NCBI GenBank assembly: GCA_000231825.2
Contig: JH720350.1
Location: 304,760-368,759, forward strand
Origin: Tetrahymena elliotti 4EA
Taxonomy: Eukaryota; Ciliophora; Oligohymenophorea; Hymenostomatida; Tetrahymenidae
DNA length: 64,000 bases
Direction: 5' to 3'
Shown here: positions 1-64,000 of the stretch, in pieces
Position numbering within the stretch: position 1 is the stretch's first letter
Layout: each line of letters begins with the position of its first letter
The notes under the pieces: model-generated
Database searches by the model: none
Told to the model about the DNA's origin: nothing
The model's input: only the letters and a program-made list of their open reading frames with translations
Translations under genes and position numbers: made by a program

Positions 1-1356
1 AATATCTATGATTATATATCTAATCAATAAAAACAATGTTTAATATATGTTCCAATAATAAAAGTTTACAGTTGCATTAATTCTATGAAACAATATTGAA
101 TAGCTTTCATAATCGCTGTTAATATCATCCTAGTCTTATAAAGCTAGAATCTTATCTTTAAAATTTTCTATACTTACATTAATTCCTTAGACACAATTCT
201 TACTTTCATCAATTGATTTAATATAAGTGGAAATAACTATGGTAATAAGCTTATTAGACTGAAGTTAGATAGGAGTATTTACATTTATTTCTATTTTATT
301 TATTTTAAATTAAAGAATGATTAGTTTAAAATGGTAAATTTACTGTAGAATACCAGTTAATTAGCAATCCATTAAGTAATAAAGTTTGCAAATTTTTTCT
401 TGAAAGCAAAAGTGAAAAAAAATTTCAAATTCTTGGATATTTTTTTTGCAAATTAAAAGGTATTTTACAAGAATATCTTAAATAAATATGGCTATTACCC
501 TCATTTTTTAGTGCCTATAAGTACCAATCACGACATCTGGGATCAAAATTTTCCAAGTACTTTCCAGGCATGCATGTTTCTAAAGCTGCATTCTCATAAT
601 TAGAAGATCTGAATAGATGATATGTAAGAGATTTTTCAAAAAATAAAATAAATTTACCTAGATGGAGCTGTGGTCATTAGCGAGTCAGAATAAGTTTTTA
701 CTTAAAAAGTCATTTAAAATAAATCATTTTAGTATACTGAATAAAAGATTTTGAAAATGAAATTGTAAATGAGAGACTTTTTGTTTAGCAACGAAAAAAA
801 TATTAAAATAAAAAACAAAAATAAATAAAAATTACTTTTTATAAAATATAAATCTGTTATGATGAAAGATTGTCATAATTAGAAATATTTCTATGAAACC
901 ATTGATCTAAGTGTAAAGGATTTTTTTAAAAAGCAGTGTAAATATATTATTTGCAGAGCTTTTGGCTATAATTTCTCATTGAACAGATCATAGGAAAATA
1001 ATTAGGATTAACTATAATATAAAAAGATAATAAATTTAATGAAGTCTTATATGAGCATTTATTTACTTGTAACAATATCTTGGTCAACTTTTAATTTTAA
1101 AGACTTACTAATTCTCATGGCAAAAGCAATCTTGTTAATTAATTTATGAATAAAAAAGCATAAATAGAATTTAATTAAATTTGATTGAAAGTAGACATAT
1201 GCTAAAAAGCAAGAAATAATACTTTCTACTTATCACACACATATTAATCTGCTTACATTATTCAATTAGCTCTCTGCGATTATTTTATTAGGGTACACAA
1301 AGTTGTGCAATCTTTATTTTTCCATTTGCTCTATCCATTAGTTCGTTAAGACCTGC
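1..1356 (-). CDS. Cache-like extracellular sensor protein, 3' part lies beyond the left edge
   Basis: Several exons on the minus strand read as one protein. Exon 1356-1257 reads AGLNELMDRANGKIKIAQL and on. Exon 736-658 includes the stretch TYSDSLMTTAPS. Exon 608-499 contains YLENFDPRCRDWYLQALKN. Exon 258 down to base 1 is open and ends at the window edge (IVISTYIKSIDESKN...). Junction phases agree between the first three exons; one more exon is needed between 499 and 258. The motif F-D-P-R-C-R-D-W-Y is typical of Cache sensing domains (YDPRxRPWY), which bind small ligands outside the membrane in receptors and channels. What follows the Cache part is not visible. The 5' end is unresolved and may lie well upstream of 1356. 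The family call rests on one strong motif. Confidence 0.6.
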
Positions 1357-4109
1357 CTGTAAATTTTAATTTATGAAAAGGTTTATAATTTACTTTAGTA
1401 TACAAATCATAATTATCATCATTTCATAATTAAATGAAGTTGGTTGATAGCTTTAACATAAAATAAAAACATATTGGCTAGATGGTTTTAAATTATTACC
1501 AATCTTCAAAGGTTTTCTTAAAATAAAAGTACTACAAAAGTAACATTCCAACATAACCTATTATAATAGGAATTGAAATAGTAGAAATCAATTTGAGAGA
1601 GAGCGGAAACTACATTTATTAATTGATTGATCTTATTTATTTATTTATTAAAATGCTTTTGTAATCTAAATAAATTAAAAATCAATTAACAATTAGAAGT
1701 CTTGACTAAAAAAATTAAGTTTATTAACTTCCTTAAAATCTTTTAAAAACCATTTATTTTAATTTTCACTAATTTTTTTAATTAAATTAAAGAATGAGTG
1801 GGAGGTTTAAAAGCTCAGCATAAATTTAATTTTAATACAACCTTTATTTATTATTAACTTATTTTCAAACGAACGATTACCAATATCAGAGTTAGGTTTT
1901 ATCTTGTAACTCAGAATAATACCTGCCTATTCAATAAAGCACCAACTCTTGAAAACATAAATTTATCACTTATTGGCTTTAAAATAATTTAATTAATTAT
2001 AATTACTTTGTATAATTAATTAAGTATCAAAATAGAAATTGATATTTAAAGTCGCCTTTTTTAAAGATAAAAAAAATATATTAAAAATTTTGTCTAATCA
2101 AAGGATTTGATTTGATTTTTAGTTAGGTTTTATTAAATCATTTACTTTAATAATTTCTATCTATAACTTAAAATTTATCTGGTTTTGATAAAATATGCTT
2201 AAAAAAATTAAAAATACACCTTTGACGTTCTAAAAAATTAATTATTTAATCATAATAGAAACCATAAAAATACATCAGAAATTTGAAAAAGAAAAAAACA
2301 TCGAATTCTAGATCTGTGCAGATATTTGATCAATTTTAGGTATGCTAATAATTAGTTAAGTAAAATATCTTAAATTTTTTTCACTTTATTTAGCTTTTAA
2401 CTTGTGTAAATAAATCTATGATTTGGTACTTTTCTTCAAATTAGATTTTCCTTGAGGAAGTGAAATGATTCAAGAGGAATCTTTTTGTTCATCATATTCT
2501 TCAATAAACTTTAATAAAAATTTTTTACTTGCAAATAAGTATTTATTCCTCTTTAAATGAACCCCTGTTTAATTTTACTTATTTAAAAATTTTCAAAAAA
2601 TCTATTCCTATCAACAGCTTGACCTTTTTCATTAAAAATTAAAAAAGCCAAATACTAGCAATTAGTTCTTATTGCAAAAAAAGAGGCGTTGTTTATAAAT
2701 AAAAGCTTGAATGATTAGATAAATTGATTTGTTTCATGTAGAATAGTAACATAAGCATTACTGTTTGAAAAAGAAATTCGCAAATTAATACTTCCAGTAA
2801 AAGTTTAATTTGAGAATCCTATCTTCACTAGAAGACAAATCCAAAGAGATTTGTAATATTAATTACAGAAATTATTAATTTAATTTTTTTTGCGTCATTT
2901 ATAATCCTAGTTTTAATATTTATGCATTCTAATTTTATAAATTATTTATTAAAGTAAGCAAGAATCTTTACTTTGTTAAAATTTCATATCAAAATTGTTG
3001 ATCAGAAAAACATCAATTACTTCTTAATTTGAATACTGATTTTTTTTATTTGAAAAAAAATGTATGTTTGTTTAAATTAAAACAAATTTTCATTTGATAT
3101 TTATTTAGCTTATTACTACAATCAAAAAATAAAAAATAAGAAAAAGTATATAAAATTCCTATCTGTTAACTAATTCCTCAAATTTAGCAATAAAAGAAAT
3201 GTATTTTTCATCAAATCAATAAATTTTTAATTATTAATTTATTTCTTTTTCTTTCAATTTACTCTTTACTTTAGCTTGAATGAAATAACTGTTAGTTATA
3301 AAAGCAAAAAATTCTTACAAAATTCTAAAAAAAAGAGGATTCTTTTTTTATTTTTAATAATATAATATACATATTATCAAAAATTAAAATTATTCTATTG
3401 CTTTGAAATTAATTTGTAGATCAAATAAAAAAACATTTGCCATAAAAGATAAAAAAATTCCAAAATCAAATGAATTTTTTTCCAATTTTAAAAAAAAAGA
3501 TTGCTATTTTTATTTTTCAGCTTATTTGATATTTTTTAGAAGGGTTTGTCTTTTTATCCTTTCCTTCAATATAATTAAATTTTTAATCAATAAAATTTAA
3601 TTTAGTCTTTTGTCTCTGGTTTTTTGGCTATGAAATAGTTTGATAAAAAGCTAATTTGCAAATTTTCGATCTAAACCATACAAATGCATTATTAAAAATG
3701 AAAATATAAAATTGATTTTGAATTAAATCATTGAGAAACAGCATAAAATAGCCATCTTTTATCCAAAAATTTTTTTATCAAGGTAAAATTAAAATTGATC
3801 AACTTTACATAATTTACTTACTAAATTTTATTGTAAAATTTACACAATAGAAATTTATCTCAAATGAGCATATCTTATGCTATTTACAAATAAACTTAAA
3901 TAATATCAATCTAAAAAAAAATATTTAGAAAAATAATATCAAACAAGAAACAGTTTGGCTATTATTTTATTTAATACTGTTATGAAACATTAATCCTGTT
4001 AAAACACTTATTAAAATATTAATATTTTTTATGGTTTTACTTTAGAAGAAAATGCTAATTTTGTTTAAATTAAAGAAGAAAAATAGTAACAAATAAGAAT
4101 TTAATTATT
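1357..4109. other. AT-rich stretch, no resolved gene
   Basis: Mostly homopolymer-like A/T sequence. The part nearest the Cache gene probably contains its further 5' exons, for example short coding-looking pieces on the minus strand near 1890-1960 and 2440-2500, but I could not link them in frame. Beyond about 2600 I see no supported gene. The 65-codon frame near 3403-3600 is low-complexity Lys/Phe/Ile and is not supported. Confidence 0.4.
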
Positions 4110-7100
4110 TCAAAAATTTTTAGGCAAATTAACATGCTATCTAATTACTGGGGGTCTTTTAGAAGAATTTTAACTTAAAGCCCTCATATTTCTATTTTTT
4201 TATGAATTAGGGAAATTTTAATTATTCGAGGATTAGTTTGATGGATATTGGGTTTGCATCATAGCTTTATTATTTTAATATTATTTAATTGAGTTATTAT
4301 TATTGTTCCATCCAGGAGATGTACTTTCATATAAATTGTTAGTTTAATTAAATTATGGTATATTTCGAGCAAAGTTAGAATATTATGGTTGATCAAATGC
4401 ATAATTTTCCTATTTTTCCATAAAGCTTGTATCTGCTGCATTGTAGCTACTGTTTTGAGTATTTCTATAACCTGTTGAAGGTAATCTTGTATTTGGTTAA
4501 GTAAAGCTAGTATCATTCTTTTAAGAAGAGCTTGTTCTCGTATAAAGTAATTGTTATCTTAAAGAATTTGGTAAAGGTTGAGATTCAGGAGAATGTTCAT
4601 AATTGAAAGAAGATTGTTTCTATCCTTTGATATTATTGTAGTACATGGTATTATTAAATTGATTATTGCTTCCCATTTTTTGCTAATAAAGTGTAGAAAA
4701 TTATTATTAAGTATTTATAAATGAGTTATAGTGTTAGGTATTTTGTGGAGGAGGTGAAAATTCCTCTATTGCATTCATTGATGTCTTAGCTGAGACTCTT
4801 TATCCTAACTGACTTTTCTTTAGTTTAGCAGAAGCTGATTTGAAGTTTTACGTCATGAGATAAGCAGAATTAGCTTATTAGTTTTAAGTTGAAGATGAAG
4901 CTATCATATCTAGGGTTTAATTTAAATGCATTCTAGTTGGCTCTCCATAAAGAGCAGTTGGGTTGAGTCTTGTTTGTAATTCATTATTTTCTAACTCTAA
5001 AGATTTAAGTCTTTAACTTAAGTGTTTTTTTTCTTTCCTTAATTAGTGAATTTCGTTAACAATTTCTTAGCGAGTGACTGTTTAAAAGCCAAAATCACTA
5101 GTAAATGTTTTGTTATTAATTTTTGAAAATCCATTAGCTTCATCAGCAATTATATTATTTACCTCTGGTTCCTCTAAGACTTTCTTATAATCAAATTTAT
5201 TTTTAAGCTCTTTCTCGTTTTCAATATCTTTTGATAATATATTCTCCATAATTTCAATCTTTTCTCTTAAATCACTATTTTCCATCTATAACTAAATATT
5301 TTTAAAAAAGCCAAATAAATAAATATTTAAACACTAAAAATTATGGTATTTTAATATTAATAATCCCTTTTGGAAAATTATGATTAAAATTCATTTTATT
5401 TAAAATTTGAGTAGAAATATTTAAAATTAACAATTGAACTAAAAACAAATAAAGTTGAGTATCAAGTCTATCAGTAAAACCAACATTGAATTTCATTAGT
5501 ATTTTGTGATCAAGACGTTAAATAATTTAAGTTCATTATGAGAATAAAGAATATTTTGATTTATCATCAATATCAAATAGCAATTTAATCAAAAAAAAAA
5601 AAAAGAAATTACTATATTGAGTTCATTTTCTACTTACTCATTATTCTTTGTTAACTTCTCAATCATTTCTCTCATATTTATATTAGATTAGAGTAGATCT
5701 CTCACCATATTTGCACTTTCTACTAATCTTCTTATGATCATCTGAGTTATTAAAATATATTTTTATATAAGGGATATAATTATAAAATTTACATCAGAAC
5801 TCATAAGACCTCCATCGATGCTTAACTCGCTACTCATTTTATTCAAAGACTTTTTCACACTGGATTATAATTGAGATTGATTTACTTAATTATCGTCTGG
5901 CTTTATTTTTTTAGGAGTTTCATCAAATTTCTCTTTTTTTGGAGTTTCGTCTGATCTTTTGGCTTCCTTATCTTTTGATGATGTTTTTGGCTCTTCAAAT
6001 TTAGAGCTTTCTTCTTATATTTGCTATATTGAAGTCTGTTTATTTTTTTACATTTTCAGAATATCTGTTCCATATTTGTTAATATTTTCTGTAGAAAATT
6101 TGCTTAAAAATGCTATGTGCTCATTTGCTCTCGCTAAATCTTTAGTTAATTCTTCTACTTTAGCCTTTCAAAAAAAATATAAATTATTAAAATAATACTT
6201 ATAATTTTTACTTTTAGTTCAGCAATAAGTCTATTTTTAGGATCTTCATTTTTGACTGGTTCATTCGATATTTAACTTGCCTTGGTTGCATAATTAAGTG
6301 TGGACATATTTTCTTCATAATATTAGTCACATGGCGATAAGCAAGCAATCTAAACATTAAGATATTTAATTTATTCATATATAATTTTAAACATAAATTA
6401 CCATAAGACAATAACTATTTCCTCCAATAGATTGCTTAAGTAAAGAAGTTAACTTAGAATCTCTATATGGTACATGAAGCTGCTTCATAGTATTATTTTA
6501 GTTACCTAGCTGATTTTCTTCTAATTACTAAATAGATTAATCTGCTAGTGCTGATATAACCTATCTCAAAGTAAATAAACTTTTGTTAATTTCTATGCAT
6601 TCTTTAAAATTTTATCCTTCTGTTCCTGTTTAGCTTTATCTTTCACTACCAGCCAAATCAACTAAGTGAAGTTTAGCAGAAATTAAATTATCTGGGTCTA
6701 ATCTACTAATAGAGTCCACTTTGATAGTCAGTATACAATGAGATCTGCTGCTCTAAGCATTAAGTTTATGACTAGCCATAATCTTTTATATTTAAATTAT
6801 TATTATAAAAAGATATTAAGTTAAAATTATGATCAATATATTTTGTTTAGTTTTTGCCTTTAAAATTGTCTGTCCATTCACTCACTCATTGATTTGTTTG
6901 CTCATTTTAAAGAGCATTTATGCTTAACGAATAACTTATTTAATATTTTACCTTGTTTTTAATGCCTTTTGTGAGCATTTCATATGCTTCTTGTAAGTTA
7001 GAACATTCGAAGACTAATAAATTTTCAACTTAAAACTAATCTTTTTTGTTCCATCTTAATTTTAAGCCAGGGCCATCATTTTTCTTTAACTAATCTGTAT

Positions 7101-7860
7101 TTAACAAATCATAGATTTTTTCATTGTAGATTTGCAGATAAGAAATATAGACTTTGTAGATTCTTTCATTCTTATTATGGGCAGTTTATATTTTTTCAAA
7201 CAGCCTATTAATAGTTCTAGGTATTATGCCTTATTGATCTTGATTCTATAAATAATTATTGCAATGTTATACTTAACACCTCCATAAATACTTACTTACT
7301 TCATAGTTTATAATTGGTTTTAAAACTTGTTTTTTATTACCATCAGATACCATTTCATAATCAAATCCTTCCATGCTAAAAGTTTTACCACTACCTGTTT
7401 GCCCATAAGCGAAAATAGTGCTATGGTAACCCTAAATAAATTGATAATTTGTCTTTATTTGATAGTAAATAGATTTGCTGATTTACTTCGATGACCTTTT
7501 ATATGAGCTAGTCTATAGAATTCTTTTCATATAAATCCTATTAGCTGCTCTATTCATCTAATACTTAATCAAATTTAAACTATTTAGTTGTCCTATCATC
7601 TAATTGTATTCTATTTATACATAAATATTTTAAACTCTCATGCTTAACAATATAAATTATTTATATTTTTTAATATTTATTCCTATTTATTTGTGAAGAG
7701 TGAGCAAAATCCATATTAAGAATAATCAGAAAAATTATATTAAATACTATATTGATTTCTAGCTATGCTTAACCTGCAACTTTGTGCAAGTTAGGTTTTT
7801 CTATTTCTCAGACTCTAACTAAGGTCTGACTCTGATAGCCACTCCTATCCTTGTTGGCAT
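4110..7860 (-). CDS. Kinesin motor protein with coiled coil and Gln/Asn-rich tail
   Basis: A microtubule motor. ATG at 7860 opens MPTRIGVAIRVRPQ, the usual first beta strand of the kinesin head. Then come the P-loop stretch YHSTIFAYGQTGSGKTFSMEG (N-4), GIIPRTINRLFE, the LQIYNEKIYDLL segment, switch I (AQSSRSHCIL), switch II (HLVDLAGSER) and PYRDSKLTSLLKQSIGG. The nucleotide-site residues look intact. After the head come charged helices (ELKVKVEELTKDLARANEHIAFL), a Lys/Glu/Ser linker, a second coiled-coil exon starting MENSDLREKIEIME near 5285, and a tail rich in Asn, Gln and Ser ending at TGA 4110. Many TAA/TAG codons are read as Gln. There are several AT introns (for example around 6790-6960 and 5290-5637); not every junction could be phased. 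An N-terminal motor suggests plus-end movement. The kinesin family is undetermined. Confidence 0.9.
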
Positions 7861-10272
7861 AACTTAAATTTTGGCCTTTTATACTTTACTGGCAGCTGGC
7901 AGCTTTTCCTATATAATTGATATTTAAGTAATAAACTAACAACTAGATTGCCTGAAATAATTATAAATTTAAAGCTTTAAAAATAAACAAATACTTTACA
8001 ATTCTTTTTCTTATTTATCTCAAAATTTGGGTGTTAAAAATTGAATGATTTTAAATTCACTAAAATTTTGACTTGTTTAATCGCAGATTACTAAAATAAT
8101 AATATATATTAAAACTTTCCTTGCAGCCTAACAAACAAATAATTTCATTTAATATTACCATATAAACTAATCTATTCCTAAACCATCAATAATAGTATTA
8201 ATATTTTTTTTACCATATGTGATAAAAAAAACACCATTCATACTTAATATTTAATTTTATTTGCTTTCTTATGATTATTAATAAACACAGTAAATAAAAG
8301 ATTTAAAATATTTTTAGACCAATAAAATTTTATAAATAATTTTAAACATTCCTCTAAATTACAAATACTACTTAAATTCAATACTTTTGTTACTGTAAAT
8401 TTGAGAAATAATATTCATCTATTTAAGAAGTCAGGGATTTTATTATATCTCAACAGTCATCTACTTTAAGTATCCTAAAAATTTTATTTCATTAAATCTT
8501 CCTCTCTCTCTCTCTTTGTTAAATTATTTTTATAACAAGATAATATTTTTTCTCATTTCGAATTACCTAAAAATTTTAGTTAAATTAAAAAACAGTAAAC
8601 GAAAAATAAAAATTCCTCTAAATATGAATCAAAAATTATTTCATCATAAATTATTTTTTTTTAAATAGAAAATATGTACACATTTTATAATTTAATTTTT
8701 AAAAAGGTATTTTTTTTACAATATTCTGATTGAATGTAACTAAATAAAATTATTTCCTACTTTCGATAAATAGTTTAGATCTCTCATATTGTTTAGTTAC
8801 TTGCTTGATGAAAATTTATTTTCATTTATTATCTGAAAAATAGAAAGTGGTGTGGTAATTTATTTCATTTATTTACATACTTATTATTTACTTTTATGTT
8901 TACTTTTACAATATTTTTGAATTCTTCTTATTTGAATTCTTAAAAAAAAAAAGAAAAATCAGATAAAATTTTGTTAGATTTTTATAAATTGATAATTAAT
9001 TATTCAGAAAGTTTCTATAAAATAATTCTAAACTTTTGAGCATTTGTGTTTGTCTTATTAAATAATTTTTTTCAGTCAAATAAAGTAAAATATTTTTTTC
9101 AAATCATAAATATAGAAGTTTTGTTTGCAAAATTTTTCTTAAAATAAAAATACTCCTAAAAATAAAATACAAATTATATAAAAATGAAGTTTCTATTTAT
9201 AGTAAATGATAAATTTTTTTCTGTTTAAAGCAAAATTTTTTAGATAAAAATGAAATAAAAAAGTATTATCATTTTTCAAATTTAATTTATTAGTATTTCA
9301 TATTTCATATTCTTAAAATCTTACTAAATAAGCTTATACCTAATATATTTATCAACCTAACTAATTTTGTAAATTTTAATTTTATGTTTCTGAGAAAATG
9401 AAATAACTTAAAGATTGTTTTTGAAATATTAAAAATAGCTCAAATTTAATTTGAAATTATCTGAAAGTATTTTAAAAGTGTAATCTTAAACAAAATACTT
9501 TATACTTTTTCTTACTGGTTCTAAAAAATATAACAAAATTTGAATTTTTATGATTGATGGATTGGATATTTTGACATCAAAAAATATGTAATTATTATTT
9601 TTGTTTAACGATACAAAAAATAATGATTGAATGATTTCTACTTATTTGTTAATTCCTAAAAAGTATTTGAAAATAAAGTTGATTGATAGGTTTAAATTCA
9701 AAAAAATGAGTAAATGTTAAATGAATAATTAAGACAAAGAATTCGCATTAAGAGTTGTTTGAAAAAAGTAAAAATAAAAGAAGAATCTTTAAACGAATTT
9801 GTTTTTTATCAATATATTATTTTAATTTCTATTGGTTTGTTAACAAAGAAGAATAATACTATATATATTAACAATTTCAAGCAATTTACTTAATTAAGTT
9901 AACAAGCAAAATAGTTAAGTAATTAAAATTAATCGTTGATTTCTATTTATTTTCATTTAATTTAAAATAGCATTAACAAATAATAAGGAGAACAAACATC
10001 ATTTAAAGAAGTCTACTTTTTTTAAATTGATTCATTCACTTTTTTTAAACCAAAACTATGAGTGAGTATGTATAAAGTGTATACTTATCAAGCTGTCCCA
10101 CTGATAATTCAGATATGCTTAATAGATTTGTAATTTATTATGTCACTTACAAATTTAATACTAAAATATGTTTATATGTGTCGATAAGGAAATTTTAATT
10201 TCATCAAAATGATTTGAATTCAAATGTAAAAATATTAAAATTCTTTTAATTCCGTAGATAACAGGGTCAAAT
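7861..10272. other. Intergenic, nothing recognised
   Basis: About 2.4 kb of A/T-rich spacer between the divergently transcribed kinesin and coiled-coil genes. It probably contains both promoters. No coding segment, RNA gene or long repeat is visible; there is only a short CT run (tctctctctctc) near 8505-8516. Confidence 0.5.
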
Positions 10273-13200
10273 ATGAAATAAAATTTTGCTAATTCTTTTA
10301 AGCCCCCTAATAGCGCTGATGACTTACAAAGAAATAACTTAGAGCTGTAATAAAAAATTTTTTTGTTAGAAAAGGAGAGGCAAGAAATGATAGATAGAGA
10401 AAACAACTTAAAGAAAATAAATGAATAAATCATGGAAGCATTCAACACAGTTGGGCCTGACAATTCTGTAAATAAATAAATATATACATTTATTTTAATG
10501 CATGCTCATTTATATAAAAAAAAACTAAAATTATAGAATAAAATAAACAAAGAAATATAAATTTTAGAAGACAAACATTAAAAAGAAATGTAAATTACCA
10601 GGGAAAAGATAGAGCTTCTACAAGCTTAGCTTGAGCAAGAAGTAGTTTATATTAATTGAAAAATAGGTTTCTAAAAACAATTTTATTTCTTTAGAAAAAA
10701 TAAAACTCTTTAAGAACCACTATGCTTGAAAATGAAAATTAAGCTTAAAGGATATAAGCAGAGCATTTGAAGACCGAAATTTAAAAGAATTAACACTTAA
10801 TTAATCTATAAAATAGCAAATATGAAACCCTTTTAAAAACAGCAGAAGCTGAGAAAAAGTATTTAATTTGGTTTTTGGTTAATTAATTCATTGATATAAA
10901 TAAAAATCATTTTTAATTAAGGTCTCTTTAAGATGAGATTGATAATTAGTGGAAGAAAAAAGTTGAATAACTTGAAAGCTAAGTTGAAAAGGAGAAAATA
11001 GATTCAAATAACCAGAGACAAACTATGCTAAAGGAAATGGAATCTAATTTAGAAAATTTAAAGATTTGTCATGAACATGTAATTTATTAAATGTTAATAC
11101 CTATAAAAATAAGTAATAAATTAATAATAATTAGGAGAAACACTTGCTTTGGACTAAGGTTAATGCTCTATCTAATGAAAAGAATATCGTTTAAGGTTCA
11201 TGTGAATAAAATCAAGAACTATACAATGAATTAAAGAGAAGAAGCAAGGAGGATGTAAATTGAATTAAAATAGAAATATTTATAGCTTTATAATTTACTA
11301 TTAATTAAGAGGGATAACTTTATGAAAGAAATAGAGGCACTCAAGAATAAAATTTTTTAGTTAGAGCAAGAAAATTTAAAAATTTAACACTATGAAATGC
11401 TTCAACTCTAGCATGTAAATTAACTAAAATAAAAAGAACTTGTTTTTGAAGAAGAAAGGAAGAAATACATTTTCAAAATAAAAGAAATGGCGTAATTTAT
11501 TTTTATAAAAAGAGATAAATAATTAAAATATTTTAAATAGAGTTCAACTTAAGAAAGCAGAATAAATTGAAAAGAATCTTCAAATCTTAATAAGAGAAAA
11601 AGATTTCATTATTGAAGATAACAAAAAAGAACACTAAAAAAAGCTTTTCTTAGAAAAAAAGAAATCAGAAAACTTGCAAGAAGCAGCTATCAAAATAAAG
11701 GAAGATTACACTAAAAAGAATGCATTCGTTATTTAAGAAATTTTAACTAAGGAAGAAAAAATCAAAAAACTTAACAAAGAAATCATGAAGCAAGGAGTCT
11801 CTATGAGCAAAATAAACTAATCAAAAACCAACAGTAAACAATAAAAACAAACAAACAAAAAAAATTTTTTTTTGATTATTTTTAAAGTCTACAAATATTT
11901 TTTCTAATTTTTAAAAATCATCTAAAAAATTGTTAATTAAATATCTGACAAATTTAAATTTAAATCCTAAAAAATTTACTTTAAAAATAATAAAGCTGAT
12001 AAAATTAGCATAATTTATATCAAATTAAAAATAATTTGACAATTTCTTAAAAAAAGCAATTATTGATGAATAATCTTGAAAAAAAAATTAGATTTCTAAA
12101 ATCTGAAAAAATTACTTAGCAAATAGATATTTTTAATTTAAATTTCTGAATATTTTTTAGGCTATTGATAACTTTTAAAAAAGATAGCTAATTCCAGATA
12201 CTTCAAAATAAATTTTATAAAAAAAATTATTTTATCTAAAAATATTAATAATTTGAAAATAAATATTTATCAAAAAAAAATTAAAAAAATTATTAATAAT
12301 TATTTTAAAAAGTGACAACTTGGTTAGATCCAACTCTTCAGCTAGAAACAGTTAGATTAAATAGTAATTAGTAAAACATAACTTCAATACTTAACTAAGA
12401 AACTATACCTGATATGAATTTACTTTCTAATAATGTTCCTCAAATTACAAACAGTAATGCATTTTTGCAAGAATTTGCTTTGAGTTTTGGTTCTCCAAGA
12501 AATCTTTTGGACCATTCTCCTTAGTAAATAGATGATAAATATTTTAAAATACTTGAGTAGTAAAAATAAAACTGGTAACAATAGCTCAGCTATAATTAAA
12601 ATGGATTGTCATCTTCTTTATCAGGTAGTCGTATTGCTGCTTAAAATTTATCTAAATAGTAAAGTAGTCCATTCTTAAATGAAACAATTGAACCTATTCT
12701 TTTATCATCTTAGCAACCTCACAATACAAGAGATTCCTCTAAGCCTACTTTAGTTACAAAAGAAGATAAAATTTAAGAGACTTAGAATGAAAGCGAGGAC
12801 TAATCATTCAATGATGAATCCTGCTTTGAGGAAGGAAACTTAAAAATAAAAAACAATTAAATACAATTAGCATAATCTGTATTTAATAGCAAACACTCTT
12901 CCTTAGGTTATATTGGTTAGAATATAACTAACTCTCTCCTTAACATAAATAGCTAATAAGCATTAAACACAGCTCCAAATACATCTAGATAGGGATTGAG
13001 CTCTAATCCATAAACTAGTTCAAATACTAATTTAGACTTGAAATAAAACAAGGGATTATCAAATAATGGGTCTAAAAGTAAATTCCCTGTCTCCACTAAT
13101 AACTCTTAGAGATGCTAAACAGTCTCAACTGCAAAAAAGAAACAATATCTATAGTAAAATTAATAAGAAAACGATAAGACACCTAACACATCAACTAACC

Positions 13201-14642
13201 TTAAAGAAAGAAAATCTACAAATACATCTATATAATGCAAAACTCCTAATTTAAGTACAACAAAAAAAGAAATTTCTTTAAAGAGCTAAAAAAACGGTTA
13301 ATATTAATAAATCTAGTCCCCAAATAATGCTAATACCAGCATTAATATAGGTCAAAGCTTTAGCAGTTATTTAGTCCAGCCACAATCTTAAAATACATCT
13401 GATAGCAAAGATATTTCTAAGAGAGGCTTTAGTTACAGTACTCATACATCTAATAATGTAAATAATTCAAATATAGTTAAAAATTCGGCATCTTTGCACA
13501 GAAATAGTAATAGTAATTTAGATTTTAAGAAAGATCAAGTACACTCAGAATCTTAAAAATAAATTCAATAGCAATAACACATAACAAAAACTGCGAATAA
13601 GCCTAAATGCTCTTAAACAAGCTTAAACAATATATAAAACTAGCAAAACATAGGGTAGGAATAATAGTAAATCACTGCTATTTAAAATAGCTAATCTCAA
13701 TAATAATAATAATCTAATTACGGATATGGATATATGCAATAGGGTTATTTAGAGAAGATGTAGAATAATTAAAATATGAACAATCAGATGAAAGAATAGT
13801 AAAACTAAAATAAAAATAATTCAACTGAGTCTGTTTTTAGCTATCAATATAATACTAATCCCAATTAAATTAACAATTAGTAAAGTATCTTGTTAAAGAA
13901 TTGCTAGTCAGAATAAAAAATTTTGCAATAACCTCTATAGGATAGCAATAAAAATAATTAAGAATAAGTATTAGTCAGTTCGAATAATATTAATTAAACA
14001 AAAATCAATAAAATTAACTTAAGACCCAGTAATATGGTGAGATAGGCTGAATTACTCTCTCATGTAAATAATTTACTTGATATCCTATAAAAAAGATAAA
14101 AAGAGTAACCTAACTCGAGTACATTAAATCCTTAAGAGCAAAACTTTATCTATCAATAAATTCAATAATAAGCTGAAGAATTCTAGACTGAAGAAATCAA
14201 TAATTTAAAAACATCAATCTAATAAAATAATATACCTAAAATTCTTACATCTTTAGAAAAAATCAAAAATAGACTGATTAGTAGTAAATCATATGGTTAG
14301 CAAATTTAGACTAATTTATACCAAAATTATGGTTTTGATTACTCAAAAAGATCAGAAGGAAGTGATGTCTTTGAAAGATTTTATAAAAATGTTTAGAGCC
14401 ATATGTCAAATAATCATCAGCTCAATACAGAAAAAAGTGAAACTTGCATATCTTAATAAACTCTACCAAATGAATAGGACATACCTTTTATAAACCCAGT
14501 TAGAGCTTCTGATGTAACTAAAACAATTGTGCAACAATCTTTTAATTTCGGTCCTAATTCAAGTATATAGTAATTATCAGCTAACAACAACACATATAAT
14601 TAAAATACAGGACCTGCTGTTAAAACAATATAACTTAAGTGA
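10273..14642 (+). CDS. Coiled-coil protein with long Gln/Asn/Ser-rich C-terminal half
   Basis: Function unknown. Eight exons join in phase: 10273-10467, 10537-10641, 10695-10858, 10922-11078, 11135-11254, 11310-11491, 11541-11833 and 12313-14642. Exons 1-7 encode about 400 residues of almost uninterrupted coiled coil (for example QKEMQITREKIELLQAQLEQE), typical of a structural or centrosomal/basal-body scaffold. The last exon encodes about 775 residues rich in Asn, Gln, Ser and Thr, with a few ordered patches near the end (EKIKNRLISSK, DYSKRSEGSDVFERFYKN). The first ATG after an in-frame TGA was chosen as start. The 479-base intron 11834-12312 joins the halves in phase (A|TG), but a split into two genes is not excluded. 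The Gln codons are largely TAA/TAG. Confidence 0.75.
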
Positions 14643-15378
14643 AAGCTAGAGATCAATTTTATCTTATTTAGGACACTTAGTTATTTTCAAATATCTATTT
14701 GATTTTTGAGTATCTAGAAAGGAATTTATAAATATATAAATATAATTTATTTTAATTTTATAGTAACTTAAATCTTTTTGATTTGTCTTCGAGTAACTTC
14801 CTTTTTTCAAATTTTATTTTTTTAAAAAATGCTCTCAAAATTGTTTAGATTGTACCTTATTTTCCTTTTAATTAAATACTTACTTACCTACCTGTCTAAT
14901 TCAGGACTTTTAAGTCAAATAATATCTTTCAAGAATTGCAACTAAAATACCTTTAAACTAAATATTTTTTCATTTTATCATATTAAATTTCAAATAAATT
15001 AAAGAGAAATAATTGTTAATTTTACAAAAAGAAATTCAAGAATAGTATTATTAGATATTTTTAAATAAATTTTTAAATCATATCTGTTAGATTAAAAATA
15101 CTCTCAAATTTTTGTAAATAAAATGGGAAAATTTAAATTTGTTAGTCCTTTAATTTTAACAAACTTTGAAAAGTAGAGTAATATTAAAAAAAAAGTGAAA
15201 CATGAAATAGCTTTAAGATAAATAAAAAAAATCTTCTCAATAAAATGTATTCATTTTAGCATTAGCTGAAAAAAAATGGTTCTGCAATTCCATGACTTCT
15301 TTTTTATCATAAATAGGAATATTTTTTAGGCTTTTAGCATAAATTTTAAATGAGAAATGATGAAGTGTTGAATAAAAT
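14643..15378. other. Intergenic, convergent 3' flanks
   Basis: About 740 bases of A/T-rich sequence between the 3' end of the coiled-coil gene and the 3' end of the RNase P RNA gene. No feature seen. Confidence 0.5.
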
Positions 15379-15383
15379 AAAAA
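15379..15383 (-). terminator. T5 run, RNA polymerase III terminator of the RNase P RNA gene
   Basis: Directly after the closing helix of the RNA the minus strand reads CCTCCTC followed by five T, the standard Pol III stop signal. Confidence 0.8.
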
Positions 15384-15718
15384 GAGGAGGGTTCGTGTCA
15401 AGAGTAGTCTGAATTGGATTTTTCTGGATTAGAAATTCGCGTATTGTACTTAATATGCACTGCCAAGTAGCCATTCCACACAAATCGGTAGAGAGTATCA
15501 GGTTATAAAGCCTACTTTGCTTCAGCTAAATACCTTCTTCTACTGAACCCTACCTCTTGTTTATTTTTCTGGTAGCCACCTCTGCACTCTCGTGCATTCA
15601 CATTTCGAATTGACGGCAACTCAGACCTTCTCAGGCTTCACTGTCTAAATAACTTGCTACTCTTGCGAGTAACAATTTTGTCTAAGCCTCAACGCAAACT
15701 TTGACCGAATCCCTCTAA
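15380..15718 (-). ncRNA. RNase P RNA (catalytic RNA for tRNA 5' processing)
   Basis: The RNA subunit that removes 5' leaders from pre-tRNA. It is a GC-richer island in very AT-rich DNA. The minus strand carries CAATTCAGACTACTCT at 15416-15401, which as I recall it matches the 3' conserved strand (CR-V, P4) of human RNase P RNA base for base, and GAGAAGGTCTGAG at 15632-15620, which matches CR-I. The ends pair as P1 (GAGGG-A-TTCG at 15715-15706 with CGAACCCTC at 15395-15387) and P2 (GTCAA with TTGAC). Between P2 and CR-I is a P3-like helix, AGGCTT/AAGCCT (15689-15633), with an internal loop and an inner stem closed by a GCAA tetraloop. A second hairpin, TGCAC-GAGA-GTGCA, follows CR-I. Length near 340 nt fits eukaryotic P RNA. 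The CR-I sequence and the CAATTCAGACTAC block favour P over MRP RNA. The exact 5' end is inferred. Confidence 0.92.
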
Positions 15719-15738
15719 ACTATATTTGTCTTCAACTT

Positions 15739-15746
15739 CTTATATA
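15739..15746 (-). promoter_or_regulatory. TATA box of the RNase P RNA gene
   Basis: The minus strand reads TATATAAG about 25 bases before the inferred 5' end of the RNase P RNA (about 15718). This is the spacing of TATA boxes in external Pol III promoters. I do not recognise an upstream snRNA-type element. Confidence 0.55.
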
Positions 15747-15749
15747 CTT

Positions 15750-16518
15750 AACAACAATTTCCCTATAAATATTATGGGTTTCTGTAAATATTTTTTAATT
15801 TGAAATGGCTTCTTCAAAAAGTTTTTATTTGATTTGTTTAGATAGAAGATGAATGTAATTTTAATTAATGTTAATAAAAATATCTCAGATTGAGCTTGAT
15901 TGAATAAAGAAAATATTTATGATGGAGATTGAAAAATTTTTAATAATTTAAAAAAAAATAAAATATTTTAGAATAATGGATAGAATGAATGTAAAGTTAA
16001 ACTAATTAATTAATTAAGTAGGTAGGTAGGTAGGTATGTAAGTAGGGAGGTCAAATAAACTGCTTTAACCACCATATAGATATAATTATGATATATAATA
16101 GTACAATTAAAATTATAATTTTTTATTCTGTTATAAATTATTTTTTATTTATATAGAGAGAGCTAAGAGGTAATAATAATGGTTCGTTCTAAGGATTATA
16201 TCAACTAATTAAGATATAGCTTTATTTATAAATATTCTTTCATCAGAGATAGGCTTAACCAAGATTAGTTTTACAATTTAAGTATTATATATTTATTTAG
16301 TTTTTAATAATAAAAGTATATCAATGATTATTGTAGATTTTTAGATTTAATCTACATTAAGTATGACTAGCTAAGTTAGTTAGTAAGTTAATTATTTGCT
16401 TATAAATAGACTGATCTTACAGGAAGAAGATGAAGATATTGATGAGCTTATATAAATTTTGTTATAATTAAATTAAACTAGACCTTAAGGATAGGTCAAT
16501 AATGTTTGATAATTTTCT
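15750..16518. other. Intergenic between RNase P RNA gene and HECT gene
   Basis: A/T-rich spacer. It holds the upstream region of the RNase P RNA gene and the 3' flank of the HECT gene, plus the GTAG tetranucleotide run listed separately. No other feature seen. Confidence 0.5.
16018..16036 (+). repeat. GTAG tetranucleotide microsatellite
   Basis: Four to five tandem copies of GTAG, continuing into imperfect copies (gtatgtaagtaggga) until about 16050. Confidence 0.8.
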
Positions 16519-19500
16519 TCACTCTAATCCATAAATGCCATCTAAGTTATTATTGACAATAGCATGAAGATAAGTCTTCAAATTTTCTTGGCTTGAATAC
16601 CTATTTTTTATTATAATTTATTAGAATCTATTTAAATATAATAAATTTAATTACTCAGGCAACTCCAAACGATTAAAGCAAGTATGAGCCTTTGGATATG
16701 GGTTTTTCTTATCATATGGTACAGATTTAATTTAGAATTTGGCATAGTTACCTCTATTTGATTCTAATTTCCTATTTTAAAATGAATATATTAGCAATTT
16801 AACAAAAAAATAATTTTTATTTTTAAATGTAAATGAAAATAAAAAATTTCCTACTTAAATCCATCAACGGGTGTTCTAGCTGAACCTGTGCAGTATTAAA
16901 GGAATTTTGAGAGTTGTTGTTAGCTCATTTCACTCATTACATTCCAAAACCAATTAATGATTTTGCTATTTTGATTATAATTTCCTGCATATTCAGTATT
17001 TTATTTCCATTCTTCTAAGTTGATGAAGGGAACACCATTTAGGATCATTTCAAATTCATGAGCCTCAAAGATAGACAAATATTATTTAGGAATTACTTTA
17101 TAAATTTCTTCACAAAGTGCATCTAAAAATACCTTAACTGAATCAATACAAAGATATTGAATCCTATTTTGTTAAAAATAATATTATTACTTTAATTAAA
17201 TATATCTATATTTTTAAATTACTGTTTTTAAACATAAAGTTCTTTGTTAGAATTGCTCACAATAACTTCTTCTCCATCAGGAATAAGTTCAATTGTTTTT
17301 GTTACTCCATTAATAGTTCTATAAACGGCAAAAACATCAATGAAATCATCATCAGCTAATTAATTTTCTAAAAGGTATTTCCAAGAATTATACAACTTTA
17401 TTAAAAGAAAATTATAAATATTTTGAGGTAAATCAAAGAAAAATAGTATTTGTAAACATAAATAATCTATTTACTTGGGTATCATAAAAGTAAATATCAT
17501 CTATATTAGTTGGCTTTCCAAGAATGTAATTAATTATGGTTCTGTCAAAGTAGCAATCCATAGTTATTCTCTCAAAGATAGTTTTACCAATTATCTTTCC
17601 AAGAAGTTAAAAGCAATCAATAACGTGATCACATTAGTCTGCATCTTTGTTAATTTTATAGCTTACATCTTCTGTTGATGCAGTAGTAAACATGCCTAAT
17701 TTATTTTATAATTGAATATTAAAAAATGAAATTAGAAAATTCCAGAGAAAATTAGTAAAAAATAAGATAGAATCGAATCTGTAAGATTATTTCAAATAAT
17801 AAACCTTAGGGAAATATAAGATTTTAGATTTATAAATTGAATCAAATTAGTAAATTAAGAATAATTAGAAACTATAATTATCTTAATATGCTTTCTTACA
17901 GCTTTAACAAAAATTAAATACTTGAATGTCAGATTTCCAATTATTCTAAACAATTTATAAAAGAATAAAAAATTTAACTATTCAAAATTTTAAATTATGA
18001 AGTCTATTAGTTATTGTTTAAACATTATGTGGAAATGACCTAATCGCAAGATAATCCATAACTAAAAAGAGGGAAGAATTTAATTCTTGAGTGATAAAAT
18101 TTATGTATTTCTTTACCTGTATTTGGGTGGAGAATTTCTTTCATGCATAAATGAACCCATTCCCTAAGCAAACCACCAGCATCATTTACCTTATCTCCTA
18201 TGATTTGTATTTTTACTTCCTATTAAATATTTAAAATATTTTAGAAATTGTTTTGACTCAAATGAGAAAGTATTATGCTAAAATTTTATTTTTTTATCAA
18301 TTTTTTTGAGATTTTAAAAGACTTTGTTTCAATTTGTTTTTTTTCAGTCTGTCTTTTTAGCGATTTCTGTGGTGGGTTTTATATTTCAAAATAGATTTTT
18401 GGCTAAAAAACTGATATCAAATTTTTTTAAACTCCAATCTGAAATAGATTTTTTCTCTTTTGTGAGAAACAAAACTTCATCTTTAGCTAATAAAAAATAA
18501 ATGCAGTAAAATTTCATTTAAAGCTTTTAAAACAATCTATTTGATCTTTTTTACCATTTTAAATAGATTAAAGGAAGGTTTTGAAAACCTAATTTTAGAT
18601 TGCCTTTATGAAATGTTACTTGTTTAAATTATAGTTTCTTTTATTTTAGCATTACATATTAGATAGAGTTGCTTTCTTTTTTGGAATTAATGAAATCAAA
18701 CAAATTAAATGGAAATTTTGTTGAATTGAACATTTATCATAAGAGATCTAGATTAATGTAGCATAAGATTTTTTGCTGAATTAAATAATCTGCGTAGCTA
18801 AATATGAGATAATTAAAATGACTAAAATAGGGGGGTAGGAGTAAGTAGTATTTTTGATAAAAATATTTAAGATTTTTTGAAGATAGGAGTATAGTAATTT
18901 ATTAGTAGTTAGTATATTTATAATGTAGTAAATACCTTATGTAAATTGCATAATTAAATTCCAAACATACTGTTCAAAAGTACATTATCTGGATTTATTC
19001 TAATCCAATCAGCACCCTATGTCCAAGGAATTCTTAAAGCTTCGCATTTTTCTCTAAACCATATTTATTTCTTTTCAAAACTTAAACCTTAAACTTCCTT
19101 AGGCTACATTCTACGAAGAGAGGATATATTAATATCTTATTTGTTATAAGCACGTCTTTCCCAGCGATATTTTGTATTGTTTTAGTGATTACCACTATTG
19201 CTTCCACTTGATGTCTTACGAGAGGAAGTCACAGAGGAGTCAAGATTAGCGAAAGTATTAGCATCCCCATTTTCAGTATTCTTAATTGGAACTTTAGCCC
19301 AGAAGTACTCAACTTAACGAGGATCTATATTACTAGCCTTATTATTCTAGTTATTGGTCTATTGAGGATCAAGTATGTTTTATTATTGTATAAAGTTATG
19401 GAATTAATTTTAGTTGGTAAGGCAGGAATCAATATGATAGTTCAACTTTTATTTTATAAAAGTATACATAAATACTTTGTTCAAATAATAATATTTAATG

Positions 19501-19540
19501 TCTTCAAAAGAAATCTTTAATGGTATTTTGTCACCTTTAG
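16519..19540 (-). CDS. HECT-type E3 ubiquitin ligase
   Basis: Transfers ubiquitin from an E2 through a thioester cysteine to substrates. The C-terminal HECT domain is clear: IQIIGDKVNDAGGLLREWVH (start of the N-lobe, near 18200), and YPKAHTCFNRLELPEY near 16660, whose Cys in HTCFN is the catalytic residue. The last exon joins over a short intron (GA|G), ending GIYGLE and TGA at 16519, as expected for HECT proteins, which stop soon after the C-lobe. The upstream part has a Ser/Asn-rich linker and the segment IWFREKCEALRIPWT...GADWIRINPDNVLLNSMFGI before the HECT fold. An intron of about 700 bases separates these exons (about 18240-18960). No RCC1, WW or C2 domain is visible. The start is uncertain: the first open segment near 19540 has no ATG immediately in frame. 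Confidence 0.9.
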
Positions 19541-21954
19541 TAGGTTTTCATTTTAAACTCATTCATTTTGTTTTAATTTTTGATTTACTGTGATTTTTTA
19601 AATGATTGCTTTGGCTTAGCAGAAAAAAAAAATCTAAAAGAAGCAAGCAAAAATTATTTAATGAAGACAGAAATTTATTTTAAAAATTTGGTTGAAACAA
19701 ACAAAATGATTACAATCTGATATGTTGTGTTTGCAGAAAATACCTATCCGCAACGAGGACATGATGTGCTTTCCCCTATCTTGCTGTTTGATGTCTTTCT
19801 CTTCTAAAAAACTTATGAAATCTTTTTTCCGCAATTTCCCATTTTAAGTGCAATCGCTTTTTTTTTTCTATTTTGTTGTTTACTAAGAATTATATGAGAA
19901 ATGAATGAAGTCTAGTCTAGCTTTTACTAAAGTTTGCCTTTCTTTCTTTTCTGATGTTTTTAATAATTTTTGAAGTAATTCGTGTTTTTTATAAATTAAT
20001 TGATAATAGTAAAAATTTTTATAAAAAATCCAATTTAAAAAGAGGAAAGTTATAAACTAAAATCCATTTCTTTATATTTTCCTACTAACTAAATCAATCA
20101 CTCATTCTCTTTTAATCTAGTCTTCCCCATAAAACAAATTAAATTCGATGAATATTAAAAAATGAGTATATTACTATCTATCTTCCTATTTGTCCAATTA
20201 ACTACAGCCAATTCATCCAATCATTTATTCTTGCATAAATTTTGTTAATCATCTATTTTCTTGCATATTATACATAATATTATATTTATTATTAACTTTT
20301 TCAAAGCTATCAAGTAATTCGTTTTTCTTGAAGTTTCTTTCCTTGTTTGTTCTATGTGTTTGGGTCTAAGATTTATTTACAGATACTAAAATACATACAT
20401 ACCTACAAGTATCTAATTAATGAATCTATTTCATTTTCATAAACTTATTGTAAAGACTTACAAATAGATGCAATTATTAGCTTCGTAAAATTTAGTTACA
20501 TGTTTTTTAATTGCAAAAACTTTCATATTATAAAATACATGTGTTTAAATTCGAATATAATTTTTTGACAAAGGCTATTCATATATTCGTTTTGATATAA
20601 ATATTTTTATTATACATGTACAAAGCAGATATAATTGAAATCGAAATATATGATGGTTCTATTAATTTTGTTAAAGGAAATTTAGAAATTACATCTTAAA
20701 ATCTTAAAATAAAAATGAAATTTAGCTATTGATTATGTAATTACTTATCTTACTGAAGCGAATAATTAAAAAGTAAAATACACATTTATTTAATCTAATA
20801 CAAGAGCTTTCATGATTAATATTGGGTTTCAGTATTATAAGGATACATTACATAAAGAGTTTTGTAACCGTTTATTTATTAAGTGACTATCAATAATTTT
20901 TTTTCTAGTTCTAGCTTACAAATAATATGTTAACTGAAACAATAAAAAAATACAAATATAAAAACTCACTTTAAATTAGATGAATTGGGAAAAATTAATA
21001 AAGACTAAGAACTAATTATTTTTGATTAAACAAACACTCCAATATTTTTTATTTTAAGTTTATTTATTTAAATGATTATTAAAAAGAAAATAAAATCTAT
21101 ATAGTGTTTAAATTTCTTTTATAAACCAAACAGGATTAATATAATATTTATTTCATTTTATTTCTTAAATTTAAGAAAAAAATTATGTTTATTTTTTGAA
21201 ATTTTTTATGTTTTTATCAATGATATCTAATCCATTCCTTATTTAATGCTTTAACTTTAATTTTTTTGTTTAGTTTTTTAATTTGAAATATTTCATCTAA
21301 ATATTTCACTTTTATTTTTTTAATTTGTCAAAATAAAAAATTAATTTTAAAATGTTTTTATTTCTTTGTTTTCTTCAAAATAATAAAAATTATTTTAAAA
21401 ATACATTTTTATAAATTTTGAAATTAAATAAAATCTTTTTAAAAATTTAATTAAAAATAAATTTAAATTAAAAATTTTTCTAATATATTTTTTGGCATGC
21501 ACTAAAGAATATATATATTCATATAAATTCTTATGATTTTTAAATCACAATAAATTTTACTTTTGGTGAATTAGAAATATTTTTTAAAAATTAGCTGGAT
21601 AAATATGAGGTAAGCAATCAATTTCATTTGAGATGAATATTTTATTTAAATAAAATTCACTATGAAATAAACTATTGAAATATAAAATTCAAAAATAGTT
21701 GCCAATATTTTCTATTGGTTTTGGAATGTTTTAAATTTGTGTTTGGTGTTTTTGCAAATAAACATCAATATTTAATTTTGCTTAGAAAAGGATATTCTCT
21801 TGCTTAGTAATAAATGTTTGTTTGTTTGTTTGCTTGCTTGCTTGCTTTACCTATTTATCTATCTATAAATTAATTCAAGTTTTCAAGTTAAAAATCAAAG
21901 AAAAAATTTACAAAATTAACTATTAAGATATTCATAATTTAAAAAAAATAAATA
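19541..21954. other. Intergenic, about 2.4 kb
   Basis: A/T-rich region between the 5' ends of two divergent genes. A slightly GC-richer patch lies at 19735-19860, followed by a T10-like run; I could not fit it to a known RNA. A tetranucleotide repeat near 21816 is listed separately. No coding segment seen. Confidence 0.45.
21816..21847 (+). repeat. GTTT/GCTT tetranucleotide repeat
   Basis: Four GTTT units followed by four GCTT units, upstream of the STIL-like gene. Similar GTCA/ATTC tetranucleotide runs occur inside that gene's intron near 22685-22740. Confidence 0.8.
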
Positions 21955-24900
21955 ATGTATAGTAATAGCAATAATAATTAGTCAAATTAATGGAGCGGAA
22001 CAACAGAGCTCATTTTATAGCCACAAAAGCTTGCTTTCGACTCTGAAATTAATTTAGAAAAGCAATATAATTCATTTGAATACACTACTCACTAGCAGAA
22101 CAAATTAAAAGATTTATTACATTATTAGTTCAATTTTGAGCCTGATATTTATTAATTGCCTGGTCGCATTAATTACAAAGTAAAATAAAATGAGCACAAT
22201 TTAGGATTTTAAAACATTACATAAATGAATAATTTTCATTAAATTTAAAATTAGTTTATGTTACTTTAATTTGCTAATTAACTTCTTTTATTTTGTTGAT
22301 TTTTTCTCTTATGAAACATAGTCAAATAAAATTAATTTAATTGCTGAGGATTATCTGCCAAGTGTTAAAATGGATTCAAAAGTTATTAAAAAAATATAAT
22401 CTTTGTTAAGAGATGGACTCAATAAATAATTCTTTTTGAATGGCAGCAGCTTTGAGTCTAGCTCCCATGATCTTGTACATTAAACCTTCTATTTAGATAA
22501 AGTTTCATTTGACTTTGAAGACTCATTTGAAAAGTAAAATCTATTCAATTATTAAATTTTGCATTAATTTTTTGATCGTTTAAGCTTTAAAAAAAACATA
22601 CACATACATATATACAAACAAACTCCTTTTTTGTTTTAATTACCAAAACTTTAAAATCAATTATTAAGCATAAGCCAATATTTGAGTCAGTCAGTCATTC
22701 ATTCAGTCAATTAGTCTTTCAATCAATCATGCAATATTGACCAATTTATTCATTTACTATTGCTTGTTTGCTTGTCAATTCATCATTTAATTTAAGAAGA
22801 CTAATATAATTTATTTTCGATCTGTGATTTTAAAAAAGATACATTCGCTGCTTTTAATTGATAGATTGATTATTTTTTGTGCATTAAATTTAAAACATCT
22901 TATTAAATAAATTACTAATTTTGAAATTTGAATTTCTAGCCCAGCAAAATTAATAAACTAATCGATCTCAGCAAAAAAGTTATTATAATTTATATATCAA
23001 TTTAATTTTCTATTTTAAACTAACTTTTAGATGGTGATCTAAATAATTATAGAGTGCATTTACTAAAGCTTATTTAATCAAATAAATTTACAATTTAAAT
23101 AAAATTTATTTACTATTAAAAAGATCATTTTATGGCAGACAAGAATACAGCTTAACATGCTTTTGCATTGGAGATGTCAGTAGATCAATGAAACCTTCAA
23201 AAATAATGCAAGAATAAATGAAAGAAGCTATAAAAGGTATATCTAGTTTCTAGGGTATTGATTTTTCTGAACTGGAAGAATACTAATATAGAAAAACTGA
23301 TCTTTTATACTTGAATCACTTCAGAATATTTTTATTCTTTGAATCTTTTGCAAACTAAAAAGATTAGTTTAAAATTCATAGATATCTTTACTATCCAAGA
23401 ATAAATTTTACAGCTTAACTTATATCTTAACCTTTCAGATTAGTTTCAACACCAATCGCAGCCTTCTTAACTTAAAAATTAAAAAATAGTGATTTAACAT
23501 AAAAAGAAATAGCTAAAAGAAAAAATTTAGTTAGGTAATAATACATCAAAATTAATTATCATTTAAAATTTATATTTTTAACAATACAAAATAGATATGG
23601 ATTTTTAAGTCTTGACAGAAATTCAAGAATGATTCCTCTTCATGCTTCAGATGATTATTGTGTTTAGATTCCTTTAGTTGGTGTTTGGACATATGGTATT
23701 CAATTCTCTGAAGATGAATAACTTGAGCATTCTGATAAGAGATTTGTTTGGAGTTTACTAGCTGAGTTTGTAAAGAATAAAACTATTGCTTAAAGATTTA
23801 CATATAATTAATAACAAAAGACTTTTATTTTAGCTGTATTCAACTTAGATAGAAGTGTTAAATATTATGAAATTTGTATTTAAGATAAGCTTGATGACGA
23901 AGATGAATCTGAAAATTTGTATTCATAACAAGAAAATTTAAATGAATCTAGTTGCTAATCAATCAAAAGAAATTGGTGTATGATCAAAAACTATAGCAAT
24001 AGTATTGATTAATAACAAATCTAAATGAATTATTCAAATGACATAGCTTCAAAACTATCAGTTGAATACCCTTTTAGATTTTCTTAAAAAATGATTGTCA
24101 ACTAATTTGATGATGATGAATTCTTTAAAAGTATTAAACAGTAGTAAATGAAATAATCATAAGTAGTTTCTCAATAATAACTATAATTATAGCTCTAACA
24201 AACTTACAATCAACACTAAAATAATTAACAAATAAATGCCAGCAATACCATTAACAATAAATAAACAGTAAAAAGAAATATCTCTAGCAGCACTCCAAAT
24301 AATAATAATAACAAGTAAAGACATAATCAACAAACTAACCAAAATATGAAAAATGTCGATTCAGATGAAACTGAAACATAAAATTAAACCATCAATAGCA
24401 ACATTCAATACAATAACAACTTAGTCACAATAAAAAGTCAAATTTTAGAATTGCAAAACAAGCAAGAAGATTTTTTCTAAGAGTCCTAAAAAAGTGTCTA
24501 ATCTGCATCATTTGCGAATAATTAAACTTTCTCATAAAATCTACATCTTTAAGTATAATAGGCTGAAAATGCAACTCACAATACTAACACAGATTAAGGT
24601 ATTTATTTATCAATTAGCAATTAAATTAAAAAATATTTATTCTAAAAGGATTAAAACTCTCTCCTGCTGCTGAAAGAATAATCTAAAATTAATAAGAACA
24701 GATCAATTAAATGAACTTAAAAATATAACAACTAACAGTAATTATTTTTTCATTTATTTATGTTCAATCCAATTTTTATTTTTTTAAAACACTAGGAAGC
24801 ATTAAAACAATTCTAGAGTAGCAATACATCCAGATAATTTATAGATAATTAGAGTTAATATTCATATCCCCTTAGCCCTTAATCTTAATCTTAAATAATA

Positions 24901-26818
24901 TAAAATCCTCCTCCTTTGAATTACAATTAAGTCAGAAATATGAATCATCCTATGTATAAAAACTATCCTCCCATTCCTCCTTATTACTATGACTAATACC
25001 ACTTTTATCCTCCTCATCCATAAATGGGACCTCATTAATATCCTTCTTACCCTCATGGCCCAATGTCAGAGCACCCCTATAATATGTATCACAGAGCTGT
25101 AATTTTTATTATTTATTAAGTCAAATTAATTTTATCTTTAATATCACTTTGCCATTCAATTTGATTTAAAAAAATATGCCACGGTTTTTTAATAAACAAA
25201 TAAATTTAAAATTAAATAGCCATATTATATGTAAGAATCTTATATTAGTGGAGACGGAAAAAGCAGTAAAGTAGGGATGATGAACAACTTAATGAATAAT
25301 GGAAACTTTAACAATTTTGGAGGTAATCATTAAACTAAGAAGAGTATTTACATAGATAATTATAGTCAATACTCATAAAATCTTAGCAATCATAATTCAT
25401 TTAAATATTATATGAATGGAAATTTCCTTAATAATTAATAAGTTGATGCAATCAGTGACATTTAGTCAATAAAGAAGGAAGATGACACTCAAAGTGAAGC
25501 TTCAAATCAAAATGTACTCAATAACTTTAACAATCCACAAAAGAATGGAGTTATTAACATGAATCAGTAATAGTTTGAGAATAGGTCATTCTCTAACAAC
25601 AACACAATGGGTGAGGTCAATGTTAATGCAATCAAAAACATGGAGAATCAAAACATAATAAATAATTTTATGCAATAGAACCAAAATGCTTAAATAAATT
25701 AATCTGGGTAATCAGCTTAATCTTTACAACTAGTATAATAGAACTCTTTATAGTCAATCAATAATCAAAGTCTCCAAGATTAATCTAACAGCTCAAATAA
25801 TGATAGCAAAAAACACATTAGAGAAGAAAGCCTAGTCAATTAGATATAAAAATAAATTAGCAATTTTGGTATTGAAAACACTTTCTAATTCAAAGAAGAG
25901 TAAATATTTCTCTTTCAAAACCATTTCATTAAAAAAATTTTTCTATTCAAATTAGTGGTAATGCCTCTGTTAAAGGAGGAAGAAAAAGCGAATTTTAGTT
26001 TGACGTTTAATAAAATTAAAACGATTCCAATTAGCTCTCTGAAAAGAGTAGTTTAGAGTGCTCATAAGATTAGTACTCTAAATATTCTGCTTAAATGTAT
26101 TATGGAGATGATCAAAAATTCTAAAAATAAAATGAATAAGAAAAAATAATATCAGCCAGACCATCTATAGATTTACCACCATCTAGTAAATTTTCACATA
26201 AATAGTAAGATTCACTAAATCAGCTTCATTTATCATAAATAAAATTAAATTAAAATAATTCTGAAACAAATAACAACAATATGCCTTATGAGAATTTTAA
26301 TACAAAGCCAGAAAATAAAATTTGTAAATCACCTGCTAGAGTGATGAATGAGGAGAATTAAATAAAATTGAAATAAATGGAAAAGAATGTAAGAGAGTTA
26401 GAAAGTGAAGACACATTTACAATAGATGAAATAGTTAACTTAAAAATGAAAACTGATTTCTTTGATTCAATTAAGAAGGCTCCTTGCACATCAGCTTCAA
26501 ATAAGGGAAAAGAAAACAACAACAATATAAATACATTTTCAATAAAGAATAGTAGTAATTTCAATAACAACACCACTACCACCAATTATCCCAAATCTTC
26601 TAACACACCTTAATCTAGCTCGTCTAATTGCTAATCTTCAAGTAGTACTAAGATGTAAATTCCTACTATAAAATAACCTAGTTTAATAGATTCTGATGAT
26701 TCTGATAATGTAAATTATTTTTATATTATTTTTAAAATTTAATTTATCAATTAAAAATAATTAATAGGATGAAATGAAAGAAATTCAAAAGAGATACAAA
26801 AATTACATTGGTATTTGA
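21955..26818 (+). CDS. Large disordered protein with STIL-like N-terminal domain (candidate centriole assembly factor)
   Basis: Starts at ATG 21955 (MYSNSNNNQSNQWSGTTELI) after a very AT-rich leader and ends at TGA 26818; it has around ten introns. The ordered N-terminal third contains RYLYYPRINFTAQLISQPFR, then RNSRMIPLHASDDYCVQIPL directly followed by VGVWTYGIQFSEDEQ, then FILAVFNLDRSVKYYEIC. This order (YPRI..., PLVGVWxxG, FxxxVF...YEC) resembles the N-terminal domain of STIL, the partner of SAS-6 and PLK4 in centriole duplication. The rest is Gln/Asn/Ser-rich, with a Pro/Tyr/His-rich block near 24900-25080 and a short charged C-terminus (DEMKEIQKRYKNYIGI). No WD40, kinase or membrane segment is seen. 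The family call comes from remembered motif resemblance and is tentative; the gene itself is secure. Confidence 0.6.
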
Positions 26819-27559
26819 AATAAAAATAGTTTAAATAAAAAAATTCTCAATCTCTATTATATTAAAAAATTAATAATCATTTACTGTCTAATCTAAAAAG
26901 AATTCCTAATTCTATTTTAATTACTATAATTTATTTTTGTTTGTAAATATTTTTACTTTATTATTGGTTTAGTGTCTTTAAAAACTTCTGTTTAATTATA
27001 CAAATTATAGAGTTTTTTTATTATTAATTTACAAATATCAAATTTAATGTAGACTATCTTTCATTTAGTTTAGAACAATAGTTCACTCAACCTATTAAAT
27101 GAAGGGTTAATCAATCACTGAGTTAAATCATACTTTTCTTTTTATTTAACAAATATTTCAAATATATTTTCATTCATTCTAATCATAAAACATTGAAAAA
27201 TAACTACTTTTACACCTGCCTTAGGTTGACTGATCAGGGTATGATAAATATTTGAATATTTGGTTGATTTTCAAAATAAAAAACACAGATTTCAAGTAAT
27301 AATAACTAACTTATGAATTCATTATAAAAAGGATTTCTAAATGTATAATAAACTGAAATTATTTCAATTTCCATTCACCAATAAATCATTAATTTTTCAA
27401 CACTTTTCAAGCATATGCTTTAATATCAATAATGTAAGTTTTTATTCAAATAAACTAATGTTTCACAATAAAAATAAAATATTAATAATTCTACTTTAAT
27501 TTTATACAAATAAGGAAACAATGTTTAAGTTTATGAAAGTTGGTTGTAATGCTATCATA
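26819..27559. other. Intergenic, nothing recognised
   Basis: A/T-rich spacer after the STIL-like gene. It may contain the eroded 3' end of the LRR locus on the minus strand, but no motif is readable. Confidence 0.4.
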
Positions 27560-28990
27560 ATAGCTTAAGATATGTTAATTTTTTCATTTTTAAAAATTGC
27601 TTTCTTTCTTTATATAAGGCATCTTAACTAATATAGTTATCACTTTTAATAGATAAAAATATTTTGTAAGATATTATATTTAACTTAAATAAAGTTTTAC
27701 TATTATTCAAGGGATACACATTAAAGATTTTTACATTATCTAATCCCATAGCATAATTTATCTACTCCTTGATCTTATATTTTGTTGTGCCTAATTATTT
27801 ATTAGTTTGATAAATAAATAATATAATTTACTTACATAATTTTAATTTTCAAGAGAGTTAAACACTTCAAATAAGAAATAAATTAGCCAAGTTTAATTGC
27901 TCCCTGAAATCCTATCTTATTATTACTTATAATGAGCTAGTAAAATAGATATCATTAAGTTAAATTTGAGATTTATTACCATATTTCTAAAATTAAACAC
28001 TTTATTTTATAACATTTTGAAATTTGAGCAGATAGGTAGCCTAAACCTTCATCAGCTATATTATTTTGGCTTTTAATATCATATAAAATTATTAAATTGC
28101 CTTAGAATAATAATTTACTAAAATATCAATGTTAAATATTCTATATTTTGGCTAAGTTCCAGTGCTTAAATACTCTCTGGTTTGATGCTATTACTCCTTT
28201 TTTAATATTTTAAAATCAAAAACTACATTTTTAATAAATAATACCATGATTTAAGTGTTAAATTGTTTAATTTTTAACATTCTAATATTGATTTAGATAT
28301 TCTTTATACCGTTTCAACATTAATTTCATTTCCCCTTTTAATTTTCAAAAATGTTTTGAAGTAAAAATAAGAATAAATTTTTAATACAATAAATCTAAAG
28401 AAAAATTTTGTAGATTTTTGCAATCACTTAAAAGAAATCCTTAAAACTTTTAATCGATGCAAGTAATTTCATTCTAACTATTTTAATTATTGATATAAAT
28501 AAGTAAAACAAATAGTTCTCTTGTTTAGAAATATTTTATACTTCAAACTTATTTTTAATGTATTTAAAAATTGGCAAGATGAAACACCTTCACCTAATTT
28601 AGAAGCACCTAGCTATCCTATATCATTTCCACTATTTTTATTTTTAAATGTTAGCTTATCTTTTTTCTAATTAAATTCAGCTTTAGCATGAAAAATTTTT
28701 TATTTACTTTAAGTATATTTCTAAAGATTATAGATAGAGACATTTTGATAGCCCTTAGCCCAAACTTTAAGCCCCTACTGATCCTATTTTGTGATCACTT
28801 TAATTAAATATTAATATATTTTCATTAAAAATTAGTTTTTTACTGCAAATTTAAAACTAAATAGCTCAAATTTTAACACTTTGAGATCTTTTATGCAATT
28901 TTTGCAGCTCCTTCATCTCCTATTTTTTTGTATCTATTTAATATAAGTTTTTTATTTTAATTAAGCCATATTTTAAAAGGCTTTATAATT
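27560..28990 (-). pseudogene. Leucine-rich-repeat (RanGAP-like) locus, fragmented
   Basis: The minus strand shows successive LRR units in short open segments: IGDEGAAKIAQKISKCQNLS (about 28920-28850), NSGNDIGQLGASKLGEGVSS followed by CQFLNTL (about 28640-28560), a piece with LLSDCKNLQNFSLDL (about 28435), NNIADEGLGYLSAQISKC (about 28060-28010), NNKIGFQGAIKLGQFISYLK (about 27920-27860) and NKIQDQGVDKLCYGIRQC (about 27785-27725). Spacing and motif (N-x-I-x-D-x-G...L...I..C.NL...L) are those of the ribonuclease-inhibitor type LRR common in Tetrahymena. Some gaps look like introns (for example GTAAGTAAATTA...AATTAG), but several units sit in mutually incompatible frames with TGA between them and no clear start or end. 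It is either a gene with many introns or a decaying copy. Confidence 0.5.
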
Positions 28991-29731
28991 TTAATTTCAT
29001 AAAAATTGGAATAATATAAATTTAAAAATATCTGACTTAAGATCGAAAGTTAGAAATGACTCTTTGATATAATTTAGTTAGTTAAGCTTTTATATAAAAA
29101 TAAAAAATTTTAGACAATACTAAATAATAAAAATCTAATAACTTCTTGTAAATCAATTATCTTCATTTTTTTAAATACTATTTTTTTATTCAAAATTAAT
29201 TTTAATCAAAGAAAAAGATAAAATTTAAAAAATTATAGAATTATTTATGTTTTAAATTATTAAATTTTCTTTTTTTAAAACATCAGCTTTCATTATCAAA
29301 ATTATTATTTTAACTTCAATTTTTTTTTTCCAGACATGAAAACTCAATAAAATAGTTTAATTTTAAATTCAAATAAATGAAATTTTTTAAGATACCACAA
29401 AGGTCGTCAAACTAAATTCTAAAACTACATATTTTTAAATAAATTTGCTGAATTTGAATAAATTAAATTTAAAAAAACAAAAAATATTGAAAAATTATTA
29501 AATAAGTAATTCTATTTTCCAATAAAAAATATTTTGTCTGATGGAAACAATAACTTTAATTTATCTATATGTTAATATATTGTTGTTGTTAAAAATATGG
29601 TTTGTATCTGATTATAAATAAAGTTAAGCTTTTATCGTAAATAAAAATTTTATATCAGATATTTGAGATACACATAATTTTTATAATTACGAAAGATACT
29701 TTTTTAGAAATTATAAAAGTAAGAAGAAGAT
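28991..29731. other. Intergenic, nothing recognised
   Basis: A/T-rich spacer between the divergent LRR locus and the rhodanese gene; presumed promoter region for the latter. Confidence 0.45.
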
Positions 29732-31186
29732 ATGAATCCTACTGCAACCATTTTATTAGAAGATAATTTATTTATTTAATAGTTTTAATTCTCTAATCTA
29801 TCTCAGCTTTCTTATTATGTAGAAAGTGAGGGAAAAGCAGCAGTCATCAATCCTATTAGAGATGCTTCCTTTTACTCTTAATTAGCAACATCTAGAACTG
29901 CTTCTATAAAATTTGTTTTATTGACTGAAATTCCATGTGATTATGTTTCAGGACATCTATCCCTTTAAAAATTATTTTAAGCACCTATTTATGTAGGCCC
30001 ACAATCTAATTCTAAATTCCATTGTCATACTTTAAAAGAAGATGAAGCCATTTTACTAGGTGAATATCAATTGAAATAACTTTACACTCCAGGCCATGCT
30101 ATCGAATCAAGCTGCTTTTTACTTTAAAATGTTAGTTAGAACTCTAAAAATGTAGCAATTTTCACAGGAAATACTTTATTATTAGGAGATGCTTGCGGAA
30201 TAAATACAACTTAAGCTAAAACAGTAGAAGATTAAACATATTTAGCTTCTCTATTATATGACTCATTAAAAAACAAAATACTTACCCTTGAAGATAATGT
30301 TTTAATATTTCCTGGCCATACATCTGGATTTAGATTAGCTCCAACAGCTCAAAATGGATTGCAAGATACTTTAAAAAATCAGAAATAAGTAAATAAATCT
30401 TTGTAAGATACAACAAGAGAATAGTTCATTTAGCATGTTTTAAAAATATCTACTGAAGCACCACCTAAAAATTATTATTTTATAAGTGAGATAAACAGAT
30501 AATTAAATCAAGCTGAAGAACTTGAAAGTAAATTGTAATAAGCAAGAAAGCTTCTCAGTATGGAAGAATTTTTAAAATTATAATAAGAAGGGTCAATCAT
30601 ATTAGACTGTAGACCATATGCAGATTTTTTGAATGGATTTATAGAAAAGTCTGTCAATATGACTTTATCTACAAAAATAGAGCTTTGGATATCTATGATC
30701 TTTTCTTGCAAAAGCAATAGCTTTTTAATCATTTGCTAAACAGGTAAAGAAGAAGAAACCTTTGCAAGACTAGCAAGAATTGGGTTAGATTTTACAATAA
30801 AAGGAACTCTATAAGGAGGTATAGATTCCTTTGTTTAGAGTGGTAAAGCTCTTTAAAAAATTCCAAACGTAGATGCTGCCACTTTTAAAAATGAAATTTA
30901 TTAGTAATAAGCACCTTATTCTATGGATGTAAGAGATGAATAAGACTTTACTGGAGGACATCTATAAAATTCTTTAAATGTACCCATATATTAAATGTCA
31001 GAGGCTTTTTCCTCTAATGTTGATCATTTTCCTAAGGATTAACCTGTTTATGTTTTCTGTAATGGTGGAGGCAGAGCTCCTATAGGCTGTTCTCTTTTAA
31101 AAGCCAATGGATATTAAAATGTGGTACATGTGGTTGGAGGTATGTCAAAACTTAAAGAAAATGGAATTTAACTTATCAAATAATGA
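29732..31186 (+). CDS. Persulfide-dioxygenase-like (metallo-beta-lactamase fold) protein with two rhodanese domains; metal site degenerate
   Basis: A single uninterrupted exon of 484 codons. Residues 1 to about 230 follow the ETHE1/blh-type MBL fold: SYYVESEGKAAVINP, YVSGHLSLQKLF, LYTPGHAIESSCFLL, IFTGNTLLLGDACG and VLIFPGHTSG. Active members oxidise glutathione persulfide with one iron bound by a H-x-H-x-D-H type site. Here the expected THFHAD is TEIPCD (residues 65-70), so both His are gone while the Asp stays, and the GDT aspartate is Asn147 (TGNT). His122 of TPGH remains. Two rhodanese domains follow: one around DCRPYADFLNGFIE with Cys in IICQTGKEEE, and one from YSMDVRDEQDFTGGHLQNSL with the loop FCNGGGRAP. 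Both keep the catalytic Cys for sulfur transfer. The gene is probably a sulfurtransferase with a non-catalytic MBL half. Confidence 0.88.
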
Positions 31187-31794
31187 CTTAAATAAATTTT
31201 ATCTTTAAAAAGTAAAAAATATCTACATTTTTGTAAAACATTCATTTATTTTTTGAGAAGCTTAAAAAAATATTTATAGAATCAATAAAATCTGAAGATA
31301 AAAAAGATTCATGTAATAAACAATAATCTTCAACAAATAAAAATTATAAAAGAGTTGTAAAAAAAAATGCGATTAGCACTTATATAACTTCCTTTTGAAA
31401 AATAAGTATTTAAGAAATAGGATTTGATATGTTTTAAAGAAATAATACTATTATGCCATCAAAGTTTTGTTAATTATTCAAAATATTTTTTTCATATTTT
31501 TTTCTTTTATCCATACGATTTCAGTTCTAGTAATCTAGTAATCTCAAATTACAAATACTTTTTACCATATGTCATAAAACCTTCCTCGTTAATTTTATAG
31601 TGCTAATTGATTATTCAAAACAAAATTTCCCACATTTCCTATTTTTGGTTGTTTCTTAACAACGGATAAAGATTTTATTTAAAATATTGTTTTTTAGAGA
31701 AAATTCAAGTTATTTGAAATTAAATATTTTTTTCAGGACCAATGATATTTTTGTCACAAATGTTCCAGTTTTTACAATAGCTTTATCCTTATTT
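31187..31794. other. Intergenic, nothing recognised
   Basis: A/T-rich spacer. It may contain the lost C-terminal half of the decayed PARP-finger copy next to it, but no homology is visible by eye. Confidence 0.4.
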
Positions 31795-32050
31795 GAAGCA
31801 CTTAATAGTGATTTTGATACTTGATTAACTTATTTTTTTTTACTTCCTTGAGAAATGATCAATCACTTTAGCTTGTTCTTCTTTTTTCAAATCATTAAAA
31901 CCTTTAATTACAACTTGAAATATTTTTCCTTAAATAAAACAATCTAAATCTCTCCATTTATAATGTCATATGCTCCAACATAAAAATAGCTTCTTATCCA
32001 ACTCTAAATTCTTTTTTTCTATTTTTTGGGGAAGCAGGCCACAGTAGAGA
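31795..32050 (-). pseudogene. Decayed copy of the PARP-type zinc finger
   Basis: The minus strand reads EFRVGQEAIF, then changes frame, then reads WRDLDCFIQGKIFQ and GFNDLKKEEQAKVIDHF. These line up with ELRIGQETLF, WRHLDCFSLGRKYK and GYYDLKKEDKVRVIDYF of the intact gene at 33825-34814. A TGA falls between the halves in the second frame, and the first Cys pair region is also out of frame. No PADR1 part follows. It is best seen as a broken duplicate that keeps only the finger. Confidence 0.7.
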
Positions 32051-32358
32051 GTAATTCATTTTTGAATGAGATTTTTTGTTTCAATTATATTAGAGTTCTA
32101 ATTAATACTAGACTCTGTTCAAAATTTTATAATACCCCACTTTCCGACTCTTTTGTAAATTTAATATAAATAAAAATATTAAAATTGTTGGTTATAGTGA
32201 GGTAAAAATCATTTTAAATGGTTGAATCAATTATTGAAATTTAAATAAAATAGTTCTTAAAATTAATAAAAAATAAAATAATTTTTTAATGAAAGGCTTG
32301 AAAATATTTTAGACAAATAAAGATAACAAAATATATATATTTATAAATTATATTTAAT

Positions 32359-32812
32359 TCACACACAATATTCAAAAAATATCTCCTTTTTTTGCTTCCC
32401 AAGGTAATCTCTAAATTTCATTTTATAATATGTTTAATTACAAGTTTTTAATCCCTTTTGTTCAGACCAAAAGCCAGGACAGTAATAAAGACCAATACTA
32501 TTATCAAATTTTAATTTACCATTTTTACATTTATAGCATTCAGGAATCTAACCTAGTGTTTCACCATCGGCACATCTTATAATTAATTATTTTTTCTCTC
32601 TAGAGATAGGCTGTTTGTTTAATTTCAAATATTATTATAATTATTTATTTGTTTGCTATGAATAAAACTCAAGATTTTTAATGAAAATTTTTTATTACTA
32701 AGATGTATATCCATTTAGTTATAAATTATTATTTGAGTTATTATCATTAGAGGAAAGGGGATAAAATTTATTTTAAAAAGTCTCATAAGATCTATTAATT
32801 TCTCCAGTACTC
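32359..32812 (-). pseudogene. PADR1-domain copy lacking its PARP finger
   Basis: An open segment of about 150 codons ending at TGA 32359. It matches the C-terminal half of the intact gene at 33825: NGYTSQ... against NMGYTPDQ, KNLEFYS against ENLEFFE, and CADGETLGQIPECYKC against CADGKTLGQIPLCLEC. The zinc-binding pattern C-x2-C...YYCPG...C is complete, so the domain could fold. Upstream there is an AG (about 32813) but no start codon and no finger-coding exon within the next few hundred bases. It is either a truncated duplicate or the last exon of a gene whose first exon I cannot find. Confidence 0.65.
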
Positions 32813-33435
32813 CCTTTTTTTGTTTTAAATATATAGGATAACAAACATTTTATTTTTATTTTTAAATATCTTCAAAGTATGTTATTATTTAAGGGTTCAC
32901 TTTTTTTTGCTGTATTTTAAATATTAAAGAGTACCTAAAAATAAAAGTATTTTTTTTCAAAGAAGAAAACCATAATTTTCAAAAATGGAAGTGAGTTATT
33001 CTAATTTTATCTAATCATAACCAAAAATATTTTTAAGTTTACAAATGATTATTTTTTTAAGTTTTAGAATTTAAAAAAAATGTCAATTATTAAAAGATAA
33101 ACAACAGTAACTCTTTTAAAATGTTTGATTCATTTCTGTGAAAAAAAAAATCATCTAAAAAAAAGATAAAAATTTGGATCCTTAAAAAATAATTCATATA
33201 AAAACTCATAAATTTTTTTGATGCAACCTTGTGATTGTATAAATTAATGCTTGTAGATTATGTAGCTTTAACTAAGTAAAATTCAATCAAAGTTATTTGT
33301 AATTAATTAGTGAAAATAAGATTAGACAATTTAATATAATATATAATATTAAATATTTTTAATCGATTGGGCATTTAATTAATTGCTTAGGAGATAATAA
33401 ATTTTTTAATACTATTTAGATAAATAGCATAAAGA

Positions 33436-33820
33436 ATGATCAAGGATAACTCATTTACTGATTAACTTGCTCTTATTGATTTTGAAAAATAAATTTAAAT
33501 CAATGGCAGCTAATCATATGATAACAAGAAACATATTTTCTAAACTTTAGAAATAAAATTGAGTTTTTCTATTTTTTTATTTTTGATAATTTCTATAAAA
33601 TGTTATTAAACTATTTCATTTAAAAGTATTTTTTTTAGTTAAGATATTTAATATAATCAAAATTTTAATAAACTACATAAGATGATGATGATATATCACT
33701 TAAAGAAATAATAGACACTCAAATTCAAAACAAATTAAAAGATTTAACTATTTTTTCAACTAATTTTATTTAATTTTTCTACTCTAAATATGAACTTGAT
33801 AATATAAAACTTTTAAAAGT
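33436..33820 (+). CDS. Small unknown gene, 3' end unresolved
   Basis: ATG at 33436 opens MIKDNSFTDQLALIDFEKQI, followed by an AT intron (about 33564-33650) and an exon reading TTQDDDDISLKEIIDTQIQN and on to FFYSKYELDNIKLLKVNSN. The composition (acidic, amphipathic helix) looks coding, unlike the neighbouring spacer. The frame then runs without a TGA into the 3' end of the convergent PARP-finger gene, where it is only antisense, so the true stop or a further splice is not visible. No family recognised. It may be a small helical adaptor. Confidence 0.35.
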
Positions 33821-33824
33821 AAAC

Positions 33825-34814
33825 TCAAATTATATCATCGATCCAGGGTTTTCTTTCAATCTACTCTAGTGTAAATTTTTTGCCACAGTTTTAAAAAACA
33901 TCATCATCCATATAACCTGGGCATTTGTAAATTCCAGTTTAGATATCAAATCTTAATTTTCCTCCACCACATTCAAGGCACAAAGGTATTTAACCTAGAG
34001 TTTTGCCATCTGCACATTTCAAAACTAACTCATTTTTAGTACCAGTTTTAGGTTAGTTATTAACCCCTAATAAAGATTTGAGATAATCAGCAGTCTTTTT
34101 TTCAAAAAATTCAAGATTTTCCTTAAATTTGATCAATTAATCAGGAGTATAACCCATATTTAATTCAGATTTGCCCTTATTTTTTCCTTTTACTTTTTTT
34201 TTTACTACCTCTTTTTTCTTTTTATTTAAGATAATTTTTTATCTTTCATAATCACTATCACTTCCGGAATTATCAGTTTCTGAATCATCCCCTAAATCAT
34301 CTTCAGTATCTGAATCAAGATCTTCTTCTTCAGATGAAGAGGAGGAAGAAGAATATCTAGGTTTCCTTTTTTTTTATCTAGTTTAAGTAGTTTTCTTTTT
34401 TCCTTTCTATTATTTTTGTTCATTCTATTTTTTCTACTCAGCAGCATCTTAATCATAATCTTTATCATCACTATCATCATCTTATTTCTTTTTTTTCTCA
34501 GAATCTGTGATAGCAGAAATCAATTTATCAACTACAGATTTTTTCTAACCACCACCTTCAAAATAATCAATAACCCTAACTTTATCTTCTTTTTTTAAGT
34601 CATAATAACCTTCAATTTCTTTTGGATCAATATCCTTATATTTTCTTCCTAAACTGAAACAATCCAAATGTCTCCATACAGTTGTTGTATGCTCTCCTTA
34701 AAAAAGAGTCTCTTATCCTATTCTAAGTTCATTTTTTTGTATTTTTAATTTGCACCCTTTGCATCCTGCTCTATTTGTGGTTGCATAGTCAAATCTTAAA
34801 TCTTTTCCACCCAT
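33825..34814 (-). CDS. PARP-type zinc finger plus PADR1 zinc-binding protein
   Basis: A single exon of 329 residues, ATG at 34814, TGA at 33825. Residues 1-85 form a PARP-type zinc finger: MGGKDLRFDYATTNRAGCKG..., with C-x2-C (GCKGC), then WRHLDC supplying His and Cys; this fold binds DNA nicks and breaks in PARP1 and DNA ligase III. A Lys-rich and Ser/Glu/Asp-rich linker follows, with a poly-Ser run. The C-terminal part is a PADR1 zinc ribbon: NMGYTPDQLIKFKENLEFFE, LKCADGKTLGQIPLCLEC, GGGKLRFDIQTGIYKCPGYM and NCGKKF. There is no WGR or catalytic ADP-ribosyl transferase domain, so it cannot make poly(ADP-ribose). It is probably a nuclear DNA-damage or chromatin adaptor. Two damaged copies lie downstream on the same strand. 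Confidence 0.87.
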
Positions 34815-36218
34815 TTTATTTATAAATTGAAAAGTTAAATGATAAAGATTATTTCTAAATAAACTAAATCAAGAAGATAAAAAGAGCGGTCTAATTCAAA
34901 TTAATTCGAAATTTCACACTAAATCTTTTTTACAAAAATTTTCTAGTTCAAACTAAATAGAGAGTGGTTAAAATTTTGAAATAAAAGTTACTCCTTAATT
35001 AAAGAAAGCTTCATGTATCAAAAACTCAATGATTAAAAATTATCCTTTAATTTTTAATTACTTTCAGAAATATCAACATAAAATATTATTTTTAAAACAA
35101 ATTATTTCAATATTCAAACAAATAATTGAAAAAAACAAAAAAAAATGAAGAAAATTACTAGATTAATTAAATTAATGAAATGCAGCAATTAATTTGACGA
35201 AATTCATAAAACCAAATCTAAAATAAGATTAGCCTATTGAAAATTAAAAAATTTTAGATGTTACATAACAAAATCACAAAAATTAAAGACTGGCTTACAA
35301 AAGAATGTCTCTAATTTTCTATTTGGATTGGTATTTTCAAAGATTCTTTAGATTAATAATTATGAAAAATTGAAGATTTATTTAATTTAGGGTTATGTAT
35401 GCAATACATTTATCATTAGTAAAAAGTAAAATTTTTCATTGAACTAAAAAAATTACACATCTAAATACATCTAGTCCCTAAACTATTGACCAAGTGTTAT
35501 TGTAATCTTACAAATGGAATATTTTTAATTTTTTGAGAAATAGCATCAATGACAGCATAAATTATTTAGGTAAATTCCTATTTTAAGAAAATAATAAAGA
35601 AAAATGTGTTTTTTTTTTTTTTTTGAAAAGAGATAAGAAATACAACACAAATAATTAAAAGTTGATTTGAAATTAGGCAAAAGTCAATGAAAAATTACAT
35701 CATTTATAAACACTATTGATTGAATTCTTATAACATAAGTAAGAAAAAAGATGATTTGAAATTTTTTTACAGCCACTGGAAATTTGAATAGAAATTTGTA
35801 TAGATAATTAAAAAATAAATCTTTGGCTGAATGTGAACAAAATAAATGAATGAATGTTAATGAAGGGATATTAAATTATTAATTGATGAAAATTACACAA
35901 TAACCAAAATATTAGATTATTCCTATTTTAAATAATATCAAAACTGGCTTGTATTATTTATTTGTCTGTCGGTCTGCTAGCTTGTATTTGAAAGAAAGTT
36001 TGTCTGCCTTAGAAATAAATATCTAATAATAAATAGATCAAATCATGAATAATTGAATTTTTTTTGTTTTAGAAATCAAATAACAAATTCTGCAATTTAT
36101 TTAATCAAAAAAAATCCCTAAAATAAGATAAAATATTACAAAGTATTAAAGGAAGCGTTAATAGTCGTCTTAATAATAATAATAATAATAAAAGAATATA
36201 ACATTTAAGGAAGGTATT
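34815..36218. other. Intergenic, about 1.4 kb
   Basis: A/T-rich spacer between divergent genes. It has a T16-like run near 35610 and an AAT trinucleotide run (ataataataata) at about 36174-36191 just before the Rab start. No gene seen. Confidence 0.5.
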
Positions 36219-37116
36219 ATGATGAACAATTCAACAAAGGAAAGTACAGTAAAAGATACAATCTTTACATGGACTAATGATAATAAATATAAGATCGTCT
36301 TAGTAGGTGATTCAGGTGTTGGTAAAACTAGTATCTTTTGGATGTATATAGAAGAATTCTTTCCAGATGATGTTTCCGAGTTAAAGGTAATTAAATTACT
36401 ACTTTGTTTTTTGCTTCTTTCTTTAGGATTTACAAATATAAGTATGGAATAGAATGAAATACTTAAGCAACAATATATTAAATATACTTTAAAAATAGAT
36501 TTTGACTTTATTTATTTTAATGCAAATAGGTTACTATGGTTGACTTTAAAATTAAAAATATAGTCATTGATAATGAACTGATTAAATTGTATATATGGGA
36601 TACAGCAGGGCAAGAAAGATATCGTGCACTAGTTAGTAATTATTTTAAGGGCACACATGGAATAATTCTCATTTTCGATATATGCAACTAAAATTCTTTT
36701 GAATCTATTAAAAATTCTTGGATAAATCTTTGTAAAGAGAAATCTAATGATGCCCTTTTCATACTAGTAGGCAATAAGTCAGATTTGAAAGAGAAGAGAT
36801 AGGTATAAGCAGATAAAATTGAAGCATTTGCATAGTAAAATAACTTACCTTACTTTGAGGTAAGTGCTTTCGATGGAACTAATATAATAGAAGCTTTTGA
36901 TAAAATGGCAAATGACATTAAAAATAAATTTTTCCCAAAAGCTTAAAAGCCAAAAGATACCGATTTAACAAGCGGATCAGTATAAGAAGAATAAATCTAA
37001 AAGGAAGAAGTTAAATAAGCTGCAAAAACTCCTCATCGTTAAAGTGTCACTTTGAGAAATCCATCTACTAATAATCTCAAAAAGGCTACTACTGAGAAAC
37101 AAAAGCCTTGTTGCTG
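36219..37116 (+). CDS. Rab-family small GTPase, reading frame slips just before the Cys-Cys end
   Basis: A vesicle-traffic switch. Two exons, 36219-36386 and 36530 onward, join in phase 0. All nucleotide-binding motifs are present: GDSGVGKTS (P-loop, residues 30-38), VTMVDFKIK (effector Thr), WDTAGQERYRALVSNYFKG (switch II), VGNKSDL and FEVSAFDG. A flexible Ser/Gln/Lys tail follows. A C-terminal KPCC stop, the usual geranylgeranyl site of Rabs, is encoded at 37102-37116, but one base out of frame. The slip is at CTCAAAAGG (37076-37084); the in-frame continuation stays open for hundreds of bases of UTR-like sequence. Either the assembly lost one A there, or the membrane anchor is lost. I gave the CC stop as the end. 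The subfamily was not assigned. Confidence 0.85.
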
Positions 37117-38711
37117 ATTGTAATTTTAAGCTCCAATAAAATTATTAGCTCTCCAAAAAAGCTGCAAGAATGTATATAATTTTAACAACTAAAAAATTAT
37201 ATCAATTTATTCACCTCAGTAACTCATTCTACTTCAAATAGATCTATCTCAAGGTATACTTATCTTTCTATATCTTAGTCTAATACCTCAAACTATAGTG
37301 TTTGGCATATCCAAAGTTTTGATAAAATAAACCAGAAATAAGCTTTTTTATAAATGGTTTTATATAGTAAATGCGACAAAATTATAATTAAATTACTTTT
37401 CGTATCAAATAATAATTAGTATCATCAAATCATATAAAATATTCATAATTATTAGTAGATAGAAAAGCATACTTAATTAGTCTAAATATGAAGCTTAACA
37501 AAAATTAGTAACCAATCTCTATGCATAAAATTTAATAAATATTAATTAGATTCAAAATCTAATATTTTTTTATAAATATGTCCTTGAATAATAATATGGT
37601 GTAATTGACAAATGAGTGAGAAAAAAGTAGAATAAATGTAAATTATTAACAAAAATAAACAAATATTATAAAAATAAAAGAATAACTCCCTAAAATATTT
37701 ATTCACAAATTAAGAAAATCTTAAAATAATAAAAAAGATAGAATATTTATATATATATACAAATGAATTAAAAAGTTATAACATTTAATAAAGTGATAAT
37801 ATCAAACCTACAAACCACTACAGTTTTTTAAAAATGATTGAATAATTATATAATACTTTCTAAATAATAAATTATTTCATTTATCTTGTTAAAAATTTAT
37901 ATATTTAATAAATAAATTCCATTTCTAAAATAACATTTAACTTCTCCAACTGATTAACTAGTAAATCAAGAAGTATCTAGAATATTTTTCAAATACTTAA
38001 TCTAATTAAATTTACTTTTTGAAAAGATATTTATTAAGCACTAATTCAAATTCAGATAAAAATTCATTTATTCAATTTAAATTCATTAAATAAAAAATTA
38101 GTTAGTTTTCTTCTATTTAAATCATGTTTTTTATGACAGGTTTTAAATTAATTTCATGGATATATGGCATAATCCCAGGAATGAGGAAATGAGAGCTTGT
38201 TGTAATTTAAAAAAGAATATCAAGTTTTGTCTAGATTCTTTTTAAAGGAATAACTACTTTAAGTTTGTCCCTCTAATTTTTTAAATGCTTTCTCATTCAG
38301 ATTTGCATGAAATTTATTTATTTTTGTGTGCATATTCATTATTTTGATGTGTTTTATTTACTATCAAGAGACTAGTTAAGTAATTGTGAGTATGTGAGTT
38401 GAATAATTATGAAGGTGTGATTAAGGTAATTTTTAAGCGCATTCATACATAATGCAATACTATTTTCAAATCGAAAAAGAAGAGATAAGAAAAATGTACA
38501 TAAATATGAAGTGAATGTGAGATTCGGATATTTATTACATAAAATATTATAAAAATAAAATTAAGTATCTATTTGAGTAGAGTATCTCTCCTATATAAAG
38601 AAATACAAGAACTAATTATTAGTTGTATAGCAGTTTTTTTGATTAAAAAAAATAAGATAAGTACATATTAAATAAAGAAAGAAAAGTTAACAAATAATAA
38701 AGAAGATAAAA
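37117..38711. other. Intergenic, about 1.6 kb
   Basis: A/T-rich spacer between two plus-strand genes, presumed 3' flank of the Rab and promoter of the next gene. No coding segment or RNA recognised. Confidence 0.5.
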
Positions 38712-40537
38712 ATGTTTGACAATAGATTAATTTAAGAATAATTAACTGGCTAGAATTTAGGTTTAAGCTTTTAATTTTAACACTAAGAACACATGCAGAC
38801 AAATAATTTCAGTAAAAATGAATTTAAAAAAAATAAAAATGAATTTAAAAAAAATAAAAATTAAGTTATTTTGTAATTAATACTAAAGATTAAAAGCCAT
38901 GTTTGGCAGAAAGAATCTGCGAATACAATCGATTTTGGGAACCTCTTTTGTATAATTTTGAATAATAATTAACTTAAACAGTGGAAATAATTAAGTTGAT
39001 AAAACAATTCATTCATAAAAATAAATAAACGATAACTTAATTATTTTCATCTTAACATTTTAGCCTAGATGCAAATAATTATTTATAGGTGATTCTAAAT
39101 TAGATCAAACTCTAACATGAGTTAATAAATCAAAATTAGATATAAAAATACAGCGTTTTATTTTAAAATCTAAATCATTTAAATTCGTTTTCGAAATAAA
39201 TGTAAGATTGTTTAGGCTTCTAGGAATAAGTAGCTCATTAATTTCTGGCTTAACAAAATACCCTAATCTCTTAATATTAAGATGTAGATCCATAAGAACA
39301 ATAAGCAAATGAATAAAATTCTCCTGTCTTAACGGATTATAATGATTCTTAATTCTGTGTAAATTAATAAATTTTCATTTCCAACTCAGAGCTTTATTAA
39401 ATGTCTTATGTTGATCAAGAACCTCAGGATGATAACAATAACTAAGACCTACAAAATCTTAACTAATAACCAAATTTCAGGAAAGAAGTAAATAAAAGAA
39501 AAATGAATGAAACTTTAAATATGCATTCCTAATAATAATAAAATAATTACTAAGAAGGGATTTAAAGAAATTTTTATGAAAATTTCACTCATGATCATAT
39601 TTCTCAATATAATTTTTAATAATAATAACAACAATACACCAACCAAAAGGAAAAGACTGACTAAAACTATATTTTATAAGAATTACCTTAGATTAGAGAA
39701 GATGGTTATAATTAAAATAGGATGTAACGACTATATAATACATAACAATAATTTAGTAACAATTAAGACCTCTAAACTTCAAATAATAATAGTTGGTAAT
39801 AAAGGCAAATACCTTGTAATTAACCTACTTTTAGCCCCAAAAAATAAATCAATATGACTTTATAAAAAATTACTGCTGACATATCCAATCAAAATAATTA
39901 CTTAACAAAAAGCAGACAAAGTTAATTGACTGAAAAGTTAAATATTTAAAATAATAGCAATAACTTAGGTTATTCAATAGCGATTGAAGTAGAAGAAAAG
40001 GAATAAAATGCATAGCAATATATCGAAGAAAAAAGTGATTCAAATGAGTGGAATTAGAATTTAGAAAGTTCGAATTAATTGAGTAATCAAATTGAAGATT
40101 AATAACATGAAAATATTCCTTTAGAAACTCAGAATAATATTCAAGGTGATGATAATAATTATAATCACACTCATAAGTGGATATTTTATTAATTTATGAA
40201 GGAATTTGAAAAATAGGTGTCAGATTTAAATTCATAAAATGAGTTAAAAAAAAAATATTAATTATACGAAAAAAATAAAGATAAAAAACCATAGCATAAA
40301 TTTATTAAACTTTTTAAAGAATTAAAACAATAAGGGTTTTATTTTCATAACATTTAAAGAGCAGAAATGGAAAACGATTTTGATAGTTTTAAAAAATAAT
40401 GTATTGATCTTCTTTCAAAAAGACAATTTAAAAAAGATAATGTCAATCTGCACTCAGGAACAATAATAAAGAAATATAAAATACTTTTTGAACAATTAAA
40501 ACAATTTATCAAGATTGATGATAAGAGCTAAGAATGA
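38712..40537 (+). CDS. Gln/Asn-rich protein with helical C-terminus, function unknown
   Basis: ATG at 38712 opens MFDNRLIQEQLTGQNLGLSF. A middle exon reads FQNLNHLNSFSKQMQDCLGF and VDPQEQQANEQNSPVLTDY. The long last exon begins near 39390 (MSYVDQEPQDDNNNQ) and ends DKSQE and TGA at 40537. The central part is almost pure Gln/Asn, encoded mainly by TAA/TAG. The last 130 residues are better ordered and helical (KWIFYQFMKEFEKQVSDLNS, FIKLFKELKQQGFYF, IIKKYKILFEQLKQFIKI). The introns between 38860 and 39390 are not resolved; the shortest in-phase choice for the last one would be only 33 bases. No recognised domain. It could be a structural or RNP-associated protein. Confidence 0.6.
38814..38855 (+). 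repeat. Two tandem 21-base units
   Basis: The unit AAAAATGAATTTAAAAAAAA-T occurs twice exactly, inside the first exon or just at its end, coding Lys-Asn-Glu-Phe-Lys-Lys-Asn twice. Confidence 0.85.
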
Positions 40538-41380
40538 GGTTATAGTTAGAAGGGGTTTTTTTGAAGAAATATCTCATTAAAAAATAAAAACCATTTATTT
40601 TTTTAAAGATGTAGCTAGATCTTTAATCATATGTCCACAACTTATACTAAAAAATTTAATATTCAACCCCAAAGTAGAATCAACTGAATCTTTTAAATGA
40701 ATACATTTTTATTGCAATTATATGACCTTAATGCCTCAAAAATTCTTACAAGAGTGTTGAAGAGGAATCAACTATTTAAAAAAAATATTTTCATCTCTCT
40801 TCTATTGTCAAGATGAAAAAAAGAGGAGTGATAACAAGGTGTTACTAATTAATATAATTTGTAAACATTTTTTTGTGTAATTTTTGTTAGTTTATTCTAT
40901 TTAATCTTAAATTTGATTCTAAATCTAAAAATTTTTTTACTAAATTCTAATGAATTTCCATTTATTTATTATGAGAAATTAATTTCAAAAATAAACAATG
41001 CATGAAATATCTTTTTTAAATATTATTTTTATTCGAAATAATTTAATCTAAATTTTGATGTCAAAATATGTACTTACTTTCATTCTATTAGGAATAGCGA
41101 GCTATATTACTTATGATGTAAATTAAATTAATTTTTTAAAGCATTTTATTAAAAAAAATATCTGATATGTATTCCAAATTAATTATAAAATATTGATAAC
41201 AGAAGTATTCATGTTCAACAAACAAGATTAATTTAATTAAAAATTAATGGTAAAAGCTATTAAGTGTATCTATTACTTAGCTTGCTGAGTATTTCTATTA
41301 AAAAAGTATTTACATTTATTTAAAGAGCTTAAAGAGTTTAATTAAATATTAATCACCACATAGATAGTTAGTTATTAAAA
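40538..41380. other. Intergenic, nothing recognised
   Basis: A/T-rich spacer upstream of the B-box/FKBP gene. Confidence 0.5.
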
Positions 41381-42660
41381 ATGAGTAGTTCTAAGAAAAA
41401 CTAGTTTTATAATGAATTCAAGCCTGCTAAGTGTTTAATACATAAAAACTCTAGCCTGAATTAAATATGTGTATAAGATGGATGTATTCTACAATTTTAA
41501 CCTAATTGTGCTCTTTGCTAATATGATTAATAAAGCTCATGCAATTAGCATTTTGTAATGCCCATTCAAACATTGTAATGTCAACTTGAAAGTTTAATAA
41601 AATAAGAAATGATTTTTAATCCTATGAATAATGTATGCCTAGATGAAATCAGTTTGCTTGCAAAATAGTATAGAAATTTAGGAAATAAATGTTTAGAAAT
41701 ATCTGAAAATATAACCATGTCAACGGCTAAGCATAAAAAAACATTAAATAATCTTTCTCCCGAAATAAAGGCTGTAAAAAATATAATATAAAATATTTAA
41801 GAAGATCAATGTGCTCAAAATTAAAAACTAAATTTAATGCAATTGAGTCAATATATTTAAATAAATGAAGATGGAAATCTCAGTTTTTAGTTTCAAAACT
41901 TTGAGAAGTTGTAGAGACTTGAATTGAGATATTGTTAATATTACTAAAAATTGGAATAATTGTATTCTTATATTATTAACGATTTAAATACAGCCCATCA
42001 AAATTCTATCTTCTACACAGGAGTCTAATTTGGTAGCAGTAATAATTAAATAAAATTAACAATTTTAAGTACAAATTCTTTAATATTTCAACATCTTTAA
42101 ATTAATTATTCAAAGTAAAATAATTTCAATAATATTAATTTATTTAAAAAAGACCCTACAAGTGATAAAAAAAGCGATTATTCATCAAACAATATTTTAG
42201 TTGACCAGAAAATTGAAAGTAAACTAAAAAAAATAGCTAAATAAATAACAAAATTTCAAATAATATATTTAAAGGAATGAGAGCTGTTTTGGAAAGCCCT
42301 TAAAAGGTAGGAATGAAAATAACTAATGAGAGCTGCTTTAAGGTTAAAACTATTGAAAAAGGAGATTAAAAAACTTTCCCTTTCTAGAAACAAAAAATCA
42401 AAATAAATTATAAGGTATATGATTAGGATTTCAACATACTGGATTAAAATAAAGAGGGAAATCCTTTTATATTTACACTTGGTATAGGAGAAGTAATAAA
42501 AGGTTGGGAACAAGCTATTCCTGAAATGTGTTTAGGAGAGAAATCATTAATATTATGCCATAAAAATTTAATAAACAACTCAAAATATAATAGCATATTT
42601 AATAATGAATCATCATTCTAATCTCTGTATTTTGAAATAGAAATTGTAGATATCATATGA
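41381..42660 (+). CDS. B-box-like zinc-binding protein with C-terminal FKBP domain
   Basis: A 407-residue protein from two exons, 41381-42218 and 42275-42660, joined in phase (A|GA) over a 56-base GTAAAC...AAAG intron. The N-terminus has a B-box-type Cys/His pattern: CLIHKN...ICVQDGC...CALCQYDQ...CNQHF. Coiled-coil and Gln/Asn-rich sequence follows. The last 110 residues form an FKBP fold: FKVKTIEKGD, KINYKVYDQDFNILD, FIFTLGIGEVIKGWEQAIPE, MCLGEKSLILCHKN and LYFEIEIVDII. The V-I-x-x-W pocket (EVIKGW) is kept, but the aromatic and Asp residues of the usual YTGxLxDGxxFD strand are changed, so prolyl isomerase activity is doubtful. A B-box joined to FKBP is an architecture I do not recognise. 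Two neighbours share the same type of head. Confidence 0.82.
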
Positions 42661-42803
42661 ATTATTTATGTTGATTTAATAATAAAATTGCTAATACAAA
42701 AAACATATAATTAACACATTAATCATATTCTTTTAATAAAATTATCTTTCTTATAAAATAATTTATTCTCCAACTAAATGAATCATGTGAACTTCTCTCT
42801 CTT

Positions 42804-44104
42804 TCACTAATATCTTCTTAATTCTTGCATAACTCCTTCCATTTCTAAATTAAGTTTCTTTCCATCTGGGCACTTTACAATAATAAATCATCATAAAATA
42901 TTACTTTCTGCTAAATGACTAAATTACATCCTTTATTTTTAATAAATAATTCATTTTAGCTTTAAAAGTATTTATTAATATAAAGCTTACTGTCTTTATT
43001 TATTGGTGTGAATTAATTTAATACTAAATACTGCTTAAATGAACTTACTCTCTTTTATATACAATAATCTATTTAAAGCTAATCACTCTAAATTTTAATT
43101 TACTTCCTGTTAATTAATAATAAAAACAAATTTTAATTTAGAATGAATAAAAAATAAAAAATTACTTTCTAATTTTAAGGTCAAATAAAAAATATTTGAA
43201 ACCATGAATATCATATGAGATCAAAAATAACTTACGAACCACTTTATAGATAATTAAATTAATTTAATTATTATTTTAAAAACGATAATGCTTTACCAAC
43301 TATTAATTTTAATAAAAATTGTTTAATATTTAAAATCAAAATAATTTATTTTACTGTCTGTTTTATTAGTTCAAGTTTAAATTAATATAAGTTAAATGCC
43401 ATACTAAATTCCAATTTTACCTTCTATTTACAATAAAATTTTGTTAATATTAAAAATTAAATAATTAAAATAAAATTTTACCCACTGAATGGTTGTTTAT
43501 GAACAAAAAACAATTAATTTATTTTGAAAATATTCAATTTTTACATACTACAATTTAAAAATAATTTAAGATACTTTTCTATTTTAAAATAAAGCTTACT
43601 TTGATCTATTTTTAATAATGATTTATTTAAATAAATATTTAAAATTAAAAAATAACTTACTTTCTTATTAATTAGATAGAATAGAAAAAGGTGTTTAATT
43701 AAGTTGATTTTCTATTAATATTTTATTTTACATACTTTTTTATTTAAAAAAGATCTTTAGAACTTTCTAAAATAGTTTTTAATCAATTTACTGGCTGTTT
43801 GTAGATAAGTGTTCAATATATTTTTGTCATCATAACACGTTGATTGATTTATTGATTTCAAGTTAAAATAAATATTAGTTTTAAGTTTATTGAATAATTA
43901 ATAAATCTGTTTTTTAAATCTAAAAGAATTACGATCTATTTATTTTAATAATATTTCATTCATTATTTTTACAATCACATTTAAACTTACATCAACGAAG
44001 CTGCAATGTTTGTTGTCACACTATTTGTTAATAATTAAATATATTTTAATTTATCTAAGTGAATTTAAATGCTATTTTACCATATCATCAACATGCTTAT
44101 CCAT
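42804..44104 (-). CDS. Microexon gene: 58-residue protein split over about 19 exons, fourteen of them only 3 bases
   Basis: Exon 1 (44104-44081) is ATG GAT AAG CAT GTT GAT GAT ATG. Exon 2 (44020-43991) codes CDNKHCSFVD. Sixteen blocks of the form AG|NNN|GTAA or AG|NNNNNN|GTAA follow: ATC 43935-43933, CCA 43794-43792, TAT 43734-43732, AAA 43663-43661, ATCAAA 43605-43600, TAT 43547-43545, TGG 43484-43482, AAG 43423-43421, ACA 43357-43355, TTG 43299-43297, TGGTTC 43241-43236, AAA 43168-43166, GAA 43106-43104, AGA 43051-43049, ACA 42993-42991, GAT 42930-42928. The last exon, 42872-42804, codes CPDGKKLNLEMEGVMQELRR and ends at TGA. Every exon is a multiple of three in phase 0. Seventeen of the 18 introns are 52-68 bases, starting GTAA and ending AG; one (43932-43795) is 138 and may hide more. 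Chance would give well under one such block per kb. The joined protein has no recognised family (C-x4-C near the start, a third Cys at residue 37). Confidence 0.72.
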
Positions 44105-44168
44105 TTAATGCTTAATATACTATTTAATTTATTTAAAATTATTCATTTATACAGAATTAAGCTTATTA

Positions 44169-45218
44169 TCATTAATGAATGGTTACATCTCTTTGCTTTT
44201 CTAATTCTTTCTTTCCTATTTTAATCGTTGAAAACAAAATAGTTAAAATGCTTAGAAAGATTAAAAGTAAAATATTGATTACTTTCTTCTTTCTTTTACA
44301 ATCTTTGTTACATTTGATTCTTGCTGAAACTCTTTGAATACTCAAACTACTATTATGGAGTATAATCTATTGTAAATTAAAAATATTTAAGTTACATTTG
44401 CTTTTATTTAAAGATATATCCAATTGTTTTTTAATTTTGAATAGAATTATTATTAAAGCTGTTGCTGCTACTCCTAAAGGATATGTAATAAGATTTTAAA
44501 TTCATAAATTACCTCCTTTCTCACTTACAATATCTTCTGAATCATACTCAAGGAAAAATTGCTACATACTAACATCGAGGTAACTTCTTACTTCATCAAG
44601 AGTTTTCAATGGTGCCTACATATTTTTTATAAAGAGCTGAGTCTTTTATTGACCATCTCTTAAGGCGGTTAATGAAACTGCATCATTAACTTTCAACAAA
44701 CCATCTTCATCAACCCTAGTATATTGTCTGAGATCATCTACATTCTTTCTAAGAATAACTTCACTTTCATTGCTTTTAAAGATTTCTCTTAAAAGCTTTC
44801 TAATAGCTACACGCTCATAAGGCTCTTTGCGAACAAGAGAGCGATATTTTTCTAAATTGAGATTAATGTGCTCAATCATTTAATTGCATTTTTCAACTGT
44901 AGCAGCTAATTCATTTGCAATATTCTTTAAATCTCTTTCAATATCATCTTCTCCACTTTATTACTTTTCAAAGTCTAATTATTTCTCTTCCAAATCTTTA
45001 ATAAGCTCTCCAAAAATGAGCTTAACAGGCTTGATATCATGCTTATTCTTCTTATGATTGATGAATTTACAAAACGCACAAACGGGAACAAGCTAAGTTG
45101 AGCAGCCGTCTTCCATACAAAATTCACTTAACTAATGGTCACCATGATGAGCTTCTTAAGTACAATTTGGTAATTTGTATGCTCCAAGACTTTCAATCAA
45201 ACCCTAATTCTTTAACAT
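44169..45218 (-). CDS. B-box-like zinc-binding protein with coiled coil and C-terminal membrane segment
   Basis: A 336-residue protein from exons 45218-44513 and 44473-44169. The head CTQEAHHGDHQLSEFCMEDG...CAFCKFINHKKNKHDIKPV has the B-box Cys/His spacing. A long helical region follows (DIERDLKNIANELAATVEKC; RKLLREIFKSNESEVILRKN), then EVRSYLDVSMQQFFLEYDSE. Exon 2 adds two hydrophobic stretches (ATALIIILF; VINILLLIFLSILTILF) and a short Lys-rich tail, suggesting a membrane anchor. The linking intron is only 39 bases; read without it, the protein would stop 5 codons later at TGA without the hydrophobic part. Its ATG is the first after an in-frame TGA. The microexon gene starts 65 bases downstream on the same strand. 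Confidence 0.75.
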
Positions 45219-45640
45219 TCTTTTAGTTCTTACTACTTATGCTTTAAACCTATTATGTAATATTCGTTTAATATCTCAATTGTGCTTTTTCAATTAATTT
45301 GTATATATTTTTTATCAAAAATTAATAAAATTCCTTACTATTTATTTAATAATAAAATTCAACCTTTTTATCAATTCAAAATGTAGGTTTTACTTTAATT
45401 TGTCTAAGCAGCTGAATGCAACACTATTAGTTAGTTAGTTATTCATATTCTTTTAAGAATAAAAAAAACCATAACATTTTACATCAATAATTAAAACTGC
45501 AATCAAAAAGTAAATAAGTTAATTAAAATATTTTTTAAAGAACTAAAATAAATCAAAAACTTTGTTTTACGTTGTTTCATTTTTTTAATTCAAAAAATTG
45601 AAAATGATGAAAAAAATTTTATTAAAAACTAAAAAATGGC
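45219..45640. other. Intergenic, presumed promoter of the B-box membrane gene
   Basis: About 420 A/T-rich bases with the Pol III terminator of the tRNA at the right end; nothing else recognised. Confidence 0.5.
45632..45637 (-). terminator. T6 run ending the tRNA-Arg gene
   Basis: The minus strand reads six T three bases after the tRNA 3' end, a Pol III terminator; a second T5 follows a few bases later. Confidence 0.8.
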
Positions 45641-45712
45641 AACCAAGGTGGGACTCGAACCCACAACCTTCAGATTAGAAGTCTGCTGCGCTACCATTGC
45701 GCCACTCGGCTT
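45641..45712 (-). tRNA. tRNA-Arg, anticodon UCU
   Basis: A 72-nt cloverleaf without intron. Acceptor AGCCGAG pairs with CTTGGTT (G:U pairs allowed), discriminator G. The D arm is GCGC-AATGGTA-GCGC. The anticodon loop CTTCTAA gives TCT, decoding AGA, the dominant Arg codon here. The T arm is GTGGG-TTCGAGT-CCCAC. The A box TGGCGCAATGG and B box GGTTCGAGTCC are intact. The first pair of the anticodon stem (27:43) is a G-A mismatch. CCA is not encoded, as usual in eukaryotes. Confidence 0.97.
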
Positions 45713-46010
45713 TTACAATAATTGAATGATTATTAGTCAATTAGTTTCTATTTTTTGATGATTGAGAAAAAAGAATTCTTAAAATTTTTCTTTTAAAATA
45801 ATTTTTTTAGACAACAAAAAATGACAGAATATAAAAATTTATTATAAATTTTAAAACATTGCAAAAAATAGATTAATATACATTTTAAAGTGATTAATAT
45901 ATTAGATGATACTATCTGATTAATATTTAATAATATAAATATATATATATATAAGTTTTCTGATCATTAAATAGCTTATTTTAATACTAAATAGCACATT
46001 TATTTATCAA

Positions 46011-48240
46011 ATGAATTGCTTATAATGCAACAATCATAACCTTGGTTTAGATAGAATTAATGTTTGTTTGGATTAATCTTGCTAGTAGAATATATTTTGC
46101 TAAGAATGCTGCACAAAGCATCCATCATTTCATCAAAAACCAGTATAATTAAAGAAATTTCTAAGTAAATTGTAGAATAAACTACCTGATGAACAAGTTC
46201 TTTAAGGTATTAACTCTTCTAAAGTTGTATCTGAATTAGAAAATAACTTTCAAAGAAGTAATAAGTTATTTAAACAACTAAAAGAAAGCGTAATTCGCTA
46301 AATAGACATTTTAGTAAATCAAACAACACAACTTTACGAGCATCTACACAAGCAATACTAATAAACACATTCTAAAATAGTCAAACTGAATTCTTAAAGA
46401 AATTTAATTGAAAAAATATCTAAATAATTGAATATGGAATCTTTAAAAAGACTGATAGAAGAATTCACCATTTAATATCCTGCCCTAACAACAAAAGATG
46501 CTGATTAAAACATAGAAGGAAGTAAGGGATTTAACTCACTTAGTTCCTCAATAATAAGAAACTCTTAATTAATTACATATAAATTACCAAAATAAAAAAA
46601 CAATTTTGATTAAATTAATTAAGTAAACGCTAATACCTATCTTAAATTTGAAAACATTCACAAAGAAGTCATAGCATTTAATGACTTTTCATAATAGATT
46701 CTAGAAAAGGAATTGGATAAATCTTCTTAAACTTTATATGAAAGCTTTGAAAACATCAAGAAATTTTTAACTGTTTGTTCACAGTCAACATACAAGGCAA
46801 AAGGGGCTTCAAATAAATTCTTAGATACTTTATAACCTCTTTTTTAAAAAGAAGATTAAATCATCTGCCATAAAAACAACATGCCTGTTCAAGCAATAGT
46901 TGTAAATGCCAAACAAAATCAAATAATTACAGCTTCATATGATTGTAATATAATTGTAAGAGATATTCATAATTTGGCAGAATTACAAACATTAAAAGCT
47001 CATACTTAATGGATCCGTTCATTAGCGATACAAGAATATTCAATAAATAATTGCTTTCAATACTCTAAAAGTGTCCTAATATCTTGTGGGGATGATAAAT
47101 TAGTTTAGTCTTGGGCTTTAAATTAATCTACATCTCCTTCTTATCTTTTACTCAATCAAAATGAATCCATTAACTAAAACCAAATAAATTCAAATTAAAA
47201 TGTCCTAAAACAACTTCCATTTTAGCTAAATGTAAAAGCATGCCTCCTTTGTATGATTTCAATAAATTAAGTGGCAGTTTGCACAGGACCAATTGATTAT
47301 TTTAGAATCTTTATCTATGATGTTACAACATCTCAATGCTTAAAGTAAATATTTGAATTAAAAACTAAACTAGCAATTAAATTTGATAGAAAAATATATG
47401 AAAATTTATTACAAACATAATATAATTTGTCTGTAAAAATAAGCTTGATGGCCAAACTAAAATTATAAATTGATGTAGTTTTAATTTTTTTGTCTAAGTC
47501 ATCATGCAAAAATGTCCCCAAAAAGTTCATTTAAATTGAGAAAACTTGAAATTATGAATTTTTTTAAAGTATTTTCAAGATACTTTAGGCAAATAATGCC
47601 AACAATAACATGGATTAATTTAAATTATATATTTACATAAATTTTTTAATTTTTGTGAAAAATTGAACTGTTTTTGTTCATTTAATTAAATATTTTAATA
47701 GTTTTTTAATGCTTGATTTATAAAACAAATAGGGTTTTAGCTGGAAATAGAAAGTATATCAGAAGTGTTATACATTTAGAAGATAAGAATTATTTATGCT
47801 CAGGAAGCGATGATGGTATAATTGGAGTATGGAATTTGAACGATAATAAAACTGAAAAATTTAAATATAGATTAAGTGCTTCTCTATCTCCAATACAATC
47901 TCTTATTTATGAAGAAAAAAATAATCTTATTTGTGCAGGCTGCTAAGATGGTAAAATACTGATGTACTCTATTTAGTAAGCCCCAAAGCTTTTAAAGATT
48001 ATATAAAGTAGTACCTGTACATCTGTTAGTACATTATGTAAATTAAATAAAAATTATTTTGTGGCAGCTGTAGGTAAAAACATTCTTGTTTACTTATTCC
48101 AAAATGGGTAGCTAGTAAATAGCATAAATAATAAAAATAGTAACAATATTTCAGTAATAACTTATTGTTCTTAAAATTAAAAGCTATTAGTTGGAGATGT
48201 TAGGGGTTAGCTATCAGCTTATTCTGTTCTTATTATCTGA
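46011..48240 (+). CDS. B-box-like zinc-binding protein with coiled coil and WD40 repeats
   Basis: A 613-residue protein, exons 46011-47344 and 47733-48240, joined in phase (AA|G) over a 388-base intron. Residues 3-45 carry the zinc-binding head: CLQCNNHNLGLDRINVC...C...FCQECCTKHPSFHQ. Coiled coil follows (ENNFQRSNKLFKQLKESVIR; HSKIVKLNSQRNLIEKISKQ). The C-terminal half has WD40 strands: AIVVNAKQNQIITASYDCNI, LKAHTQWIRSLAIQ, LISCGDDKLVQSWAL, then after the intron NRKYIRSVIHLEDKNYLCSG, SDDGIIGVWNL, NLICAGCQDGKILMYS and LLVGDVRGQLSAYSV. The blades probably form a propeller for protein binding. It has the same RBCC-like order as TRIM proteins but no RING finger. It is the third B-box-head gene of this cluster. 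Confidence 0.85.
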
Positions 48241-48781
48241 AATAACCTAAAATCTATATCCTCCGTATATTTAATAAAAAAAATTAGTTCTTAGTTTAAT
48301 TAAAATTTTATAAATAAATAAATTAATCATCTGTAAAAATTCATTATTTGTTCAAAGTAAGATTATCTGAAATAAAATCTAGATAAATTATTTGACATTT
48401 TCATAATATTTATACCAATTTAGAAAATACAAAGAATGTTAAATAAAGTGAGTGAGTGAATTATTAATTTATACAAATTTATAAAGATATTAATAATTTC
48501 TTTCATCAAAGATTTGTTTGTAATTATGGAATGAAAATATAAGCTCAAAATAATTTGATGCTTTTATTAAATAAGAATATTATTTATCATTTTTTTATAC
48601 GATTGATTTTACTAACTAACTAATTAACAATAATAATGTCTCATTAAAAATGTATAATAAATTTATTTTATGTACAATTAAGTAATATAATGATTTGTTA
48701 ATATAATATTGCATAATCTATCTAATTTTTTAATTTATTCAGTTTAAATATAATTAATTTAGAGGTTTTTTTTCATCTTCT
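48241..48781. other. Intergenic between convergent genes
   Basis: About 540 A/T-rich bases between two 3' ends; nothing recognised. Confidence 0.5.
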
Positions 48782-50801
48782 TCAAAATTTCATGCTCTTT
48801 AATTGTGGCTTTTAGCTATTTTTTAATTCCTAATTTTTCATGTATGCGGGCATCTTAACTTAAGCCTTTAGTTAAATTTTACCATTCTCTATTTCTTTAG
48901 CTTTATCCTATTTAGGCTCTTCTGTTAAGTTTAAAGTATCTATGTACAAATCCTAAGACACCATTGTTGGGCTATTAACTTACCATTCTAAGAATTTATA
49001 AAAAGCCATAAATTACATTCTTGCTTTAAATCTAGCTCTTAAGAATTTATTGCATAAAGTCAATAATTTATCTGACCTATTTTGATAATTGTAAAAAATA
49101 AATAAATTTTGCTTACTCATTGAGTGAATACTTTGAAAATGTTATATTAGCATCAACTAAATATGGCTGTAAATTAAAAATACAATCCTTAAATGTGTTT
49201 GATATTAAATTAATCCCTCTTTGAGTAATCCCTCTCCATCTATATTAAAAATAAAATTAGCATTTAATTTATAAAATCGATTATTTACCCACTGATATTC
49301 ATATTATAATTTAGTAGCCCATCTAATGATTGAAATAAACTAGTTATACCTAAGCATATATCTTACAATCCCTAATCAGAACATTTTGCCCATCTTTAAA
49401 ATAATTTATTCACATATATTTCTAAATAAAAAACAACTAATTAATTACCCAAAAAAATTAAAATCAATATTTTATAGCCCCTTGCATTCATCAGATAAGC
49501 TTTACATCAATTATGATATTAGTTCACAACACTTATCATTGCATTTCACCCAACTAAAAATTTATTAAATTTGAATAGAATATTGTTGTACATATTTTAA
49601 ATTACTTCCATAGGCTTAGCTTAAATGTCTCTAAATTTTAGGACTTTTCTATTAACTCAGTAACACTAATAATTAAACTTTCAGCCGCTGTGGAGCTACA
49701 TAAACTCCAACTTTTGGAAAATAGCATAAATTAATCAATAAATTATAAATAGAAAATCAAATAATACCCCTCTAAAGATAAATTGAAATGTGTTAAATTT
49801 TTCAAATTATTTTTCATCTATAAAGATTCAGAGAGAAAGCTAGCTCCGTTATCAGTGAGATCCCTCCAACTTTTATATAAAATGTGAATTATTCAATTAA
49901 ATTATTTCTATTAAATTTGAATAAAAATAGTTTTAAAAATACGATGATAGATTATGATTTCATTTTGGTTTTAATTTATTTTTTGGGTGAGTTTTTATCT
50001 ATTAATAAATGTAAATGAAGTAATCTTACTTGTTTAAAATGATAGTAAAGTGAGAAAGATGAGAGTTATTGTGAAAAACTTAAGACAAGCAATCAGCTAT
50101 ATTTTTCATAGAAAGGTCAGTACATTTCTTCCAACTATTTTATATTAATAAATTTAGTTTGGTTGGTTAGTTAATATTATTTGATTAACTTAATCTTACC
50201 TCTTTAAATCTAATTCTAAATGTTCTAATTTTCCTGACTCAGAAACCTCTTAAATACTTGTAAACAGCTTTTATATAGTCTCATCATCTACATCAATCTA
50301 TTAGTTATAACTTAAGAAGAACTACTTAAGAAATGTAACAATATTAATAAAAATGTATTACTGTATATCAAGCTCAGGAAGGATAAGTTAAAGCTGCTTC
50401 ACATTTAAACATTTTGAATGAATGAATTTAGATATGATTATGCATTCCTTCTTCAGCTGTTGTCCGCTGTAATCATTAAGTAAATATATTATCAAAAAGA
50501 TGAACCAATCAGAAGAAGATTGAATAAATTAATTTTACTAAGGTTTTTCAAATGAAACAATTTTATTATCAAAATAACCCCCCCGTTTTGAGCACTCTTA
50601 CAAAGTATCTCTATCAAAGACTTTGAAAGTGTATTTATCAAATTCAGGGTTTACTTTATCAAGAGATGATTAACCATCAATGATAATTTGCTTTATATAT
50701 TTAGTTTTTTTTTACCTAAATAAAACTTTTTAATCTTTTTTCAAAGAACCATTTTCTTATAAAGTACTCTTTGAAGCTGATTTGTTGCTCTTATTTTTCA
50801 T
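48782..50801 (-). CDS. Leucine-rich-repeat protein, several exons
   Basis: ATG at 50801 opens MKNKSNKSASKSTLQENGSL; TGA at 48782 follows SQKPQLKSMKF. Exons on the way carry LRR-type units: SGKLEHLELDLKR (about 50240-50200), RDLTDNGASFLSESLQ (about 49870-49820), STAAESLIISVTELIEKSQN then LETFKLSLW (about 49700-49610), and GITSLFQSLDGLLNYNMNIS (about 49350-49290). The last part is helical: RWRGITQRGINLISNTFKDC, FKARMQFMAFYKFLEW. The repeat type (D.G...L...L......L.L.L) resembles RanGAP/ribonuclease-inhibitor LRRs and the fragmented locus at 27.6-29.0 kb. Role unknown; LRRs bind protein partners. The intron between GSLKKDQKVLF and QIIIDGQSSLDK is only about 25-30 bases as drawn, so that junction is tentative. 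Confidence 0.68.
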
Positions 50802-52359
50802 AGTTGTGGATTTGAATTAAATTTAAAAATTTTGGCTTTGAATTTGTTAAAGTATTTCCAAAAGAATGTTATTTGTTCACTCCTTATTAAGTGAGTAGTT
50901 ATTTACTTAATTAATTGTAAATGACTTTATATGAGGTAACAAACAAGCAAAATCAAATATTATTAATTTATGAACTGACTTTAATTGAAAAATATAATCA
51001 AAATCACATATTTTTAAAGAGCTTCCTAATTATCATGTTATATAAATGCTTTTTTATGCCTCCTCCAGTAATTAATTATTACTACTTCATTTATGTAACA
51101 TTTAATACAGTAAAAAAATTTATTATTCCAAAAATATTCTAGATTACTAATCAAAAACATAAGTAAAATATTCACCTTTACTTACTGATCATAAATACTA
51201 CAAATAATTCATTAAAAATGTGCAAAAAAAAATAAATAACTAACTTTGATAAAGCAAGCATTTAAATAAACTTCATATCTTTTTTAATCAATTTCATTTT
51301 CAAAATTAGTCTTAACATTTTAAAGTTAAAATATTTTCTTTAGAAATTATTTATTGAAGTAAAGCTCATTCAATTATTTACTTATTTCAGAAATAGATAG
51401 AATAATCTCTTTACTTTTTAAGAGAAATTATTTGTTTTTGATATATTTTATAGAAAGAATTAACATTTTTTAAAATTAAATTGCAAAATAATTAAACAAA
51501 CCATTATCTTTATCTTGAATTTTTTTAAAATTTAATGCTAAAAGTTTAAAAATCAATCATTTAAAAACAAAAAAAATTATTTAAAAAATAATTATTTTCA
51601 CCAAGCACTTCTTGAAACTAATTTAATGATTCAAATATTTGAATTAGGTTTAAAATTGTAAATCATCTTTTTATGCTTGATTCATACATATATTAATTAA
51701 ATAACTATTCAGATATTTGAAAAGTTTGAATGAATTTAGTAATCCAAAAAGTGAAGATATTTTTACTCTTTCCACTTCAAAAGCTACATCTTAGTTTGTA
51801 TAAGTACTTAAAAAGAAAGTTCATTTGTTTCATTCACTTTAAAAAAAAAAAGAATAAATAAATAAATGAGTATGTTATTGCTTATTAAAGCCTTTTTGCA
51901 TAAAAAATAAAACATCTTCAATTGAAGTGTTTGCACTTTCGTCTTATATAGTATTTCTCTCTTTACAAAATTATAAAAAAAATCTTTTTATTTGGGTTTA
52001 ATTTTATACATACAAATAAATTCTTACTTGCTTAATAATTTTTTAAAATATTAAAAATATAGTGATAAAACAGAATATTTTAAAGTGTTAAAACAAATCA
52101 TATGTAGTGGATAAAAACATATTTTTACAAATCTGATTCAGTAAGACAGTTAGTTTATTAGGTATTTAAATAATTAAATAAATCATATGATATGTTGTTG
52201 TTAATTAAAAAGCTTTTTTTTAAGGAATATATTAACATTATTTTTAAATTATTAATCGTTAATAATATAGTTAGTTATTTGTTTAACTTTTTTAAACTTT
52301 AATTCTAAAAAAAAGATTTCTAATAGATTATAAAATTCTATACAAATTAGTTATTTTAA
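50802..52359. other. Intergenic, about 1.6 kb, divergent promoters
   Basis: A/T-rich spacer between the LRR gene and the membrane-protein gene, both transcribed outward. The 73-codon frame at 50921-51142 is low-complexity and not supported. Nothing recognised. Confidence 0.5.
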
Positions 52360-55300
52360 ATGTCTAGTAGTAGTGACTTAAGTAGTATATCTTCTTAGTC
52401 TGATTCATCTTCTTCAGACAATTCTTCTCAGTAATAATCTGAAAGAGAATACATAGATAAAAGAAAAAAGAAATACAATAATAAATTCAAGAATGCTAAT
52501 ATCAAGAGGATGTCTAACAATCGTAAAAGCTCTTCTAATTTGAATGATTTTTAGAATACTGATCATAGTTCTACTACGCCAATAATTACCTCATTAAGAA
52601 AAAAAAGTATAAAATTTAATTTATAAAATCAAGAAACGACTTAAGGAGGAGAAGACACCTTCTAATAAAGAGTTAATAGAGGTAGGAGAAAATCGAAATT
52701 TAGCAAAACTGATTTTGTTCAAGGCGATGGCGGTCATATTTAATCTCTGCAAATGAAGAAAAGAAATACTTAGTAATTAATAATGAAAAAAAAAATATCA
52801 GATGGCGATTTCTCAAACTATCCTTAATCAATCTTGAAAAAATCCTCTTTTGAGAGGTCAAAATCTGTTATTGAAAATCCTGCAAATATGGTCATAGAGA
52901 ATACTTTTTCTCCAGGGATGAATTAAAATTAAAAGACTAATTTAATACCATCTTTAGAATATATTGTAAACGAAAGTAACCCTTAATTCTTTTAAAATTT
53001 AAATTCTTCACCTGCAAATCAAATCTAGAATAGAAACAATTCTTAAAACTCATAACCAATATTTCCTTTAGAAATTATTTAAAGTTTAAATGAAAAGTAA
53101 AATGATTATGATCATGTTCTAAGTGTTTATAACTACAATGAGAGCTAAAATAATTTATTTAAAGATAATTTAAGAAATAAAGGTTAAAGGCTCTCTTTAG
53201 AAAATAATGGACATTTGATGAAAATTCAAATTCCATAGCTAAACATAAGCGACACTAGTTAGCAAAATAATAGCAATCCAAGTCTCAATAATTTTAGTAA
53301 TAGTAATGCTCATACTCCTTAAAGCAGAAACTCCCATAATTTAATAAATAATAATCAGTTGAATAACTCAATTCAAACACCATTGAGTTAAATAAGTAGC
53401 AAAAATTAGAAAGACATAAATGGAAATTACGGTTTTAGTGATTTAGTTATATAATATGCAAGCAATAGTACCATGGCATATTCAAATCCAAGCTTATAAA
53501 ATACCATATCAGGTTAAAGCAATACTCAGCATAGAAGTCCATCTCAGTAATAGATTCTCTATAAAAAGAAGGACTATTAGGAAGTTCTTAAGGAGTTAGT
53601 TGATACATAGGAGAGACTAAGGATTGAGGAAGAAAAGAATGATCTATTATCTCAAGAGCTTAAAAAAAACTAGGAAAAAAATATGTCATTATCAAAGTAA
53701 TAAGATATTTTGCTTAAAAAGAGCTCCCATAGATAATCTTTATTAAAAGAAATGAAGTTAAAATTAAATAAAATACAGAGCAGCAATAATTTAGTGCCAA
53801 TCCATGTACCATTTAATCAAAGGATGATGTCAAAATTGAATCATATTTATACATTGATTTTTTATAAAACAATATTTATATCAGAGAAGGCTTTGCAAAG
53901 ACAGCCATCCTTTTGTGAAAATAGTTTTTAGTATATCAAAAACTCAATTTATATATACAATCTGTTAGTGATCAACAGCTTATTAACTATTATTGTAGCT
54001 CCATCAATTTTCATGAATAAAAATAATGCTAAAAAAATTGACTCTTATTTTTACTCTGCTTTTGGTTCTGAAATAATCCCTTAAATGGCTATCTAGTAAT
54101 TTATGAAATATTATTTAAATTTTTTATTCTTTTTAGATATCAACAATATTCTTTGACAGGTATATAATTATTTTATTTATTTTCAAATAGGATTTTTACA
54201 ACCATTTTTGTGATGGCAATTGCGCATTTAATAAATTTATCTCACATGAAAAGATAGTAGATAAGAGCTAAATCAAAAAATATACAAAAAATGAGTTATT
54301 TTAAGCTGGTTTTCAATTCATTTGATTTCAAAGAAAACAAAAGTGAAGAGCAGGTTGCTTTTTATAAATAAACGTATTCATAAATTCTTAAATAGTTGAT
54401 AAAAAATAAAGTTTATCTCAACACTACTGAGAGAATCAACATATTTTTAAATGTTTTTAAATTTCTTCTATGTAGCAGTATTGTGATCTCTGCTATATTT
54501 GCTCTAAATATAGTATTATCTTTTCAGTATTCAGATAACATATTATATTAGGGTGCAGTTCTTTCAACATTCACAATAGTAATTGCTGAGCTAGTAAGCT
54601 TTTTTAATTGTAAAATAACAGATTTACGTTACTTTAAGTTGAACTAGACAATTTTAAAAAATAACTATAAAATTTAATCAGTATCTGTTTTAATTTTATC
54701 TTGTTATTTTGTTGCCTCCTGCTTGAATCTATTATTTTAAAAAGAATAACTCATATTCCTTGCTAGCATAAAAACACCTTTTAATTTTATAACTGATCCT
54801 AGTTAAGGCCAGCTTAATTAAAACCTTTAAATAGAATGTCCTGAGAAAATTGTAAGCTATATCTTATTACAGTTTGCAGTCCTTGTAAATCTGAGAGCTT
54901 TATTCAAAAATTTAGTTACCTTTTTAAAAAATAAATTGTTTTATTCACTTTATTAGAAATATTAGTACAAAAGAAACTAATATTTTGACTTCTATGAAAA
55001 TTAGTTTTGTGACTGCTTACTATTTCTTATGATTCTGATTAATTAATCATTTTTTTTTTGGTCTAGCTTTTTTGGATTATGTGTATTTTTAGGTAAATTT
55101 TTAATAAATTGCGCACTTCTAAGAAGTTCTAAAGTACTTGACTTCAGTTATTAATAATCTTTTAAAATCTAAAATAGATTTAATTCAGACTTTACTTGTA
55201 TCTTGATTATTTCTATTTTATATTAATTTATCTTCAATTCTTTAAGCTATGAAAAATTCTTTGATCAGAATGGATAATTGTGTGGTCCTTTTGAAGAAAG

Positions 55301-55604
55301 TTTAAATTTATCTGGATATATTTATGAAAATTTATTTACCCATTGCTATACTTAGTATTTTTACACAATATTAACTTGGCCTCCATTACTATGGATTTTA
55401 TTGCTTTGCTATTTAATGCGCTAATGGATAAATAATTACTCAGGATCAGAATGGTAAATAGAAAACAAAAATTAAGGAAAAATGATGAAGGAAGTGAATA
55501 AGCATTACCAGTAAAAGTTATAAAATTTAGAAGTCAGAATTAAAAACACAAAAATAGCTCTTATCAGTTCTTAAAATTAATAAATCAACCGAATTTAATA
55601 GTGA
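52360..55604 (+). CDS. Multi-pass membrane protein with long disordered Ser/Asn/Gln N-terminus
   Basis: ATG at 52360 opens MSSSSDLSSISSQSDSSSSD. About 480 residues of Ser/Asn/Gln/Lys-rich sequence follow, with basic patches and Ser-Pro sites, and a coiled-coil stretch (VLKELVDTQERLRIEEEKND). From about residue 520 there are at least eight hydrophobic segments, including IYIYNLLVINSLLTIIVAPS, IFTTIFVMAIAHLINL, FLLCSSIVISAIFALNIVLS, FCDCLLFLMILINQSFFFW, FTCILIISILYQFIF and WPPLLWILLLCYLM. The C-terminus returns to a cytosolic coiled coil. Exon 1 ends at 54095 and joins exon 2 at 54191 in phase (TA|G). A loop has conserved-looking Cys (IECPEKIVSYILLQ; LCGPFEES). The topology would suit a channel or transporter such as a TMC- or anoctamin-type protein, but I see no diagnostic motif. 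Confidence 0.75.
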
Positions 55605-56346
55605 AAAAACTTTTTAAAATCTAATTTTATTTATTTTCTTTTATAATCTTTAAAATTTATTATATGTAGTCATTAAAAAATAACTTTTGAAAGAAAAATA
55701 TTGAAGTATTTGATCATCAGATGAAGGACTAAAATAAATTTTGGTCTTTTACTCATTCATAAACAAATTTATTAAAATCTTCAAAAAGCTTTTTGTGAAA
55801 GTTTCTAAAAAAAAATAAATAATTATGAAATGTTGACAAATAAAATTTGCTCTTTTTATGAAAATTAGAAAAGCTTTTTCTTTTTGTTATTTATATAGTA
55901 TACAAAAATAGCTTTCATAAATTGATTAAATTTATTCTTACTTTGAGAACATTTAGAATATGATAATTTATTTTAATTAAAATAAGCTAGATCAAATACT
56001 AAAATATTTATGTAGATATAAGCACTATTCTTCTATTTAGATAATGATTAAAATTTAAAAAAATGATCCTTTCTTTTTCAAAGTATCTATCTCTAAGTGC
56101 AATATAAAAGTAAAAGTAAAAAATTATTATTGGACTTTAAAATTATAAAATAATATAATAATGTAAAAAAACTCTCAAGACATGTTAAATAATTATAAAT
56201 CCATTATGTTAACTAACTTTGAGTCCATTAATTATAAAAAAGAAATAATAATCAATTACATACACTATTATAAGGGTCTAAAACCTAATTAATGCGTATT
56301 TATTTGCTCTTAATATAAATCAACTCAAAGCTTATGGAACAAACAG
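55605..56346. other. Intergenic, convergent 3' flanks
   Basis: A/T-rich spacer; nothing recognised. Confidence 0.5.
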
Positions 56347-57641
56347 TCATGCCAGAGCCTTGAAGTCTACTATAATTTATAATTATGGTAGTTTAAAGTA
56401 TAATTTTTTCTTGAGACATTCTGATAGATGCATCATATAACCCGCACTTTCTTGCCTGGCCAAGAACTTAAAAATTGGAAAAAGAAGATTAGCCAGCTCT
56501 TTATTAAGTTAATTTACCTTTTGAGTTTTTGTTGAGAACATCTGGTTAGAGAATTTTACTGCATAATCTTACTCTATTGACTAGTTAGTTATCAATGAGA
56601 GATTGAATAAAAATGTTGGAGAGACAGCTAAGTTGAGAATATAGATTGGAATCTAACACTTATACAACTCAAAATTAGAATTATGATAATCGCCATCTCA
56701 TCATCTTATAGCTGAAGTATCAGTGCTGATTATTGGTTATTAAAGCTATGTATCTAGAGTTACTGCTATTTTAAATGACTAAATTTGTCAATCGAAAAAT
56801 TGCTGAGTCAGGTACAATAAATAAATGCGTATTTTAAGGTAAGACACTCCTTATGTAACCATGCCAAAAGAGAATAGCCGTTCCTCCTACATCTACTCTA
56901 GAAAAAACTACTGTCTATGATTTTTGAAGATTTTCATTTAAATTAAATAGTTTATTATTTCAACTAATTTATCAGCACATCTAAAATATAAAGTTTTATC
57001 TTTGTAAAGAAGGATAGGGAGTTGAGGTCCCTTAGTACATGTTTCTATTGTAATACTTAACATAAACTCTATTCCAATCATAAAATAAAAGATTTAAATA
57101 ATATGACCCATCATTATAAGTCTCACTATTTGTATATTGCCTTACCTATTTTGGTTTCATCCTAAAATACTTTATGATTTAATATTATCAAGATTCAATA
57201 GATGACAGCAAATTACCCTAAGAGTAAGAGACTCCTTCCTCAAGATAAATGTAAATTTATTAGAACCTTTGCCATTTCCTTATATAAAACCCTTCTTAAA
57301 ATCTGTCTCAGAACTTAGCTCTTCCTTCTGAAGGTATTAGTATTAAATTATGAGTAGGATTCTAGGCGTTTATCTAAGCAAGGATAGAAACTGAAAATAT
57401 AAAAAGTGTTAAAAACAAACTTTTTTACCTTTTGCAAGACAAATTTTAACAATTATTTTATGGAAAAAATTATTACTTTAAAACATTTTTGAAGATAATT
57501 TCTTACAATAAATAAATGCAAATAAAATATATCAATTTGTAATGACTTATTAAAAGGCTGAAACATTTCACTAGATATAAAAAAATATTGGTATAATAGA
57601 TGCAAAAATAATCCTATATTATAAAAAGCCTTCATATTCAT
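56347..57641 (-). pseudogene. Probable secreted-protein gene with frame breaks, or an unresolved multi-exon gene
   Basis: At 57641 a signal-peptide-like start reads MNMKAFYNIGLFLHLLYQYF. Further on, coding-quality segments occur in alternating frames with TGA between them: EGFYIRKWQRFQQIYIYLEE then GVSYSQGNLLSS; KQVRQYTNSETYNDGSYYL; VVFSRVDVGGTAILFWHGYI; LPQNTHLFIVPDSAIFRLTN; ELYKCQIPIYILNLAVSPTF; and a last stretch ending at TGA 56347 (RQESAGYMMHLSECLKKK). Base composition is clearly higher in GC than the spacer, as in real exons, but I could not bridge the segments with GT..AG introns. Either several indels have broken a gene, or assembly errors did. No family recognised; a secreted or surface role is inferred from the leader only. 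Confidence 0.45.
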
Positions 57642-58876
57642 AGAAATTATTTTAAAACGCAGAAAACTTTCAAATATAAATTTTAAAATGAAAATCCGTC
57701 CCTATTTATTATAACTAAAATTTCTTCATTTTGATTTGCTTTATTTATTTAGGATATTCAAGAAAGAGACAGAAAATTGTTTGCTTGTTTGTTTTTTTGA
57801 TCAATAAAAATCATATTTTATATTTATATTATTATATACAAGTAAATAAATAAATTGATTGTTTGAAAAGTTAAAAAAAAACAAAAAGTTATCACTAAAA
57901 AGGATTTAATTTACTCTGAATATCTTATAGTTGGAATTATAGAGATATTTGCAAATAATAGTTCAGAAACAAAATCACAAATAATACTTCGTCAAGAATT
58001 TCCTATTTCATTAAATATTAACACAATATTACTATAAAAAACTTTAGAAAAATTTATTAATTATTAGTTCATTTTATCTATTTTTCCTCCAACTAAAAGA
58101 TTATTTTAAACAGCACCCAATATAATTATCATTAGAGGATCAAAAAAAAATAGAAAAAATGTAAATTAAGTCTTTTTCCAAATTATTTCAATTAATTTTT
58201 TTGTTTGTTGGAATAGAAAAAATTTAATCATTATTTTTAATCCTTTTCTTAAAATGTGCTAGAAGCAATTATTTTTAAACCTCTTTTTAATATAAAGAAT
58301 GAAAACTTAAATTAATTAGCAATCTATCAATTTTCTCCTATCTATCTTTACTTAAAGGCGATTAAAATGTGATAAAAACTAAGACAATTAATATTATATA
58401 TAAATCGATTACTTTCTTAATTTAAAAAATATATATATATATATATGTAAATATGAAAAATATTTTTCCATAAAATGAAAATATGATGCTTTACAGATTA
58501 TTAAAAGATAATAAATTTATTTTGTATTTTTGAAAGTAATTCATTTAAGTATTTTTGGTTACTATATTACAATTAATTTATGGTTAAAATTAAATAGTGT
58601 AAATAATTTATCTATCTAGAACTTTATCAAATATCTGAAAAAGTTTTAATAAGCTGAAAGATCTAATGATGCCCAGCTTTTATAATAGTTTATCTTGTCC
58701 TAGTATAAAATAAGCTGATCTCAATTTTAAATTTTTCTATTTTTTATAATTTAAGAATTCAAGAATTCAAGTTATTATCAATTTTACTGATAAACTCTAA
58801 TTACATTTTAAAATATAGTTGTAATCTTCTTTTTTCTGATTGATTATAGCTTTAATTTATTAAATTTATGGACCAA
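57642..58876. other. Intergenic, about 1.2 kb
   Basis: A/T-rich spacer containing a TA dinucleotide run (listed separately). No gene recognised. Confidence 0.5.
58429..58446 (+). repeat. AT dinucleotide repeat
   Basis: Nine AT units in a row in the spacer left of the paralogous pair. Confidence 0.85.
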
Positions 58877-60757
58877 TCAAAACCGTTTTATTAGCAATCC
58901 TTAAGCCAGCTTTCTAATTCCTTTGACTACCTTAATTGTATATAAATCTCGGCTATCTTAAAATTCATCTTTTTCTTTTTAAATACCTTCAATGTTAATA
59001 CATTTCATAAATATTTTATAAAAATATCCCTTGATTAAATTTATATAAGATAGTTAAAGGGGAGATACTTCTTCTTATAAATTTATATTAAAGCAGTATT
59101 TGTAAAGTTAAATGATTTCTTCACTTTATTTGAGTTCTTTTATATTTTCTTAAGAAAGTTAAAGGAAAAGCACATTGTAATGAGAATGAGAGAAATAATT
59201 AAAGGGGAGTTTCTAATTAATATTAGAATACTTTTTAGCACTTACTTTTAATCTTTGTATTACAAACTAAAGTATATTCAAAATATTCTCTGGCACACCA
59301 AAATTGTAAAGGCTAGAAGTTGTAAACATGCTTAGAACATTGTACATAAATAATTTGTTAAAGTTATGATATTTTCCATATTTTTTTATCTTTGAGCTGT
59401 TTTTGCTACTCTCTATTAAAAATTATTAATTCTAATTCTTTGAAATTTCTAAACTTTCTTTTTACTCTAAAGCAATACTCTGCTAAGTATCTTTGTCTGA
59501 TCCCATACATTCTTCTTCCTCTGATTTGTCATTTTGTACTGCTAAAGATTTTTTTTACTTTGAGAACTTAAACTATTTCAGAAGTGATAAGTCTTTAATC
59601 TAAAATTTAAATAAAGAAGAACAGAATTTCTATGCTTCGCTTTGGTTTTCATTTATATTTTTGCTTTAAAAGCAAGAGCTTTCAATTGAAATAACGCCTT
59701 CATCTATGCATGTCTTTCTGTAGCTTTACTACTCATGAATTGCATCACTTTTTTAAAAAATAAGGTTTTCTGCTTCAGGAAAATATGTTGAAGATTCCTT
59801 TTGTTCCTTTATTTGTACCTATTTAGAAATTTCTTTTTCATGAACAATCGGAGAGGATTCGGTTGGGAGAAAAAAGGCTGAAGATTGATTCAATGTTGAA
59901 AGGAATTTATCAATTTAAAAACCAACGCTGGTAGATGATGTCAGCAAGATACATTCATTTAATGTTTACAAATGTTGAGACAGCGAATTTGTTTTTGGTT
60001 TATTATTAAGGAGAAAACCATTCAGTGATTACTTTGCTTATTATATATTATAAATTAACTCTTTATTATCCCAAAAACAACTTGATTCATGATAATTTTA
60101 TTTCTTTTCAACAATTTATTCTAAAATTCGACCATCTTCCAGCTTTATCAACATTCGACTGAAATCAGTAAATACTGGCTCTTCTTCATTTTTCTTTACT
60201 TAACTGAAAAGTTCTTATTCTTGCTTTATTTAATTAAAATAATCCAATTTGCGTTTGTTATTGATTGCAACAGTAGTAGGTTGATTATTATTATCATAAT
60301 TTTTATATTATTTACTATTTTAGTACTGCCCACTTAGCATTAATTCTTTGTTTCTTTAATTTTCCAAAATACTACTTGTCTAAGACTCTAATTTTTACTC
60401 CCATTTAGCTTCAATTTTGCATTTTTTTCGTATTTTCGGACATTCATTCTAAATAAACTCTTCTTGTTTGCATTTCGTTTATTATTCAAAGCCTTTATTA
60501 TTTGGTTGAGCTGCATTTTTCAAGCAGTTCACTGTACTTAAAAAATGTTTCTTCGTCTCTCTTACATCGCTTAGATCATTATCAGCATATGTGTTCTCTG
60601 TTATCTTATAATATTAAGCTTCTACTTTTTATTAACCATTTTCATAACATGGTTAAGCTATTAATGCACAAATTTAGTTTAATCAAGAAAACTTTGTATT
60701 AAAAAATACCTAATAAGAAACTTTATGATTGTTCACAACTGAGGATGCGTTAATCAT
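58877..60757 (-). CDS. Ciliate protein of unknown function, paralogue of the gene at the right edge
   Basis: A long continuous frame from about 60660 down to TGA 58877 (Gln by TAA/TAG throughout). The N-terminal two thirds are Lys/Glu/Gln-rich and low complexity, with a Cys-containing basic patch (NECPKIRKKCKIEAKWEQ). The last 200 residues are ordered: KKYGKYHNFNKLFMYNVLSM, NFGVPENILNILQFVIQRLK, FNYFSHSHYNVLFLQLSQEN and VVKGIRKLAQGLLIKRF-stop. The same blocks, in the same order, end the gene at 63164-64000. No known domain. The start is tentative: ATG 60757 (MINASSVVNNHKVSY) would be exon 1, but its donor is not in phase with the acceptor near 60664, so a further exon or another start is needed. 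Confidence 0.68.
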
Positions 60758-63163
60758 TTTGATGAGTAGATATTAGTCTCAATAAGTCAAAAAAAGATGT
60801 TTACTCAGTTAAATTTCCTGAAGATGAAATCACTTATACTTATGGTAATATTATAGAATGCGGCTGTTAGTTATCTTTTTGATTGATTCTTTTAATATTT
60901 TTATAAGATGATTATCTTGGTTTTCGAGCACTTATTTTGTGAAGGTTTCTCTTGAAAGATGGAATATTATAATAAAAAGCATTTAAAATAGAATTTTGAT
61001 CTAATATAACAGTGTTTTCATTAACGAACTTTTCATTTGGAAAGTTTATCATTTATATAAGTCTTTTATTATTTAAAAAAAAATCAGAAATAATATTTAA
61101 ATAGCATTTATTATTTAAAAAATACAATTTAGTGTTAATTAATTGTTTTTATTTTTTGCATAATAAAAATTACATTTATTTTTTTAGTATACTGTTTTTC
61201 AACAATCACTCAACCAAAGCTATAAAAGATGAAATTTTTGAGTTATTTTTGGAGATATTGTCTTGCTTAAAAATACTTAAAATTTAAGTAAACACTCTCT
61301 AGCTTTATATTTTAACGACTTAAATTGAAATACTAAATTGAATTTTTTATAAAGATATAATATAATAAATAAATAAAATTAATTAATTATAACATTGTAA
61401 ACCAATTTATTATCCTATTTTTGATGAGTAATTAAATTAAATTATATTTAATCAGTCCAAATTTTTTAATATTTTCTTCTTATCTAATTGTTACTTAATA
61501 TTAATATTAAAAATAGCTATTCTTATCTGTAATCTAAATTAAATTCGTCAAAATAAATACTTTTTTTATTTTTTTAGTCAATCTTCTAAATTATTTAGAG
61601 GTTTCAGAGAAAAGCACCAAACTAAAAAATCACTTTTCAGTCTTTGTTAAATTTATCAAATCGTCCACATTTATAAAGCTGCTAAAACCAGTAAAATTTA
61701 GTCCTGACTCTTATTTTAATTGCAGTTAAATTATCTGTTTTTTTATTCAAAAAAGCTTCAATTAAATAAAAGCCAGTGTACTAGTAATATAAATTTAACT
61801 TTTTCCTAAATTTATTTAATTTTATCCAGATAAAATATTATTTTCTTTTCAAATACAGCTCTCTTTTCTATTTCTAAGAAAATAATTAATCCTCAATTTA
61901 ATCATTAATGGATTCTATTTAAATGTAGATGACTGACTAGATTGTATATTTGTTTCAAAATATAATTTTGATTTATAAATCATTTTATTTAAATTAATAA
62001 TAGTTAAGCAGATACTATTCATATGTATCTATCAAAAACTTACTGAAATCTTTTAAATTTGTTTTAAAAAGATAAAACAATCTATTTTTTAAAACCAAAA
62101 AACTTATAATTTTATAAATATTTCAGTAAATCAAATACTAACTCACTACATTTATTTTTTCTCTAAATTATAAAGTTAAATGTTTTTTTTGTATCTTTCT
62201 CAATCACTTTATAACTTTATAGAATTTAATTTATCAGTTGACAATAAAAGATAAATTTTGGTTTTTGAATCTTCAATTATTATTTTAAATTGTTAAAATT
62301 AAGAATAAAAAATTAATTCAAATTCATAAAAAAAATGTAAACTTTTAGATAAAATAATGAAATATTTGAATCATGGATTTTTTTGGAAAATTTCCTCAAT
62401 ATTAATTTGATTCCCAAAATTATTCTATGAAAGAGAGTCATCTATTTCTTTTTTTAAAAAAAAAACTAAAATTTTTTAATAAATAATTTATATAATCAAA
62501 ATATGTTATGTGAGAATTATTGTTTATATTTTTAAAATTTTGTTTTTTTAAATTAAATCTTAATAAATTTTGAAGTAAAATTTATCTGTGAATAAGCAAA
62601 AAAAAATTATACTGTAAAAGCTCCTTAATGGTACACACCATTATGCTTCTTGGACCAAAAATTAAATAATGGGCCAATATCTAATCTACCATAAACAAGC
62701 TTTTAAGTGTTTGTTTAATGCAAGTCATTTTATACTATGAATAATATCTTGAAATAATGTTATTTTTTTTATTTCAAAAATTTTCAGATCTCTTTTAATT
62801 ATTTTTCAAAATAAATTAAATAATTGAAGAAATTTAAAAATGAAGTTTACAATTTTTTTCTGAAATAGCACAAATGTATTTTTTAAACTCTAAAGGGATA
62901 TTTGATTAAAATACGTGTTAATTTTGATAAAAATGATTGATGATTTTTTTTTAATTTTAAATGAAAAAAAAAACATAATTGAGTTTTTAAGATCAAAGAA
63001 AATAAATTCAAATTTAAATCTGAATATAATTTAAAAAACTGAATGAAAATATTTCTATTGAGTAATGCTCAAAATTTAAAGCAATAAAATAATTTGAAAA
63101 AGATAAATAAAATACTTGATTAATACTAAATTTAAATTAAAGAGAAATTTTTTGATTTTAAAA
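60758..63163. other. Intergenic, about 2.4 kb
   Basis: Very A/T-rich spacer between the two paralogues; probably the promoter of the left one and the 3' flank of the right one. I looked for leftover copies of the shared C-terminal motif and saw none. Confidence 0.45.
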
Positions 63164-64000
63164 TCAAAAACGCCTAACAAGATTGCCTTAATGTAGATTT
63201 TGTATTCCCTCTGTTGCTTTAAGGATGTATTCTTAACGAGGAGTTTTTTATGAGGCTTGATTAGCTTAGTCATAGGATTTTTATATGGAGTTCATGTAGA
63301 TGAGGAAACAAAATCTTTTTATGATGTTTGCATAAATGATTGATAAGCCCTGGTTGGATTCAGAATCAATATTAATTTGGAAGCATTTTTTGTAAAAATG
63401 AATGTATTCAAATTAATCTTTAATTATTTCTGTGTTTGAGTTTTTAATTAAGAAAAATAGAAGATTGTAATGAGCTATGGAAAAGTAATCGTATTAAACT
63501 TCTTTATTTGAATTATTTCTTCTACGAGCAGAAATTTTTATCTTATTTACAATATTTAAAATTTCTGAGATGACCATGCTTGGTACTCCCAAATTGTCTA
63601 GATTACACTCTTAAAACATCTTCACAACATTATACATAAATAGTTTGTTAAAATTATGAAACTTCCCATAGTTTTTTTTAATTCTTTCAATTTAAACTTC
63701 TTCCTCATCAGAATTCACCACCATAACTTCTATACCAAACTATTTTTTAGTAGGATCAGTGTTACTATAAATAGACTTAGATGTCTTGATGTTATTAAAA
63801 TCAAAATCACCTTCTACTGATCTATTTTTGAAAGACAAGTTAAAAAATTAATTGATGACAGGTAAATATTTCATTTAACTTTTGCTTTTATTTGTATTTT
63901 CTGGAATATTTTTGTTTTAATTCTAACTTTCTGCATTAGAGTCATTTAACTAATTTAGTTCATTGCCCATTTGCATAGAGTTCTCACTTAATTAAATTTC
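63164..64000 (-). CDS. Ciliate protein of unknown function, 5' part beyond the right edge
   Basis: An open frame from the right edge to TGA 63164. The distal part is Asn/Gln/Ser-rich (QLSENSMQMGNELNQLND). The conserved part reads KNYGKFHNFNKLFMYNVVKM, NLGVPSMVISEILNIVNKIK, YDYFSIAHYNLLFFLIKN, DSESNQGLSIIYANIIKRF and QNLHQGNLVRRF-stop. Block order and spacing match the gene at 58877-60757, so the two arose by duplication. N-x-F-N-K-L-F-M-Y-N-V is the strongest shared motif. No family recognised. The 65-codon frame seen in this area on the same strand is in another frame and is not the gene. Confidence 0.7.

Follow-up and report, generated by a model that had tools for sequence, protein, structure and literature searches.

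The minus strand of a 64,000-nucleotide stretch of Tetrahymena elliotti DNA (the window, meaning the whole stretch that was analysed) carries, between positions 43935 and 42928, 16 consecutive blocks flanked as AG-N3-GTAA or AG-N6-GTAA, and this array raises the question of whether blocks of one or two codons are exons, which protein they would belong to and how they could be joined. Fourteen of the blocks are 3 bases long and two are 6 bases long, all are in phase 0, and in the order of the minus strand they read ATC, CCA, TAT, AAA, ATCAAA, TAT, TGG, AAG, ACA, TTG, TGGTTC, AAA, GAA, AGA, ACA, and GAT. A sequence-only reading of the window had listed these 16 blocks, which the block scan bore out, and had interpreted them as an undescribed system in which single-codon exons join into an open phase-0 frame and build one small protein of 58 codons, starting at ATG 44104.

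Scanning the interval 42873-43990 yielded 15 N3 and three N6 blocks, and of the remaining spacer lengths between 0 and 12 bases none occurred more than once. Sixteen of these 18 candidate blocks were used in the model. The other two, which overlap (CAGAAA at 42910-42905 and AAA at 42907-42905), were rejected as exons: they lie inside the last intron, of 55 bases, and would require an intron of 17-20 bases. The excess over chance that had been claimed earlier (about 14 AG-N3-GTAA motifs present and about 0.3 expected) was upheld by the recount, which gave 15 motifs against approximately 0.35-0.52 expected by chance in 1.3 kb. On the minus strand of the window the motif is found 39 times, 15 of these in the array, and the 18 occurrences on the plus strand include none within the array region. 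First-order Markov resampling of the region (2000 trials) produced a mean of 0.52 motifs, a maximum of four, and a longest chain of two. The observed chain comprises 15 blocks at intervals of 48-75 bases, and 16 once an interval of 138 bases is admitted. The longest chain of 3- or 6-base blocks was two in 30 resamples of the window, and it was also two over 74 strands from elsewhere in this genome (37 stretches totalling 287,387 bases; some of the stretches overlap, and eight were fetched for holding one such motif). When the block limit was raised to 24 bases in these stretches, the longest chain was of three blocks, on three of the 74 strands. Under looser settings (blocks of at most 12 bases, GTAA or GTAT as donors, and intervals of 40-80 bases), a single chain of five blocks was detected on the plus strand of the window (4425-4725), together with chains of three in loci L007, L017, and L033. 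These chains were taken as chance products because of the looser donors and block lengths used; by eye, the five-block chain lies opposite an apparent coding frame.

The frame was then compared with relatives, using as query the 58-residue peptide joined from the blocks, which had been fixed before any relative was known. This search retrieved P0001, P0002, and P0003 over the full length of the peptide (E 5e-23 to 3e-20) and P0004 over 41%, and a second search with an alignment retrieved eight proteins, four of them new (P0005-P0008). The 18 residues encoded by the array, IPYKIKYWKTLWFKERTD, matched at 15 positions in P0002, at 14 in P0003, P0005, and P0007, and at 13 in P0001, P0006, and P0008. 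P0004 ends inside the array segment, and 13 of its 14 covered positions agree. As a random control, 100,000 draws from local triplets reached at best seven of 18 matches, a figure to be read knowing that the relatives themselves were found via queries containing the array. The exons flanking the array match the same relatives on both sides of the segment. Within the array, the residues Y, E, and R are matched in none of the seven spanning relatives, and I corresponds to V in four of the seven. P0001-P0008 were compared as proteins, whose letters read the same for a transcript as for an unbroken gene. A full-length search added P0011 (source 'eukprot', with a TRINITY name), a 393-aa protein with 43% identity over 98% of the query, which carries the array segment unbroken as IPYKIKWWKTLWFKQNTE and shares 14 of the 18 array positions by hand count on the alignment. 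From Trinity and EukProt we take P0011 to be assembled RNA, and its first residues resemble adapter sequence. The relatives found were one Tetrahymena protein, this transcript-named protein, and further database proteins; a spliced array was not found among the protein matches named Tetrahymena, where P0009 was the sole named orthologue, and collections of phages, plasmids, viruses, and prokaryotes yielded no relative.

Because the joined blocks closely match a segment that is unbroken in relatives, they are likely to be real exons, and the earlier claim of single-codon exons joining into an open phase-0 frame is strongly supported by this comparison. Very probably, the 16 blocks are coding exons that the spliceosome joins into the core of a conserved C-terminal domain, as part of a gene predicted to have 22 exons; we infer from the relatives that they are present in the mRNA of this species. 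The predicted gene runs on the minus strand from ATG 45218 to TGA 42804 and encodes 336 residues, with TAA and TAG translated as glutamine:

44513..45218, minus strand, exon 1, 706 nt: ATG, cysteine/histidine-rich B-box-like region and predicted helices; T. malaccensis P0009 shares the start
44283..44366, minus strand, exon 2, 84 nt: preceded by a 146-nt intron; P0009 is contiguous over the join
44187..44215, minus strand, exon 3, 29 nt: gene model and P0009
44081..44119, minus strand, exon 4, 39 nt: gene model and P0009; holds the internal ATG at 44104
43991..44020, minus strand, exon 5, 30 nt: CDNKHCSFVD; relatives
43933..43935, minus strand, microexon 1, ATC (I): four of the seven relatives have V
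43792..43794, minus strand, microexon 2, CCA (P): preceded by the 138-nt intron; relatives
43732..43734, minus strand, microexon 3, TAT (Y): block scan and relatives
43661..43663, minus strand, microexon 4, AAA (K): block scan and relatives
43600..43605, minus strand, microexon 5, ATCAAA (IK): block scan and relatives
43545..43547, minus strand, microexon 6, TAT (Y): relatives have W, H, or F
43482..43484, minus strand, microexon 7, TGG (W): block scan and relatives
43421..43423, minus strand, microexon 8, AAG (K): block scan and relatives
43355..43357, minus strand, microexon 9, ACA (T): block scan and relatives
43297..43299, minus strand, microexon 10, TTG (L): block scan and relatives
43236..43241, minus strand, microexon 11, TGGTTC (WF): block scan and relatives
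43166..43168, minus strand, microexon 12, AAA (K): block scan and relatives
43104..43106, minus strand, microexon 13, GAA (E): relatives vary here
43049..43051, minus strand, microexon 14, AGA (R): relatives vary here
42991..42993, minus strand, microexon 15, ACA (T): block scan and relatives
42928..42930, minus strand, microexon 16, GAT (D): the sole microexon seemingly present in the T. malaccensis gene model
42804..42872, minus strand, last exon, 69 nt: CPDGKKLNLEMEGVMQELRRYQ, then the TGA stop; P0009 agrees at 22 of 22 positions
42873..43990, minus strand, 17 predicted introns around the 16 microexons: 16 of 52-68 nt and one of 138 nt

In this model the array encodes the middle of the C-terminal domain, and the small 58-codon protein claimed earlier gives way to a much longer product in which the array lies in the C-terminal part. 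The start at ATG 44104 was dropped because relatives continue upstream of it (P0006, P0009, and a distant relative in the same genome on contig C42), so that this ATG would encode an internal methionine. An intermediate model starting at 44397 was given up in favour of a 146-nt intron linking the gene to the reading frame upstream, a join supported by P0009.

The N-terminal cysteine/histidine-rich stretch scored 12.8 bits against the B-box zinc-finger (PF00643), below the Pfam cut-off of 24.1, and the relatives P0009, P0010, and P0011 also remained below it (12.3, 10.5, and 16.7 bits, respectively). By the Pfam cut-off the stretch is described as B-box-like only. Helices were predicted after this stretch with low confidence in the structure prediction of P0011, and the structure predictions overall were of low confidence (mean pLDDT 63 and 56). 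Comparison of the C-terminal domain by sequence with Pfam, NCBIfam, and PDB gave no match at the cut-off and no E-value below 0.16, and a PDB fold search with the first structure model gave no match. In the same genome, the distant relative of the C-terminal region on contig C42 shows 37% identity (E 1.5e-4); it lies at positions 1465-1713 of stretch L015 and in stretch L036 (contig C42:726001-726210), is unbroken, and lacks six of the 18 array positions. The frames preceding it in the locus appear cysteine-rich and helical by eye. Among the best candidates of protein searches with the joined sequence there was no other related gene bearing an array, and at the loci of three weak matches to exon 1 in the genome no chain of 3- or 6-base blocks longer than two was found.

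All 21 predicted introns of the gene start with GTAA and end with AG; at the 17 array introns this is partly so by construction, because the blocks were chosen by those letters. The array introns contain 84.5% A+T, compared with 70.4% in the microexons and 68.5% in the whole coding sequence. The range of 52-68 bases proposed previously for these introns was right for 16 of the 17 but not for the one of 138 bases. Their median length of 57 nt agrees with the published length of Tetrahymena introns (mode 56, component mean 55.2, SD 4.6; PMC5014332, excerpt). The 138-base intron (43932-43795, minus strand) is about twice as long as the others and may be a merged intron, and relatives have no residue missing at this place. 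Pairwise comparison of the array introns (16 of the 17, the 138-nt one being excluded) gave a mean score of 5.77 versus 4.84 for shuffles (SD 0.38); this mean was reached by one of 200 shuffles, and the best pair was no better than in shuffles (reached in 47%). A recent burst of intron copying was not evident from these scores, and a weak overall likeness remains, which shared splice signals may explain.

The consequences of imperfect splicing were read from the model. Retention of a single intron would lead to an early TGA for seven of the 21 introns and to a frame shift without a stop in the joined sequence for 10 more, and it would keep the frame without a stop for four (introns 4, 11, 13, and 20); thus splicing errors would mostly change the protein, and only a third of them would be flagged by an early stop. 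Skipping one microexon loses one or two residues and keeps the frame. These properties bear on the idea that the array is put to use, either because retention or slow removal of introns gates the output of the gene or because skipping of symmetrical exons yields variants differing by one or two residues. Any one microexon could be skipped without frame loss, since all are multiples of three in phase 0, single-intron retention interrupts or shifts the frame at 17 introns, and flatworm micro-exon genes produce variants of this kind (PMC7653826, excerpt). On the other hand, with only seven early stops and four frames kept without a stop among the 21 retentions the introns are not uniformly tuned against faulty mRNA, skipping would remove conserved positions, and in the available part of a T. 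thermophila study cassette-exon events were outnumbered almost sixfold by intron retention (PMC3274533). We therefore regard a use of the array as unlikely, if still worth keeping in mind; most likely it has no function beyond being tolerated.

The counterpart in Tetrahymena malaccensis, P0009 (hypothetical protein ABPG74_021246, found by the full-length protein search), is approximately 96% identical over these exons: 275 of 286 residues agree for exons 1-4, and 22 of 22 for the last exon. The comparison suggests that the genome of the window is close to that of T. malaccensis. It has 24 extra residues at the position of intron 4, and at the position of the array it has 22 residues, consisting of D and a stretch starting with V, the array residues being otherwise absent. 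The P0009 model seems to retain both intron 4 and the last intron and to pass straight from exon 5 to the final microexon (GAT). On this reading, T. malaccensis would have that microexon and those two introns at the same places, and the annotation would appear to miss 15 microexons and likely to need correction. By eye, the two introns seemingly kept in P0009 look diverged and the exons hardly changed, and the gene model looks like an automatic annotation rather than an RNA-based one. This suggests that gene models in Tetrahymena can lose conserved domains, the T. malaccensis one appearing to be wrong.

Taken at face value, an annotated protein without array residues save an apparent last D would favour a mature mRNA from which the array is left out, with exon 5 joined to the last microexon or to the last exon and the blocks persisting as relics. 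We consider this highly improbable: each of the seven spanning relatives keeps 13-15 of the 18 array residues, all 16 blocks are in phase 0 with intact splice letters on either side, where relics would drift, and the model that would speak for it seemingly retains two introns and looks automatic. Ciliates remove internal DNA when making the somatic nucleus, and the intervening pieces could accordingly be germline-limited DNA eliminated in nuclear development instead of introns; nevertheless, the intervals have GTAA and AG ends and the length of Tetrahymena introns, and the T. malaccensis model seems to include two of them in the gene, which leaves this proposal exceedingly improbable. A chance arrangement in AT-rich DNA can be dismissed with near certainty, for although short motifs are common in such sequence (the two strands of the window together contain 57 AG-N3-GTAA) and looser scanning finds one five-block chain and chains of three at three loci, resampled chains of 3- or 6-base blocks never exceeded two and the joined frame matches unbroken relatives.

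If the blocks are exons, as we favour, their splicing would have to rely on recognition of the introns, since an exon of 3 bases can hardly accommodate a signal. Under such intron definition, the GTAA and the AG of each short AT-rich intron (about 57 bases long) would be paired with one another, leaving exon sequence unused. This mode has been proposed for T. thermophila (PMC3274533, excerpt), and the earlier suggestion that introns rather than exons are recognised fits published Tetrahymena splicing in the parts available (PMC3274533, PMC5014332). Because each acceptor and the next donor are only 3-6 bases apart, adjacent introns would very likely never both be held by spliceosomes, and the 17 introns would leave in at least two waves or successively; the frame test carries no information on this order. 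A comparable stepwise argument has been published for a 1-nt exon of Arabidopsis (PMC4674806, excerpt). Each removal would add a codon to the growing exon and leave the next donor usable, acting as a ratchet that keeps the codon. On balance we favour the complete proposal, in which almost all codons of a conserved protein core have each become a separate exon and splicing proceeds codon by codon through such a ratchet, using no exon information. In this array 17 predicted introns bound and divide 54 coding bases.

As for the origin, introns were most likely inserted repeatedly at consecutive codon boundaries of a once-unbroken segment. Repeated gain is the simplest reading, its direction being based on one distant relative (the C42 copy, with six array positions missing) and on relatives known from protein; the unbroken copy could also have arisen by a single cDNA-mediated loss in a relative.

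Several known systems resemble the array in part, and the earlier designation as an undescribed system was too strong, since both microexons as small as 1-6 bases and series of small symmetrical exons have been described. The micro-exon genes (MEGs) of schistosomes and tapeworms also have long runs of small exons divisible by three, skippable in frame, and are likewise difficult for gene finders and read mappers (PMC7653826, excerpt). Their structural definition, in the available part of that paper, comprises at least seven exons, of which at least half are shorter than 70 nt and divisible by three (PMC7653826); the array gene has 22 predicted exons, 19 of which qualify (39, 30, sixteen of 3 or 6, and 69 nt) and are consecutive in the predicted structure. 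By predicted structure the array gene fits the MEG definition, which does not imply kinship with flatworm MEGs. It differs from them in lineage, in that most of the residues coded by the array are conserved between relatives, and in that micro-exons of MEGs are counted up to 69 nt whereas the array has sixteen successive exons of 3 or 6 nt (PMC7653826, excerpt). The blocks are also short enough to count as microexons (upper limit 15-30 nt, with splice sites on either side), here by predicted sites; their presence in mature mRNA is indicated at most indirectly, by the unbroken relatives, one of which bears a transcript name.

The 1-nt exon of Arabidopsis APC11 is similarly below the size for exon definition, and intron definition with stepwise removal has been proposed for it (PMC4674806, excerpt). 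Other plant microexons, too, have been overlooked by annotation, and a peptidase gene has two adjacent ones, of 5 and 12 nt (PMC8831610, PMC11096116, excerpts). In the available parts of these papers the plant cases have one or two microexons per gene, unlike the sixteen consecutive ones of the array (PMC4674806, PMC8831610, PMC11096116). Ratchet points of recursive splicing resemble the array in having an acceptor beside a donor, one removal readying the next, but they split long introns and keep no codon, whereas the array has short introns and keeps 3-6 bases. At a ratchet point acceptor and donor are joined with no exon between them; in the array the 3-6 intervening bases match conserved residues. 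The LRR genes of Tetrahymena contain arrays of 90-bp exons with an extreme phase bias (PMC6564038, excerpt); these are repeated units in phase 2 attributed to clonal exon expansion (PMC6564038, excerpt), and the array microexons, in contrast, are not repeats of each other. In the open-access literature apart from preprints, none of the matches listed showed successive 3-nt exons in any ciliate, nor was a run of sixteen 3- or 6-base exons found described in the parts of the sources available. Among microexon genes as known so far, the array represents an extreme new variant.

If the model is true, no coding stretch known to us is cut as finely as the array, which would offer a natural test of the minimum exon size and of whether neighbouring introns have to leave in order. 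Such an array would mean that there is practically no minimum length for an exon, even in a long series, and that introns can accumulate at successive codon boundaries until the coding sequence is shorter than the surrounding signals. The gene would also be a test case for intron gain. With most array codons conserved, all 17 introns would as a rule need to be spliced correctly, placing a strong demand on splicing fidelity in a cell that works by intron definition.

The array gene is convergent with a frame for an FKBP-type prolyl isomerase (window 42277-42660, plus strand; PF00254, E 8e-14), the two stop codons being about 140 bases apart. About 420 bases upstream of the gene start, on the same strand, there is a tRNA-Arg (TCT) gene (45637-45711, minus strand). 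The frames 41381-42280 and 45996-47546 (both plus strand) beside the array gene have cysteine-rich starts by eye, and the latter shows a WD40 match barely above the Pfam cut-off. Elsewhere in the window, the frame 29612-31183 (plus strand) matches solved proteins with a metallo-beta-lactamase fold plus a rhodanese domain (best E 1e-34), and 33828-34868 (minus strand) combines zf-PARP and a PADR1 zinc ribbon in a single frame, both above the Pfam cut-offs.
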